A stretch of 52,127 nt of DNA, taken from positions 1 through 52,127 of the forward strand of contig CAKKRE010000077.1 of assembly GCA_919902505.1 (NCBI GenBank), in the 5' to 3' direction. A program made the position numbers and the translations under genes. The notes under the pieces are model-generated. The model was given only the letters and a program-made list of their open reading frames with translations, had not been told where the DNA came from and did not search any database. Numbering within the stretch: the stretch's first letter is position 1; every line of letters starts with the position of its first letter. Of the stretch, positions 1-52,127 are shown in pieces. The DNA comes from Nitrospiraceae bacterium. Its GTDB lineage: Bacteria > Nitrospirota > Nitrospiria > Nitrospirales > Nitrospiraceae.

Positions 1-810
1 GCGCTCAAACTGGACCTGGGCACCAGAACGGTCTCGGCCGAAATTGTCGCGATGCCATTCTTCCAGGCCGACAAGCTTCCCTCACGCGACCGGTTTTATC
101 AGTTTGATCCGTTTCCCGGCGTCGCACGAAGCACGCAGGAGCCTGCCGTGGAGTTTCAGAACACCGAGCTGGCCGCCAGAGTCTATGGCACGACCTGGGG
201 ATTTGACACGGCCCTCTATCTCTACCGGGGCTTCTTTCACATGCCGGCGTTACAATCAAATCAGATCAGCGCCCCGACGCTGGTCACAGAGACGTTCCCA
301 CGGCTTGCAGTCTACGGAGCGAGCACTAGAGGGAATGCGTTGGGCGGGGTGGTGAGCGCGGAGATCGGTTACTACTCCTCGCTGTCGGATCAGGCCGGCC
401 ACAATCCGGCCATCCCGAACAGTTCGTTCCGGTATCTCGTGGGGTATCAACAGCAACCCTGGGAGGATTTCACCGTCGGTCTGCAATACTACGGCGAACA
501 GATGTTCCACTATGATGCTTACCGGGCCACGTTGCCGTCCGGCTTCCCAGCTCAGGATCAGCACCGGCAGCTCATGACCCTCCGGCTCACGCAACTCTTC
601 TGGAACCAGACCCTGCGCGTGGGCCTTTTCGCCTTTTACAGTCCCACGGATCAGGACTACTATCTGATTCCTGAAATCCGGTATAGCATCAGCGACAACC
701 TGTGGGTGTCAGCGACCGGGAATATTTTCGGAGGGCGACGCCCCACGACTTTCTTTGGGCAGTTGGATGCGAACGACAATCTGGCTGTGACCGTGCGGTA
801 TGAATTCTGA
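1..810 (+). CDS. Outer-membrane beta-barrel protein, C-terminal part (5' end outside window)
   Basis: The reading frame is open from base 1, so the N-terminus lies upstream of the window. The visible 269 residues alternate short hydrophobic/aromatic strands with polar turns, and the chain ends in an aromatic-rich strand finishing VRYEF. A C-terminal phenylalanine is the usual recognition signature of BAM-inserted outer-membrane barrels. Tyr, Phe and Gln are abundant and there are no long hydrophobic helices, which fits a barrel. I infer a porin or channel-like protein, and its substrate cannot be read from this piece. A methionine at base 52 exists, but the upstream codons continue in the same amino-acid style, so it is probably not the start. 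The following methyltransferase begins about 16 bases after the stop. Confidence 0.7.
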   Translation, partial: ALKLDLGTRTVSAEIVAMPFFQADKLPSRDRFYQFDPFPGVARSTQEPAVEFQNTELAARVYGTTWGFDTALYLYRGFFHMPALQSNQISAPTLVTETFPRLAVYGASTRGNALGGVVSAEIGYYSSLSDQAGHNPAIPNSSFRYLVGYQQQPWEDFTVGLQYYGEQMFHYDAYRATLPSGFPAQDQHRQLMTLRLTQLFWNQTLRVGLFAFYSPTDQDYYLIPEIRYSISDNLWVSATGNIFGGRRPTTFFGQLDANDNLAVTVRYEF

Positions 811-826
811 AGGGGGTCAGCCGCAA

Positions 827-1486
827 ATGCCGGTCGTGAATGTTTTTGAACAGTATGCGCAGGAATATGACGAATGGTTCGATGGGCACAAGTCGGTCTA
901 TGAGGCCGAACTCGCGGCACTCCGGAAGCTCGTCCCTGCCACTGGCCTGGGCATAGAAGTCGGGGTTGGAACCGGACGATTTGCGGTCCCGCTTGGTATC
1001 CGATATGGAATCGATCCGAGTGGACGCATGCTGGAAATCGCTCGGCAGCATGGCCTTCAGGTCTGCCAGGCCGTCGGGGAACAGTTGCCCTTCCGTGACG
1101 GGCAGTTCGATCTGGTTCTGCTCGTCACCGTCATTTGTTTCGTGGATGATGTGCCGGCCTTGCTCCGGGAACTCAACCGGGTGCTGAAGCGCGGCGGGCG
1201 CCTCGTCATCGGCTTCGTCAACCGGAACAGTGAACTTGGCCGCCTGTATGAACAGCGCAAGGGGACGAGCCCATTTTACCGGGAGGCGCGATTCTATTCG
1301 GTAGAAGATGTCGTGAAGTGGGTGGAACAGGCTGGTTTCGACTCGCTGCAGTTCTGCCAGACCTTGTTCGGTCTATCCAGTGAGCACGTACCGAAAATCC
1401 TGGAAATTCGTGAGGGCTACAGCGATGGCGCATTTGTCGTGCTCAGCGCGAGGAGAGTCGAACAGGCTAGGGGCGAGAAGCCATAG
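827..1486 (+). CDS. Class I SAM-dependent methyltransferase (Methyltransf_11 type)
   Basis: A 219-residue protein with the Rossmann methyltransferase pattern: motif I reads GIEVGVGTGRF, followed by an acidic loop (GIDPSG), the post-II segment FDLVLLVTVICFV, and LKRGGRLVIGFV. This matches small-molecule or lipid/quinone-type methyltransferases, and the substrate is unknown. I prefer the ATG at 827 because AGGGGG lies nine bases upstream. An in-frame ATG at 800 would overlap the previous gene by 11 bases and has no clear ribosome site. The stop codon lies inside an inverted repeat that may form the transcript end. Confidence 0.85.
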   Translation: MPVVNVFEQYAQEYDEWFDGHKSVYEAELAALRKLVPATGLGIEVGVGTGRFAVPLGIRYGIDPSGRMLEIARQHGLQVCQAVGEQLPFRDGQFDLVLLVTVICFVDDVPALLRELNRVLKRGGRLVIGFVNRNSELGRLYEQRKGTSPFYREARFYSVEDVVKWVEQAGFDSLQFCQTLFGLSSEHVPKILEIREGYSDGAFVVLSARRVEQARGEKP

Positions 1487-1530
1487 GCTATGGGCACGAG
1501 AGCGAAATTTCCGCCCATCGCCTCTAGCCT
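1464..1530 (+). terminator. Inverted repeat over the methyltransferase stop
   Basis: A 13-base arm at 1464-1476 pairs with 1518-1530, with one G-U wobble, and an inner ATGGGC/GCCCAT stem is nested inside. The structure spans the TAG of the methyltransferase. There is no T-run after it, so it is an mRNA-end structure or dispersed repeat rather than a textbook intrinsic terminator. Confidence 0.35.
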
Positions 1531-1567
1531 CGGCCCCCTTGCCATCTTCATGAAAGTGAGGTAACCG

Positions 1568-1660
1568 ATGAACGTATTATTCATAATCAACGAAGCCCCC
1601 TATGGGTCCGAGAAACTGTACAACGGGCTGCGGCTCACGGGTGGAGCCCCACGGCTTTAG
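1568..1660 (+). pseudogene. Decapitated DsrE-family gene (first ~24 codons only)
   Basis: ATG at 1568 opens MNVLFIINEAPYGSEK and continues LYNGLRLTG. This is the same N-terminus as the intact DsrE-like gene at 5877 (MKILFILNDAPYGSEK, then VYNALRLA). Homology stops at about base 1640, where a GC-rich repeat cluster begins, and a TAG follows at 1658. DsrE-family proteins are about 115 residues long, so only the first strand and helix remain. Upstream, GAAAGTGAGGTAACCG resembles the leader of the intact copy. I infer that an ancestral or duplicate DsrE gene was broken at this point by whatever brought in the repeats and the metabolic cassette. Confidence 0.75.
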
Positions 1661-1905
1661 CCTGCTCCGCCGACCCGCTCGCCGGACCCGCCTGCCGAAG
1701 CCCTGCGGCGGATAGGAGCCTCTGGCGGGCGAGAGTAGCTTCGGCGACGAAGGCCGGGCAGCCCCGTGGCTTCCCCAACATCCGCCAAGGTTTCGGTGGG
1801 CCGACGAGCCTACTCCGCCGAAGTAGCCTGGCTACGAAGGCCAGGAGCTTCAGCGAAGATGGCTGCGTAGGCGGGTGTACGGTCCAACACGAGAGGCCTC
1901 GTATA
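1640..1905. repeat. GC-rich hairpin-forming repeat cluster, no gene
   Basis: About 265 bases without a credible gene. The stretch is built from variants of short palindromic units such as CCGCCGAAGTAGC, GGCTACGAAGGC and TCGGCGACGAAGGC, with many local inverted repeats (for example GTAGCCTGGCTAC at about 1827-1839). It starts exactly where the truncated DsrE gene loses homology and ends about 40 bases before the lyase gene. It looks like a dispersed, structured repeat family rather than coding DNA. I cannot name the family. Confidence 0.55.
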
Positions 1906-1942
1906 ATCAATTGACGGACGTCCTATTCATGGGAGGGGAAGC

Positions 1943-2866
1943 ATGAAGCCGTTCTACGCGTCGCAGCTACGGACAAAACTCGAGGCGCGGAAAGCCCTGG
2001 TCGTTCCCGGATGTCACGATGCCCTTAGCGCCCAGATTATCGAGGGTGCGGGCTTTGAGGCGGTTCAGGTCAGCGGCTTCGGACTCGCGGGGAGCCTGCT
2101 TGGCAAGCCCGACGTCGGACTTGTCGAGATAAAGGATATCCTTGATCGCACCTGGCAGATCGCGCGGGCGGTGGAGATTCCGGTGATGGCGGATATCGAC
2201 ACGGGCGGCGGGAATGCACTGAATGCCGCCGACATCACGGAGCAGCTCATGGCGATGGGCATTGCCGGCGTCAATATTGAGGACCAAGTGTTTCCGAAAC
2301 GTTGCGGCCATATGGAGGGGAAGCAGGTCATCTCCGCCGAGGAGATGGCGGGGAAGATCCGCGCGATGGCGGATGCGCGGAAGCGCTGCGACGGCGACAT
2401 CGTCATCAACGCGCGCACCGATGCCTTCTCCGTGCTCGGCATCGAGGAGGCGATTCGCCGCTCGAAACTCTACCTTGAAGCGGGAGCTGACATGGTGTTC
2501 ATCGATGGCATCCGGACGCGCGCGGACATCGAGCGCGCACTCGAAGCCATCGGGGGACTGCTGTCCGTCAACCTCATGGACGGCGTGACGGGCGTCAAAA
2601 CAGAGCTTGTGCCGATCCCCACGCTGGCCCAGATGGGGGTCGCGCGGGTCAGTATTCCGGTGGCGTCCGTCCTTGTGATGCACAGGGCGCTGTCTAGGTT
2701 TTTCCGCGCCCTCAAGGAGTCTCCCACAGGGCTTCTTTCCGGAGAGACGGAGTGGTTGACGGCCTTCGGGGAGTATACGGAGTTTGTCGGCCTTCCGGAG
2801 TACCGGGAGCTGGAGCGACAGTTCCTTCCGCGGGAGATGGTCGAAGACAAGTATGGAATAAATTAG
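1943..2866 (+). CDS. Isocitrate lyase/PEP mutase superfamily lyase (methylisocitrate or dimethylmalate lyase type)
   Basis: A 307-residue TIM-barrel lyase. The active-site loop KRCGH is at residues 119-123 with the preceding EDQ at 113-115, and the metal-binding ADIDTGGG segment is at 83-90. KRCGH is the catalytic-cysteine signature of methylisocitrate, isocitrate and dimethylmalate lyases. True PEP mutases lack it, so phosphonate chemistry is unlikely. The family cleaves, reversibly, a C-C bond in a 2-hydroxy di- or tricarboxylate to give pyruvate or glyoxylate plus succinate or propionate. GGGAGGGGAAGC gives a good ribosome site. An aconitase-family large subunit follows after nine bases. 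Residues that decide between substrates cannot be resolved by eye. Use of CTT and GCG codons differs from neighbouring blocks. Confidence 0.85.
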   Translation: MKPFYASQLRTKLEARKALVVPGCHDALSAQIIEGAGFEAVQVSGFGLAGSLLGKPDVGLVEIKDILDRTWQIARAVEIPVMADIDTGGGNALNAADITEQLMAMGIAGVNIEDQVFPKRCGHMEGKQVISAEEMAGKIRAMADARKRCDGDIVINARTDAFSVLGIEEAIRRSKLYLEAGADMVFIDGIRTRADIERALEAIGGLLSVNLMDGVTGVKTELVPIPTLAQMGVARVSIPVASVLVMHRALSRFFRALKESPTGLLSGETEWLTAFGEYTEFVGLPEYRELERQFLPREMVEDKYGIN

Positions 2867-2875
2867 GAGAGAAAC

Positions 2876-4165
2876 ATGGGAATGACGCTGGCGGAGAAAA
2901 TTCTTGCCCGCGCGTCGGGGCGTTCCTCCGTGAAGCCCGGGGATGTCGTCGAACCGCAAGTTGATCTGGCGATGTCGCATGAGAATGCGGCACTCGTCAT
3001 CAACCAGTTCCACGAGATCTGGAAGGGAACAGGGAAGGAGGCCAGGGTATGGGATCCGGAGAGGATCGCCATTATCTTCGACCACCGCGTTCCCGCAGAG
3101 AGCGCGAAGACCGCGACCAATCAGAAGACGGTCCGCGAATTCGTCAAGGCGAAAGGCATCCAAAAGTTTCACGATATCCGCGGTGATCGGGGAGGCATCT
3201 GCCATCAGGTTCTTGCGGAATCGGGGTATGTGCGCCCGGGCTATGTCGTCGCCGGCACCGACAGCCACACGACCACTCACGGAGCCTTCGGGGCCTTCGC
3301 ATGGGGGATCGGCGCAACCGAGATGGCCAGCGTCTGGGCGTTGGGCGCGGCACTGGCCGTCGAGGTTCCTTCGACCATCAAGGTCACCGTGCGCGGTTCT
3401 TTCCTCGACTACGTGTCGCCCAAAGACCTGATCCTCTTCATTATCAAACTGCTCACCGCCGAGGGCGCCAATTTTAAGGCGCTTGAGTTCCACGGGGAGG
3501 CCATACGGGCGATGCCGACCTCAGGTCGCATGGTCTTGTGCAACATGGCGGCCGAAGCCGGAGCGACGGTGGGGTTGGTTCCGCCGGATGAGGAGACGAC
3601 CGCCTATCTTCACGATACCGCGAAGGTGAGCGAGCGTATCGATCTCCTCTCCCCCGACGCGGACGCGGTCTATGATCGCACGATCGAGATCGATCTTTCG
3701 GAACTGACGTTCCAGGTGAGCTGCCCGCACTCCGTCGATGCCGTGAAATGCGTCGGCGATATCGAGGGGAAGGCCATCCATCAGATCGTTCTCGGTTCCT
3801 GCACCAACGGGCGGTTGGACGACATCGCGGTCGCTGCGGGGATTCTTCGTGGAAAGAGGGTTGCCGACGGCGTGCGGATGCTCGTGTTTCCCGCATCGGC
3901 GAAAGTGTACCAAGAGGCGATGGAACGCGGTTATCTCGGCATCCTTGCGAAAGCCGGGGCTGTCGTGATGAACCCCGGGTGCGGACCGTGTCTCGGGGTG
4001 CATCAGGGTGCCTTGGGCGACGGGGAGGTCGCGCTCTCGACGACGAATCGGAACTTCAAAGGGCGTATGGGAAACCCGAATTCCGAAGTGTATCTCTGCT
4101 CGCCGGCCGTCGCTGCCGCAAGCGCCATCACGGGCGTCATTACGATGCCGGGAAGGAAGGTCTGA
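2876..4165 (+). CDS. Aconitase-family dehydratase large subunit (LeuC/homoaconitase type)
   Basis: 429 residues, the normal length for the two-subunit LeuC/HacA class. The [4Fe-4S] ligands are Cys309 in LGSCTNGR and Cys369 and Cys372 in NPGCGPCLG, and the conserved GTDSHTTTHGAFGA is at 127-140. The enzyme dehydrates and rehydrates a 2- or 3-hydroxy acid (isopropylmalate, homocitrate, citrate or dimethylmalate) and needs a separate small subunit, which here is the N-terminal domain of the next gene. AGGAGAG precedes the ATG. The stop overlaps the next start (TGATG), so the two subunits are translationally coupled. No leucine or lysine biosynthesis genes are adjacent. With the lyase upstream, a non-leucine substrate is plausible. 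Confidence 0.87.
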   Translation: MGMTLAEKILARASGRSSVKPGDVVEPQVDLAMSHENAALVINQFHEIWKGTGKEARVWDPERIAIIFDHRVPAESAKTATNQKTVREFVKAKGIQKFHDIRGDRGGICHQVLAESGYVRPGYVVAGTDSHTTTHGAFGAFAWGIGATEMASVWALGAALAVEVPSTIKVTVRGSFLDYVSPKDLILFIIKLLTAEGANFKALEFHGEAIRAMPTSGRMVLCNMAAEAGATVGLVPPDEETTAYLHDTAKVSERIDLLSPDADAVYDRTIEIDLSELTFQVSCPHSVDAVKCVGDIEGKAIHQIVLGSCTNGRLDDIAVAAGILRGKRVADGVRMLVFPASAKVYQEAMERGYLGILAKAGAVVMNPGCGPCLGVHQGALGDGEVALSTTNRNFKGRMGNPNSEVYLCSPAVAAASAITGVITMPGRKV

Positions 4166-5835
4166 TGAGCACGAAACAAGTGGTCCTGAAGCTTGGGGAC
4201 GATGTGTCAACGGACGTCATTTATCCCGGGCGGTTTATGGCCACGATCCTTCCAGCCGAAACGCCGCAGCATGCGTTCGCCGACGATACTGACTTTCACT
4301 CGCGGCTGACAGGCGGCATGATCCCAAAGGAGCGCGCCGTGATTCTTGCGGGGAACAATTTCGGGTGCGGGTCCTCGCGCGAACAGGCGGTCTCGTGTCT
4401 CCAAGGGCACAAGCTGACAGTCGTGGCCAAGAGTGTGGCGAGAATCTTCCTGAAGAACGCAATCAATCTCGGCCTTCCGGTCGTGATCTGTCCCACGATT
4501 GGGGCGAATGACGGCGATGATCTCGATATCCACGAGACCAAGGTGGTGAATGTCTCGACGGGACGGGAGTACGCCACGCAACCGCTTCCCGAAGCGCAGA
4601 AAGCGATCATGGAGGCAGGGGGGCTTATTGCCTTCACGCGCGACCGTCTCATGAAAGGTTCCGCGAAGCCCCGGAGGTCGAAATACCGCATCGGCTGGCT
4701 TCCGGGAGACGGCATCGGAACAGAAGTCTGCGATGCCGCGCGCCGCGTCTTGGATGCCATCGGATTTGAGGCGGAGTATCCGCACGGCGATATCGGCTGG
4801 GAATGTTGGCGTGCGGAAGGCGATGCCCTTCCGGAACGTACCATTGAGCTGCTCAAGAACGTCGATGCGGCGCTGTTCGGGGCGATCACCTCGAAGCCCG
4901 TGAAGGCGGCGGAGGCGGAACTCTCTCCCGGACTCAAGGGGAAAGGACTCGTCTATCGCTCGCCGATCGTCAGGATGCGGCAGCTTTTCGACCTCTACGT
5001 CTGTCTTCGCCCCTGCAAGGCGTATCCCGGGAATCCAGGCAACTACAAGGATGGGATCGACCTGACGGTCTTTCGCGAGAACACCGAGGACCTGTACGCG
5101 GGCGTGGAATTCTCGCCCGTGCCCGATGAACTCTCGACCGTGCTTGCGAAGCATTCAAAGAACTTCGCTCCGTTCAAGGATCTTTCGGGAGATGCCTACG
5201 CGATCTCCTGCAAGATCAACACGAAGAAAGGGTCGGAACGGATCGCGCGCGCTGCGTTCGCACACGCGCGCATGCACAAGCGCAAGAAGGTGACGGCCGT
5301 CGACAAGGCGAACGTCGTCCGCGCGACCGACGGGCTGTTCCTCGAGATGGCGCAGGCCGTCGCGAAGGAGTATCCCGAGATTGTGTTCGACAACGCGAAC
5401 ATCGACGCGATCTGCATGTGGCTCCTGAAGAATCCCCTCAACTTCGATGTGCTCGTGGCGCCTAACCTTTACGGTGATATCATCTCGGACCTCTGCGCCC
5501 AGATGGTGGGAGGTTTGGGATTCGCCTGCTCCGGGAACATCGGGGAGAGGCTTGCGGTCTTCGAGCCGACGCACGGCTCGGCCCCGAAGTACGCGGGGAT
5601 GAATAAGGTGAATCCCATCGCGACCATCCTTGCCGCGAAGATGATGCTTGAGTGGCTGGGCGAGACGCAAAAGGCCGCCGATATCGAGGGCGCAGTCGCG
5701 AAGGTCATTCGCGAAGGGGTGGTCCGCACCTATGACATGGGCGGGGCCGCGCCGACGACCGACATGGCGGAGGCCGTTGTCCGAGCCCTTGCGGAGCGCC
5801 CAAGGGGTCAGCAACCTTGTCGGAAGGGTTCCTGA
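4165..5835 (+). CDS. Fusion: aconitase-family small subunit (LeuD type) + isocitrate/homoisocitrate-type dehydrogenase
   Basis: One uninterrupted frame of 556 residues. Residues 1-166 are a LeuD/HacB-like swivel domain with GCGSSRE at 67-73. The substrate-loop region reads PGRFMAT, unlike the PGRYL- pattern I recall for isopropylmalate and homoaconitate enzymes. Residues 173-545 are a decarboxylating dehydrogenase: LPGDGIG at 179-185, SPIVRMR at 266-272, LYVCLRP, FRENTEDLYAG, catalytic Lys381 in DKANV, and metal Asp438/Asp442 in YGDIISD. SPIV resembles homoisocitrate dehydrogenases, whereas YVCLRP resembles isocitrate dehydrogenase. HGSAPKYAG carries the Lys-Tyr pair linked to NADP use in E. 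coli Icd. The start overlaps the large-subunit stop. The last nine residues are encoded by a REP-like hairpin, so the original C-terminus was probably replaced. Confidence 0.85.
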   Translation: MSTKQVVLKLGDDVSTDVIYPGRFMATILPAETPQHAFADDTDFHSRLTGGMIPKERAVILAGNNFGCGSSREQAVSCLQGHKLTVVAKSVARIFLKNAINLGLPVVICPTIGANDGDDLDIHETKVVNVSTGREYATQPLPEAQKAIMEAGGLIAFTRDRLMKGSAKPRRSKYRIGWLPGDGIGTEVCDAARRVLDAIGFEAEYPHGDIGWECWRAEGDALPERTIELLKNVDAALFGAITSKPVKAAEAELSPGLKGKGLVYRSPIVRMRQLFDLYVCLRPCKAYPGNPGNYKDGIDLTVFRENTEDLYAGVEFSPVPDELSTVLAKHSKNFAPFKDLSGDAYAISCKINTKKGSERIARAAFAHARMHKRKKVTAVDKANVVRATDGLFLEMAQAVAKEYPEIVFDNANIDAICMWLLKNPLNFDVLVAPNLYGDIISDLCAQMVGGLGFACSGNIGERLAVFEPTHGSAPKYAGMNKVNPIATILAAKMMLEWLGETQKAADIEGAVAKVIREGVVRTYDMGGAAPTTDMAEAVVRALAERPRGQQPCRKGS

Positions 5836-5841
5836 CCCCTT
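5802..5841. repeat. REP-like inverted repeat (AAGGGGTCAG ... CTGACCCCTT)
   Basis: A perfect 10-base inverted repeat with a 20-base loop at 5802-5811 and 5832-5841. It contains the stop codon of the fusion gene (5833-5835). The AAGGGGTC core recurs at 27783, 30174/30297 and, degenerate, near 31700. It may also serve as a weak terminator or mRNA-stabilising stem between the cassette and the DsrE-like gene. Confidence 0.6.
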
Positions 5842-5876
5842 TCCGACACCATCTTCCATCGCATGAGGTAGCCCCC

Positions 5877-6230
5877 ATGAAGATTCTCTTCATTCTCAAC
5901 GACGCCCCCTATGGTTCCGAGAAAGTCTACAACGCGTTGCGGCTTGCGATGAAACTGCAACTGGAGCACCCCGCCGCGGAGATCCGCGTCTTTCTGATGG
6001 CGGATGCCGTGAACGCAGCACTCCCCGCTCAAACCACGCCTCAGGGTTACTACAATGTCGAACGGATGCTGAAGGCGGTTATCACCAAACAAGGTCACGT
6101 CAAGGCTTGCGGCACCTGTGCTGAGGCGCGCGGACTGGACAAGGTGGCCCTGATCGAAGGCATCGAGGTCAGCACCATGAGCCAGCTGGCCCAGTGGGTC
6201 GTGGACTCGGACAAAGTGCTGACGTTCTAA
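5877..6230 (+). CDS. DsrE/DsrF-like sulfur-relay family protein
   Basis: A 117-residue single-domain protein of the DsrE fold. It starts MKILFILNDAPYGSEK and carries a conserved CGTCAEARG segment at about residues 80-88, with two cysteines where DsrE/TusD-like proteins hold the sulfur-accepting residue. The usual role is cytoplasmic persulfide relay or small thiol/peroxide chemistry, and the partner here is unknown. ATG 5877 is chosen over an upstream in-frame start because homology to the broken copy at 1568 begins exactly there, with GAGGTAG upstream of both. It is the last gene before the RNA-repair cluster. Confidence 0.85.
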   Translation: MKILFILNDAPYGSEKVYNALRLAMKLQLEHPAAEIRVFLMADAVNAALPAQTTPQGYYNVERMLKAVITKQGHVKACGTCAEARGLDKVALIEGIEVSTMSQLAQWVVDSDKVLTF

Positions 6231-6311
6231 GTGGCTCTGTCACCGGCGTCCGTATGATGCGGGCTAATCCTGTTTGAAAATGGGTCCCCCTGCACCGGAC
6301 AGTCAAACCCC

Positions 6312-7376
6312 ATGCTGACGATCGACGGATCCCGCTATTCCGGCAGCGGAACCATTGTAAGACAAGCAGTCGCCTTTGCTGCTCTGACCGGCCAGTCGAT
6401 CCACGTGGTCAAGGCCCGCGCGAAGCGAGACAAGCCGGGTTTACGCCCACAGCACATCCGCGTCATCGAAGCGATTGCCGAACTCGTACAGGGTCGCGCT
6501 GAGGGACTGGCGCCAGGTGCGCAGGAATTCACGTTCCGCCCTGGCCCTCTCAAGATAGGGCGGCACTATTGTTGGGACATCGGCTCTGCCGGCTCGACGA
6601 CCATGCTGGGCCTGGGCCTCATGCCGGTCCTTGCCTTCGCGGCCTCGCGGGTCACCGTCGAATTGCGCGGGAGCCTCTTTCAGGATTTTGCCCCTTCTGT
6701 CTTTCATCTCCAGCAGGTGTTGCTCCCCATGCTGCAAGGGATGGGACTCCATGTCGAAGTAGAAATCGAACGGCCGGGCTACGTGCCTCGCGGCGATGGC
6801 ATACTCCGCCTCGCGGTGACACCGCTCACCGAACCCTTCCGAGCGATCACCGCCGACAGGCCAGGCCCGGTCACAAGGATTTGGGGCATCGCCCTGTCCT
6901 CTCACCTCGAACAACGGCAGGTCAGCCGGCGGATGGCGGACGCCGCGCGAGATGCGCTGGCCATAGCGGGCTATCGAGCTGACATTGAACTTCGCAACGA
7001 TACCGAGTCTCTGCAGCGTGGAGCCGCGCTGGCGCTCTTTGCCGATCGAGAAGGAGCCGGGCGACTCGGCGTGGACCGGGCAGGAGCACCGAGAAGAAGC
7101 GCCGAGTCGATCGGGAAACAGGCCGCCAGGCAGTTGCTGGAGGACCTCCGGTCCGGTGCGACTCTGGACCGGTTTGCCGCAGACCAGATCATACCTTTTG
7201 CGGCTCTGGCAGTGGGCAAAAGCCGGTTCATCATTCCGACCGTCACCGATCATGTTCTCACCAGCGCCTGGCTGACACAGGAATTCCTTCACGCTCACGT
7301 CACTATCGACGACCAGCGACTGGTCATTCACGGTGCCGGATTCTGGCCTGATCGTGGTCGCACGACGACTAAGTAG
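6312..7376 (+). CDS. rtcA: RNA 3'-terminal phosphate cyclase
   Basis: 354 residues, the normal length for RtcA. The sequence shows IDGSRYSGSGTIVRQAVAFA at the start, KPGLRPQHIRVIEA, the hinge WDIGSAGSTTML at about residue 90, RPGYVPRGDG, and the C-terminal TDHVLTSAWL containing the adenylated histidine (about residue 313). RtcA uses ATP to turn an RNA 3'-phosphate into a 2',3'-cyclic phosphate through a covalent His-AMP intermediate. The N-terminal glycine-rich loop is SRYSGSGT rather than the common GEGGGQ form, a mild deviation. It heads a compact run: the Mut7-C gene begins 12 bases after its stop. RtcB and archease lie 27 kb away in the same window. Confidence 0.88.
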   Translation: MLTIDGSRYSGSGTIVRQAVAFAALTGQSIHVVKARAKRDKPGLRPQHIRVIEAIAELVQGRAEGLAPGAQEFTFRPGPLKIGRHYCWDIGSAGSTTMLGLGLMPVLAFAASRVTVELRGSLFQDFAPSVFHLQQVLLPMLQGMGLHVEVEIERPGYVPRGDGILRLAVTPLTEPFRAITADRPGPVTRIWGIALSSHLEQRQVSRRMADAARDALAIAGYRADIELRNDTESLQRGAALALFADREGAGRLGVDRAGAPRRSAESIGKQAARQLLEDLRSGATLDRFAADQIIPFAALAVGKSRFIIPTVTDHVLTSAWLTQEFLHAHVTIDDQRLVIHGAGFWPDRGRTTTK

Positions 7377-7388
7377 GGCCTTGGTCTT

Positions 7389-7904
7389 ATGGAGCTGCGC
7401 TTCCAAGCCAGTCATCCTCCCACAGGCTTCATGGCCGATGCCATGCTGGGCCGGCTCGCTCGCTGGCTTCGCATGCTGGGGTATGACACCGCCTACGACA
7501 AGAACATCGCAGACGATCTCCTGATCGAACAAACTCTTCGCGAAGATCGCTGGCTCCTGACTCGCGATCGCTATCTCGCGCGGCGCAAAGTCCTTCGTGG
7601 TCGCCTTACCTTGATCACGAGCGACTACCTCGACGGCCAATTGAGCCAGCTCCGGCACGAACTCCACCTCAACCTCGATCCGAGCGCACAGAGGCCGTTC
7701 CGCTGCGCGAACTGCAACGTCCCGGCAAATCCCCTCTCTCCCTGCGAGGCGGCTCCGCTCGTTCCCCCGTTTGTCGCCCAGCACTACGATCATTTCGTGC
7801 AATGCCCCCGCTGCCGCCATGTCTATTGGCCGGGCACGCACTGGGTTGCGATCGTCGGCAGGCTGGCCACGATCAGGCAAGAAGACAGGAACCTGCCCCC
7901 ATGA
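7389..7904 (+). CDS. Mut7-C (DUF82) PIN-like nuclease with zinc ribbon
   Basis: 171 residues. The N-terminal half carries the Mut7-C pattern FMADAMLGRLARWLRMLGYD, followed by DD at about 39-40 and LLTRDRYL, the acidic residues of a PIN-like nuclease site. The C-terminal third has two cysteine pairs (CANC and CPRC) with YWPGTHW, the zinc-ribbon end usual in this family. Members are predicted RNases, and the in vivo substrate is unproven. It sits between rtcA and endonuclease V, and its stop overlaps the next start (ATGA), which suggests coupled translation and a shared RNA or nucleic-acid repair role. Confidence 0.82.
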   Translation: MELRFQASHPPTGFMADAMLGRLARWLRMLGYDTAYDKNIADDLLIEQTLREDRWLLTRDRYLARRKVLRGRLTLITSDYLDGQLSQLRHELHLNLDPSAQRPFRCANCNVPANPLSPCEAAPLVPPFVAQHYDHFVQCPRCRHVYWPGTHWVAIVGRLATIRQEDRNLPP

Positions 7905-8584
7905 AGATTCATCGCGTTCATCCCTGGAACGTCACGCCGCAGGAGGCCGTGCGGATTCAGGAGCAGCTGCGCAGCGCCGTCATACCCCATGAGCGGGTGA
8001 CCCGTCCGAGGTTGGTCGCCGGAGCCGACGCAGCGTTCGACCTTGAGCGAAACCACATTTACGCCGCCGTGGTGGTCCTGTCTTTTCCCGGATTAGAAAT
8101 CGTGGAGACAGTGATCCATCGTGAGCGCCTGCGCTTTCCCTACATCCCCGGCCTGCTGTCGTTTCGGGAAGCCCCTGCCCTGCTCCATGCCTTCGGACAG
8201 CTTCGGCACGATCCCGATGTGATCTTCATCGATGGCCACGGTCTTTCACATCCGCGGCGTGCCGGAATCGCCTGCCATGTCGGGATCTGTGTGGATCGGC
8301 CGGTCATTGGATGCGCCAAATCCAAACTCGTCGGAGAGTTTCGAGAGCCCGGTCTCTTCCGGGGCTCTCTCTCGAGTTTGTATGATGCTGACGGTCACGT
8401 CATCGGAGCCGTTGTCCGGACGCGCGATCGCGTGAAGCCGGTCTTCGTCTCGGTCGGGCATCGACTCGGTCTCGCGGACGCCATCCGGCTCACCCTGGCC
8501 TGCGGAATGGGATACCGAATTCCTGAACCGACGCGGCAGGCCGATCGGTTGGCGGAGCGGACCAAGCGCGAGGCCCGCTCATGA
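7901..8584 (+). CDS. nfi: Endonuclease V (inosine-directed)
   Basis: 227 residues with the endonuclease V catalytic set: Asp43 in GADAAF, Glu90 in LSFRE and Asp111 in FIDGHG, followed by LSHPRRAGIACHVG and CAKSKLVG. The enzyme cuts the second phosphodiester 3' to deoxyinosine in DNA. Several homologues, notably the eukaryotic ones, act on inosine in RNA. The start at 7901 is fixed by the ATGA overlap with the Mut7-C gene. Longer upstream starts would run through that gene. Its own stop overlaps the DUF1614 start, so the four genes from rtcA look like one transcription unit. Confidence 0.9.
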   Translation: MKIHRVHPWNVTPQEAVRIQEQLRSAVIPHERVTRPRLVAGADAAFDLERNHIYAAVVVLSFPGLEIVETVIHRERLRFPYIPGLLSFREAPALLHAFGQLRHDPDVIFIDGHGLSHPRRAGIACHVGICVDRPVIGCAKSKLVGEFREPGLFRGSLSSLYDADGHVIGAVVRTRDRVKPVFVSVGHRLGLADAIRLTLACGMGYRIPEPTRQADRLAERTKREARS

Positions 8585-9237
8585 GACTCCTCGGGTTCCT
8601 GCCGTTGCTCTTGTTCCTTCTCTTGCTCGCGCTCCTGCCGTTCGTGTTCGGAGAACTCTTTTCCACCGCGCTGATGAAATTGCACCTCGATCCCCGTGCG
8701 GCTCTGCTGGGCATCCTGATCGGAAGCGCCATCAATATCCCTATCCGACGCCTCGTGCGGGGCGAAGACGTTCTGGGGGAACCGCCGATGCTGTTCGGCC
8801 TATCGGGATGGTGGCCGCGCCTCCAACGCGCGCCGAGAGAAACCATCATCGCAGTGAACGCCGGGGGATGCCTGATCCCGCTCGGCCTCGCCCTCTACGA
8901 GACTCTGTTCCTGGTGATCGAGGACCCTGTTGCCCTTTGGGGGCTGCTCGTAGCTGTGTTGCTGAATACCTTCGCCTGTTACTGGATGGCCAGACCCATC
9001 GAGGGCATCGGCATCGCCATGCCAGGCTTGATGCCGGCCCTGGGGGCCGTCGCGATGGCTCCGGAGCATGCCGCGCCGGTGGCCTTTGTCGCGGGTGTGT
9101 TGGGGCCGCTCATCGGCGCGGATCTCCTCCATCTACGCGACATGGAGAAGATTGCCACGGGCGTGGCCAGTATCGGGGGCGCGGGGACGTTCGATGGGAT
9201 TGTGTTGTCGGGCATCGTCGCGGCATACTTGGCCTAA
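8581..9237 (+). CDS. DUF1614 family membrane protein
   Basis: 218 residues with about five or six hydrophobic segments, beginning RLLGFLPLLLFLLLLALLP. Family hallmarks are GSAINIPI, AVNAGGCLIP, the PGLMPALGAVAMAP segment and the C-terminal SIGGAGTFDGIVLSGI. DUF1614 proteins are inner-membrane proteins of unknown function, common in archaea and some bacteria. The ATGA overlap with nfi shows translational coupling, although a functional link with nucleases is not obvious. Confidence 0.85.
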   Translation: MRLLGFLPLLLFLLLLALLPFVFGELFSTALMKLHLDPRAALLGILIGSAINIPIRRLVRGEDVLGEPPMLFGLSGWWPRLQRAPRETIIAVNAGGCLIPLGLALYETLFLVIEDPVALWGLLVAVLLNTFACYWMARPIEGIGIAMPGLMPALGAVAMAPEHAAPVAFVAGVLGPLIGADLLHLRDMEKIATGVASIGGAGTFDGIVLSGIVAAYLA

Positions 9238-9266
9238 CCCTGATTCCTTCATGAGGACACAACGCC

Positions 9267-9704
9267 ATGCGCACACGAGTTCTATTCTCAGAAATGGCCC
9301 TGGCCCTCCTGCTACTCTCAGCACCCAACATCAGCTGGGCCGAGCCGACTGACAAGAATGCCACGATGAAGGGTGATGCCGCGCAGGGGAAAGCACTCTT
9401 CAATGGCAAAGGGATTTGCCACTACTGCCATGGCCTCGACGGGGTGATCGACCGGAAACCCTCGCTCACGCCTGACACCGCGGCTGTCATCGCGCGACTG
9501 GCTGCTGCCCCTCCCGATCTGCGCAATCGAGCGACGCTGAAACTGAAAGACAACAAAGCTCGGTTTCGAGTGATACGCGAAGGCCATCCGGGGAGCGGGA
9601 TGCTTCCGGATACGACGCTGAATGACCAGGACATCACAGACGTCCTCGCCTACCTCGCGACGCTCCGGCAGAGCGCGGCTTCCCCTGGCAAGAACCCCTA
9701 TTGA
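9267..9704 (+). CDS. Periplasmic class I cytochrome c
   Basis: 145 residues with a cleavable signal peptide (hydrophobic ALALLLLSAP, cleavage near SWAEP). A single haem site CHYCH is at residues 51-55, and a Met ligand is likely at about 112 in GSGMLPD. The closing ITDVLAYLATL helix is typical of mono-haem class I cytochromes that shuttle electrons in the periplasm. The gene follows DUF1614 by 29 bases and may share its transcript. No redox partner is adjacent. Confidence 0.88.
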   Translation: MRTRVLFSEMALALLLLSAPNISWAEPTDKNATMKGDAAQGKALFNGKGICHYCHGLDGVIDRKPSLTPDTAAVIARLAAAPPDLRNRATLKLKDNKARFRVIREGHPGSGMLPDTTLNDQDITDVLAYLATLRQSAASPGKNPY

Positions 9705-9729
9705 CCGCGACCGCCTCCGCATCGGCCCG

Positions 9730-10044
9730 CTAATCCATAAAGCGCCAGATTGTTTTCGATTGCCCAGCAGGGGGGCGGTAGTTGCTCAGTTTGAGCATGC
9801 AGGAGGAACCTCTCTTGGCCGCATCGGGCCAGACCTTCAGTTCTTCTCCCGACGGCGATGAAACCCGATGCATGTAGTCCCATTCCCCGCCGTCGCTGAA
9901 GACGACGAAGATCCAGCCGTTGCTGCTCCGAAAGTGCACGTCGCCGATCAAAGGATCCCCGGACACCAGTTTGACGGTCGACACGCCCCGTTCGATCGCC
10001 GTCAATTCCAGCAGCGCCGCTTCGCACAATTCATCCTTGGTCAT
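9730..10044 (-). CDS. Hypothetical small protein
   Basis: 104 residues, no signal peptide or membrane segment. The core GWIFVVFSDGGEWDYMHRV looks like a compact alpha/beta domain, with a short helical N-terminus (MTKDELCEAALLEL). I do not recognise the family. I start at 10044 because GAGGTACAGG lies just upstream and the 18 extra upstream codons of the open frame are low-complexity basic sequence. It is convergent with the cytochrome gene and about 130 bases downstream of the AIR-synthase-like gene. Confidence 0.6.
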   Translation of the reverse strand: MTKDELCEAALLELTAIERGVSTVKLVSGDPLIGDVHFRSSNGWIFVVFSDGGEWDYMHRVSSPSGEELKVWPDAAKRGSSCMLKLSNYRPPAGQSKTIWRFMD

Positions 10045-10170
10045 CCTGTACCTCGTCTTCCCGGAATTACCGCCTCGCCTGTCCGCTTGCCCGACCACAC
10101 CAGATCAGCACACAGAGACGCCGGTGGTGTGGATCCCCGTATCAGTTCCCGCCCTCTCCCGGATGCCGCG

Positions 10171-11265
10171 TCAATGCCGGTCAAGTGGATTGCCGCGGGC
10201 TCCGCGTGGTCGCTGAAACAATCGCGCAAGTTCATCGACGGCAAAACGCGGAAATCGACGCTCCCGACCACCTTCGGCGAGCGTGACGCCGTTCGAACGC
10301 TCCACCACAGTCCCGATTCGCGCAACCGGAACGCGAGCCCTCCGCAGTCGTCTCACCAGGCTCGCCTCAACAGCCGGATCGATGCAGAGCAGAAGCGACC
10401 CAGAGGCCATCACACCTAACGGGTCGAGGTCGAACGCCGCACAAAGCCGAGCCGCCTCCGGCAACACAGGGATCGCGGCGGCCTCGATCGCCAATCCGAC
10501 CCCTGCCGCCTCAGCCAGCTCATACAACGCCGCGCTGAGTCCACCCTCGGTTGGATCGTGCATCGCATGGACCCCGCCGGTCGCCATGGCCAGACGGGCG
10601 TCCTTCACCACGCTCAACCCCGGATCCTTCAGATACCGCCGGCAGCGGGCGAGGAAAGACGCGCCAAATCGCTGCCGGATCTCATCAGCTCGCTCTCGAG
10701 CGAGAATCGAGACCGCTTCGATCGCCACCCCCTTGGTAAGCAACAGGCTATCCCCGATGCGCGCACCGGCGGCTGTCACGATCCCTCCGGTCAGAGATTC
10801 TCCCAACAGGCAACCGACGACCACGGGACGCGTCACGGTGTCCGTGATTTCGGTATGGCCGCCGCATAGTGTGATCCGCATAGAGCGACACATCGCCTGC
10901 ACCTGAGCAAACACCTTCGTGACCACCCCAGCCGTCGTCGATCGGGCGGGAAACAGCAACGTCGCCAAGAACCACTTCGGTGTGGCACCGGTCGCCGCCA
11001 GATCGTTGGCATTGATCACCACGGCATACGTACCGATCTCATCCGCGACGAAGGTGATGGGATCAGTCTTTGCCACAAGCCAGCTTCCGCCGAAGCGAAT
11101 CACCGCCGCATCAAGACCGATTCCCGCCCCGACCACGACACGCGGATCATGGATCTTGGCCAAACGCCCCAGCAACCTGCGCAGCAGATCGACAGGAACT
11201 TTCCCTATCGGCAACGCTGCTCCGATCCCCCTGTTTCGGCCGAAAGGCCGTGCTTTACGTTTCAC
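10171..11265 (-). CDS. AIR synthase-related protein (PurM/HypE-like ATP-binding fold)
   Basis: Up to 364 residues with the two-domain PurM/HypE architecture: the N-terminal GAGIGLDAAVIR and KTDPITFVADEIG, then VINANDLAATGATPKWFLATLL, and the C-terminal half with MHDPTEGGLSAALYELA and GVMASGSLLLCID. This superfamily binds ATP and activates carbonyl or carbamoyl oxygens (PurM, ThiL, SelD, HypE). HypE proper ends in a conserved PRIC motif that I do not see, and no hydrogenase genes are nearby, so the substrate is unknown. The open frame begins at a GTG at 11265 without a ribosome site. A TTG at 11214, just before PIGKVP, has a purine-rich GGGGGGA upstream and fits the family N-terminus better. 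Confidence 0.78.
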   Translation of the reverse strand: MKRKARPFGRNRGIGAALPIGKVPVDLLRRLLGRLAKIHDPRVVVGAGIGLDAAVIRFGGSWLVAKTDPITFVADEIGTYAVVINANDLAATGATPKWFLATLLFPARSTTAGVVTKVFAQVQAMCRSMRITLCGGHTEITDTVTRPVVVGCLLGESLTGGIVTAAGARIGDSLLLTKGVAIEAVSILARERADEIRQRFGASFLARCRRYLKDPGLSVVKDARLAMATGGVHAMHDPTEGGLSAALYELAEAAGVGLAIEAAAIPVLPEAARLCAAFDLDPLGVMASGSLLLCIDPAVEASLVRRLRRARVPVARIGTVVERSNGVTLAEGGRERRFPRFAVDELARLFQRPRGARGNPLDRH

Positions 11266-11350
11266 GTTTCACGCATGGCGCACAAGGTGACCGGCGAACC
11301 GGCGCTAACAGTGTATTGACAAACGACCTGAGCACTGAAGAATCGCTGAC

Positions 11351-11498
11351 GCAGGCTGTTCAAAAAGGCCGTCCAGCAAGGCCGCAGCGAGGTCTACGGC
11401 GCGAAGCATAAAGCGCGTCACGTTTGTGAACGCCGCCGAGATAGTGAGGCGGCAGTGTCTTACGAGAACGACGCTGGCGGACTTTGTCAACAGCCTGC
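11351..11498. repeat. Dispersed repeat with ~26-bp imperfect terminal inverted repeats
   Basis: The left arm at 11351-11377 (GCAGGCTGTTCAAAAAGGCC...) is nearly the reverse complement of the right arm at 11473-11498 (...GACTTTGTCAACAGCCTGC). The roughly 95 bases between have no gene. The SAM synthetase stop codon (11498-11500) abuts the right end. It looks like a MITE-like element without a transposase. Confidence 0.6.
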
Positions 11499-12706
11499 TA
11501 ACAGATCGCATACAGGCCTTGGATCAACGCCTTGCAGAAGGGCTTCATGTGCGCAAAGGCCAGCCGAACTTCGCGCTGGATCTGCGGGCGCACGACCGCC
11601 ACCGTCGCCCCCCTAGCCAGAGTGACTTCGACCACCACGACTTGCGGCGAGGAAATCGGCTTGCCGATCTGGCTTGTGATCCAGACAGTCACATCGTGCA
11701 GTCCTTGCACCTTTTTGTGGATGTCCTCGGCCAACACCTGCGCCAGTACGCTGTAGATCTTCCCCACGTGCGACACAGGATTTTTTCCTGCTGCCGCTTC
11801 CGCACTGGCAGGCCGGCGGAGCGAGATCACTCCGCACACGCGATTTCCTCTCCCCACCTCGCCCGAATCGCCCGCCTCCGCCGACGTGCCGAGCAACGAG
11901 AGGTACATCCCCTCGACTCCCGCCCCGCGACGATCCAGAGCATTCAGCGTGACCTCGACTGACAGCTTCGGCCCCACCTTCTTTTTCACGAAGGACTGCA
12001 AGGCCTTCAACACTTCCGCCTTGCGTACAAAGTATTGAGCCTCTGTCCTGATAGCTGAGGCCAGCAACGGCATCGCAACCGTGAGCGTCACCTCTCCCCC
12101 AGTCCGCACGCCCAGCACCTTGACGTCTTGCCCCGTAGCCGGAAAGGCCTTCTTAAACGAAGGGCTGTTCAGAAACTGTTCGACATGAAAGACCAATCGC
12201 TCGGTCGGGGTGAAAGGCGCATAGCCCACCGCAGCAGAGGTATCATTGGCCACCGGCCCTCCCCTGCGCTCGCTCACGGATTGCAGTTCCGCGGAAGCCG
12301 GCTTCAGCTCCACCTGACACATGAGGTGCTTGAGGGGGTCCACATGCGGGAGGTGCCGCCTGAACCAGGTCGAGGCGACCCGCTCGGCAATCTCGTTGAC
12401 GGGCACCAATTTCTTTCGCCACTCGAACGTCGCCCGATCTCCCATGACTAAACGCATCGGCGCGATGACATGACCTCCGCCGGGACGGCAGTCCACCTGA
12501 CCGGCCACCAACAGCCCCTTATCGGCGTTGAAGTGGAGCACGCGCCCACACATCTTCAGATAGGCTTGCGCCAACTCGACCGCCACCTGTTCCATCACCG
12601 CATCGCAGATCGTGTCGGGATGCCCCAGGCCCTTCCGCTCGACAATCTCGAACGGCTGGTCGGCGAGGGGATCGCTCGTGGATTGCACAATCGTCGGCTT
12701 CGTCAT
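11498..12706 (-). CDS. S-adenosylmethionine synthetase, archaeal type
   Basis: 402 residues, matching the archaeal MAT family rather than bacterial MetK. Landmarks are FEIVERKGLGHPDTICD at about 19-33, HFNADKGLLVAGQ, a GGG loop in CRPGGGHV, GYAPFTPTERLV and the late GRGNRVCGVISLRRP. It makes SAM from ATP and methionine. The start at 12706 overlaps the stop of the radical SAM gene (ATGA), placing a SAM-making enzyme directly behind a SAM-consuming one. The stop codon touches the terminal arm of a dispersed inverted repeat, so the last few residues may have been altered by that insertion. Confidence 0.9.
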   Translation of the reverse strand: MTKPTIVQSTSDPLADQPFEIVERKGLGHPDTICDAVMEQVAVELAQAYLKMCGRVLHFNADKGLLVAGQVDCRPGGGHVIAPMRLVMGDRATFEWRKKLVPVNEIAERVASTWFRRHLPHVDPLKHLMCQVELKPASAELQSVSERRGGPVANDTSAAVGYAPFTPTERLVFHVEQFLNSPSFKKAFPATGQDVKVLGVRTGGEVTLTVAMPLLASAIRTEAQYFVRKAEVLKALQSFVKKKVGPKLSVEVTLNALDRRGAGVEGMYLSLLGTSAEAGDSGEVGRGNRVCGVISLRRPASAEAAAGKNPVSHVGKIYSVLAQVLAEDIHKKVQGLHDVTVWITSQIGKPISSPQVVVVEVTLARGATVAVVRPQIQREVRLAFAHMKPFCKALIQGLYAIC

Positions 12707-13800
12707 GCAGGAGTTCCCATTTCCATTCCGGGCACCGCCGGTCGCTGAGCCGGCTCGTCAGACCTCCGCGAGCCACGAGATCGCGTTCCAGGCCGATCCT
12801 GGTGCAAGCGATGCAGGCCGGCCGCCTTCGCCAACCGAATCGATTCCTCAAATTCCTCGGTGGTGATCCTCCGATCCAACGGCGGATGGCTGAAGGCCTG
12901 ATAGCAGGGCCGGTACTGGTCCATGACGTTCACATAGGTGTCGGGGGAGATATCCACGGCGAGGCACCGCATCACTTCTGCTGTGCCGGCCAATCCTCCC
13001 GGCAGGACGAGATGGCGGACCAATACTCCACGCAAGGCCAGCCCCTCGTCATCCAGGACCAGATCACCGACCTGCCGGTGCATCTCCTTGATCGCGACCT
13101 TCGCGATGTCCGGATAGCCGGTGGCCTGCGAGTAGGTTTCCGCAATGGCGGCGTCGGCGTATTTGAAGTCAGGAAGATAGATGTCCACGATACCGTCCAG
13201 TAGCCGCAAGGTTTCGAGATCATCATAGGAACTCGTGTTGTACACCAACGGAATCCTGAGCCCTCGCTCAGCAGCGAGCAACAGACCGTCGAGAATGTGA
13301 GGGACCTGGTGCGAAGGTGTGACCAGGTTGATGTTGTGACAGCCCTGATCTTGTAGCTCGATCATCATGTCGGCCAATTCCTGAGGTGTACATTCGGAAC
13401 CCTCGCGCAAGTGGCTGATCTCGTAGTTCTGGCAGTAGAGACAGCGCAGGTTGCAACTGGCGAAAAAAATGGTGCCGGACCCGTGACGGCCCCGTAAGGG
13501 GGCCTCTTCGCCGAAATGTGCCCCATAGCTGGCAACAAAGGGGCGGGCGCCCACCTGACAAAAACCGAGTTCCCCTTCCAAACGGTTCACCTCGCAATGG
13601 CGCGGACAGACATGGCACCGGCGCAGCAGCTCGCGGGCCTGTGCCACCCGCTCAGCCAGAAGTCCGGACTGCAGGAGAGGGCAATAGCTCGCTTGCCTCG
13701 TCTCCTTCGTCTGTTTCTTCATCTCCACTGAGTCCACAGTCTCTCCGTTAGCTGGCCAGATGCGGGCGGCCATCACCTTCTCGCAGGACTTACCTGTCAC
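12703..13800 (-). CDS. Radical SAM protein, PflA/AmmeMemoRadiSam-like activase family
   Basis: 365 residues. The radical SAM [4Fe-4S] motif CNLRCLYC is at residues 116-123, followed by QNYEIS. An N-terminal cysteine group (C62, C65, C69, C81 in CHVCPRHCE and GFCQVG) matches the PflA-like subfamily with an extra N-terminal region. These proteins reduce SAM to a 5'-deoxyadenosyl radical to install a glycyl radical or modify a substrate, and the target is unknown. A GTG start at 13800 overlaps the previous stop (GTGA) and has AAGGAG five bases ahead. A later ATG (MKKQTKETR) is possible but lacks this coupling. Confidence 0.85.
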   Translation of the reverse strand: MTGKSCEKVMAARIWPANGETVDSVEMKKQTKETRQASYCPLLQSGLLAERVAQARELLRRCHVCPRHCEVNRLEGELGFCQVGARPFVASYGAHFGEEAPLRGRHGSGTIFFASCNLRCLYCQNYEISHLREGSECTPQELADMMIELQDQGCHNINLVTPSHQVPHILDGLLLAAERGLRIPLVYNTSSYDDLETLRLLDGIVDIYLPDFKYADAAIAETYSQATGYPDIAKVAIKEMHRQVGDLVLDDEGLALRGVLVRHLVLPGGLAGTAEVMRCLAVDISPDTYVNVMDQYRPCYQAFSHPPLDRRITTEEFEESIRLAKAAGLHRLHQDRPGTRSRGSRRSDEPAQRPAVPGMEMGTPA

Positions 13801-14585
13801 TCGTGCTCCTTCACGCGGGCCTTTGTCCGTTGTCCTGTTGCGGTGGGAGCGCCGCGCCGCCTGCAGTATTCGCGCATCGGGCAGGCCTGCCACCGCCGCC
13901 GGCAATAGTCTCGCCCCAGCCGCACCAGCGCCGCCTCGAAGTCGATGAACGTCTTGTCCTTTCGTTCCCCCTCATTCCAGAGTTCCATCAATGCCTCCAC
14001 CGGTGAACCGCCCCGTCGCGCAGAAGCAGCACTCAACAACCGGAGATCCTTCGCTGCCAACACTGCCAGGTGAGACAGCTCCGGTCTGGCTTTGGGCCAC
14101 AGGTCCCTCAGTTCACGAAGAAAAATCTGCACTGTCACCTCGCCGATTCCCTTACCCAGTGCCGTCAGACGGCTTTCGAGATCACGGGCATCCTTCGCGG
14201 CGTGGTGCAACTGGTTCAGATCACCATGGTACCGATCGACCAGGTGGCGCATGACCTCGAGCAATTTGGTGGCGGTTTTGAAATCGTAGCGGGCATACCC
14301 CCCGGCATCGAGAACAACGACCAGCTTGTCCCATCCAGCCTTGAGGATCTTCTCCGGCGTGACGAGCCCTCGGCGGGCGAACTCTGAATGGGTATGGGCC
14401 ACGATGGTCCCCGAGATCCTGGTTCCGTACAGAAGAGCGGCAAGGAACCATAAGAAGAGATCGTTCGGCCGATTGGGTTCCAGCGTCAGACCAAGCTCGG
14501 CCGAAAAACGTCCTGGCATCCGCTCTGTCAGAACCGCCACGACCTCATGGCGTCGAACCGACCTCTGCTCTGTCACACGTGGCAC
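13797..14585 (-). CDS. HhH-GPD (endonuclease III-like) superfamily protein
   Basis: 262 residues, helical, with a helix-hairpin-helix-like GIGEVTVQIFLREL near residue 155 and a C-terminal cysteine cluster C228-X6-C235-X5-C241. Endonuclease III has C-X6-C-X2-C-X5-C, so one cluster ligand appears missing, and whether a cluster forms is uncertain. I infer a base-excision glycosylase relative with diverged catalysis. The start is a GTG with GGGAGG ten bases upstream. The stop overlaps the radical SAM start (GTGA). An N-terminal fragment of a paralogue lies at 30310-30429. Confidence 0.6.
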   Translation of the reverse strand: MPRVTEQRSVRRHEVVAVLTERMPGRFSAELGLTLEPNRPNDLFLWFLAALLYGTRISGTIVAHTHSEFARRGLVTPEKILKAGWDKLVVVLDAGGYARYDFKTATKLLEVMRHLVDRYHGDLNQLHHAAKDARDLESRLTALGKGIGEVTVQIFLRELRDLWPKARPELSHLAVLAAKDLRLLSAASARRGGSPVEALMELWNEGERKDKTFIDFEAALVRLGRDYCRRRWQACPMREYCRRRGAPTATGQRTKARVKEHE

Positions 14586-14616
14586 AGGAATAGAACCTCC
14601 CGCAGTAGCCTACGGC

Positions 14617-15114
14617 TTATAGCGATACAGCCTGCTGAGTCAGCACCGAATGGCCCCTCGGCAGGAGCGCCTCAATACGGGTTTTGATGACCTTTGGATC
14701 GCTGACGCCACGCAACGATAAGAGCCGGTCCCCGCTCAGGGAGTGGAGGACGAGCGTGCCGATATCCATGAACTGTGCGATGGGGCCCTGCGTGATCGTG
14801 ACCTCACGAATTTCGCTGATCGCCATCGCCTGGATTTCCCGACCTGTATACCAATTCCTCACGATCACTCGCTGTGAGGTCAGGCTGTACCGAGCCCAGT
14901 GACGCAGGATGGCAGCCAAGACCAACAGGATGGCGGCACCGGCTATCCACATTTCCCCTCCGGTCACTTCAAACCGCAGAAAGAGCCAGCCACGCAGACC
15001 AGCCATCAGGCTCAGGAAATAGAGCCACGTGAACTGTCTCCAGGAGGGGTAGGAACTCCACCGTTCCGCCTCCTCAGCCTGCAGCTGTCCGGTCATCTCG
15101 TCCGATCTGACCAT
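14617..15114 (-). CDS. Membrane-anchored bacterial PH-domain protein
   Basis: 165 residues with two hydrophobic segments (about 30-46 and 55-68), then a bPH-type domain: RYSLTSQRVIVRNWYTGRE, ISEIREVTITQGPIAQFMDIG, LVLHSL, GVSDPKVIKTRIE. The same layout occurs in the protein at 36705-37160, so the window carries two paralogues. Function is unknown, and the domain presumably lies at the inner-membrane face. The start may be ATG 15114 or an in-frame ATG at 15096. It lies 31 bases upstream of the HhH gene on the same strand and could be its operon leader. Confidence 0.75.
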   Translation of the reverse strand: MVRSDEMTGQLQAEEAERWSSYPSWRQFTWLYFLSLMAGLRGWLFLRFEVTGGEMWIAGAAILLVLAAILRHWARYSLTSQRVIVRNWYTGREIQAMAISEIREVTITQGPIAQFMDIGTLVLHSLSGDRLLSLRGVSDPKVIKTRIEALLPRGHSVLTQQAVSL

Positions 15115-15484
15115 GTGCTCAGCTCAAGCCTTTCGGTCGTGTGCCAGGGAGTGTATCGAGTGCCTCGTCTTCTCAGCTGAGCAAGGCCGGTACCATCTTC
15201 CGAAACCGAACTGGACCAGGACTTCATCGGAACATCAGTAGATTGGAGCGGACAACTCAGTCACGCTCCCAGAACCAAGGGATATCTTGCTACAACGACC
15301 AGGCCTTATGTGTAGTGAAAAGCCACAGAACAGGAACGATATAGGTTGGGACTCAGGTCGAAGCAAAAAGAACGTGAGCATAATCAACTTCACTTTCAAT
15401 CGGAACCTCGACATTCCCTCCAGAAATCATGGCACCGGGCTTGCTGTATCACAGTTATTGCTCTTGTGTACCAGGAGGACCACG
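15115..15484. other. Non-coding leader region upstream of suf operon
   Basis: 370 bases between the divergent PH-domain and sufB genes. I see no credible coding sequence, and the frame running into sufB from 15287 lacks family similarity before its ATG at 15485. No IscR/SufR-type regulator gene is adjacent. It should hold the suf promoter, but I cannot assign -35/-10 boxes or an Fe-S regulator site by eye. Confidence 0.5.
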
Positions 15485-16927
15485 ATGGCTCCCACGGAGA
15501 GGATTCGCGATCTAGCCGAGCAGGAATACAAGTACGGCTTTGTGACAGACATTGAGGCGGAGGCCGCGCCTCCCGGGCTGAATGAAGACATCATTCGGCT
15601 GATCTCTGCAAAAAAGAAGGAACCGGAGTTCATGCTGGAGTGGCGCCTCAAGGCCTACCGCCACTGGCTCACCATGACGGAACCTCAGTGGGCTAACGTG
15701 CGCCATCCGCCGATCAATTACCAGGACATCGTCTACTATTCGGCGCCGAAGACCCAGAAGCAGCCGAAGAGCCTCAATGAGGTGGACCCATTGCTGTTGG
15801 CCACGTACAGGAAGCTCGGGATTCCCCTCCGCGAACAAGAAGTGCTCGCCGGGGTCGCCGTCGATGCGGTCTTCGACAGTGTGTCGGTGGCCACGACCTT
15901 TAAAGAACAGCTGGCCAAGCAGGGCATCATCTTCTGTGCCTTCTCGGAGGCGGTGCAACAGCATCCCGACCTGGTCCACAAGCATCTCGGCACGGTGGTG
16001 CCCTACTCCGACAACTTCTTCGCAGCGCTGAACACCGCGGTCTTCAGCGACGGTTCGTTCTGCTACATCCCGAAGGGCGTCCGATGCCCGATGGAACTGT
16101 CCACCTACTTTCGCATCAATGCGCCATTCATCGGCCAGTTCGAACGCACCTTAATCATTGCCGAGGAAGACAGCTACGTCAGCTACCTCGAAGGTTGCAC
16201 CGCGCCCATGCGGTCGGAGCATCAGCTGCACGCGGCAGTCGTGGAGCTGCGCGCTCATGATCGCGCACAGATCAGATATGCAACGGTCCAGAATTGGTAT
16301 CCGGGCGACAGCGCCGGCCAAGGTGGGATTTACAACTTTGTGACCAAGCGGGGGGCATGTCTGGGAGTCGACTCAAAAATTTCCTGGACACAGGTCGAAG
16401 TGGGCTCGGCCATCACCTGGAAATACCCGAGCGTGATCCTGCAAGGGAACAACTCCATCGGCGAGTTCTACTCGGTCGCCCTCACCACGCACCGCCAGCA
16501 GGCTGATACCGGCACCAAGATGATCCACCTCGGCAGGAATACCAAGAGCACGATCGTCTCGAAGGGCATCTCCACCGGCTTTGCCCAGAACACCTACCGC
16601 GGCCTGGTGAAGATCCTCAAGAAAGCCTCCGGCTGTCGGAATTATACCCAGTGCCACTCCTTGTTGTTGGGCAATCGCTGCGGCGCCCACACCTTCCCTT
16701 CTATTGACGTGCAGAACGCCTCATCGCAGGTGGAACATGAAGCGTCGACGACCAGGATCGGCGAAGACCAAATTTTCTACTGCCGGCAGCGCGGACTCTC
16801 GGCGGAGGACGCCGTCTCGTTGATCGTGAACGGCTTCTGCCACGACGTGTTCCAGCAACTGCCGATGGAGTTTGCCGTGGAGGCGCAGAAACTGCTCAAC
16901 GTTCGGCTTGAAGGGACCGTCGGCTGA
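15485..16927 (+). CDS. sufB: Fe-S cluster scaffold subunit SufB
   Basis: 480 residues, standard SufB length. Family segments include [11 protein letters not shown] near the N-terminus, [50 protein letters not shown] and the C-terminal [19 protein letters not shown] with C-rich [19 protein letters not shown]. SufB forms the SufBC2D complex on which Fe-S clusters are built in the cytoplasm. AGGAGG at 15473-15478 sets the ATG at 15485. First gene of sufB-C-D-S-U/T, all on one strand with tiny gaps or overlaps. Confidence 0.97.
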
Positions 16928-16932
16928 AGACG

Positions 16933-17708
<776 letters not shown>

Positions 17709-17712
<4 letters not shown>

Positions 17713-19049
17713 ACGACATCCTACCGGCCACCGATCTCTACCGCGCAGAACTTTTACAATTCGAGCGAGACGTCGGCGGGAGCGCACCAGTCTGGGTGCA
17801 GCAGCTCCGCCAAGCTGCGATGGCCCGCTTCACCGAGATGGGATTCCCGACGACTCAAGAGGAAGCGTGGCGGCACACCAGCGTGGCCTCGCTGTCGGAG
17901 CGTCCCTTTCCATTGGCAAGACACCGATGTGCCATACCGAAAACAGAGCTGGAGCCGGTGACGTCCTGGATGGGAGCAGGCTGCCGGCTGGTCTTCGTGA
18001 ACGGCTTGTTCTCGCCGCTCCTCTCCTCGCTGCTGCCTCTGCCGCACGGCATGAGCGCAGGCAGCTTAGCCGGCGCCCTTGGTGGCGAGTCGGGCCTTCT
18101 GGAATCCCATCTGGGCCGGTATGCTCGCATTGAAAACCATCCCTTCGTCTCCCTCAATACCGCATTCCTCAGCGATGGGGCCATAGTGTGCATCCCTCCC
18201 GACACGGTGATCGAGGAGCCGCTGAATGTGTTGTTCGTCTCCCGTCCAAATGGGAGAGCGACGATGTCCCACCCCCGAACCGTCATCGTGGCAGGCCCCA
18301 ACAGTCGCGCCACAATCGTCGAGAGTTACCTCGGACTGCCGGAGGACCTCTATCTCACCAACGCCGTGACCGAAGTCGTGCTTGCTGAGAATGCTGTCCT
18401 CGATCACTATGTGCTCCAGCAAGAAAGTTCGGCGGCGTTTCACTTCTTGACCCTTGCCGTCCATCAGGATCGCCACAGCACCTTCACCTCTCACTCCCTT
18501 GCGACCGGCGGCGCGCTCGCGCGGAGCGAGATCCATTGCGAGCTGGCAGACGAAGGAATCACCTGCATTCTCCGCGGGGTGGGCGCCGTCGCCGGACGAC
18601 AGCATCTGGACATGCAAACACAGATCGACCATGCGAAGACGCATGGCACGAGCCAGCAGCTGTACAAGGGCATCCTGGGCGGGCATGCGAGCGGAGTGTT
18701 CAACGGGAAGATTCTGGTGCGGCAGGATGCGCAGAAGACCGATGCCCGGCAAACCAACAACAACCTCTTGCTCTCCGAGGATGCGGTGATTCACACGAAG
18801 CCGCAGCTCGAGATCTTTGCCGATGACGTGAAGTGCGCTCACGGAGCGACCGTCGGGCGGCTTGACGAAGAAGCGGTGTTTTACCTCCGCTCCCGGGGTA
18901 TCGGAGTGGAGACCGCGCGGAGCCTGATGACCTATGCGTTCGGGAGCGAAACGATCAACCTCGTGACGAACGAGGTGATTCGAGATCGGCTCGCGGAGCT
19001 GCTGGCTCAATGGATTGCACAGACCTGCGGTCGGAGTTTTTCCCTATGA
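17709..19049 (+). CDS. sufD: SufD scaffold subunit
   Basis: 446 residues, homologous in its C-terminal half to SufB: the LDMQTQIDHAKTHGTSQQLY block, NGKILVRQDAQKTDARQ, NNNLLLSEDAVIHTKPQLEI and FADDVKCAHGATVGRLDEEA are SufD hallmarks. Its conserved histidine region (KCAHGATVG) is the likely cluster-forming site with SufB. It is coupled at both ends by four-base ATGA overlaps with sufC and sufS. Confidence 0.96.
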
Positions 19050-20311
19050 GACCAAGCCAGGGCAATGGGCCCAACCAGCGATCGCCACGTTCCCCCCTGG
19101 ACGTGAGCAGGACCAGGGAGGATTTTCCAATCCTCAAGCAACTGGTTCGCGGCAAGCCGCTGGTCTACCTCGACAACGCAGCCTCCGCTCAGAAGCCGCA
19201 GGCGGTGATCGATGCGCTCAGCCATTTCTACTCAACAAATTATGCCAACGTTCACCGCGGCATCCACTGGCTCAGCGAACGAGCGACAGAAACGTTCGAG
19301 GCCGCCCGCCGGTCGGTGCAACGATTCATCGGCGCAGCAGAGGCGAACGAGATCATCTTTGTCCGAGGCACGACCGAAGCCATCAACCTGGTCGCGCAGA
19401 CCTACGGCAGGACGCACGTGCAGGCCGGCGATGAAATCCTCATCTCCACGATGGAACACCACTCCAACATCGTGCCCTGGCAGATGCTCTGCCAAGCGAC
19501 GGGCGCGGTTCTGCGGGTCGCGCCGATCAACGATGAGGGCGAGCTGCTGCTCGATGAATTCGAGAAACTCCTGCATCCACGAACAAAATTGGTCGCGATT
19601 GCCCATGTGTCGAACGTGCTCGGCACCATCAATCCCATCCGGAAAATCGTCGAGATCGCCCACCGCCACCAGGTGCCGGTACTCGTCGATGGCGCCCAGG
19701 CCGCGCCGCATGTGGCGCTGGATGTGCAAGCGCTCGACTGCGACTTCTATGCGTTTTCCGGCCACAAACTGTTTGGACCGACCGGCGTCGGCGTCCTGTA
19801 CGGCAAGGCGTCTCTGCTCGAGGCCATGCCTCCCTATCAAGGAGGAGGCCACATGATTCAATCGGTCACGTTCGAGAAGACCATCTACAACAAAGTGCCG
19901 GACAGGTTTGAGGCTGGAACACCAAACATCGCGGGGGTCGTCGGCCTTGGTGTAGCGATCGATTACGTGAGCGAGATTGGCCTGGAGGCAATCACAGCCT
20001 ACGAGCGGGAACTCTTGGCCTATGCGATGGATCAGCTGTCCAGGATCTCAGGCCTGCGGCTCATCGGGACGGCCAAAGAAAAGGCGGGAGTGCTCTCCTT
20101 CGTCGCCGACGAAGTACACCCTCACGATCTGGGAACCATACTGGACAATGAAGGAATCGCCATCAGGGCCGGACACCACTGCGCTCAACCACTGATGAGC
20201 CGCTTTGGCGTACTGGCCACAGCCCGAGCATCCCTCGCCTTCTACAACACAAGGGAAGAAATCGACGCGCTCACAACGGGCATTCGCACAGCCATCGAGT
20301 TTTTTACATGA
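19046..20311 (+). CDS. sufS: Cysteine desulfurase SufS
   Basis: 421 residues of the class V aminotransferase fold. The PLP lysine lies in FSGHKLFGPTG (about residue 240) and the persulfide-forming cysteine in RAGHHCAQP (about 379). TMEHHSNIVPWQ is the usual PLP-binding segment. It strips sulfur from cysteine and passes it to SufU. I choose ATG 19046 because it overlaps the sufD stop (ATGA). An in-frame ATG at 19010 would put 12 codons inside sufD. Confidence 0.95.
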   Translation: MRPSQGNGPNQRSPRSPLDVSRTREDFPILKQLVRGKPLVYLDNAASAQKPQAVIDALSHFYSTNYANVHRGIHWLSERATETFEAARRSVQRFIGAAEANEIIFVRGTTEAINLVAQTYGRTHVQAGDEILISTMEHHSNIVPWQMLCQATGAVLRVAPINDEGELLLDEFEKLLHPRTKLVAIAHVSNVLGTINPIRKIVEIAHRHQVPVLVDGAQAAPHVALDVQALDCDFYAFSGHKLFGPTGVGVLYGKASLLEAMPPYQGGGHMIQSVTFEKTIYNKVPDRFEAGTPNIAGVVGLGVAIDYVSEIGLEAITAYERELLAYAMDQLSRISGLRLIGTAKEKAGVLSFVADEVHPHDLGTILDNEGIAIRAGHHCAQPLMSRFGVLATARASLAFYNTREEIDALTTGIRTAIEFFT

Positions 20312-21105
20312 CACTGGACATGCGGGAACTCTATCAGGAAGCGATTCTGGACCATAACAGGAAGCCGCGAAACTTCCACAAGCTGGAGGGAACTAGCCGA
20401 ACCGCCGAGGGATACAACCCGCTCTGCGGCGACAAAGTAAAGATCTACCTCAAGATCGAGAACGATCGGGTGAGTGATGTCAGTTTTGAGGGCTCCGGCT
20501 GCGCGATCTCTATTGCCGCTGCGTCGATGATGACGGAAAGCGTGAAAGGGCGCACCTTGTCAGCCGTGCAGAGGCTCTTCGAGAAGTTTCACGCCTTACT
20601 CACAGACGAGGCCGACGCAGGATCGGAATTGATCGAACTCGGCAAACTGGTGGTCTTTGCCGGAGTGCGCGAGTTTCCCGTCAGAGTCAAATGCGCCACC
20701 TTGCCCTGGCATACGCTCCGGGCCGCCATCGGAAACAAGCCGGAGACCGTCTCGACGGACGCGCTCCCGCTTTCGGGACGTCCGTCCCTGACCACTAATC
20801 GGGTGCGCGAGATCGAGAACAAGGTCATCGAAGTCCTCCGTACCGTCTGCGACCCCGAGATCCCGGTCAACATCTACGACCTCGGACTGATTTATGGCCT
20901 CGCCGTCGAACCATCGGGGACTGTCGCCATCCGCATGACCCTGACCGCACCCGGCTGCCCCGTCGCCTGGATGATCCTGCGAGAAGTGGACCGCAAGGTC
21001 AGGACTATTCCCGGCATTGCGGACGTCAAGGTTGATCTGACCTGGGATCCTCCCTGGAGCCGCGACAGGATGTCGGAGGTCGCGAAGCTCCAGCTTGGCT
21101 TGTAA
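20308..21105 (+). CDS. SufU-SufT fusion (sulfur acceptor + MIP18/DUF59 domain)
   Basis: 265 residues. Residues 1-145 are SufU-like, with Zn/sulfur ligands Cys40 and Asp42 (NPLCGD), Cys65 (GSGCAIS) and Cys129 (RVKCATLPW). SufU takes persulfide from SufS in zinc-containing form. Residues 160-255 are a SufT/DUF59 domain with CDPEIPVNIYDLGLIY and the MTLTAPGCP cysteine motif, a family implicated in Fe-S maturation or cluster carrying. The two are normally separate genes. The frame is continuous with a short Pro/Ser/Thr linker. The start overlaps the sufS stop. No SufE or SufA gene is nearby. Confidence 0.9.
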   Translation: MTLDMRELYQEAILDHNRKPRNFHKLEGTSRTAEGYNPLCGDKVKIYLKIENDRVSDVSFEGSGCAISIAAASMMTESVKGRTLSAVQRLFEKFHALLTDEADAGSELIELGKLVVFAGVREFPVRVKCATLPWHTLRAAIGNKPETVSTDALPLSGRPSLTTNRVREIENKVIEVLRTVCDPEIPVNIYDLGLIYGLAVEPSGTVAIRMTLTAPGCPVAWMILREVDRKVRTIPGIADVKVDLTWDPPWSRDRMSEVAKLQLGL

Positions 21106-21282
21106 TGAGATCGACAAAAGGGGGAAGCTCAGAATGACAGACCGGGTTCTTCAATGTGCCGGTCTCTCCGTCTTCACCACAACCTTGTTGTTGTTCAATG
21201 TTCCCGGCTGGAAGGAAGACCTCGGCAGAAAGCCGCAGACTGCACATTCCACACGACAGGCCGCCGCTCCTCCCCTTCGCCG

Positions 21283-21623
21283 ATCAACGCCATCCTTCTG
21301 CATAGGCTGTGGGCCTCAGCCCTGGATTTGTCGGGGAACTTCGAACGGCTGGCGATCTATAGCGGCACCGTACTCATGATTTTCAGCGCCCTTGCAGTGG
21401 GAGCAATGCCGATCCTCCGTCGGCAAGAGCCGACTCTTCCCCGCCCCTATCGCACCCTCTCTACCCCTTTGTCCCGGCATTCTATCTTCTTGAGTCAACC
21501 GTGATCGTCGGGACCGCACTCTATGAGCGTCCGGTAGAAGGAGGGCTGGGCATCGTGACCGTCTTAGCTGGAACGCCGCTGTACGTGCTGTGGCAGAGGC
21601 GCAGAGACGCCCGCCTCCTCTGA
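21283..21623 (+). pseudogene. APC-family amino-acid permease, C-terminal remnant with frameshift
   Basis: Frame 1 from about 21283 reads an APC permease tail: LWASALDLSGNFERLAIYSG, then LMIFSALAVGAMPILRRQEP and LPRPYRT. Homology then jumps to frame 3 at about 21465 (PFVPAFYLLESTVIVGTALY, then ERPVEGGLGIVTVLAG and PLYVLWQRRRDARLL) and stops at 21621-21623. This is roughly the last 110 residues of a ~450-residue transporter. The rest is missing, so it is a dead fragment directly behind the suf operon. Confidence 0.75.
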
Positions 21624-21984
21624 GGCCACAGCAAAGACTCCCGGTACATTTTCTATTTTCATGCCGAGGGAGCGGGATTTGAAGCAGGACACGCTTGGGG
21701 TGCTAGATTCTGAAGGGAGCGCAAGGTATTTCCTCGCTTGGCTCATCGTACGTCATGTCCGTAAAGCCGGCGTCCAAGCCTCTGATTTTCTGGGTTCCAG
21801 TCTGAAATAGAACGATGAATTTGTGAGTTTTTCGAAGTGCTCTACAGGCTCGTGCGCCCGTTAAACCACGAACGCCAGCCGGCCAAGACACGCAGGCCGC
21901 CGGAGCAAAAGTTCGGTGCAGACCCTGTACTGTCTTGTGCGGCACTTGCCAAGTAAAGGCTGGGGTAGTCTGACTTCACACTTC
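21624..21984. other. Intergenic region without recognisable gene
   Basis: About 360 bases between the permease remnant and the convergent end of the ACP-ligase-acyltransferase gene. Small open frames exist on both strands, but none has a ribosome site or recognisable protein pattern. I see no tRNA fold and no clear terminator with a T-run. Confidence 0.5.
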
Positions 21985-24807
21985 TCATTGGCTGTCCGGC
22001 TCGCCACAGTGGCGCAAAATATGAGCGCGGGCGGCATCGCGCAGCAGTACCGCTGCGGCAAAGGCGTCGCGCGCCTCTGCAACGGGCAGCAACGGAGCCC
22101 CGAACGTGATTGTGATCGCGCCGCGCCGTGGCCACCATTGGCCGTCACGCAGAATGGACCGGGTGCCGCAGATCGCCACCGGCACAACCGGGATGCCCGT
22201 GTTGGCTGCCACAACAAAGGCCCCCATCCGGAATGGCTTCAACCCGGGCAAACGGGTAAACGTGCCCTCGGGGAAGAAGACCAACGCACGTCCGGCGCGC
22301 AGCGCGACCTCCAGCCGCCGAGCATCCTGCACACTCTCGTGGGCTGCGAAGCGTTCAACGAACTCCGCGCCCAAGCGCTGGAGATAGACGCGCGGAATGA
22401 ATTGCTCAAGCAATTCGCGCTTGGCCACGAAGCCAAACTGTTCTGGCAGCGCCGCCACCAGGACGAAACCGTCGAGGTAGCTGGCGTGATTGACCACCAG
22501 CACACAAGGCGTACCGCGCGGCAGATACTCCATCCCGCTCACCGTGAATGGCGTTCCGGTCAGCCGAATTAACAGCCGTGCACCGACCCGGCCGACTGCC
22601 CAGGCCCAGGAAGGGCGCGGGGTGAAGATGGTGACCAGCCAGACAACTGGCACCACCAGGCAGAACACCAACCAGGCCCACGCTGCAAAAAAAACATCCG
22701 CTGCCCTTGCCGCCCAGCGTTGCAACTGGGGAATCAATGCACCCGCGGCAAGGCTGGCTACCTGCCACCACCCGACACGCCTGTGCTCGCCGGCCAATCC
22801 CGCCTCGAACAACGCTCGCGGGGCGGCGCGGCGCAACTTGCCGCTGGAAGTCTTTAGTACGGTACGGGGCGGTGCAAGCGCAACTTGGTCAGCAGGCTCG
22901 CCCAGTACCTCGACGACTGCAGCGTTGATCACCTCGCGCAGTTGATGGCGTTCACGCTGGCCGCTCTCGCGTGTTTCAGCGAGGACCACCAGCCGCTCGG
23001 TGCCCGAGGCCGGGTCGGGGCTGCCGAAGACGACAACGCAGCCCTTTCTCACCCCCGGTATCTCGCCAACGGCCTCCTCTACTTCGTGGGGGTAGATGTT
23101 GCGCCCGCCCCGAATGACGATGTCCTTGACCCGCCCCGTGAGAAAAACTTCGCCGTCGGCGATGTACCCACGATCACCGCTGTCAAGCCAACCGTCACGG
23201 AACAGCTGTGACGTGGCCTGGGGATTGTTGAAATAGCCGCGCGTGGCCGACGCCCCCCTGAACTCCAGTCGGCCCTCTTGCCGCTCACCCAGCTCATTAC
23301 CGGATGCATCCACGATCCGCAATTCGTGGCCGGGCAACGGCCGCCCGCAGGAGACAAAACATAGCGGAGAGGCATTTTCGGGAGCGGCGGGGACAGCGCT
23401 GCCGGTACGCGTGAAGGATTCTCGCTGGACACGATCGATGAGGAGGCCGCGGCCGGATGGCGGAAATGCCAGTCCCACGGAACACTCGGCCAGCCCATAT
23501 ACCGGCGTGAGTGCCTCGGAGTGGAAGCCGTACTGAGCGAACCGCCTGCCAAAACGCGTCAGTGTCTCCGGCAATACCGTTTCCGCGCCGTTGAATGCCA
23601 GCCGCCACGAACTGAGATCAAGTCCGGCCAGCTCCTCGTCGCCGATCTTCTTGACACACAGTTCATAGGCAAAGTTGGGTGCCGCCGAGAGTGTACCGCG
23701 GTAAGCATGGATTGCCTGCAGCCAGCGAACGGGCCGGGCGAGGAAGGCAAGAGGCGACATGACTGCCAGTGGAATGCCGAAGTAGAGCGTACCCAGCCAA
23801 GCGCCGATCAGCCCCATATCGTGGTAGAGAGGCAGCCAGCTCACGAAGACATCATCGGGGCGGAGGCCGATCGCCTGCCCCATGGCACGGATGTTGGCAA
23901 GCAAATTGGCATGGGTGAGCACCACGCCCTTGGGATCGCCCGTGCTGCCGGAGGTGTACTGGATAAAGGCCACATCCTGCGCAGCCACCGGCACCCGGGT
24001 CAGGCACTCTCGTGACTGCAGCAGTTCCTGTGCGCTCACCACCTTACGCAGGCAAGGCACATGAACTTGCAGCAGCCATGCCACGGCTCGCGCTTCAGGT
24101 ATCGTGACCAGCAGGACGGCTCGCGCGTTGCACAAGATGCCGACATGGCGGCGTACGTGTTCTTCCACTTGGGCCAAGTGTGCAGGTGGATAAATGGGCA
24201 CGGGAATACCGCCGGCAAGCAGGATGCCCAAATAGACAGGGAAATACTCCGGACAGGTCGGCAACATGACGGCCACTGATTGTCCCGCTTCAAGCCCACG
24301 GTGTTGCAGACCTGCGGCTACCCGTTCAGATGCCTGCGCCAGATCGCGACAGGTGATGGGCTGTTCGCCACTTTCGCTGATATAAATGACCTGGATGCGG
24401 TCTGGTTGCCGGTGCACATGCCAGTCGATCACTTCAAGCAAGGTAGTGGCATCGACAGCTTCGCCTTGCGCAGGTTCCAAAGTTGGCACGGACTGTATCG
24501 ACGCACGACGTGCTGATCCGCGTGCCCCCCTGTGCAGGGCCTCGAGCAGGTCGCGGGGAGTTTCGGCGCGAACCAGCGTGTCCTCCGGCAGATCAACGCC
24601 GAAAGCACGATGGATACGCAACATCAGTTCCACCCGCGCCAAGCTGTCGAACCCGAGATCGCGATCCAGCGAGCTGTCCAGGGTGATGCGCCTGTCATGT
24701 CCGGTTTGCCGGTGAAGTTCAGCGAACAGTGTGCGAACGATGTCGAGAAGCTCGGACGCAGGGTCGGGATCCGGCCTTGTTTCAGTCTGCCCGTGCGATG
24801 TCTTCAC
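21985..24807 (-). CDS. Three-domain ACP - fatty-acyl-AMP ligase - PlsC acyltransferase
   Basis: 940 residues in one frame. An acyl-carrier domain carries the phosphopantetheine serine at Ser55 (LGFDSLARVEL). Residues about 120-690 are an adenylate-forming ligase with YTSGSTGDPKG at 284-294 and YHDMGLIG at 328-335, the latter typical of fatty-acyl-AMP ligases. After a hydrophobic anchor (about 715-740) comes a PlsC-type acyltransferase with NHASYLD from 773 and FPEGT near 845. It could adenylate a fatty acid, load it on its own carrier and transfer it to a glycerol- or lyso-phosphate-type acceptor at the membrane. The start is a GTG preceded by GGAGAGAGG. It lies 34 bases after the acyl-CoA ligase gene, on the same strand. 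Confidence 0.88.
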   Translation of the reverse strand: MKTSHGQTETRPDPDPASELLDIVRTLFAELHRQTGHDRRITLDSSLDRDLGFDSLARVELMLRIHRAFGVDLPEDTLVRAETPRDLLEALHRGARGSARRASIQSVPTLEPAQGEAVDATTLLEVIDWHVHRQPDRIQVIYISESGEQPITCRDLAQASERVAAGLQHRGLEAGQSVAVMLPTCPEYFPVYLGILLAGGIPVPIYPPAHLAQVEEHVRRHVGILCNARAVLLVTIPEARAVAWLLQVHVPCLRKVVSAQELLQSRECLTRVPVAAQDVAFIQYTSGSTGDPKGVVLTHANLLANIRAMGQAIGLRPDDVFVSWLPLYHDMGLIGAWLGTLYFGIPLAVMSPLAFLARPVRWLQAIHAYRGTLSAAPNFAYELCVKKIGDEELAGLDLSSWRLAFNGAETVLPETLTRFGRRFAQYGFHSEALTPVYGLAECSVGLAFPPSGRGLLIDRVQRESFTRTGSAVPAAPENASPLCFVSCGRPLPGHELRIVDASGNELGERQEGRLEFRGASATRGYFNNPQATSQLFRDGWLDSGDRGYIADGEVFLTGRVKDIVIRGGRNIYPHEVEEAVGEIPGVRKGCVVVFGSPDPASGTERLVVLAETRESGQRERHQLREVINAAVVEVLGEPADQVALAPPRTVLKTSSGKLRRAAPRALFEAGLAGEHRRVGWWQVASLAAGALIPQLQRWAARAADVFFAAWAWLVFCLVVPVVWLVTIFTPRPSWAWAVGRVGARLLIRLTGTPFTVSGMEYLPRGTPCVLVVNHASYLDGFVLVAALPEQFGFVAKRELLEQFIPRVYLQRLGAEFVERFAAHESVQDARRLEVALRAGRALVFFPEGTFTRLPGLKPFRMGAFVVAANTGIPVVPVAICGTRSILRDGQWWPRRGAITITFGAPLLPVAEARDAFAAAVLLRDAARAHILRHCGEPDSQ

Positions 24808-24841
24808 TGCCTCTCTCCGGATGAATGGAATCTGTGCCGTT

Positions 24842-26692
24842 TCAAGCTGGGAGCATATGCCCGGAGTAAAGCTTGAGAATTTGTTCCGCGAAACGTTTCT
24901 CGATCGCAGGACGTTTCAGTTTGAGAGTGGGCGTGACAAGGTCGTTGTCGATGGTCCAAGGCTCTAGCATCAAACAAAAGCGACGTACCTTGGCATAATC
25001 GGGGAAGCTTGCCAGTGATTGGTGGCATATGTTCTCGATATGGTGCTGGAGACGCACATCGGCTAGCGCGGCGGAATCCTCAGCAGGCAACGACCATTTC
25101 TTGGCCACGGCACGCCAGGCCTCGGCGTTCAGCACCAAGAGCGCGGCCAGGTAAGGCTTGCCCTCGCCGACCACCATCGCCTGGTCGATAAGGGGGTTCA
25201 GAATGAGCGCCATCTCCACATCTTCGGGCGTGACTTTCTCCCCGGAGGACAGGGCAACGATCTCCTTGAGTCGCCCGACGATGAACACATATCCGTTTTC
25301 AATGCGTGCCTGGTCGCCCGTGTGCAACCAGCCCTCGGCATCGATCGCCGTGGCCGTATCCTCGGGCCGGTTCCAGTAGCCCATCATGACGTTGGGACCA
25401 CGCACCAGCAATTCATTCTTCTCACCGAGCCTGAGCTCAACCCCGGGAATGGGGACGCCAACCGACTCCGGCAGATTGTCTTCCGGTCGGTTGCTGGTAA
25501 CGACAGGTGCCGCTTCGGTCAGGCCGTAGCCCTGCACCAAGGGCAAACCCAAGCCGACAAAGCACCGGGAGAGCGTGACAGACAAGGGAGCACCTCCCGA
25601 CACCGCCAGCCGCAGCCGTCCGCCGAAATGAGCGAGAAATTTGTCGGCTACCAGGTAATGCAGCACTGGCCGCAACAAGCCGGCCCACCTGCCCGGAGCC
25701 TTGCCATGATGACGGATTGCCTGGAAATGCCTCCATCCAAGCTCCTGTGCCCAGTGGAACAGCGCACGCACCATGGCACACGTTTCCCCCAATTGATTCT
25801 GCAGCCGGGCGTACATGCGTTCATATATGCGTGGCACGGATACCAGAATGGTCGGGCGCACCGTAGCAATATCCTCGGCCAGCTTGTTGATCGCGCGTGC
25901 GTAGGCAACGCAACTGCCTGCCATCATCGGCAGGTAGAAGCCGACGGTACGCTCGAACGCGTGGGACAGCGGCAGAAAAGAAAGAAATAGATCATCCGGA
26001 TAAGCCTGCACGTGCCTGATTACTGCTTGTGCATTTGAAAGAATATTGAAATGCGACAGCATGACGCCTTTCGGGCGGCCCGTGGTGCCCGACGTGTAGA
26101 CGATGGTGGCCAACGCGTGTGTGTCCTTGGCCAGATTGACCTGGGGGCGTGCCTCGGAGGGCAACCACTGCTTGATGAAGCTGACCTGAATGCCGGTGTC
26201 TGGTACGGGGGTAAGCGGCATCTCCAGGCACAGCACGTGAGACAGTAGCGGGAATCGTGTGCGTTGCCCGGCCAATGCGATCCATTGACCGATGTGGCCG
26301 ACCAGCAAGAGGCGCGTTCCCGAATCGGCGAGGATGTAGCTAGTGTTATCCGCATGATCGGCAGTATAGAGAGGCACGACAGCCAGTCCCAGCGATTGTG
26401 CCGCCAGATCGAAACAGACCCATTCCACGCTGTTCTTGAGCAGCAGGGCGACGCGGTCTCCTGAAGCAAGATTTTCGCCGGCAAGCGTCAACTGCCAGCG
26501 GGCGACAAGCCCTTCCACTTCCCTCCAGGAATAACTGCGCCACACCTCAGCTTCACATTGCCGGTAGGCCTCGCGCTCCGGCGAGCGCTGGCACCTACAC
26601 CGCAACAATTCGGGCAGAGTAGCAACTTCGCCGGTGGTAATGCTGTCCGGAGAGAGGTGAACGGCAACGCGCTGCACGTTATTGCCTTGCAT
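24842..26692 (-). CDS. Long-chain fatty-acid--CoA ligase (AMP-forming)
   Basis: 616 residues, of the long-chain acyl-CoA synthetase group. The P-loop YTSGTTGRPKGVMLSH is followed by LPLSHAFERTVGFYLPMM, VQGYGLTEAAPV, WLHTGDQARIENGYVFIVGR and KEIVALSSGEKV. It activates free fatty acids to acyl-CoA at the membrane. It precedes the ACP-FAAL-PlsC gene by 34 bases on the same strand, so the pair gives both a CoA and a carrier-protein route for fatty acids. The ATG at 26692 has only a weak purine stretch ahead of it. A divergent GNAT-like gene starts 128 bases away. Confidence 0.92.
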   Translation of the reverse strand: MQGNNVQRVAVHLSPDSITTGEVATLPELLRCRCQRSPEREAYRQCEAEVWRSYSWREVEGLVARWQLTLAGENLASGDRVALLLKNSVEWVCFDLAAQSLGLAVVPLYTADHADNTSYILADSGTRLLLVGHIGQWIALAGQRTRFPLLSHVLCLEMPLTPVPDTGIQVSFIKQWLPSEARPQVNLAKDTHALATIVYTSGTTGRPKGVMLSHFNILSNAQAVIRHVQAYPDDLFLSFLPLSHAFERTVGFYLPMMAGSCVAYARAINKLAEDIATVRPTILVSVPRIYERMYARLQNQLGETCAMVRALFHWAQELGWRHFQAIRHHGKAPGRWAGLLRPVLHYLVADKFLAHFGGRLRLAVSGGAPLSVTLSRCFVGLGLPLVQGYGLTEAAPVVTSNRPEDNLPESVGVPIPGVELRLGEKNELLVRGPNVMMGYWNRPEDTATAIDAEGWLHTGDQARIENGYVFIVGRLKEIVALSSGEKVTPEDVEMALILNPLIDQAMVVGEGKPYLAALLVLNAEAWRAVAKKWSLPAEDSAALADVRLQHHIENICHQSLASFPDYAKVRRFCLMLEPWTIDNDLVTPTLKLKRPAIEKRFAEQILKLYSGHMLPA

Positions 26693-26820
26693 TTTTCTTG
26701 AAATGCCGAATACTGCCGCGTGACGGGACTTTTTCTGATTATTGGCAGGCCCTCTCCGGAAAACAAGTAGTAAAAGCAGGGTCTGTACGCTAGCCGTTTC
26801 TGTCGAGAATCAGGATTCAG

Positions 26821-27591
26821 ATGATGCGTGACCACCACAGTGACATCGTATGCATCGATAAATTGAGTGCGTGGGCACGAGCGAAGCTTGCGCAGGAGCT
26901 GTTTCGTCTGAACCAGAGAATCTTCGCCGGCGTGGAGCAGGAGGAGTTTGAGCACTTGGTGATCACACCGTCAGCCCGCTGGACCCGGATACAAGTCATC
27001 CGCAACAGCGACGGCGATGCAGTCGGCTACTGTGCCGTGCATTTGTTTGACATCGTGTTGTCTGGTCGTGTCTACGCCGTTTTCCGCGGGCAAGCGGGCA
27101 TTCTTCGCGCATATCGTGGTGAGGGATCAACCTTTGCCTTCGGTTTCCGGGAGGCGATTCGGTACAAATTGATGCATCCCCTCGAACGGGTATATTTTTT
27201 CTGCACCCCGATTCATCCATCAAGCTTTCACCTGCTGTCTAGACGGTTCCATGAGATCTACCCGAGCCATCGGAAACAGACTCCGCCCGCGATCCTGGCC
27301 TTGATGCACAAACTGGCTGATGTCTTCGGCGAACGCCGGGTGGATTCCAACGATCCCGATATACTGCAGGTGGGGTGGATCACGCTCGACAGCGCGGATG
27401 AGACCGCTTTCTGGCAGGCGAACAGCAACCCTGATATCCAGTTTTTCTTGAAAGTGAATCCAGGCTATCGGCAGGGACATGGTTTGCTCACCCTCGCCCC
27501 GCTCACGTTGGGGAACCTGTTGTCTACAGTGGTCGCGCTCGCGAAGAGAAAGCTGTTTGCTTTGCTGTCCCTCGATAATGGGAGGGGGTGA
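26821..27591 (+). CDS. GNAT-like N-acyltransferase fold protein, lipid-cassette associated
   Basis: 256 residues with no signal peptide. The region from about 55 to 115 (VIRNSDGDAVGYCAVHLFDI, then RAYRGEGSTFAFGFREAIRY) has the strand-loop-helix look of a GNAT acyl-CoA pocket, but the match is loose and I cannot name a subfamily. It is divergent from the two fatty-acid ligase genes across a 128-base gap, a layout that suggests a shared promoter region and a role in using activated acyl groups. The catalytic role is inferred from context only. Confidence 0.6.
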   Translation: MMRDHHSDIVCIDKLSAWARAKLAQELFRLNQRIFAGVEQEEFEHLVITPSARWTRIQVIRNSDGDAVGYCAVHLFDIVLSGRVYAVFRGQAGILRAYRGEGSTFAFGFREAIRYKLMHPLERVYFFCTPIHPSSFHLLSRRFHEIYPSHRKQTPPAILALMHKLADVFGERRVDSNDPDILQVGWITLDSADETAFWQANSNPDIQFFLKVNPGYRQGHGLLTLAPLTLGNLLSTVVALAKRKLFALLSLDNGRG

Positions 27592-27782
27592 AGACAAACC
27601 GCGAACAATCAGGGCTGGACAAATAGTGTGAGCACGGTTAGCCCCGCCAGGATCCGCATATTCTACTTCCTGGTGAGCGTGCAGTGCGATTAGTGACCAT
27701 GGGTCGAGTGGTGAGACTGTATTGCTATGGCGTACCGCTTAAGCGCTTTTGTCTCTGCTTTTGCCACTCCCGAGTCAGATTT

Positions 27783-27942
27783 AAGGGGTCGCCCTCTTTG
27801 TTTGCCCCGCCCGCTTGGACGAGAGGAGCTGAGCAGAATGAGTGAGAAGCAGGACAGGACCGAGGTGAGGTGTGAGTTCTGCGGCCAGCGTTACCCTTTC
27901 AGCCAGGAAGAGCTGACGCCCCTGATGGAGGAGAGAGGCTGA
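27783..27942 (+). pseudogene. hslO (Hsp33) C-terminal tail fragment
   Basis: The frame ending at 27942 reads LGREELSRM, then EVRCEFCGQRYPFSQEEL. This is the end of the Hsp33 redox-switch domain, including its second CxxC zinc pair. The first pair (CxC) and the whole folded domain are missing. The piece is bounded on its 5' side by AAGGGGTCG at 27783, a REP-like end. Inside it, an ATG at 27838 with GAGAGGAGC upstream could still express 34 residues. A second Hsp33 piece lies at 31748-31879. Confidence 0.7.
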
Positions 27943-27959
27943 CCGCTCCATCGCCTAGG

Positions 27960-28220
27960 TTAAGCTGCCGAGTCGCGGCCAACATCCCAGCCCGGAAAGA
28001 CCAAGACCGCTGGATGACACTGCAAAGCTCGCGCGAGAATCTTGGCTCGCTCAACCCCAAGCCGGACGCGATCATTCTCGATCGCGGAGACTGTTGCCTG
28101 AGGAATGCCCGTCAGGCTGGCCAACTCGTTCTGGCTGTACCCCTGTAACTCCCGAATGATGCGAACCGACTCCCCCACCGATACGGTAATGCGCTTTCTC
28201 GCCGGACGAAAGGTCTTCAT
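27960..28220 (-). CDS. HTH XRE-type antitoxin
   Basis: 86 residues, with an upstream in-frame ATG at 28241 possible. The XRE helix-turn-helix is visible as GYSQNELASLTGIPQATVSA then IENDRVRLG. The C-terminal ILARALQCHPAVLVFPGWD is as in HigA-like antitoxins. It follows the toxin gene by one base, the toxin-first order of HigBA-type modules. It would neutralise the toxin and repress the promoter at 28509-28538. Confidence 0.85.
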   Translation of the reverse strand: MKTFRPARKRITVSVGESVRIIRELQGYSQNELASLTGIPQATVSAIENDRVRLGVERAKILARALQCHPAVLVFPGWDVGRDSAA

Positions 28221-28221
28221 C

Positions 28222-28503
28222 TTAGATTTTCCGACAATCATGCGGCGTGATGTGAACGACCTGGAACAAGGACTGTCTGGGAATGACTCGATAAATCACT
28301 CGGTACTTTGACCCCAGGCGAGACGATCGATACCCTTGCGCTTCCCCTCGCAGGGCTTCATCGTGAAATCCTTTGATCAGTCTCAACCCAGACGGACCGG
28401 AAATCATTGCGATGTCTTTCCACTTCTCGTAACGCTTCAAGATTTCAGGAGGCACCGCATCGAGTTGTTTCTCCACCCGACGGTGCTCTTCGAGCTGCCA
28501 CAC
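28222..28503 (-). CDS. RelE/HigB-like toxin
   Basis: 93 residues with the RelE/ParE superfamily pattern: EKQLDAVPPEILKRYEKWKD, GLRLIKGFHDEALRGE, RSSRLGSKYRVIYRV and a closing VVHITPHDCRK. Family members mostly cut mRNA at the ribosome. The GTG start at 28503 is only about six bases downstream of a -10 box, so the message would be leaderless or nearly so. It is followed immediately by the XRE antitoxin. Confidence 0.85.
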   Translation of the reverse strand: MWQLEEHRRVEKQLDAVPPEILKRYEKWKDIAMISGPSGLRLIKGFHDEALRGEAQGYRSSRLGSKYRVIYRVIPRQSLFQVVHITPHDCRKI

Positions 28504-28508
28504 GCCGT

Positions 28509-28538
28509 AATGTAGACATATCTAAAATGGTATGTCAA
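28509..28538 (-). promoter_or_regulatory. Toxin-antitoxin promoter with palindromic operator
   Basis: On the minus strand, TTGACA (28533-28538) and TACATT (28509-28514) are separated by 18 bases. The spacer and part of the -35 box form a perfect inverted repeat, GACATA-N10-TATGTC, at 28515-28536. This position is where an XRE antitoxin would bind to shut off its own operon. Confidence 0.7.
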
Positions 28539-28604
28539 GAAATCGTCCTTGGCGGAAAGATGACGATGACAGGGATAAGAAACCATCCTAGTTAGTCAAT
28601 ACGC

Positions 28605-28775
28605 ATGCGTGACACTGTTTCCCACGTGCTGACGACCCAGGAATTAGGAAAACGCCTGCGGCGAGATCCGTCGATGATCAGCCGGCTCTATGCGGCCTAT
28701 GCGGCGCAGCGCGATGGCAGGGCAGAAGCCCGGTTGCGGCAGCTAATATCCAAACAACTCAATACGCATGCCTGA
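28605..28775 (+). pseudogene. C-terminal remnant of a REP-associated (IS200-like) transposase
   Basis: The 56-codon frame contains LTTQELGKRLRRDPSMISRL, which resembles the DnaA/Trp-repressor-like HTH found at the C-terminus of RAYT-type Y1 transposases. The catalytic HUH and tyrosine regions are absent. Direct repeats of TCAATACGCATGC-TGAC occur at about 28596 and 28759, and CTGACCCC follows immediately, resembling a REP end. It is a probable source or scar of the REP elements scattered nearby. Confidence 0.55.
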
Positions 28776-28793
28776 CCCCAACTTTGCCCCCAG

Positions 28794-29360
28794 TTAAGCC
28801 ATCTTCTCCGGTGACTGATTGTGTAAAACCCAGGCCAGCGCACAGACGAGATTTTCCATCACTGCCAGCGCATCGCTGAAAGACATCCCAGGATCCTCGA
28901 GAATTTCCAAGCTTCGGTGTTTGAGTAGGTTATCAGCCTTCCTGCCTCGTTCGGACCACATCGCAAGCAACTCAGGAGGAAAACTCTTCCCGGTGGCTAC
29001 TTCCCTGACTTCTCCGATGGCAGCAGTTGGCCCAAGATTGCCGACGTACCGAAGGATGTGTTCAAAGGCGAGATCGAGGCGGACTATCGCATCATTAAAA
29101 TAGTATCCCGCTAGCCACTCACCTTGCTCCGGCGGTCGGTCTTCCACCAACATTCTCAGAACCAGCTCCTTGGCTTCTTCCATGCGTCGCCACACCCTAC
29201 CCGGTTCCTGCGATAGCCGTGGATACCCTAATTCCTCCGCTCGCGCGAGCGAATAGATCGCCCCGAGGGCGAAGTTGTAGAGGCTCGACTGCCGCGGATC
29301 AGAGGGCGACACCTGCAGATCTTTCATTTGGCTCAGGGCTCGTTTAATTCTGTCATTCAT
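28794..29360 (-). CDS. Hypothetical helical protein
   Basis: 188 residues, nearly all helical, no signal or membrane segment. It has repeated leucine-rich helices (SLYNFALGAIYSLARAEELG, RMEEAKELVLRMLV) and a central YYFNDAIVRLDLAFEHILRY. I do not recognise the family. AGGTGG lies ten bases before the ATG. Base use is ordinary for the window and the frame is intact, which is notable among the broken genes around it. Confidence 0.65.
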   Translation of the reverse strand: MNDRIKRALSQMKDLQVSPSDPRQSSLYNFALGAIYSLARAEELGYPRLSQEPGRVWRRMEEAKELVLRMLVEDRPPEQGEWLAGYYFNDAIVRLDLAFEHILRYVGNLGPTAAIGEVREVATGKSFPPELLAMWSERGRKADNLLKHRSLEILEDPGMSFSDALAVMENLVCALAWVLHNQSPEKMA

Positions 29361-29490
29361 GGGATTCGCACCACCTAAAAAAACTCATACTCGCTATCGC
29401 ATAGCACCAGGAGCGGGAGAGAAAGGGAACTCGCTGGCGGCAGAATCGTGCACAAGGTACAAAACCTCGAGGATACCAAATGAGTCGCTC

Positions 29491-29724
29491 TCACGGGACC
29501 AAGTCCCGTTTCCGCTCCTCAAACTCCTCCTTGTTGATCTCCCCGCGGGCATATCGTTTCTTGAGAATGTCCAATGCGGAGTCTTCACGTTGTCCGAAGC
29601 CTTGTCCCATCAGCCATCGGGCAATGAAGAGGCCACCTATAATCAGCACGGCCCAGAAGAGCACCATGCTCACAAGGCCCAAGCCCATCATGGGCATCCA
29701 GCCACAGTCCGTGAATCGGTCCAT
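29491..29724 (-). CDS. SHOCT-domain small membrane protein
   Basis: 77 residues from ATG 29724. An N-terminal transmembrane helix (MVLFWAVLIIGGLFIARWL) is followed by the SHOCT motif at the C-terminus (ALDILKKRYARGEINKEEFE). SHOCT domains are short oligomerisation modules of unclear role. The chosen start overlaps the stop of a 50-codon upstream frame (TAATG). An earlier in-frame ATG at 29745 would lie inside it. Confidence 0.85.
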   Translation of the reverse strand: MDRFTDCGWMPMMGLGLVSMVLFWAVLIIGGLFIARWLMGQGFGQREDSALDILKKRYARGEINKEEFEERKRDLVP

Positions 29725-29876
29725 TATGTCGATACCTTTCGGCAATAGATGAAAGCTCGCGTTTCGAGCTGATCGAGCTGTTTGTCAAAGTCACCCACCG
29801 GGGGTTGGATCCATGTTCGCCACCTGGCCTGGCCGAGCAGGGTACGTGCACCTTCAGGCTCTGTGTGTCTCGGCAT
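29724..29876 (-). CDS. Possible 50-residue protein coupled to the SHOCT gene
   Basis: ATG at 29876 starts two bases after the stop of the MBL-hydrolase fragment and runs 50 codons to a TAA sharing its last base with the SHOCT ATG (TAATG). The sequence (MPRHTEPEGARTLLGQ..., ending YCRKVST) has no recognised motif. The start and stop overlaps suggest coupling, but a chance frame is possible. Confidence 0.35.
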   Translation of the reverse strand: MPRHTEPEGARTLLGQARWRTWIQPPVGDFDKQLDQLETRAFIYCRKVST

Positions 29877-29878
29877 GA

Positions 29879-30175
29879 TCACCAGGAGCGGCTTTCGCCG
29901 TGCTTCAGCAGCCAGACGGTGCTGGAATCAAGTCCACGTCGGCGACTCTCAGCTTCCAGGCGCTGCAAGGGCTCTTGAACCGGCTCTTCCGTCAGGTCAA
30001 AGGTACCCCAATGAATGCCGAGGAAGTAAGAGCCCAGAACGTCCGCAAAGATCTGGAGCGCTTCTTCCGGAGTCGTATGCGCGGCTTTCATGATGGCGGG
30101 TGGCCAGTAGCCGCCGATGGGGATCGCCGTCAGGTCAAATGGGCCTAGCCGAGTGCCAATCTCCCGGAGCAACAA
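29879..30175 (-). pseudogene. MBL-fold metallohydrolase, C-terminal fragment
   Basis: The frame reads GPFDLTAIPIGGYWPP, EEALQIFADVLGSYFLGIHW, GTFDLTEEPVQEP and closes WLLKHGESR. This is the last ~95 residues of the UlaG/NAPE-PLD-like metallo-beta-lactamase hydrolases, including the GIHWGTF histidine. The metal-binding HxHxDH region is absent. On its 5' side it stops exactly at the REP-like pair at 30174-30310, so the gene was cut there. Confidence 0.75.
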
Positions 30176-30310
30176 AGGGGTCGGGAGTCTTTATCAGACC
30201 ACCGTTTCGCGGGTGGAGCGCCCGCAGGGTTGAAGCCTATCCCAGCAGCTTCGCGATTCGCACGGCCAGGATCTCAGATTCAGTAGCCAAACAATGACTC
30301 CCGACCCCTT
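30174..30310. repeat. REP-like pair (BIME-like): AAAGGGGTCGGGAGT ... ACTCCCGACCCCTT
   Basis: The left end at 30174-30188 is the reverse complement of the right end at 30297-30310. The roughly 110 bases between also hold smaller stems (for example GCGGGTGGAGCGCCCGC). It separates a truncated MBL hydrolase from a truncated HhH gene. The right-end flank CCAAACAATGA is repeated near 31700. Confidence 0.7.
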
Positions 30311-30429
30311 TCTTTTCTCTCCGCCAGCGTCAACCCGAGTGCGGTCGAAAACCTCCTCGGGACGCGCTTCAGGAGGGTGACGACGACTCGGCGCGTATCG
30401 AGGGCATGCGGCGTGCTTACTGTCTGCAT
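30310..30429 (-). pseudogene. N-terminal fragment of an HhH-GPD-like gene (paralogue of 13797-14585)
   Basis: From ATG 30429 the 40 codons include RRVVVTLLKRVPRRFSTALG and LTL. This closely matches RRHEVVAVLTERMPGRFSAE and LGLTL at the start of the intact HhH protein at 13797-14585. Homology ends exactly at the REP-like end at 30310. The catalytic and cysteine regions are absent, so this is a dead duplicate or relative. Confidence 0.7.
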
Positions 30430-30512
30430 TGTGTCCTCATGGAGTGATCCGCCTGCTTCCCATTGCGAGCGGCACCACTTGCATGACGCAGAACTCCTTC
30501 CCGTTCACCAGA

Positions 30513-30863
30513 TCATTGTTTCACCACCTCACCCGCCTCGCCGCAAGCCAGGCAGGTCATGGCCATGGGCAGGGCCTGTAGTCGAGCCATCGGGATGTCC
30601 TTGCCGCAGCCCTCGCACCGTCCGTACGAACCGGCGTCGATCTTCATGAGAGCTCGGTCGATGGCCTCAATTTCCCTTTTGGCCCGTTCATCCAAACGAT
30701 CCAGCAACCGAATCATCGTTTCGGCCTGCCCTCGCTCTCCGGCTTCACGTTCCACATCCGTCTCAAGCCACAGCAGATCATCTTCAGTCTGCGCGGCCCG
30801 ACGAAACAGCTCCCGCCGTTGCACCAGCAGCTTGGCGCGAAAGTCTTGTACAGGTAGCATCAT
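30513..30863 (-). CDS. DksA/TraR-type zinc-finger protein
   Basis: 116 residues. A long coiled-coil hairpin (AKLLVQRRELFRRAAQTEDD to DERAKREIEAIDRALMKI) is followed by GSYGRCEGCGKDIPMARL and a second pair CLAC. The C-x2-C ... C-x2-C zinc finger and coiled-coil arm match the DksA/TraR family, which modulates RNA polymerase through the secondary channel with ppGpp. The two acidic tip residues of true DksA (DxxDxA) are not obvious, so it may be a shorter relative. ATG 30863 is chosen for the strong GGAGGAAGG upstream. Confidence 0.85.
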   Translation of the reverse strand: MMLPVQDFRAKLLVQRRELFRRAAQTEDDLLWLETDVEREAGERGQAETMIRLLDRLDERAKREIEAIDRALMKIDAGSYGRCEGCGKDIPMARLQALPMAMTCLACGEAGEVVKQ

Positions 30864-31152
30864 TCCCTTCCTCCTCTCCAATTCATCAGGGATGAACTTC
30901 GGGCCTCAACTTCAGCCTTGCCGAAGGAATGGCCGTTCTCACCAGGGCCGCCCATTGTCGACTAATCATGAAGTCAAAGCATCCTCAATGCCACGCTGGG
31001 TGGGACATCTGTACGACCCAATATGATTGCAGTGCCAATAACTTAAGGTCGCAGGTGGACAGCGACAGCGAAAGGCAAGCGGCTGGCTGGGGTATTTTAG
31101 GTCGTAGGGCGCCCGGTCATTGTCGCTAATTGCCTCATGGAGAGGCGCCGAT

Positions 31153-31455
31153 TCACCCCTTCCTCTTCGGATCAATGTGCTTCGTCCATTCATCCATCGT
31201 GGTGACCGGATGAATCGCGCCTGTTTGGGTCGGAGCCAGCGGCTCGAAAAACTCCAACATGGATTGATAATCTTTGGCTTGCATAGTGATGTAGTAGGTA
31301 TGTTCTGTCACCGCGACGTAGGCACTCAGGATCTTCACCCCTTTCTTGGCGGCAAGATCCCGTTTGGCCCAGAATTCATTGAGCATGGTCGCTCCGTTTT
31401 TACTTCTTCCCGGACAATTCTCAGGTGTGTGAGTCCAATGGGCTACAAACAACAT
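31153..31455 (-). CDS. Small hypothetical protein (DUF3303-like)
   Basis: 100 residues from ATG 31455, with a possible upstream ATG at 31473. It begins MLFVAHWTHTPENC and continues GVKILSAYVAVTEHTYYITM and MLEFFEPLAPTQTGAIHPV. The ferredoxin-like beta-alpha-beta pattern resembles small DUF3303-type proteins, but the match is by eye only. No signal peptide. It stands alone between the DksA-like gene and a REP remnant. Confidence 0.6.
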   Translation of the reverse strand: MLFVAHWTHTPENCPGRSKNGATMLNEFWAKRDLAAKKGVKILSAYVAVTEHTYYITMQAKDYQSMLEFFEPLAPTQTGAIHPVTTMDEWTKHIDPKRKG

Positions 31456-31693
31456 ACCGTCGCCGTCATTCATAGGTCGCGTTCATGGTTGAAATTATCT
31501 GTCTCCCCTTTCATTCCACAGCAAGCCCCGTGCCTTTTCGTATGGGCAGTAATCAGGAAGGACACGTTGAAAGATCACTACTCTTGAAGAGAGTGGAACA
31601 ACCGTATGTCGAGGCGCGTGATGGAGAGAGGAATGCTGCGACAACGGCAGAGTGATGAACGATGTAAATGGCTACATTCAGGGTGAGGCTCGC

Positions 31694-31729
31694 ATGGCCA
31701 AACAATGAGGTCCGATCCATTTCTTTCCT
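31694..31729. repeat. Degenerate REP-like end
   Basis: GGCCAAACAATGAGGTCCGA then TCCATTTCTTTCC here parallels AGCCAAACAATGACTCCCGA then CCCCTTTCTTTTC at about 30285-30317, so it is a diverged copy of the right end of the REP pair. An hslO fragment begins about 20 bases downstream. Confidence 0.5.
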
Positions 31730-31747
31730 TGCAACAGAAGCGCGCGG

Positions 31748-31879
31748 AATAAGCTGATCGTGGAGGCAGAGAGCAACGGCGCGGTACGAGGCTATGTCGA
31801 TGTCACCAACGGCTATCTGCTCAGGGAGGACGGGAAGCTGGACCTGGCCAATGCTCTCGGGGTGCCCTATTCGTCTTAG
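31748..31879 (+). pseudogene. hslO (Hsp33) internal fragment
   Basis: Forty-three codons read NKLIVEAESNGAVRGYV followed by GKLDLANALG. Hsp33 proteins have the same order near residue 90-125 (ILVDSNAKGEVRGYV ... GKLDVARAVG, as I recall from Bacillus-type sequences). There is no start region and the frame stops after GVPYSS. It is preceded by a degenerate REP end. Together with 27783-27942 this implies one hslO gene broken into pieces, now in the wrong order. Confidence 0.65.
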
Positions 31880-32073
31880 GCTGCGATCTGTTCGAAAGAG
31901 AAATGTGGAATGTCCGCTCTATCTCGAGCATGCTCAATCGTCATGGCGCAGATATTGCCATCCTTGTCCAAATCGAGCTGGGTGTTTTCATCCAAATCCC
32001 TGGTCTCAGCCACTTCTGCCACTCTAAACTCGATGTAGAGCGTGTCGGTGTCCTGAAAATACTTAATGGTCAT
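31876..32073 (-). CDS. DUF2283 family protein
   Basis: 65 residues, the typical DUF2283 length. The pattern is YFQDTDTLYIEFRVAEVAE, then TRDLDENTQLDLDKDGNI and IEHARDRADIP. Function unknown. The ATG overlaps the stop of a DUF4258 fragment (ATGA), a pairing often seen for these two families and suspected to be toxin-antitoxin-like, although that is not established here. The stop overlaps the tail of the hslO fragment on the opposite strand. Confidence 0.85.
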   Translation of the reverse strand: MTIKYFQDTDTLYIEFRVAEVAETRDLDENTQLDLDKDGNICAMTIEHARDRADIPHFSFEQIAA

Positions 32074-32258
32074 GGCTTGAAGCTCCTATCAAAAAAGGCA
32101 TTGTGGACCGTGTGCTGGTCCGGCAATAGGACGACTCGCAAATATCGATTTCCCATCTCTTCGATCGGCGCCCAGCGACGGATGCGCCCATCCTTCTGTA
32201 CAATCTCCTTCGCCGGATTGGTTACCACCCGTTCGATCCATTCCGCGCCGGGATAACG
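32070..32258 (-). pseudogene. DUF4258 family gene, 5' truncated
   Basis: The frame ending at 32070 reads RRYPGAEWIERVVTNPAKEI, GRIRRWAPIEEMG and RYLRVVLLPDQHTVHNAFFD. This is the body and tail of a DUF4258 protein lacking its first 10-20 residues. Upstream, the sequence runs straight into the GNAT pseudogene in another frame, with the junction near 32258. The TGA overlaps the DUF2283 ATG. It may still be translated by read-in from the GNAT frame, but no start is visible. Confidence 0.65.
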
Positions 32259-32753
32259 CCGAGTGCCTTAAGGCCGAGTGCCTTAAGGCCGAGTTTCTCC
32301 GAAAGCCACCGCGCGACCAGATTTTTCGAGAACACCAGGTTGCAATCACGCTGCAGTAGCCCAGTTGCCTTACAATTGTCCAGCATGACCGCGCCCAACA
32401 GCTGACCCAAGCCTTTGTTGCGCCACTCCGGCGCGACGATGAAGCCGGCATTCGCCAGATGCCCTGCCCGTCCGCGCCAGTTCGGCTTCAGATAGAACGC
32501 CCCTCCCATGTCGGCCGCACGGCCCCGATCCGGCACATAGGCCGCCACCGTGCTCTTCCCGCGGAACCAATAGTCCATGAGGTCATCTGGTTCCGGAAAG
32601 TGTTCGTGCGGATAGAAGGTTCCCTCCTCGACAATCATCCAATAGAGCCGCTAGAGCCGCCGTAGCGGCTCGACATCCTGCTGACCGGCCGACACCAACT
32701 GCACAGGCGAGCCGTCTTTCAGCTTGGCATCGAGAGGGAATGTGAGGCTCACG
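32222..32753 (-). pseudogene. GNAT acetyltransferase disrupted by a 9-bp duplication and C-terminal loss
   Basis: From GTG 32753 the frame reads FPLDAKLKDGSPVQLV and DVEPLRRL, then a TAG, then continues in the same frame IVEEGTFYPHEHFPEPDDLM, GGAFYLKPNWRGRAGHLANA and GFIVAPEWRNKGLGQLLG, the acetyl-CoA loop. The TAG lies in a tandem duplication of GCGGCTCTA. Removing nine bases restores LRRLYW. Near the end a 15-base in-frame duplication gives GLKALGLKAL, and the last ~20 residues expected in the family are missing where the DUF4258 fragment begins. The segment from ATG 32638 could still yield 138 residues. Confidence 0.75.
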
Positions 32754-33088
32754 TCACCGAACCTTCGTATATGTGCTGCGTGTGAACGCCAATGTCAACA
32801 TACCTAACTATGACAACACGAATCGGGCAGCAACGGAGTGGCTCCGGCACTGGATCATGCGAGGTTAATGCGTTGTGCTTTTACCCTAATGTGCGGTTCA
32901 GGCAAGGATTGGTAATCGTTCTTTACGATACTGCCATAAAAATATTCCTTGGCATGCTGCTGCCCCTTATCGAAAAGTATGTGGAGAGCAAATGCATTCT
33001 GATCTGACTCGAAGGGGGAAATGCCTATATCAACCTGCCGCATAATCTCGTTTCCCCTCACATCCTTGGAGTTAATCCAAACATCCCT
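32754..33088. other. AT-richer intergenic remnant, no recognisable gene
   Basis: A plus-strand frame ends at 32869 with NYDNTNRAATEWLRHWIMRG, which looks like the tail of a lost gene of unknown family. A minus-strand 68-codon frame at 32855-33061 lacks a ribosome site and any motif. Base composition is lower in GC than the rest of the window, consistent with decayed foreign DNA. Confidence 0.4.
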
Positions 33089-33268
33089 TAGCCCGGACTA
33101 TTCATGAATGCCTGCTCCGTCGTCCGATCCTCTCGCCCGGCGGGGCTGTTCTCGTTCGGCCTCCTCGACGGACTGCAAGTACGCCTACGTCGGCCTCGCT
33201 TGCGAGAAGCCCCGGCTGGCTTCGGTCTCGAACGCCTCGCGACGGCATTCATGAATAATCCGGGTTAG
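33089..33268. repeat. MITE-like element with ~24-bp terminal inverted repeats
   Basis: The left arm (TAGCCCGGACTATTCATGAA, continuing to 33112) and the right arm (33244-33268, ...TTCATGAATAATCCGGGTTA) are near-perfect reverse complements. The internal 130 bases encode no complete gene, although the tail of a minus-strand frame runs through them. Confidence 0.65.
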
Positions 33269-33646
33269 TGCCCCGGCTCGCTCTATCCTTCCTTCAGAGA
33301 CACCCATTCTAAATCTACACTTGCCACAGCAAACTTTTATCCACTGACCGTCTTCATTCTTAATGCCACCAATGAGTTCAAAGCAGGACTGATTGTCGAT
33401 ATCGTTCGGCACAAAATTGGTCAAAGTTTCGAAAGCTCTGTTCCAGGCAACTACACAACCCACCCCCTCTTTTCTTCCTTCCTCTGCCCTGGGCTCCTTT
33501 ACGACATAAGCAGGGTTATGTATGTAATTAAGGTCGGCTTTCTGATTAAAGTCTCCAAACACTATTTCGCAAGGCTGTTGTATTTCTCTGGACACGATTC
33601 CCTCCACAGCCACACCGATTTCCTTTCGCCGCCATACTCGAACCAC
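33185..33646 (-). CDS. Hypothetical protein, 3' end replaced by MITE-like repeat
   Basis: About 153 residues from a GTG at 33646 with AAAAGG upstream. The core (FGDFNQKADLNYIHNPAYVV, CVVAWNRAFETLTNFVPNDI, WIKVCCGKCRFRMGV) looks like genuine protein with lower-GC codon use than neighbours and a CCxxC pair. The final ~28 residues (ECRREAFETEASRGFSQARP) are encoded by the inverted-repeat element, so the original C-terminus is lost. I do not recognise the family. Confidence 0.45.
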   Translation of the reverse strand: MVRVWRRKEIGVAVEGIVSREIQQPCEIVFGDFNQKADLNYIHNPAYVVKEPRAEEGRKEGVGCVVAWNRAFETLTNFVPNDIDNQSCFELIGGIKNEDGQWIKVCCGKCRFRMGVSEGRIERAGALTRIIHECRREAFETEASRGFSQARPT

Positions 33647-33726
33647 ATGAGCCTTTTGTGCACGCGATATCCGCCTCCTTCCAACAGAGTCGTGATGCCT
33701 CGTGCCCTCGCGGCGATGCATGCCTC

Positions 33727-35157
33727 CTATCCCTTGATGCATACCAGCGGCTCGAGCCTAGCCACCTTCTTGGCAAGATTCGCCTCATCCGCCGCATCCA
33801 CCACTTCGCTGACATCTTTGTAGGCGCCGGGCGCTTCTTCTGCCACTCCACGCATGGATGGGCTGCGGATCAGAATTCCGCGGGCGGCCAACTCCTTCAC
33901 CACGTCACGACCATGCCACTGCTTGAGCGCCTGATGCCGGCTCATGCTGCGACCGGCTCCGTGACAGGCGGACCCGAACGCAAGCGACATGCTCTCCTTC
34001 GTGCCCACCAGCACATACGAGGCCGTTCCCATCGTGCCGCCGATAAGAACCGGCTGCCCCACGCTTCGAAAGGACGGGGGAATATCGGGATGACCGGGAC
34101 CGAAGGCCCGCGTGGCCCCCTTGCGATGGACGAAGAGACGAGTCGGTGCCCCGTCGACGACATGCTCCTCGACTTTGCAGGTGTTATGCGAGACGTCGTA
34201 GAGCAACGAGAGTGTGGCCTGTGGCAACAGGTCGGCGAACACCTGCCTGACAAGATGTGTGACGATCTGCCGGTTGGCGAGGGCGCAGTTGATCCCTGCT
34301 CGCATTGCGCCGAGATACTCCTGTCCTACCTCAGAATTGATCGGGGCGGACGCCAATTCGCGGTCCGGCAATTCGATGTGGTACCGGGCCGCGCTGATGG
34401 CCATGCGCTTGAGGAACTCTGTGCCGATTTGATGACCAAGCCCCCTGGAACCGCAATGAATGCTCACGACGAGGTCGCCTTCGCGAAATCCAAAGGCCGA
34501 CGCTGCGGCTGCATCGAAGACCTGCACGACCTGTTGCACTTCGAGGTAGTGGTTCCCGGAGCCGAGCGTCCCCATCTCATCCTGCTGGCGCTTCTTGGCG
34601 TAATCAGACACGCACTCCGGTTTCGCGCCGGCCATGCAGCCCTGCTCTTCGATGAACTCCAAATCCTCATGCGTCCCATAGCCTTTCCCCACCGCCCAAC
34701 GCGCGCCGCCGGCAAGCATGGCGTCCATCTCGTGCCGATCCAAGTGCACCTTCCCGGTACTCCCGACGCCGGCGGGAATGCGATGGAACAGGGCCTCGGC
34801 CAGTAGCTCTTTCACCGGTTGAAGATCCTCGACCGTGAGCCCCGTGCGAAGCGCTCGGACTCCGCAGGAAATATCGAAGCCCACGCCGCCGGCGGACACC
34901 ACCCCGCCGAGATCGGGATCGAAGGCGGCCACTCCGCCGATGGGAAACCCATAGCCCCAGTGGGCATCGGGCATCGCATAGGAGGCTCGGACGATGCCCG
35001 GCAGCGTGGCGACGTTGCTGACTTGTTCGTAGACCTTTTCATCCATGTCTCGAATCAGATCTTCGCTCGCATAGATCACCCCCGGCACCCGCATCTTGCC
35101 GTGGGGAGAAATATGCCATTCGTCAGGCCCTCGTCGTTTCAACTGGTTGAGATCCAT
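33727..35157 (-). CDS. rtcB: RNA-splicing ligase RtcB
   Basis: 476 residues from ATG 35157 (GAGG upstream). The Mn/GTP site is complete: GGVGFDISCGVR with Asp95 and Cys98, GSGNHYLE (His203), HCGSRGLGHQ (His234), YDVSHN (His324) and the guanylated His399 in ACHGAGRSMSR. RtcB joins RNA 2',3'-cyclic-phosphate or 3'-phosphate ends to 5'-OH ends using GTP. Its activator archease is encoded 24 bases upstream, so the pair forms one unit. RtcA is at 6312-7376. Confidence 0.95.
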   Translation of the reverse strand: MDLNQLKRRGPDEWHISPHGKMRVPGVIYASEDLIRDMDEKVYEQVSNVATLPGIVRASYAMPDAHWGYGFPIGGVAAFDPDLGGVVSAGGVGFDISCGVRALRTGLTVEDLQPVKELLAEALFHRIPAGVGSTGKVHLDRHEMDAMLAGGARWAVGKGYGTHEDLEFIEEQGCMAGAKPECVSDYAKKRQQDEMGTLGSGNHYLEVQQVVQVFDAAAASAFGFREGDLVVSIHCGSRGLGHQIGTEFLKRMAISAARYHIELPDRELASAPINSEVGQEYLGAMRAGINCALANRQIVTHLVRQVFADLLPQATLSLLYDVSHNTCKVEEHVVDGAPTRLFVHRKGATRAFGPGHPDIPPSFRSVGQPVLIGGTMGTASYVLVGTKESMSLAFGSACHGAGRSMSRHQALKQWHGRDVVKELAARGILIRSPSMRGVAEEAPGAYKDVSEVVDAADEANLAKKVARLEPLVCIKG

Positions 35158-35181
35158 CACTGCCTCATTTCTTAGTGCGAT

Positions 35182-35625
35182 CTATACATCCACCACGCAT
35201 TGCGCGACCCACCGCCCCCGCTCATCCTGCTTCACCGACAGCTCGGTGTAGGTCGCGCCTTTCACTTCAACGGCCGGTTGATGTCTCGCTACCTCGATCG
35301 GTTCGCCCCATGCCGTCGCGTGCAACGAATGGTCGTTGAAGTGAACGTTGAATCGGCTGAACAGCATCTTCCGCGTGGCCATTTCGTAGACGAGGGCATT
35401 CAGCCAATCGACCAGCAGCAACTCATCATCGGGCGCCTCACAGACGATCGTCACCGATTGTGTCGGAGCGACAGACTCCGGATCAGTGATCACGGCCGTC
35501 AAAGCCTGCGCCGCCCGTTCAAACGCCGCCTCCTTGGTGGCACCAATCCCTCGCACCCCGATGTCGGCCTGGTGCGGGAAATGCTCCCAATTTCCTTGCA
35601 CGGTCTCTGAACGAGGGCGTTGCAT
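35182..35625 (-). CDS. Archease (RtcB activator)
   Basis: 147 residues from ATG 35625 with GAAGGA upstream. The archease pattern is clear: [40 protein letters not shown], and the C-terminal acidic ending AQCVVDV. Archease lets RtcB turn over multiple times by helping guanylation. Upstream codons to 35685 lie in the same frame but look like spacer. Directly precedes rtcB. Confidence 0.93.
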
Positions 35626-35694
35626 GATCAGTGATCCTTCTACGAACGTCCGCCATTCGGATGCCGTAAGGGACACCACCCACACTCATGCCGG

Positions 35695-36684
35695 CTACTT
35701 CATGCTGATCGTCCCTAATTGTCCTTCTACGACCATCGCCGTCCTAAATGGCTTGCACTTGGCCTGCATCATTCGCGCGAGAAACTGCCATTCCTGCTCA
35801 TTGGCTCGCCTCACCCCGAGGTCCTCTATGCAGACCGGATGTAGCTCGATACCGTCGATACGACCTTTCCCCGCTTGCACCACAAACAGAAAGGAGAGAT
35901 CGTTGCGCTCATCCTTGTCGACCAGGTAATCGTCGATGAAGTCCCCGGCAGAATAGACGATGGCCTTTCCTCCATAGAGCTCGATTCCCTGCGGGGTGTG
36001 ATTGGAATGGCCCCAGTACAGATCTGTCCCCATATCGAGAAGCTGATGAGCCAGCGCCTGCATCGCGCGAGAGGGGGCGCCCCAATTGGGACCGACATGC
36101 GCACTGACGATCACCAGCTCCGCTTGTCTCCGTGCTGACGAGAGCACCTGTGCCATGCGCGACCGGTAGGGTTCCACCAACCCGCGGTCGTTGTATGCGA
36201 CGTAGTTCACGCCGGGCTTCCTGCTTGTCGCCTCCCACTCCGGCTCGTTGTCAGTCAAGGAAACCACGGCAATACGGCCTTCCGGCAATGCGAAGACGGC
36301 CGGGACAAGCGCCTCCTCCAATGTCATGCCGGCCCCGGTCCGTTTGATGCCGGCCTGATTGAGCAGCCCAAGGCAGTCGAGCAAGGCCTCCGCCCCGTAA
36401 TCGAGGACATGGTTATTGGCCAACGTCACCGCATCGATGCTTGCCGACTTAAGACATTCGATCGCTCTCGGATGGGCACGGAAATGGAACGCTTTCGATT
36501 GCGGACGCCATTCTCGCCCGCGTGCGCTAATGACGCATTCCAGGTTGATGACTCGAAGGTCCGCCGCAAGCAGGATCGGCAACACATCGCCCCATAGAGC
36601 CTCAGGTCGGAGGGACTGGTTCCGGATCACCTCTTGATCCACCATCCGTCCCAGCATCACATCGCCGGTCAATGCGAGTTGCAT
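35695..36684 (-). CDS. CapA-family metallophosphatase-like protein
   Basis: 329 residues with CapA landmarks: LTGDVMLGRMVD at the start, NLECVIS, LANNHVLDYGAEAL, SAHVGPNWG and GHSNHTPQG. The family, linked to poly-gamma-glutamate/capsule assembly, has a calcineurin-like fold. There is no signal peptide here and no PgsB/C genes, so the protein is cytoplasmic and its role unknown. It is followed by archease and rtcB on the same strand with a 69-base gap. Confidence 0.85.
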   Translation of the reverse strand: MQLALTGDVMLGRMVDQEVIRNQSLRPEALWGDVLPILLAADLRVINLECVISARGREWRPQSKAFHFRAHPRAIECLKSASIDAVTLANNHVLDYGAEALLDCLGLLNQAGIKRTGAGMTLEEALVPAVFALPEGRIAVVSLTDNEPEWEATSRKPGVNYVAYNDRGLVEPYRSRMAQVLSSARRQAELVIVSAHVGPNWGAPSRAMQALAHQLLDMGTDLYWGHSNHTPQGIELYGGKAIVYSAGDFIDDYLVDKDERNDLSFLFVVQAGKGRIDGIELHPVCIEDLGVRRANEQEWQFLARMMQAKCKPFRTAMVVEGQLGTISMK

Positions 36685-36704
36685 CGGTCTCTTCGCTCCA
36701 TTCC

Positions 36705-37160
36705 TCAGGCCGGCCGCCTCGCCAACGCGGCCTGAATCCGTTGTTTCACATCCTCCGGATCGAGTACGCCGCGGAACTGGATGACCGCGTCATCCTGCCG
36801 TGATTGAATAACGACGGTCCCGATCCCCATCAGATCGGCCAGCGGCCCCTGCTTGATTGAGACTTCACGGATCTCCCGGCACTCGATCGATTGAATGTCG
36901 TGTCCCGTCCAGCCGTTCCGCAGCACGACTCGTCTGCTGGTCACAACATACCGGCCCCACCTGCGCAATGTGGCGGCTGTTGTGAGCAACGTGATCGCGC
37001 CGACTAGCCAACTACCCCAGCCAGGCATGGCCGACCTCACAAGCAGCGCAACCCGGACCATCATGATGGCGACGACCATATAGAGCCAGATGAATTGGCT
37101 CCAGGCCGCATACCCTTCCCACAGCACCGCTTCATTCCCGAACGTGGCACCCTCATCCAT
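36705..37160 (-). CDS. Membrane-anchored bacterial PH-domain protein (paralogue)
   Basis: 151 residues with two hydrophobic helices (about 27-43 and 49-66) and a bPH domain: GRYVVTSRRVVLRNGWTGHD, REIREVSIKQGPLADLMGIG, and GVLDPEDVKQRIQ. It aligns along its whole length with the protein at 14617-15114. It sits 20 bases upstream of the capA-like gene, so it may be transcribed with it and with archease and rtcB. Function unknown. Confidence 0.75.
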   Translation of the reverse strand: MDEGATFGNEAVLWEGYAAWSQFIWLYMVVAIMMVRVALLVRSAMPGWGSWLVGAITLLTTAATLRRWGRYVVTSRRVVLRNGWTGHDIQSIECREIREVSIKQGPLADLMGIGTVVIQSRQDDAVIQFRGVLDPEDVKQRIQAALARRPA

Positions 37161-37504
37161 GGCGATGACCTGCGACTTTTTTCTACAGCCCTGGATCTAG
37201 TGATGTCGCGTAGTTCCCCATTCTTCCGCCACACCGCTTCGACCGGTCCGGAGGAAGTTTTGTGCGTTTCTGCGCAGATGCTGCCGGCGCACCCTCCTCA
37301 CTTCAGCTGGCGTCCCTCTTGCTCTTATGGCTCAGTCACAGGGTGATGAGTTGCAAGTTTCGGACAATCGGAATTCAAGCCAGGCACACCTCATATTCAG
37401 ATCGCCTCCGACTGATTCCATCGAGCGCGAAATGACCCGAGGCTGCAGATCAACGTGATTAGGCCCAAGCGCACCTCCGCTCCGAACCCAGTCGAAGGCA
37501 CGTC
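37161..37504. other. Divergent intergenic region
   Basis: 344 bases between the minus-strand PH-domain gene and the plus-strand ManC-like gene. No convincing coding sequence, tRNA or repeat. It should contain both promoters, but I cannot place boxes with confidence. Confidence 0.45.
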
Positions 37505-38500
37505 ATGAATCAGGAACAGTCATCGTCTTCCCATTGGACGATCGTTCTCGCGGGCGGCGAAGGGACCAGAATGCAGCCGCTCGTCCATCGTTGGCTCGGC
37601 GTCAACCGGCCCAAACAGTATTGCGCCTTCGTCGGCTCCCGCTCCCTGTTCCAACATACGGTGGATCGCGCGGCTTTGGTAACGGACCCGGGACGAATCG
37701 TCGCCGTGGTGGCGCGTGATCATCGCCAGGAAATCCTGACACAGTTGCAGGGCCGAACCGTCGGACAGGTCATCTACCAACCACGCAACTGCGAGACGGC
37801 TGCCGGGGTCTTCCTGCCGTTAACCTACATTCATGCCCGAGCCCCAGAAGCGACGGTCGTCATCTTTCCATCCGACCACTTCGTACATCCCGAGGACCGC
37901 TTTCTGAAGGCCGTACGCCGTGTCACCGAAGTGGCGCAGCGGATGCCTGACCGTCTGGTCCTATTGGGAATCCGACCGGATCAACCAGAAATGGAGTATG
38001 GATGGATCCTGCCTGGCGAGCGGCTCTCCTCCAGCGTCGGAGAGCCGGTACACGGGGTCGATTCCTTTATGGAAAAACCCACCCTGGGGCAGGCCGACGA
38101 TGCCCTCCGCCATGGCGCATTGTGGAATACCTTCGTATTTGCCGCGCGAGCCGAGTTGCTGTGGCAGATCGGGATGCGTTGTTTCCCGGACCTCATGCTC
38201 CGATTTGAACAGCTCCGACGGGTGATCGGACAGCCGCAGGAAACCGATGTCCTCGACGCCATCTATGACGGCATGCCGACGTACAATCTCTCGACCACCC
38301 TGCTCCAACAGGCCGCCGGGTCGGCAGCAGTCATTGAGCTCCACGATGTCCTCTGGAGTGACTGGGGCCAACCGGCTCGGGTTGCGGAGACTCTACGTCG
38401 AATCGGTCGCACCCCCGCATTTCCTCTCGAATGTCTCGACCGTCCCTTCGCACCGGAACCTCTCGTCGGTGCCAGCCCTGAACCGACCGTGCAGCCATGA
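37505..38500 (+). CDS. Mannose-1-phosphate guanylyltransferase-like nucleotidyltransferase
   Basis: 331 residues. The nucleotidyltransferase signature is LAGGEGTRMQPL followed by RPKQYCAFVGSRSL, then PRNCETAAGVFLPLTYI, VVIFPSDHFVHPE, EYGWILPG, FMEKP and WNTFVFAAR. This is ManC-like and lacks the C-terminal isomerase domain of bifunctional enzymes. It would make GDP-mannose or a similar NDP-sugar for polysaccharides. The N-terminal RWLGVNRPKQY differs slightly from the usual spacing, so sugar specificity is uncertain. A DUF2934 gene follows at 15 bases. Confidence 0.85.
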   Translation: MNQEQSSSSHWTIVLAGGEGTRMQPLVHRWLGVNRPKQYCAFVGSRSLFQHTVDRAALVTDPGRIVAVVARDHRQEILTQLQGRTVGQVIYQPRNCETAAGVFLPLTYIHARAPEATVVIFPSDHFVHPEDRFLKAVRRVTEVAQRMPDRLVLLGIRPDQPEMEYGWILPGERLSSSVGEPVHGVDSFMEKPTLGQADDALRHGALWNTFVFAARAELLWQIGMRCFPDLMLRFEQLRRVIGQPQETDVLDAIYDGMPTYNLSTTLLQQAAGSAAVIELHDVLWSDWGQPARVAETLRRIGRTPAFPLECLDRPFAPEPLVGASPEPTVQP

Positions 38501-38515
38501 TGGAAGGAGGACCCC

Positions 38516-38764
38516 ATGCTGACCCCATCCCCGCAAGACAGCAACGAACAGAGGCGACAGACCTCCAAGCGAACACCGGCCAAGCCTTCGAAAACGGCAA
38601 GCCCATCTCAAGCCCTACCGGTATCGACCTCCGATGACCTGAACGCGCTGATTGCCAAGCGAGCTTATGAGCGCCATGTTGAGCAGGGGTACCGGCACGG
38701 CTGCGCGCTGGACGATTGGCTGGAGGCCGAACGCGAGATCTTGAGCCAAGCTCCCCCGGTGTAA
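38516..38764 (+). CDS. DUF2934 family protein
   Basis: 82 residues. A disordered Ser/Thr/Pro/Lys-rich N-terminal half precedes the DUF2934 motif IAKRAYERHVEQGYRHGCAL followed by DDWLEAEREI. Function unknown. AAGGAGG lies just before the ATG. It sits between the ManC-like and VOC genes. Confidence 0.85.
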   Translation: MLTPSPQDSNEQRRQTSKRTPAKPSKTASPSQALPVSTSDDLNALIAKRAYERHVEQGYRHGCALDDWLEAEREILSQAPPV

Positions 38765-38823
38765 CCCTTTCTTGAGTTGGGACGAGGCCCCTCCGGTGAG
38801 GTCCGTCCTGAAAGGATTCCGCC

Positions 38824-39177
38824 ATGATTACCTCGATGGCCTTCACCGTCTATCCCGTTTCCGATATGGCTCGGGCCAGAGCCTTCTATGAGCATGTGCT
38901 TGGCTTGCCGGTAAGCGACAACTACCGGGACGTCTGGGTGGAATACGATGTCGGGGGTTCAACCTTTGCGATCACCACCACGGACATGGGGCATATTCCT
39001 GGAGCGAAAGGCGCCGTCGTGGTGTTTGAGGTCTCGGATCTCGATGGGTTTGTCCACAAAATGAAGGAACGGGCCGTGTCGTTCGTCACGGAAACATTTG
39101 ACACGCCTGTCTGCCGGATGGCCGTGATAGCAGACCAGGACGGCAACCACATCACGCTTCACAAGTGCCACAAGTAA
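38824..39177 (+). CDS. VOC/glyoxalase-fold protein
   Basis: 117 residues, a single glyoxalase/bleomycin-resistance fold: VYPVSDMARARAFYEHVLGL, then AKGAVVVFEVSDLDGFVHKM and MAVIADQDGNHITLHK. Metal ligands are not all evident, so it may be a non-enzymatic or unusual dioxygenase/isomerase relative. GAAAGGA precedes the ATG. No partner gene explains its substrate. Confidence 0.87.
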   Translation: MITSMAFTVYPVSDMARARAFYEHVLGLPVSDNYRDVWVEYDVGGSTFAITTTDMGHIPGAKGAVVVFEVSDLDGFVHKMKERAVSFVTETFDTPVCRMAVIADQDGNHITLHKCHK

Positions 39178-39247
39178 CAACTGCCTCTCCCGCTCTGAAT
39201 TCAGGGGAGAACCAGGCATCGCGGAAGGGGAGAGCGTGAGCCCGGCC

Positions 39248-39709
39248 TTATCTCCCAAACCGTCCCATCAATTGAGCCTCGGCCAGCACGTGGCCCTTCA
39301 TCGCCTCAACAACCTGAGCCTTTGTCGCCCGTGGCTTGAGTGATAACTCACGATCCAGCGCGTAGAGCTTGAAAAAGTACCGATGGGGCTTTCCGGGCGG
39401 CGGGCAGGGGCCGCCATAACCGACTCGTTTGAAGTCGGTGAAACCCTGCTGCGCGTCATTCGGCAAGGTCTCTTGAGCAGGAAGGCCTTCGGCCAATCCG
39501 CGAACATCTATAGGGATATTGAACATGACCCAATGAACCCACGTACCAGCGGGGGCATCGGGATCGTCGGCAATGAGCACGAAGCTGCGCGTTCCCGGCG
39601 GCGGATTGTTCCAACGCAAGGGAGGCGAAAGATCATCGCCCTCACAGGTATGTTTCTTCGGAATCAGCTCCCCTTCTTTGAAGGTGCTACCAGTCAGTTC
39701 GAACGCCAT
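39248..39709 (-). CDS. YbhB/YbcL family (PEBP-like) protein
   Basis: 153 residues with the phosphatidylethanolamine-binding fold: the anion-site motifs DDPDAPAGTWVHWVMFNIP and GYGGPCPPPGKPHRYFFKLY, plus HTCEGDDLSPPL near the N-terminus. No signal peptide, so cytoplasmic. The bacterial members have no settled function. AAGGAGTATGCC precedes the ATG. Confidence 0.93.
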   Translation of the reverse strand: MAFELTGSTFKEGELIPKKHTCEGDDLSPPLRWNNPPPGTRSFVLIADDPDAPAGTWVHWVMFNIPIDVRGLAEGLPAQETLPNDAQQGFTDFKRVGYGGPCPPPGKPHRYFFKLYALDRELSLKPRATKAQVVEAMKGHVLAEAQLMGRFGR

Positions 39710-39764
39710 GGCATACTCCTTGTTCTGGTTCTATGCTGTGCAGCGCAGGCATATTCTCGCGCCT

Positions 39765-40451
39765 TCATCCCGCTGAGGTTTTACCGCTCGACAAAGCTTC
39801 CCGTACCGTCTCCAAACAGGCGATGACTTCCTCGTCCTCGACCTGCGGGAACGATTCATAGAATTGGCTGATGCTGAAGAACCACTCCGGCGCCTGGAGG
39901 ATGACCGCCTCGTCCACCTTCCTATTGAGCTCGCGCGACGCCTCCGGCGGCGCGACAGGCACCGCCGCCACCACACGCGAGACCTTCGCAGTACGCAGCG
40001 CGGCCAACGACGCATAGAATGTGGCTCCCGTCGCAATCCCATCGTCCACCACGATCACGGTCTGCCCCTTCAGCGCTGGAAGAGGCCTTCCTCCCCGGTA
40101 TTTCTCAATTCGCCGATGGATCTCCTGTTGCTGTCGGCCGACCTCCTCTTCCAACTGTTCGACGGTGACGCCATAGGTCTTGATGACATCGGTATTCAAA
40201 TGCCGGTAGCCCGTCTCCGCCAGGGCACCCATCGCCAACTCGGAGTTCGATGGTGTTCCCAACTTTCGAACGACGAGCACATCCAGCGGCAACCGGAGCA
40301 GGAGACTCACCTCGTACCCGATCACGACTCCTCCGCGCGGCAACGCCAGCACGATCGTGTCCTTCGCCCCCTTGTATCTCATAAGCGCTCGTGCAAGCTG
40401 ACGACCGGCGTCGCGACGATCTCGAAATCCGGAGCCCTCACCCTTGGCCAT
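39765..40451 (-). CDS. Phosphoribosyltransferase-family protein
   Basis: 228 residues. The PRPP loop is VIVVDDGIATGATFYASLAA, and VLALPRGGVVIGYEVSLLLR with VVRKLGTPSNSELAMGA is characteristic of the stand-alone PRTase-like proteins often found with dienelactone-hydrolase domains or in stress clusters. The substrate is unknown. GGGGGAATC is upstream of the ATG. Confidence 0.9.
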   Translation of the reverse strand: MAKGEGSGFRDRRDAGRQLARALMRYKGAKDTIVLALPRGGVVIGYEVSLLLRLPLDVLVVRKLGTPSNSELAMGALAETGYRHLNTDVIKTYGVTVEQLEEEVGRQQQEIHRRIEKYRGGRPLPALKGQTVIVVDDGIATGATFYASLAALRTAKVSRVVAAVPVAPPEASRELNRKVDEAVILQAPEWFFSISQFYESFPQVEDEEVIACLETVREALSSGKTSAG

Positions 40452-40484
40452 GATGATGATTCCCCCTTCTCATGCTCGTGAAAC

Positions 40485-41039
40485 CTAATAGGGTCCCCAG
40501 TACGGACCCCAATAAGGGCCCCAATAGGGTCCCCAATAGGCGCCGAAATACGGGAAGGGACGGTACCAGTAGATCGGCACTTGGACCGGCCAGATCGTGA
40601 TCGCATGGACGTCCAGCGCCGGATAGGCATACTCGATTTCATCAAGTGCAAGCGTGACCGCTCCCGTCACTTCTCCCACCACCGTCAGGCGTGTCCCAGG
40701 CGGAAGGGCGGCCGGGTCCAAAAACGCTTTTTGAAACGCCAGGAAGCGCCCTCGTGACTCGATCGGGCGCCCCGTCGGCTCAAATGAACTCTCAAGCGGC
40801 AACTGGAGCACTTCAATACGAGTGGCATCCTTCATTCGCCTGGCGGACAACACGCTCCCCCCCACGACGACGAACCGACCCTGGTACGATGCAGGCGCTT
40901 CTTTCAGTTGATCGAACGAAAGGTTGCGATCAACACGCTCCTCCAGATCAGGCGGGATAACCGTAGCCCCGGTACAACCGGTCACAGCGGCCCCCGCCAC
41001 CCACAACGCCAGCAGCGTGGCTGGCCCGAAACTTTTCAT
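40485..41039 (-). CDS. Slp-family outer-membrane lipoprotein with C-terminal WGPY repeats
   Basis: 184 residues. The lipobox cysteine is Cys22 (AVTGCTG) after a short hydrophobic signal. The Slp core follows: PPDLEERVDRNLSFDQLKEA, YQGRFVVVGGSVLSARRMKD and LTVVGEVTGA. The chain ends in a tandem repeat of YWGP (four to five units), encoded by a 12-base repeat near 40490-40545 that could vary in copy number. Slp proteins are stationary-phase or stress lipoproteins. The ATG overlaps the stop of the BON protein gene. Confidence 0.88.
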   Translation of the reverse strand: MKSFGPATLLALWVAGAAVTGCTGATVIPPDLEERVDRNLSFDQLKEAPASYQGRFVVVGGSVLSARRMKDATRIEVLQLPLESSFEPTGRPIESRGRFLAFQKAFLDPAALPPGTRLTVVGEVTGAVTLALDEIEYAYPALDVHAITIWPVQVPIYWYRPFPYFGAYWGPYWGPYWGPYWGPY

Positions 41040-41764
41040 GTTGCTCTCACTTCGAGGCGATTGACGACCTTGTCCACCCCGAACACATACCAGGCATCAG
41101 ATTCCGCCATGTCTTTCTGAGGAGAGGAGGGCAGATCACCCTCCAGTGTGACCACCGCCTTTCCGACAGTCACACGGATACGCTCGACATTGACGAAGGG
41201 GTCCTTCTTCAAGGCCAGGCGCACGGATTCCGCAAGGTCGTCATCGGAGTCTTCCTGCGGCGGGACGACCTCCATGCCATTGATGACGTCCCGGCTTCCC
41301 GGTACCCACCAGGCCAGCAGGCCGGCCTGTCGCTTCTGAGTGAGGCTGATGACATGATCGTCCAGGAGCACGACACCGTCTCGGACGGACACCTGAATCA
41401 CCCCATGCGGATGGGCGGTCACCTCTCTGACGGTTTGCCACATCCCCTTATGCTTCACCCGGATCGTGCAACTCTGCAGACAGGGCTCCTGTAGTAACGC
41501 GTTACGCACCGCATCCAGAATCGCGCCGTCGCCCATACGCGTTGACGGTGTCACGTGCAGTCGATCCACGATGCCTGTGACACCTCGAACCGCAATCGCC
41601 AGTTCCATGGCCAGCTTCTTCGCCGCCACATGTTCTACTTCCCCCTCCAGGGTGAGCACACCCTCCTCGAACACCATGTGGATGGGATACTTGTGTAAGT
41701 TGATACGTGGCTCATGTTCGAATGCGGCACGGACTTCTTTGAGAATATGTTGGTCTCGCACCAT
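41036..41764 (-). CDS. Triple BON-domain protein
   Basis: 242 residues from ATG 41764, which has AGGGAGG six bases ahead. Three BON domains can be followed: INLHKYPIHMVFEEGVLTLE, HGVIQVSVRDGVVLLDDHV and VERIRVTVGKAVVTLEGDLP, each preceded by a helix. No signal peptide is evident, unusual for BON proteins such as OsmY, which are periplasmic. BON domains are thought to bind phospholipid or membranes. Coupled by ATGA overlap to the slp-like gene, suggesting an envelope-stress pair. Confidence 0.87.
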   Translation of the reverse strand: MVRDQHILKEVRAAFEHEPRINLHKYPIHMVFEEGVLTLEGEVEHVAAKKLAMELAIAVRGVTGIVDRLHVTPSTRMGDGAILDAVRNALLQEPCLQSCTIRVKHKGMWQTVREVTAHPHGVIQVSVRDGVVLLDDHVISLTQKRQAGLLAWWVPGSRDVINGMEVVPPQEDSDDDLAESVRLALKKDPFVNVERIRVTVGKAVVTLEGDLPSSPQKDMAESDAWYVFGVDKVVNRLEVRAT

Positions 41765-41801
41765 CGGCACCTCCCTGGAATCCCGCGACCGTAAACCGGA
41801 C

Positions 41802-42734
41802 CTACAGCCACGACCTTTCCACGTTGTGAGCCTGCTCTCCCCACAAGGCGCTGAGCGGCAGATCGAGGAGGGAATGTGCGCCTGGACTCAGCCCCGGCAA
41901 CGCACGGGCGGCAGCCAGCATCATGTGCGCCGTCAACAGAGATTCATCGAAGCGGGCTTCAAGCAGGAACCGTTGGTAGCCAGAGCGCCCCGGCGCACTC
42001 CGCCGCTCAAGCACGATTCCACGACCTTCCTGCTCAAGCGCGGCCATACTGTTGACCGGAAACACCGAGGTCTCTTCTCCGAGGAACAGCGGGTCGGCAC
42101 GAATCGCGGCGGCCACCCGATCAGCATCCACCCCCTTCTCTAATTCCACATAGACATAACGCTGTCGTGTCCCGTCCGCCGCAACCTGTTCCGTGCAAAG
42201 CGCTTCCTTGACGCCAACCACCTGACGAGCCATCGCCGTATGATGCAGGCTCGCTGCCACGCGATGCCTGGTCTCGATCTCGCCTTCCGGAACCAGCAGT
42301 GCGAAGAGTGACCGCATGACGGACAGCGCCCCCGGATCCCACCCGGCACCCACAATGGCCGGTACGTCGTGGCGCATCGCGAGCCGGTGAATCGCCTCCC
42401 GATGGGCATGAAAGGCATCGCCATGCAGCACAGAGGATTCGATGATGGGGATGCCATGCTGAAGGCATTCGTGCGCCGCGCCGAGAACTTGCGCCATCGG
42501 CACACACAGAAGCGCCGCATCCATCCCTTGGACCTGCGCCGTGTGAGAGACGAGCGGAATCTTGCTGAGCGCGTCAGGCATTGCTTGGGCAAGACTATCG
42601 AGGCGTCGAACGATCGCCGCCAAGACAAGGTCCTTGCTCTCGATCAAAGCTTCCGCACAGGCCTTCCCTACTCTCCCAAACCCCACCACACCTAAACGTA
42701 TTGTGTCGTTCCCCTTGTGGCCTTTGACTTTCAC
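41802..42734 (-). CDS. meso-Diaminopimelate D-dehydrogenase-like oxidoreductase
   Basis: 310 residues. An N-terminal Rossmann motif (IRLGVVGFGRVGKACAEAL) is followed by VPAIVGAGWDPGALSVMRSL, which parallels the GWDPG segment of Ddh. Later segments around VVGVKEAL and the closing SLLDLP fit the family. The Ddh substrate loop that I recall as VSQGHSDA is AASLHHTA here, so the substrate may not be meso-diaminopimelate. It would be an NADP-dependent reductive aminase or a relative. The GTG start at 42734 has no clear ribosome site, so the true start could differ. Confidence 0.72.
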   Translation of the reverse strand: MKVKGHKGNDTIRLGVVGFGRVGKACAEALIESKDLVLAAIVRRLDSLAQAMPDALSKIPLVSHTAQVQGMDAALLCVPMAQVLGAAHECLQHGIPIIESSVLHGDAFHAHREAIHRLAMRHDVPAIVGAGWDPGALSVMRSLFALLVPEGEIETRHRVAASLHHTAMARQVVGVKEALCTEQVAADGTRQRYVYVELEKGVDADRVAAAIRADPLFLGEETSVFPVNSMAALEQEGRGIVLERRSAPGRSGYQRFLLEARFDESLLTAHMMLAAARALPGLSPGAHSLLDLPLSALWGEQAHNVERSWL

Positions 42735-42761
42735 AGAGAGAATGGCTCCTTGTCCCCGGCC

Positions 42762-43322
42762 CTATCGCCACAGCAGAATCTCCGGCTCTTTCCTGGCTAC
42801 CGCAGCAGTCTCGCCCTTCGGAAACCCCACGACGAGAGGAAACACGGCTTTGTAGGTTGCTGGAATGGCAAGCTCGCGCTTGCTCTTGGCCAAGTTCAGC
42901 CAGGGTCGTGCAAATCCGATCGGGCAGGTCCCCAACCCCATCGCATGGGCCGCCAGCATGAGGTTTTGAGCCGCCAGGGAGCAATCCTCCTCTCCATTGT
43001 GCACACCCGGCCTTGCGCAGATGATGATGAGCGTCCCCGCCCGATGAAACACGTGGTAGTCGGGGTTGGCAAGCATCTCACGATACTTGGCCAGCGGAGA
43101 ATCGGACTTGAGGCGCTTGAGCACATGGGCTTTGATCCGCTCTGACCAGCGCGTGAGTTGCTTCGAGTCTTGCACCACCACAAACGCCCAGGGTTGTTCG
43201 TTCATCGAACTGGGAGCGTGGGACGAAGCTTTGATGAGGGCTTCGACCGTCGCTCTATCAACCGGCTGGTCGCTGTACGCTCGCACCGAACGGCGGCTGT
43301 ATATGGCTTCCATGACGTCCAT
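42762..43322 (-). CDS. Nitroreductase-family flavoprotein
   Basis: 186 residues from ATG 43322 with GAGGGA upstream. FMN-binding family segments are SRRSVRAYSDQPVDRATVEA, SSHAPSSMNEQPWAFVVVQD, CSLAAQNLMLAAHAMGLGTC and VVGFPKGE. It reduces quinones, nitro compounds or other substrates with NAD(P)H, and the physiological substrate is unknown. It is 27 bases upstream of the Ddh-like gene, so the two may be co-transcribed. Confidence 0.92.
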   Translation of the reverse strand: MDVMEAIYSRRSVRAYSDQPVDRATVEALIKASSHAPSSMNEQPWAFVVVQDSKQLTRWSERIKAHVLKRLKSDSPLAKYREMLANPDYHVFHRAGTLIIICARPGVHNGEEDCSLAAQNLMLAAHAMGLGTCPIGFARPWLNLAKSKRELAIPATYKAVFPLVVGFPKGETAAVARKEPEILLWR

Positions 43323-43396
43323 CGTATCCCTCAATCAGGCACAAGGATGCCGGCCTGATCCTGTCAGACGACAGACCAACGGCATGGCTGCGGGAA

Positions 43397-43624
43397 CTAC
43401 CACAGTCCGAAACTCACATCCTTGAAAGGAATCGTTTCCCATACCTCGCTTTCTATGCCCAAGATTTCGACGTCGAGGTTTGACGGAATGACTCGCATCC
43501 CTTTCGGCCGGACCCAGCTGTTCGACTTCAATGATTTGACGTACAGATGAGGTCTGGATTGAGCATAATCTCGTTGATAGAACAGCTCGAGTAGTCGCAA
43601 TACATCCGGCATGGTCAATGTCAT
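43397..43624 (-). CDS. Hypothetical small protein
   Basis: 75 residues from ATG 43624, which has GGGAGGAGGG at ideal distance. It begins MTLTMPDVLRLLELFYQRDY and contains SWVRPKGMRVIPSNLDVEI. No motif recognised, no membrane segment. The longer frame to 43675 lacks a ribosome site. Position upstream of the nitroreductase suggests a possible common transcript. Confidence 0.6.
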   Translation of the reverse strand: MTLTMPDVLRLLELFYQRDYAQSRPHLYVKSLKSNSWVRPKGMRVIPSNLDVEILGIESEVWETIPFKDVSFGLW

Positions 43625-43971
43625 AGTGCCCTCCTCCCGCGTTTCAAATACCTTTGCGATAGCTCGAATGAGCAATCGTGATGCCTGCTCATTCTCACCT
43701 GTCCGCCATCGAGAGCGACGGGGTGTTTGCTCAGGAAACTCGCCGACATGGAATAGCCGGTGGGACAGTGAATCCGTTGCATGTCATTCCCGGACAGGCT
43801 CATGTTCAGTTCATGCCTGTGCCCTTTCGCAGCATCATGGCAGGAACACTTGTAGCGGATTTCCTCACATGGCCCCATCAGGACCGGGACCGATCATTGC
43901 ATCTGTGTAGTGAGGCAATCACGGTGATGAACTCGCCATGGCGAGAGGGGGGAACCGCCCGGGTGAGACGC

Positions 43972-44643
43972 ATGGGGCAATCAGTTGTATGGGTGCTACT
44001 GCTCGCGGGATTCTTGCTGTCAGCCGGCTGTATCGGGCCTCTGCAACAGTGGGGAGAAGAAACGACATTCCGTCCCAAGGCCACCTCCTTTGACCCGGCC
44101 ACGCTGAAGCACGAGCAGGTTGCCGTCCTGAACGCGGTGGTGGGATTCGGATTGGAAGGGTTTGCCCATCAGGTCTCCCGCTCGTTGTCGAGCGCCTTGG
44201 ATCAGCGGCCGACTCTGATCACGGCCCTGCCGGTCCACGAAGCGTTGAACCGTATCAACCGGGGAGAGTTGGGGGGAGAGTATGCCGATATGGTAGCCGA
44301 CTATGTCAGAACCGGCATCCTTAATCGGGCGGGGCTCCAGAGAATCGGACAGGCCATCCACACCAACTATGTCTTTCAACCCAGCCTCGCCTCGTTCAAC
44401 CAATCCATGTCCGGCCGATTCTCCTTCTTCGGTCTGCGAGTCCTGCAAACCCGCGTCACCATGCTCCGCATGAGCCTGCAACTGTGGGACACCAGAACAG
44501 GGGACATCGTCTGGGAATCATCAGGAGAAGCGACCCTAGCCGGCGAAGATGTCCGCGAGTTCCGCATCCCGTTCGACGAGATTGCTCGCCGGTTATGGGC
44601 CCACATGCTCGACGACCTGTTCAAAGATGTGCCGGTCGAGTAA
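43972..44643 (+). CDS. Lipoprotein of unknown function
   Basis: 223 residues. The signal VVWVLLLAGFLLSAGC carries a lipobox with Cys20. The mature part (KHEQVAVLNAVVGFGLEGFA, IGQAIHTNYVFQPSLASFNQ, LQLWDTRTGDIVWESSGEAT) resembles envelope lipoproteins related to the CsgG/TolB-like alpha-beta folds, but I cannot place it in a named family. An in-frame ATG at 43927 would add 15 residues including two arginines. Upstream frame to 43678 does not look coding. Confidence 0.72.
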   Translation: MGQSVVWVLLLAGFLLSAGCIGPLQQWGEETTFRPKATSFDPATLKHEQVAVLNAVVGFGLEGFAHQVSRSLSSALDQRPTLITALPVHEALNRINRGELGGEYADMVADYVRTGILNRAGLQRIGQAIHTNYVFQPSLASFNQSMSGRFSFFGLRVLQTRVTMLRMSLQLWDTRTGDIVWESSGEATLAGEDVREFRIPFDEIARRLWAHMLDDLFKDVPVE

Positions 44644-44934
44644 CAGATCTCGATACTGCTGCGTGGTCACCAGTTGCTCAGGCCGCGCATACCACTGCTG
44701 CAGTACCAGCCGATACCATCTGTCGCCATTCGCACCATTTGCCTGATGAGGGTGAGGTGTCTTCCCCCACCCTCGTTGCTGTCACACACATCTCACTACT
44801 CACTTCCATGACTAACCGCTTGTTGTTACATCCGATCACCAGAGGATCCTCGCCGGGGTATGCGACTTGCTCCATTCTCCACAGAGGCGGACGCTACGCC
44901 AGGGACCACATTCGATGTTGCAGGTGACTCTTCC

Positions 44935-47900
44935 ATGTCGTACGTCGGCATCAACATCGGGGCCCTCACGGTGAAGGTGGCTGCCATACGCGGCGACGTT
45001 AGAAATGCTACGGTCGTGGCCCATCAAGGCCGCCCGCTCGAAGTCCTCAACGAGGTGCTGGCCCGTCCGGAGTTCGCCGACGCAGAGTACTTCGGGGTCT
45101 CCGGCCAGCTCGGCCATGTCCCCGAAGTGGCGGCGATTCAGCGGGCTCTTCAGGAAGTGGAGGGCACGTTTGACGCGGTGGCCTCACTCGGCGGGGAATC
45201 GTTTCTGGTCTACCTGCTCGTTGACGGACGGCTCACCAACGTCCTGTCTCACAATAAATGCGCGGCAGGAAGCGGCGAGTTTTTCGTGCAGCAGATCGGC
45301 CGGATGGGGTTGGGCATGGAGGAGGCGGTCCGCCGGTCGTTCGACGGCAAGGTCGTGCCGCTGGCCTCACGCTGCTCAGTCCACTGCAAATCGGACATCA
45401 CCCACAAGCTGAACCGCAACGAGGCTACGCCCGAAGATATCCTCCACACCCTCCACGACAGCATGGCCAACAAGGTGATCGCACTGCTGGAGAAGGGCGT
45501 GCAGGCGCCGAAACGAGTGCTGCTGATCGGCGGCGTCACACACAACGACGCGATGCTGGCCGCGCTACGCGCCAAGCTCCCGCACACCGAATTTGTCGTG
45601 CTGCCGGAGAGTCCCTGGTTCGAGGCTTGGGGCACGGCCCTCCTCACCCGTGACGAACCACATGAGCGTTCCCCCAAACTGGCGGCGCAACCGGAACTCG
45701 GGCATCTCCCGCCGCTCCATCAGTACGGCGAACAGGTGCACGTGATTGCCACGCCGCCCATGCAGGCACCACCCGACGGACCGCTGGTCCTCGGCGTCGA
45801 TGCTGGCTCGACGACGACCAAGGCGATCCTGCTCGATCCGTCGACACACAAGGTGGTGGCATCCCATTACGGGCGCACAAAGGGAAATCCCGTGGCGGCC
45901 ACCAGAGAATGCCTTCAAGCTCTTGTCGATGCGGTGGGGGACCGCCCGATCGGATTGATTGGCACGACCGGTTCAGCCCGTGAGTTGGCCGGCGCCTACC
46001 TCGGCACCGGGCATGTCTATAACGAGATCTCCGCCCATGCGGCGGGAGCCACCCATTTCGATCCGGATGTGGACACGATTTTTGAGATCGGCGGGCAGGA
46101 TTCCAAATACATCTACCTGCGCAATGGCGTGCCCATCGACTATGCGATGAACAACGCCTGCTCGGCCGGCACAGGGTCGTTCCTGGAAGAAAGCGCTCAG
46201 AGCGATCTCGGGATTACCGTCTCCGACATCGCCGACCTGGCGATCGCCGCCCCTTCGCCCGTGCATTTTAAGGCGACCTGCGCCGCCTTCATCAATAGCG
46301 ATATTCGGCTGGCCCAACAGAAGGGCCACCCCCGCGACAACATCGTGGCCGGCCTGGTCTATGCCATCGCCGACAACTATCTGAACCGGGTGAAGGGACC
46401 GCGCTACGTGGGCAAGAAGGTCTTCCTGCAAGGCGGCGTCGCATTGAACCACGCCGTCGGGTATGCCTTCGCCCACAGCGTCGGCCGCGATGTGGTCATT
46501 CCGCCCAGCCCCGAATTGCTCGGGGCGCTCGGGGTCGGGTTGCTCGCGCTGGAACGATCCGGCTCGCTGCCGGGCCATTCCGTCGATCTGCCCACACTCG
46601 GCGCTCCGGAGATGGAGCTTGTCGGCCGCTTCACCTGTGGGGCCTGCAAGATGTACTGCAGCATCGACCGGTTCATGGTCGCCGGCCGCCGCTTTCCCTT
46701 CGGAGGCCGTTGCAGCCTGTATGAGAATGTGTGGAAACGAAAGGCCCGCCAGGCTGGAGTGGCAGACCTGGTCGAGAAGCGAGCCGAGGTACTCTTTCAG
46801 GTTACTCCCAGGCCGCCCGCCGCCACGCCCAAGCGCGAACGGATTGAGCGCACACATTGGGGCGTCGGGCCCGTGTACGAAAGCGCAAAAGCGTTTGTAC
46901 GGGAATCGTTGGGCCGCACTACGGGAACCACAGTGGCTAACGGCACACGTATCGGCATTCCCAGGGCACTGACCACCCACTCGCTCTTTCCGCTCTACTC
47001 CACCTTCTTTTCTCACCTGGGGATGGAGGTGTTGCTCTCGGATGTAGACCCACGAGGCGACCTCACCTCCAATTCAGGATTCTGCTTCCCCGCGCAGATC
47101 GCCCACGGCGCCGTGCTTGATCTCACCCGCCGGGGCGTCGAATTGATCTTCATCCCGCATGTCGTGCGCATGCCTCACCCGAACCAATGTCGGGATTCGT
47201 ACCTCTGCCCGATCACCCAGGCGGAACCGTATTTTTTGGCGAAAGCCTTTCCAGGCAATCGCCTGCTCTCACCGGTCTTGGATTTCACCAATGGGTACGA
47301 AGACTGCTCCGCCCTGATCGACACGGCCCTGCAGGAGCTCGGGATCACACGTGACCTAGCCGAGGAAGCCTGGAAGGCGGCAGTCCATGCCCAGACTGAA
47401 GCCGAACGCGCTCTCAGTGAGCTGGGACAGCAGGCGCTTGAAGCGGCCATCGCGGCAGGCAAACCAGCCATCCTCCTCGCCGGTCACAGCTACAATGCCT
47501 TCACCCCGGAAGCCTCGCAATCGGTGGGTAAGAAACTCTCCAGCATGGGTGTGTCGGTGATCCCCGCCGACTGTCTGTTACCCGTCGGCGAGGGCCCCAC
47601 GTCCTGGCACTTCGCGAACCAGATTTTGAATGCCGTGGCGATCGCCAAGCAGCATCCCAATCTGTTCCTGCTGAGCGTGAGCAACTTCAGTTGCACCATC
47701 GATGCCTTTACCCATGCCACCCTCGCCTCCGAGATGGGGTCAAAACCCTATCTGATCCTGGAGATCGATGCGCACACAGCCGATGCCGGAGTCCAAACCA
47801 GGCTGGAGGCCTTTCTCGACATTATCGGCAATTATCAGGAGATTCACCGCAGCACCGGTGAGACGTTCACCGCCTGCCGGCTCATTTCAGACGGCCGAAT

Positions 47901-49188
47901 CATTCGCTCCAACGGCGAGCAGGTACGCCTGACAGATCCGCAGGTCACGATTTATTTCCCGAACTTTTCCCCGTACCACACCCAGGCCGTGACCATGGCC
48001 TCCCGCTGGCTCGGCTTGCATCCAGGCGTCGTCCTTCCGCTGAGTCGCGCTCAACTTGACCGGGGCCTTCAATACACGTCAGGGCGGGAGTGCCTGCCCT
48101 TGCCGATCTGCATCGGACAATTGCTCCAAGTCCAGGAGCAGCGCCGGCCCGATGAGGTCGCGGGTTTCTACATGCTACGGGGCGGGGCGCCCTGCGTGAG
48201 TGACTCCTACATGGGTTACTTGGAACGGTTTATCACTGAGCATCGGATGACCGACGTCTTCCTCTTCGATCCCCGCGAGGAAAACCAATATCTCGGCTTC
48301 GACAAAGAGCGACTGACGAGATCCTTCTCTCCAGCTATCATCGTCGGTGATGTCCTGGTAGAGATCGACCATGTACTCCGTGTCGTAGGAAACCCCGGCT
48401 GGGTCGATCACCTGAGGGATGAGTGGCAACGCTTCGCCGAAGGCGCGCGATCGCTAGAGGAGTTTAATGCCACGTTGCCCGCATTCGTCGATCACTTGGC
48501 CGCAATTCCACGCATGCGGGATCCGTTGACCTGCCCCCGTGTCGTAGTGGCCGGCGATTTCTTCACCCGGTTCAGTTCGTTCTTCATGGATGGCGTGCGC
48601 GACCTGTATGCAGAACGAGGCATCATCCTGAAACCGGTGGACCTCAGCGATCTGTTCCTTTACTTCACCTATGACGAGATGGCCGCGACTGCGCAGCATT
48701 GGGGATTGGAACCGGGCAGCTTTGCCATGGCAAAGGCCTGCACCAGAATCTTTGAACCGGAAGGCCGGCAGTACCTGCAGCAATGGGCCGGCCATCAGAT
48801 GCTGCAGGGCGTTGAGGAACATTACCGTGGACTGTTTCAGAAAACCGGCCTGCTGGTCGCAGGACCGAACAAGGCCTCGACCGTCTTCCTGAAAGGGGCC
48901 GAGCATGTGTCCCGCGCCATCTGGGGCGAACTCCTGCCCACAATCGGCAAAGGACTGGATGCGGAGCGTGAAGGCTATGACGGACTCATCCTCATCGGAC
49001 CATTCAACTGTCTCCCCTTCCGGATTTCTGAAGCGATTCTGAAACCATTGAGTATCCGGCAGGGGATGCCCATTTTGACCTACGAAAGCGACGGCTATGC
49101 CGTCGCCCCGTCGGTACTCAGACAGGTGGAGGTGCATATTCAGCAGGTGCTCGCTCATGCGGCACGATCAGCGGTCACGCCGGCATGA
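44935..49188 (+). CDS. Double ASKHA activase / DUF2229 protein (2-hydroxyacyl-CoA dehydratase activator-like)
   Basis: 1417 residues. The first BcrAD/BadFG ASKHA domain (1-270) has HNKCAAGSGEFFVQQ with Cys109 and SRCSVHCKSD (Cys147, Cys151). The second (about 285-555) begins LGVDAGSTTTKAILLD and has NACSAGTGSFLEESAQ near 408. A cysteine group FTCGACKMYC ... GGRC lies near 566, and a DUF2229-like part begins at IGIPRALTTHSLFPLYSTFF (about 672) and runs to the end. The ATPase domains bind a shared [4Fe-4S] cluster in HgdC-type activators. No separate dehydratase subunits are nearby, so the DUF2229-containing half may be the partner domain. ATG 44935 has AGGTGA upstream. Confidence 0.88.
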   Translation: MSYVGINIGALTVKVAAIRGDVRNATVVAHQGRPLEVLNEVLARPEFADAEYFGVSGQLGHVPEVAAIQRALQEVEGTFDAVASLGGESFLVYLLVDGRLTNVLSHNKCAAGSGEFFVQQIGRMGLGMEEAVRRSFDGKVVPLASRCSVHCKSDITHKLNRNEATPEDILHTLHDSMANKVIALLEKGVQAPKRVLLIGGVTHNDAMLAALRAKLPHTEFVVLPESPWFEAWGTALLTRDEPHERSPKLAAQPELGHLPPLHQYGEQVHVIATPPMQAPPDGPLVLGVDAGSTTTKAILLDPSTHKVVASHYGRTKGNPVAATRECLQALVDAVGDRPIGLIGTTGSARELAGAYLGTGHVYNEISAHAAGATHFDPDVDTIFEIGGQDSKYIYLRNGVPIDYAMNNACSAGTGSFLEESAQSDLGITVSDIADLAIAAPSPVHFKATCAAFINSDIRLAQQKGHPRDNIVAGLVYAIADNYLNRVKGPRYVGKKVFLQGGVALNHAVGYAFAHSVGRDVVIPPSPELLGALGVGLLALERSGSLPGHSVDLPTLGAPEMELVGRFTCGACKMYCSIDRFMVAGRRFPFGGRCSLYENVWKRKARQAGVADLVEKRAEVLFQVTPRPPAATPKRERIERTHWGVGPVYESAKAFVRESLGRTTGTTVANGTRIGIPRALTTHSLFPLYSTFFSHLGMEVLLSDVDPRGDLTSNSGFCFPAQIAHGAVLDLTRRGVELIFIPHVVRMPHPNQCRDSYLCPITQAEPYFLAKAFPGNRLLSPVLDFTNGYEDCSALIDTALQELGITRDLAEEAWKAAVHAQTEAERALSELGQQALEAAIAAGKPAILLAGHSYNAFTPEASQSVGKKLSSMGVSVIPADCLLPVGEGPTSWHFANQILNAVAIAKQHPNLFLLSVSNFSCTIDAFTHATLASEMGSKPYLILEIDAHTADAGVQTRLEAFLDIIGNYQEIHRSTGETFTACRLISDGRIIRSNGEQVRLTDPQVTIYFPNFSPYHTQAVTMASRWLGLHPGVVLPLSRAQLDRGLQYTSGRECLPLPICIGQLLQVQEQRRPDEVAGFYMLRGGAPCVSDSYMGYLERFITEHRMTDVFLFDPREENQYLGFDKERLTRSFSPAIIVGDVLVEIDHVLRVVGNPGWVDHLRDEWQRFAEGARSLEEFNATLPAFVDHLAAIPRMRDPLTCPRVVVAGDFFTRFSSFFMDGVRDLYAERGIILKPVDLSDLFLYFTYDEMAATAQHWGLEPGSFAMAKACTRIFEPEGRQYLQQWAGHQMLQGVEEHYRGLFQKTGLLVAGPNKASTVFLKGAEHVSRAIWGELLPTIGKGLDAEREGYDGLILIGPFNCLPFRISEAILKPLSIRQGMPILTYESDGYAVAPSVLRQVEVHIQQVLAHAARSAVTPA

Positions 49189-49240
49189 GCAGCCGACGTG
49201 CATCGGAACGTGAACAGTGCAACCCTGGGAGGTCCGGATC

Positions 49241-49870
49241 ATGCGCCGACCACACTTCGTTCATCTCGTCTCCGCAGGACTGGCCTTCGCACTGCTGCTC
49301 GTCGGCCCGGCCGGCGCGACATTAGAGGGCGCCCCTCCGACCGCCGTTGTCCGCGCGACACTCGACACGGTCTTTCATATCCTCGACGACCAGCAGCTGA
49401 AAGCGCCCGGCCAACTGTCCCATCGGCGACGCCTGCTGGAGGAGGTCATTGCGGAGCGGTTCGACTACGAAGAGATGTCGAAACGGACGCTGGCCGCCCA
49501 TTGGAAACCGCTCAGCCCCTCGGAACGGCAGGAGTTCGTGCAGCTCTTCAAAGCGTTTCTGTCGGACCAGTATGCGGCCAGGATCGAAGGGTACGCGGGC
49601 GAGCGGGTGGTCTATCTCTCTGAGCGCACGGTCGACGGGTATGCCGAAGTCCGAACCAGACTGGTGTCCGACAAGCTGGACTTTCCGATGGATTATCGGC
49701 TGACGAATAAGGACGGCACCTGGTACGCCTACGATGTCATCGTCGATGGAGTCAGTCTCGTCATGAACTATCGCAGTCAATTCACGAAAATCATTACGGA
49801 CTCGTCGTATCACGAACTGCTGCGCCGTCTCAGAGATCGACGGTTGAAAGAGGAGAAAGCCAAGACCTGA
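49241..49870 (+). CDS. MlaC/Ttg2D-type periplasmic phospholipid-transport protein
   Basis: 209 residues with a signal peptide (LVSAGLAFALLLVGPAGA). The MlaC pattern is visible: ATLDTVFHILDD, FDYEEMSKRTLAAHWKPLSP, EFVQLFKAFLSDQYAARIEG and VIVDGVSLVMNYRSQFTKII. MlaC shuttles phospholipids between inner and outer membranes in the Mla system. No mlaBDEF genes are adjacent. ATG 49241 is preferred because GGGAGG is eight bases upstream, and an earlier ATG at 49217 gives a poorer signal peptide. Confidence 0.92.
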   Translation: MRRPHFVHLVSAGLAFALLLVGPAGATLEGAPPTAVVRATLDTVFHILDDQQLKAPGQLSHRRRLLEEVIAERFDYEEMSKRTLAAHWKPLSPSERQEFVQLFKAFLSDQYAARIEGYAGERVVYLSERTVDGYAEVRTRLVSDKLDFPMDYRLTNKDGTWYAYDVIVDGVSLVMNYRSQFTKIITDSSYHELLRRLRDRRLKEEKAKT

Positions 49871-49880
49871 AACATTGAGT

Positions 49881-49988
49881 TTAATGAATGCCAACTGACC
49901 ATCGCAGGAAACCCGACGCGCCTCGGGCTACGGACGCGACCTGCGCTTTCGCTGCGGCGGCCTCCAGATGTTTGGGCACAGACATCAT
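49881..49988 (-). CDS. Possible 35-residue protein
   Basis: ATGATG at 49988 has GAGAGGGAGGAC directly upstream, a very similar leader to that of the zinc-pair protein at 50265. The product (MMSVPKHLEAAAAKAQ..., ending RWSVGIH) is short and basic with no motif. Strong ribosome site, but no other support. Confidence 0.35.
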   Translation of the reverse strand: MMSVPKHLEAAAAKAQVASVARGASGFLRWSVGIH

Positions 49989-50049
49989 GTCCTCCCTCTC
50001 TTCAGATCACCGCACCTCCCGGAAATGAACCGGTGAGGCGCCATCCCGC

Positions 50050-50265
50050 CTACGCCAGACCACCGCCCTCCTTTTCAATCTTGCGCTTCCTCGCCACCAT
50101 CTCCGCCTGGACTACCTTCTTGCAGTGATCGCAAATCCAGTGACCATACAACAGGGCAGGTCCCAGCTGTCCACAGAGCAGACAATGGCAGGGCTTTTCG
50201 TACGGCGGTTTCTCCTCTGTTTCGCTCTCGGGCTTCATTCCTGTGCGTTCCTCTACCTTTACCAT
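50050..50265 (-). CDS. Small protein with two CxxC zinc pairs
   Basis: 71 residues. An acidic/Pro-rich N-terminus is followed by CHCLLCGQLGPALLYGHWIC and DHCKKVVQAEMVARKRK. Two cysteine pairs 14-17 residues apart form a treble-clef or zinc-ribbon-like site, followed by a basic helix that could contact nucleic acid. Function unknown. GGGAGGG lies five bases before the ATG. Confidence 0.65.
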   Translation of the reverse strand: MVKVEERTGMKPESETEEKPPYEKPCHCLLCGQLGPALLYGHWICDHCKKVVQAEMVARKRKIEKEGGGLA

Positions 50266-50332
50266 GATGCCCTCCCTCTTCTCTTTCTTCTCAAAAGCCG
50301 AGATTCCTCGGACATCGTCGGAAAAGAACCCG

Positions 50333-50595
50333 TCAGGAGGCGATGTATCGTTCCAGGTGCTGAATGAGCGCTTCCTTCTCGTCGATCATCAGCGCCACCA
50401 TGTCGCGCAGCGAGACGATTCCGATGAATTCCGCCCCCTCGAAGACCAGCAGGTGTCGGCATCGATGTCCCTTCATCAGATCCAGACACCAGCGGACCCA
50501 ATGAATTCCTCAGTCATGAGTTTGGCCGCATCGAGAACGGATTTGTTCTCATCGATGGTGGCGACTCGCCGCACGATTTTCGACGCGATCGTCAT
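50333..50595 (-). pseudogene. CBS-domain protein with internal deletion and frameshift
   Basis: From ATG 50595 the frame reads MTIASKIVRRVATIDENKSV and AAKLMTEEFIGS, the start of a first CBS domain, and then stops at 50476. Another frame picks up CLDLMKGHRCRHLLVFEGAE, then FIGIVSLRDMVALMIDEKEA, the end of a second CBS domain, to the stop at 50333. About 70 residues between are missing. The full protein would be a ~140-residue two-CBS regulator binding adenosyl ligands. Confidence 0.72.
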
Positions 50596-50752
50596 GGTCA
50601 CACGATCCTCCCTCCATTCCCCGGCCTGTACAGGCGGCGGGATCGATCCAAAGCATGAAGCAGACCCACTGGAACGTGAACTGCCAGCCCGCGTTGAGCT
50701 CTTCTGCCATTCACGGTCGGCTGCTGCGAAAACATATCGCGTGACCTCCTGT

Positions 50753-51202
50753 CTATACCGTGGGGACCTCCAGTACATAGAGTTCCCCTTTCATGCGCTC
50801 ATGGAGATCGCAGTGGAACGGAAAGCTCCCGGGCCGTTCGGTGCTGAACCGGATCACCAGGGTCTTCCCAGGATTCACGTAGAATCCTTCCACGCCTTTC
50901 CCATACGTCACAATCTGATCGTCTTCCCCGGAGACGAGGAGCCCGATCAGCATCGATGAGGTAAATCCGTGGCGGACCTTGTCACGATTCTCCAAGACGA
51001 TCTCGATGGGTGTCCCTATCTGGATGGGGCCGCCTTTAGCCAGAAAGAAGGTACGATCCTCAATGACGATCTCAATCCGTTGCTCCTGGCTTCCTTGGAT
51101 CTGGATCTGGGATCGAGCCTCTTTCTGGCTTGGCGCCGCGGCCGTACAGGGCAGCGCCATGAGGCCGACAGCTGCGCCTAGGAAGGGAAGATAGATTCTC
51201 AT
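50753..51202 (-). CDS. Periplasmic cupredoxin (plastocyanin-like)
   Basis: 149 residues with a signal peptide (LPFLGAAVGLMALPCTAAA). The type 1 copper ligands are all present: His78 in RHGF and Cys131, His134, Met137 in FHCDLHERM. The strand pattern IEIVIEDRTFFLAKGGPIQI to TPIEIVLENRD is typical of cupredoxins. The ligand loop C-X2-H-X2-M is short, as in plastocyanin/azurin-type or cupredoxin_1 proteins. It would carry electrons in the periplasm. Partner unknown, and citrate synthase upstream is unrelated. Confidence 0.88.
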   Translation of the reverse strand: MRIYLPFLGAAVGLMALPCTAAAPSQKEARSQIQIQGSQEQRIEIVIEDRTFFLAKGGPIQIGTPIEIVLENRDKVRHGFTSSMLIGLLVSGEDDQIVTYGKGVEGFYVNPGKTLVIRFSTERPGSFPFHCDLHERMKGELYVLEVPTV

Positions 51203-51341
51203 AGCGCACCTCGCTCAATTGTGGAGACCAGCCCCCATCGTTCGTTCTCGGCATCCCATCGCGTCACCGCCCGAGAACCCGTCGAACATTCCGGTCGGCG
51301 TGACCGTATTCGACGCGATCGTCATGGATACGGCAACCTCG

Positions 51342-52127
51342 TTATAATCCTCCCAGCCGGCGATCGATGGGAACGTAGGCTCGGCCATGCTGTCCATCGT
51401 AGATCTGATCCGGTCGGAAGAGCTTGTTGTCCTTGAGCTGTTCCAGCCAGTGAGCTAACCAGCCGCTCACCCGCGCCATCGCGAAAATGGTCGGAAAGAA
51501 GTCTTCATCGAGGCCCATCGTTTTGTAGAGCACCCCTGAGTAGAAATCCACGTTGGCATGGATCCCTTTGCCGGCCAGCAATGCTTCACCCACACGCTCA
51601 ACCTCCTCAGCCAGGCTGTAGAGTGGAGAACGCCCATACTGCGCAAAGAGCTGCTGGGCCAACTGTTGGAGAATGACGGCTCTCGGATCCTTGACCTTGT
51701 AGATGCGATGACCGAATCCCATGAGCTTCTGCTTCGCGGCGAGCCTCTGCTTGATGTAGGGTCGAACATTGTCTACCGATCCGATCTCCTCCAACATCGC
51801 CACGGTCTCCTGGGTCGCTCCGCCATGGAGCGGTCCTTTCAGGGTCCCGATCGCTGAGGAGACGACCGTGTAGGGATCGGCCAGTGTGGAGGCGGTCACC
51901 AGGCCACTGAAGGTGGAGGCATTCATCGTGTGCTCGGCATGGAGGATGAGGCAGGTATCCAGCACTTTCGCGATCAACGGGTCGGGCACTTTCTCCGTCA
52001 GCATGTACAGAAAGTTGCTGGCATGGTCCAAATCATCGCGGGGCTGAATCTGCTCGTCACCCCGCCGGAGCCGGTAGTACGCGGCCACGATCGTGGGGAC
52101 CTTCGCGATCAGTCGGATGGTCGACCA
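51342..52127 (-). CDS. gltA: Citrate synthase, C-terminal part (5' end outside window)
   Basis: The frame is open through the last base, so the N-terminus lies beyond the window. The visible 261 residues include the catalytic groups: LILHAEHTMNAST (His), GPLHGGATQE (His) and ANVDFYSGVL (Asp), plus GFGHRIYKVKDPRA for CoA/citrate binding. The enzyme condenses oxaloacetate and acetyl-CoA to citrate. The C-terminus RAYVPIDRR is the usual family end. A GTG at 52088 is internal, not a start. Confidence 0.95.
   Translation of the reverse strand, partial: WSTIRLIAKVPTIVAAYYRLRRGDEQIQPRDDLDHASNFLYMLTEKVPDPLIAKVLDTCLILHAEHTMNASTFSGLVTASTLADPYTVVSSAIGTLKGPLHGGATQETVAMLEEIGSVDNVRPYIKQRLAAKQKLMGFGHRIYKVKDPRAVILQQLAQQLFAQYGRSPLYSLAEEVERVGEALLAGKGIHANVDFYSGVLYKTMGLDEDFFPTIFAMARVSGWLAHWLEQLKDNKLFRPDQIYDGQHGRAYVPIDRRLGGL

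Follow-up and report, generated by a model that had tools for sequence, protein, structure and literature searches.

We identified in a Nitrospiraceae genome a 940-aa protein, the product of gene 1, that joins an acyl carrier domain (ACP), a fatty acyl-AMP ligase domain (FAAL) and a PlsC-type acyltransferase domain in a single chain, and that on balance we favor as a CoA-independent, Aas-like fatty-acid/lysophospholipid acyltransferase with a built-in carrier. This reading builds on the domain composition, the catalytic residues, the FAAL features, the hydrophobic anchor and the conservation of the protein, as well as by the solitary context of its relatives and their recurrent MFS neighbor. 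The analyzed window is a stretch of 52,127 nucleotides corresponding to contig C77 of the genome (4.24 Mb in 84 contigs), and an ORF check of the window recovered the three genes of the locus at their initially annotated positions. Gene 1 (21985..24807, reverse strand, GTG start) is preceded directly upstream, at a distance of 34 bases, by gene 2 on the same strand (24842..26692, 616 aa), which encodes a long-chain acyl-CoA ligase (FACL) with the Pfam domains AMP-binding and AMP-binding_C_3. Gene 3 (26821..27591, forward strand, 256 aa) is a divergently oriented, optional neighbor that encodes a divergent, possibly GNAT-like protein. The locus is flanked by a SUF Fe-S operon (sufD, sufS, sufU-like) of unrelated function, and no PKS/NRPS ORF adjoins the three genes among the ORFs of the window.

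The product of gene 1 matches the Pfam families PP-binding (residues 31-91), AMP-binding (128-526, E 4e-71), AMP-binding_C (a weak match, 575-657), and PF01553 acyltransferase (754-879, E 3.5e-25), and all features described below lie on the reverse strand. The N-terminal acyl carrier domain (24535..24717, residues 31-91) contains the phosphopantetheine-attachment residue Ser55 within the DSL motif of GFDSL (about 24643-24645), which is invariant among 55 aligned relatives; the genome has one match to the phosphopantetheinyl transferase family. The FAAL domain (22792..24453, residues 119-672) carries the A10 motif KTSSGK, whose Lys657 is likewise invariant in this alignment. In 55/55 aligned sequences the PlsC domain follows a hydrophobic membrane-anchor helix (22618..22695, residues about 705-730, Kyte-Doolittle 2.4), and the AlphaFold model of the whole protein (pLDDT 87.9, pTM 0.79) places a helix at residues 691-727. 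In the C-terminal PlsC domain (PF01553; 21988..22572, residues 746-940), which carries the HX4D motif H774/D779, FPEGT at 845-849 and R883, the motifs are intact: H774/D779 and E847/G848 are invariant and T849 is found in 93% of the 55 sequences. The chain of domains proposed in the initial annotation is thereby borne out, both by the Pfam matches and by catalytic motifs retained in 55 relatives. Comparison with six relatives, all of them full length and without stops, gave dN/dS of about 0.19-0.26; the ORF is therefore not a chance one, and by this sequence measure gene 1 is under purifying selection.

To our knowledge, the role described for FAALs is almost exclusively the loading of fatty acids in the synthesis of polyketides and lipopeptides, and the identity of the middle domain was examined at several levels. 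Among curated models, this domain scores best against PRK07768, PRK09192 (fatty acyl-AMP ligase) and the FadD FAAL models, and the closest solved structure is that of the E. coli FAAL (EcFAAL, 3PBK), by sequence (E 8e-91) as well as by fold (Foldseek E 2e-53, TM 0.92 on target). The FAAL-specific insertion, which had been set beforehand as the feature that separates a FAAL from a CoA ligase, is present (23338..23472, residues about 446-490) and aligns to EcFAAL 3PBK without gaps. In PMC8460268, W224, M231, and F279 are given as the blockers of the CoA pocket in EcFAAL, and T252-R258 as the FAAL-specific helix. In the 3PBK alignment, where the printed chain numbering is one below that of PMC8460268, the three blockers correspond to W324, M331, and F379 of the gene 1 product, and the equivalent of the helix is PLAFLAR (23734..23754, residues 352-358), of which residues 352-357 are predicted to be helical in the AlphaFold model. 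W324, M331, F379, P352, F355, and P359 are all invariant in the 55 aligned sequences. Judged by every sequence test, the ligase domain qualifies as a genuine FAAL with a blocked CoA pocket and not as a CoA ligase, and the original assignment holds on the strength of the insertion, the helix, and the pocket.

An architecture and neighborhood search, envisaged in the initial annotation, was carried out on genome contigs and gave at least 588 confirmed stretches, a number that counts any relative of the query and not just the full architecture. The 80 loci kept for analysis nearly all span most of the gene 1 product at 47-62% identity, and they contain at least 73 near-full-length relatives (ORFs >880 aa). 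At least six phyla contain relatives (Pseudomonadota, Thermodesulfobacteriota, Actinomycetota, Acidobacteriota, Tectimicrobiota, and Nitrospirota). Within the genus, 3 of 29 genomes carry gene 1, compared with 11 of 147 in the family Nitrospiraceae and 6 of 398 sampled Pseudomonadota. The ACP-FAAL-PlsC architecture is thus not unique, and the protein family is widespread but barely studied; its distribution is patchy, unlike that of core lipid recycling. One sentence of an eLife 2021 article (PMC8460268) mentions fusions between FAAL-like domains and lysophospholipid acyltransferases and proposes them to be a PKS/NRPS-independent recruitment, and our literature search on ACP-FAAL-PlsC fusions found nothing beyond it. 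These fusions share with the gene 1 protein the joining of a FAAL-like with a lysophospholipid-acyltransferase-type domain and the proposed independence from PKS/NRPS, whereas the main text of that article gives no biochemistry, neighborhood or ACP order for them.

Outside the bacterial family of the window, gene 1 is usually solitary and located away from any PKS/NRPS (80 loci), and clustering of the neighbors in these loci revealed no recurrent PKS/NRPS or lipoamino-acid neighbor. The absence of PKS/NRPS genes from the locus, as initially annotated, is consistent with this wider picture and with a PKS/NRPS-independent role in membrane lipids. A role in supplying a fatty acid to an unlinked PKS/NRPS, with a PlsC domain that is vestigial or serves off-loading, is highly improbable for the gene 1 protein: FAALs usually serve PKS/NRPS according to PMC8460268, and contig C10 of the same genome encodes a large protein with FAAL-like and further adenylation domains, but that protein has a FAAL-like domain of its own, the PlsC motifs are invariant in the 55 sequences (T849 aside), and the loci are devoid of recurrent PKS/NRPS neighbors.

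The acceptor of the acyl group is not fixed by the sequence of the PlsC domain, because three types of NCBIfam models match it, namely 1-acylglycerol-3-phosphate O-acyltransferase as the top model (82 bits, under the cut-off of 103), followed by Aas-type fusions (64 bits) and lyso-ornithine-lipid acyltransferases (50 bits). The only solved match of the domain is TmPlsC (PDB 5KYM), a 1-acyl-sn-glycerol-3-phosphate acyltransferase, with which it shares the HX4D and FPEGT motifs as well as the PF01553 domain overall; unlike the gene 1 protein, TmPlsC is a stand-alone enzyme without ligase or carrier. The top model and this structure favor de novo synthesis of phosphatidic acid from exogenous or recycled fatty acids, in which the PlsC domain would acylate 1-acyl-glycerol-3-phosphate and by-pass both CoA and the free ACP pool. 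However, the Aas and OlsA domains match the same fold, the patchy distribution is more in keeping with an accessory route than with a core step, and plsX, plsY, and plsB do not recur among the neighbor clusters of the 80 loci, so that we regard this explanation as unlikely. An unusual product such as a lipoamino acid, suggested initially, is possible but not indicated, given the solitary relatives and the best score of PlsC against 1-acylglycerol-3-phosphate acyltransferases.

The initial annotation described the three genes as a self-contained cassette. As a general unit the cassette was rejected: neither gene 2 nor gene 3 is found beside the relatives of gene 1 in the 80 loci outside the bacterial family, and matches to gene 2 in these loci correspond to the FAAL domain itself or, in a few loci, to other, more distant ligases. 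Within the family, the ligase gene accompanies gene 1 in most carriers, so that the proposal holds in part. The gene 2-gene 1 pair is kept in six genomes (G000, G025, G156, G190, G243, and G780), and two others (G019 and G292) probably carry it across contig ends. In several pair carriers the aligned block stops near gene 2-gene 1 and the surrounding window is unaligned, which suggests that the two genes moved as one unit. Gene 2 has dN/dS of 0.28-0.32; it is in fragments next to an intact gene 1 in G234 (L140), and in G738 a 50% relative occurs without gene 2. Thus, gene 2 is a frequent, lineage-restricted partner of gene 1 in this bacterial family only. Gene 3 was found solely in G000, G019, and G156 among the genomes examined, and in the latter two its frame is broken, possibly by sequencing error, while gene 1 is intact; beside gene 1 in G025, G190, G243, and G780 it is missing. 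Its product (P0003) has no match among Pfam or NCBIfam models, in a profile search of the PDB, or in viral contigs, has one remote, unannotated match in plasmids, and its single-sequence AlphaFold model is uninformative (pLDDT 34). The GNAT-like label is plausible but weak, because one of the seven members of the gene 3 family reaches a GNAT model (PF13527, E 7e-4). In Variovorax, a gene 3 homolog is fused to a cyclic-nucleotide-binding domain.

This gene could nevertheless participate in the synthesis of a two-chain aminolipid, in which the GNAT-like protein would N-acylate an amine using acyl-CoA from the ligase and the PlsC domain would add the second chain, in analogy to the OlsB/OlsA ornithine lipids. 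The match to lyso-ornithine lipid acyltransferase models agrees with this scheme, as does the pseudomonadotal genome G597 (L128), where a gene 3 homolog (40%) overlaps a gene 2 homolog (44%) and extends the link between ligase and GNAT-like protein beyond the family. However, at the threshold applied, ACP-FAAL-PlsC had no match in the same genome, and therefore gene 3 appears to be tied to the ligase; moreover, gene 1 stays intact where gene 3 is missing or frame-broken, and the gene 3 product has no match to the OlsB family, the partner expected from OlsB + OlsA synthesis of ornithine lipids and other aminolipids. We thus consider the aminolipid scheme quite improbable.

A conserved operon partner of gene 1 outside the bacterial family was likewise sought and rejected, the sole coherent cluster of neighbors being an MFS gene; the other large clusters were discounted as shadow ORFs or common regulator domains. 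This MFS gene, which we take from a sequence motif to be of the UMF1 type, adjoins the gene 1 relative in five loci (L019, L064, L072, L080, and L083), and its products share 49-69% mutual identity. Its placement varies, being upstream or downstream and on the same or the opposite strand. A remoter MFS neighbor in L062, about 25% identical, was left out of the five, and a neighbor in L079 that was MFS-like at first look showed no similarity to the other MFS proteins and was not counted. If a genome of 4000 genes is assumed to hold one such gene, chance would by a rough estimate produce about 0.04 adjacencies in 80 loci. On the tree of 74 relatives the MFS adjacency requires five changes, at least three of which are forced by well-supported branches; therefore, the adjacency was gained, or lost, repeatedly. 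The adjacency of a UMF1-type MFS gene in five scattered lineages is new here. The window's own gene 1 has no such neighbor.

The nearest working analog of the gene 1 protein is E. coli Aas, which combines ATP-dependent loading of an acyl carrier with PlsC-type transfer in one polypeptide, as predicted for the gene 1 protein, and has an MFS partner gene, as do five of the gene 1 relatives. However, Aas has the PlsC domain first and then the ligase and uses free cellular ACP, whereas the gene 1 protein has the order ACP-FAAL-PlsC and a fused carrier; with a score of 189 bits against the Aas model PRK08633 (cut-off 1221), it does not classify as a member of Aas by either domain order or model score. 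In the LplT-Aas system, an MFS flippase works with the protein that contains PlsC and acyl-ACP synthetase (PMC11416262). The UMF1-type adjacency may be seen as resembling this pairing, but the recurrent partner is UMF1-like instead of LplT and stands beside just 5-6 of about 80 loci. Natural-product clusters contain didomain FAAL-ACP proteins (PMC11837247), which also have FAAL and carrier in one chain; they pass the acyl group to PKS/NRPS, whereas in the gene 1 protein a PlsC domain comes next.

In the Aas-like reading that we favor, the FAAL domain would convert a free fatty acid into acyl-AMP and load it, presumably in cis, onto the phosphopantetheine at Ser55 of its own ACP. The carrier arm would then reach the membrane-anchored PlsC domain of the same chain, which would esterify the acyl group to a lysoglycerolipid, with a lysophospholipid as the most likely acceptor. 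The neighboring acyl-CoA ligase would have an auxiliary role by routing the same fatty-acid pool to CoA metabolism, and the GNAT-like protein would be dispensable. Against this reading count an Aas-type LplT-PlsC-ligase fusion that the same genome encodes on contig C76, the failure to detect a UMF1 homolog in this genome (a weak negative), the patchiness of the family, and a sequence that does not fix the acceptor. Because of the C76 fusion, the gene 1 protein is not simply a replacement of Aas in this genome, and the second system would be either redundant or different in substrate or acceptor. More tentatively, ACP-FAAL-PlsC could represent a second, independently evolved lysolipid-recycling machine, which recruited a FAAL from secondary metabolism, carries its carrier onboard, uses a UMF1-type MFS lipid flippase in several lineages, and is convergent with LplT-Aas; we hold this broader view to be possible but doubtful. 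If the favored reading is true, these proteins would offer at least six phyla a direct route from free fatty acids to membrane lipids that draws on neither the CoA nor the free-ACP pool, and for which the recurrent MFS neighbor is a concrete transporter candidate.

In the window, a gene of the PEP-mutase/isocitrate-lyase family (1943-2866) lies ahead of a stretch on the forward strand (2876-5835) whose first gene encodes a LeuC-like aconitase large subunit of 429 aa; the open reading frame that follows combines an aconitase small-subunit/LeuD-like domain and an isocitrate/isopropylmalate dehydrogenase domain in a single product. The genes for RNA 3'-phosphate cyclase RtcA (6312-7376, forward strand) and RNA ligase RtcB (33727-35160, reverse strand) are both present and widely separated. 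The S-adenosylmethionine synthetase (11498-12706, reverse strand) matches PF01941, the model for the archaeal-type enzyme, here matched in a bacterial genome. For SufS (19010-20311, forward strand), the top-ranking model is that of the cysteine desulfurase cargo of family 2A encapsulins, with 706 bits against a cut-off of 800, despite the location of the gene in a SUF operon.

Relatives of the ACP-FAAL-PlsC gene are adjoined by MFS genes in five scattered lineages (loci L019, L064, L072, L080, and L083); these are presumably of the UMF1 type, as named from a sequence motif. In a pseudomonadotal locus (L128, 8448-11088), overlapping homologs of the acyl-CoA ligase and the GNAT-like protein form an operon without an ACP-FAAL-PlsC gene, possibly a two-gene acyl-CoA/N-acyltransferase unit. 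In Variovorax sp. CF079, the GNAT-like family protein (locus L115, 1483-2967) carries a fused cyclic-nucleotide-binding domain at its C terminus, and this fusion suggests cNMP-regulated acyl transfer.
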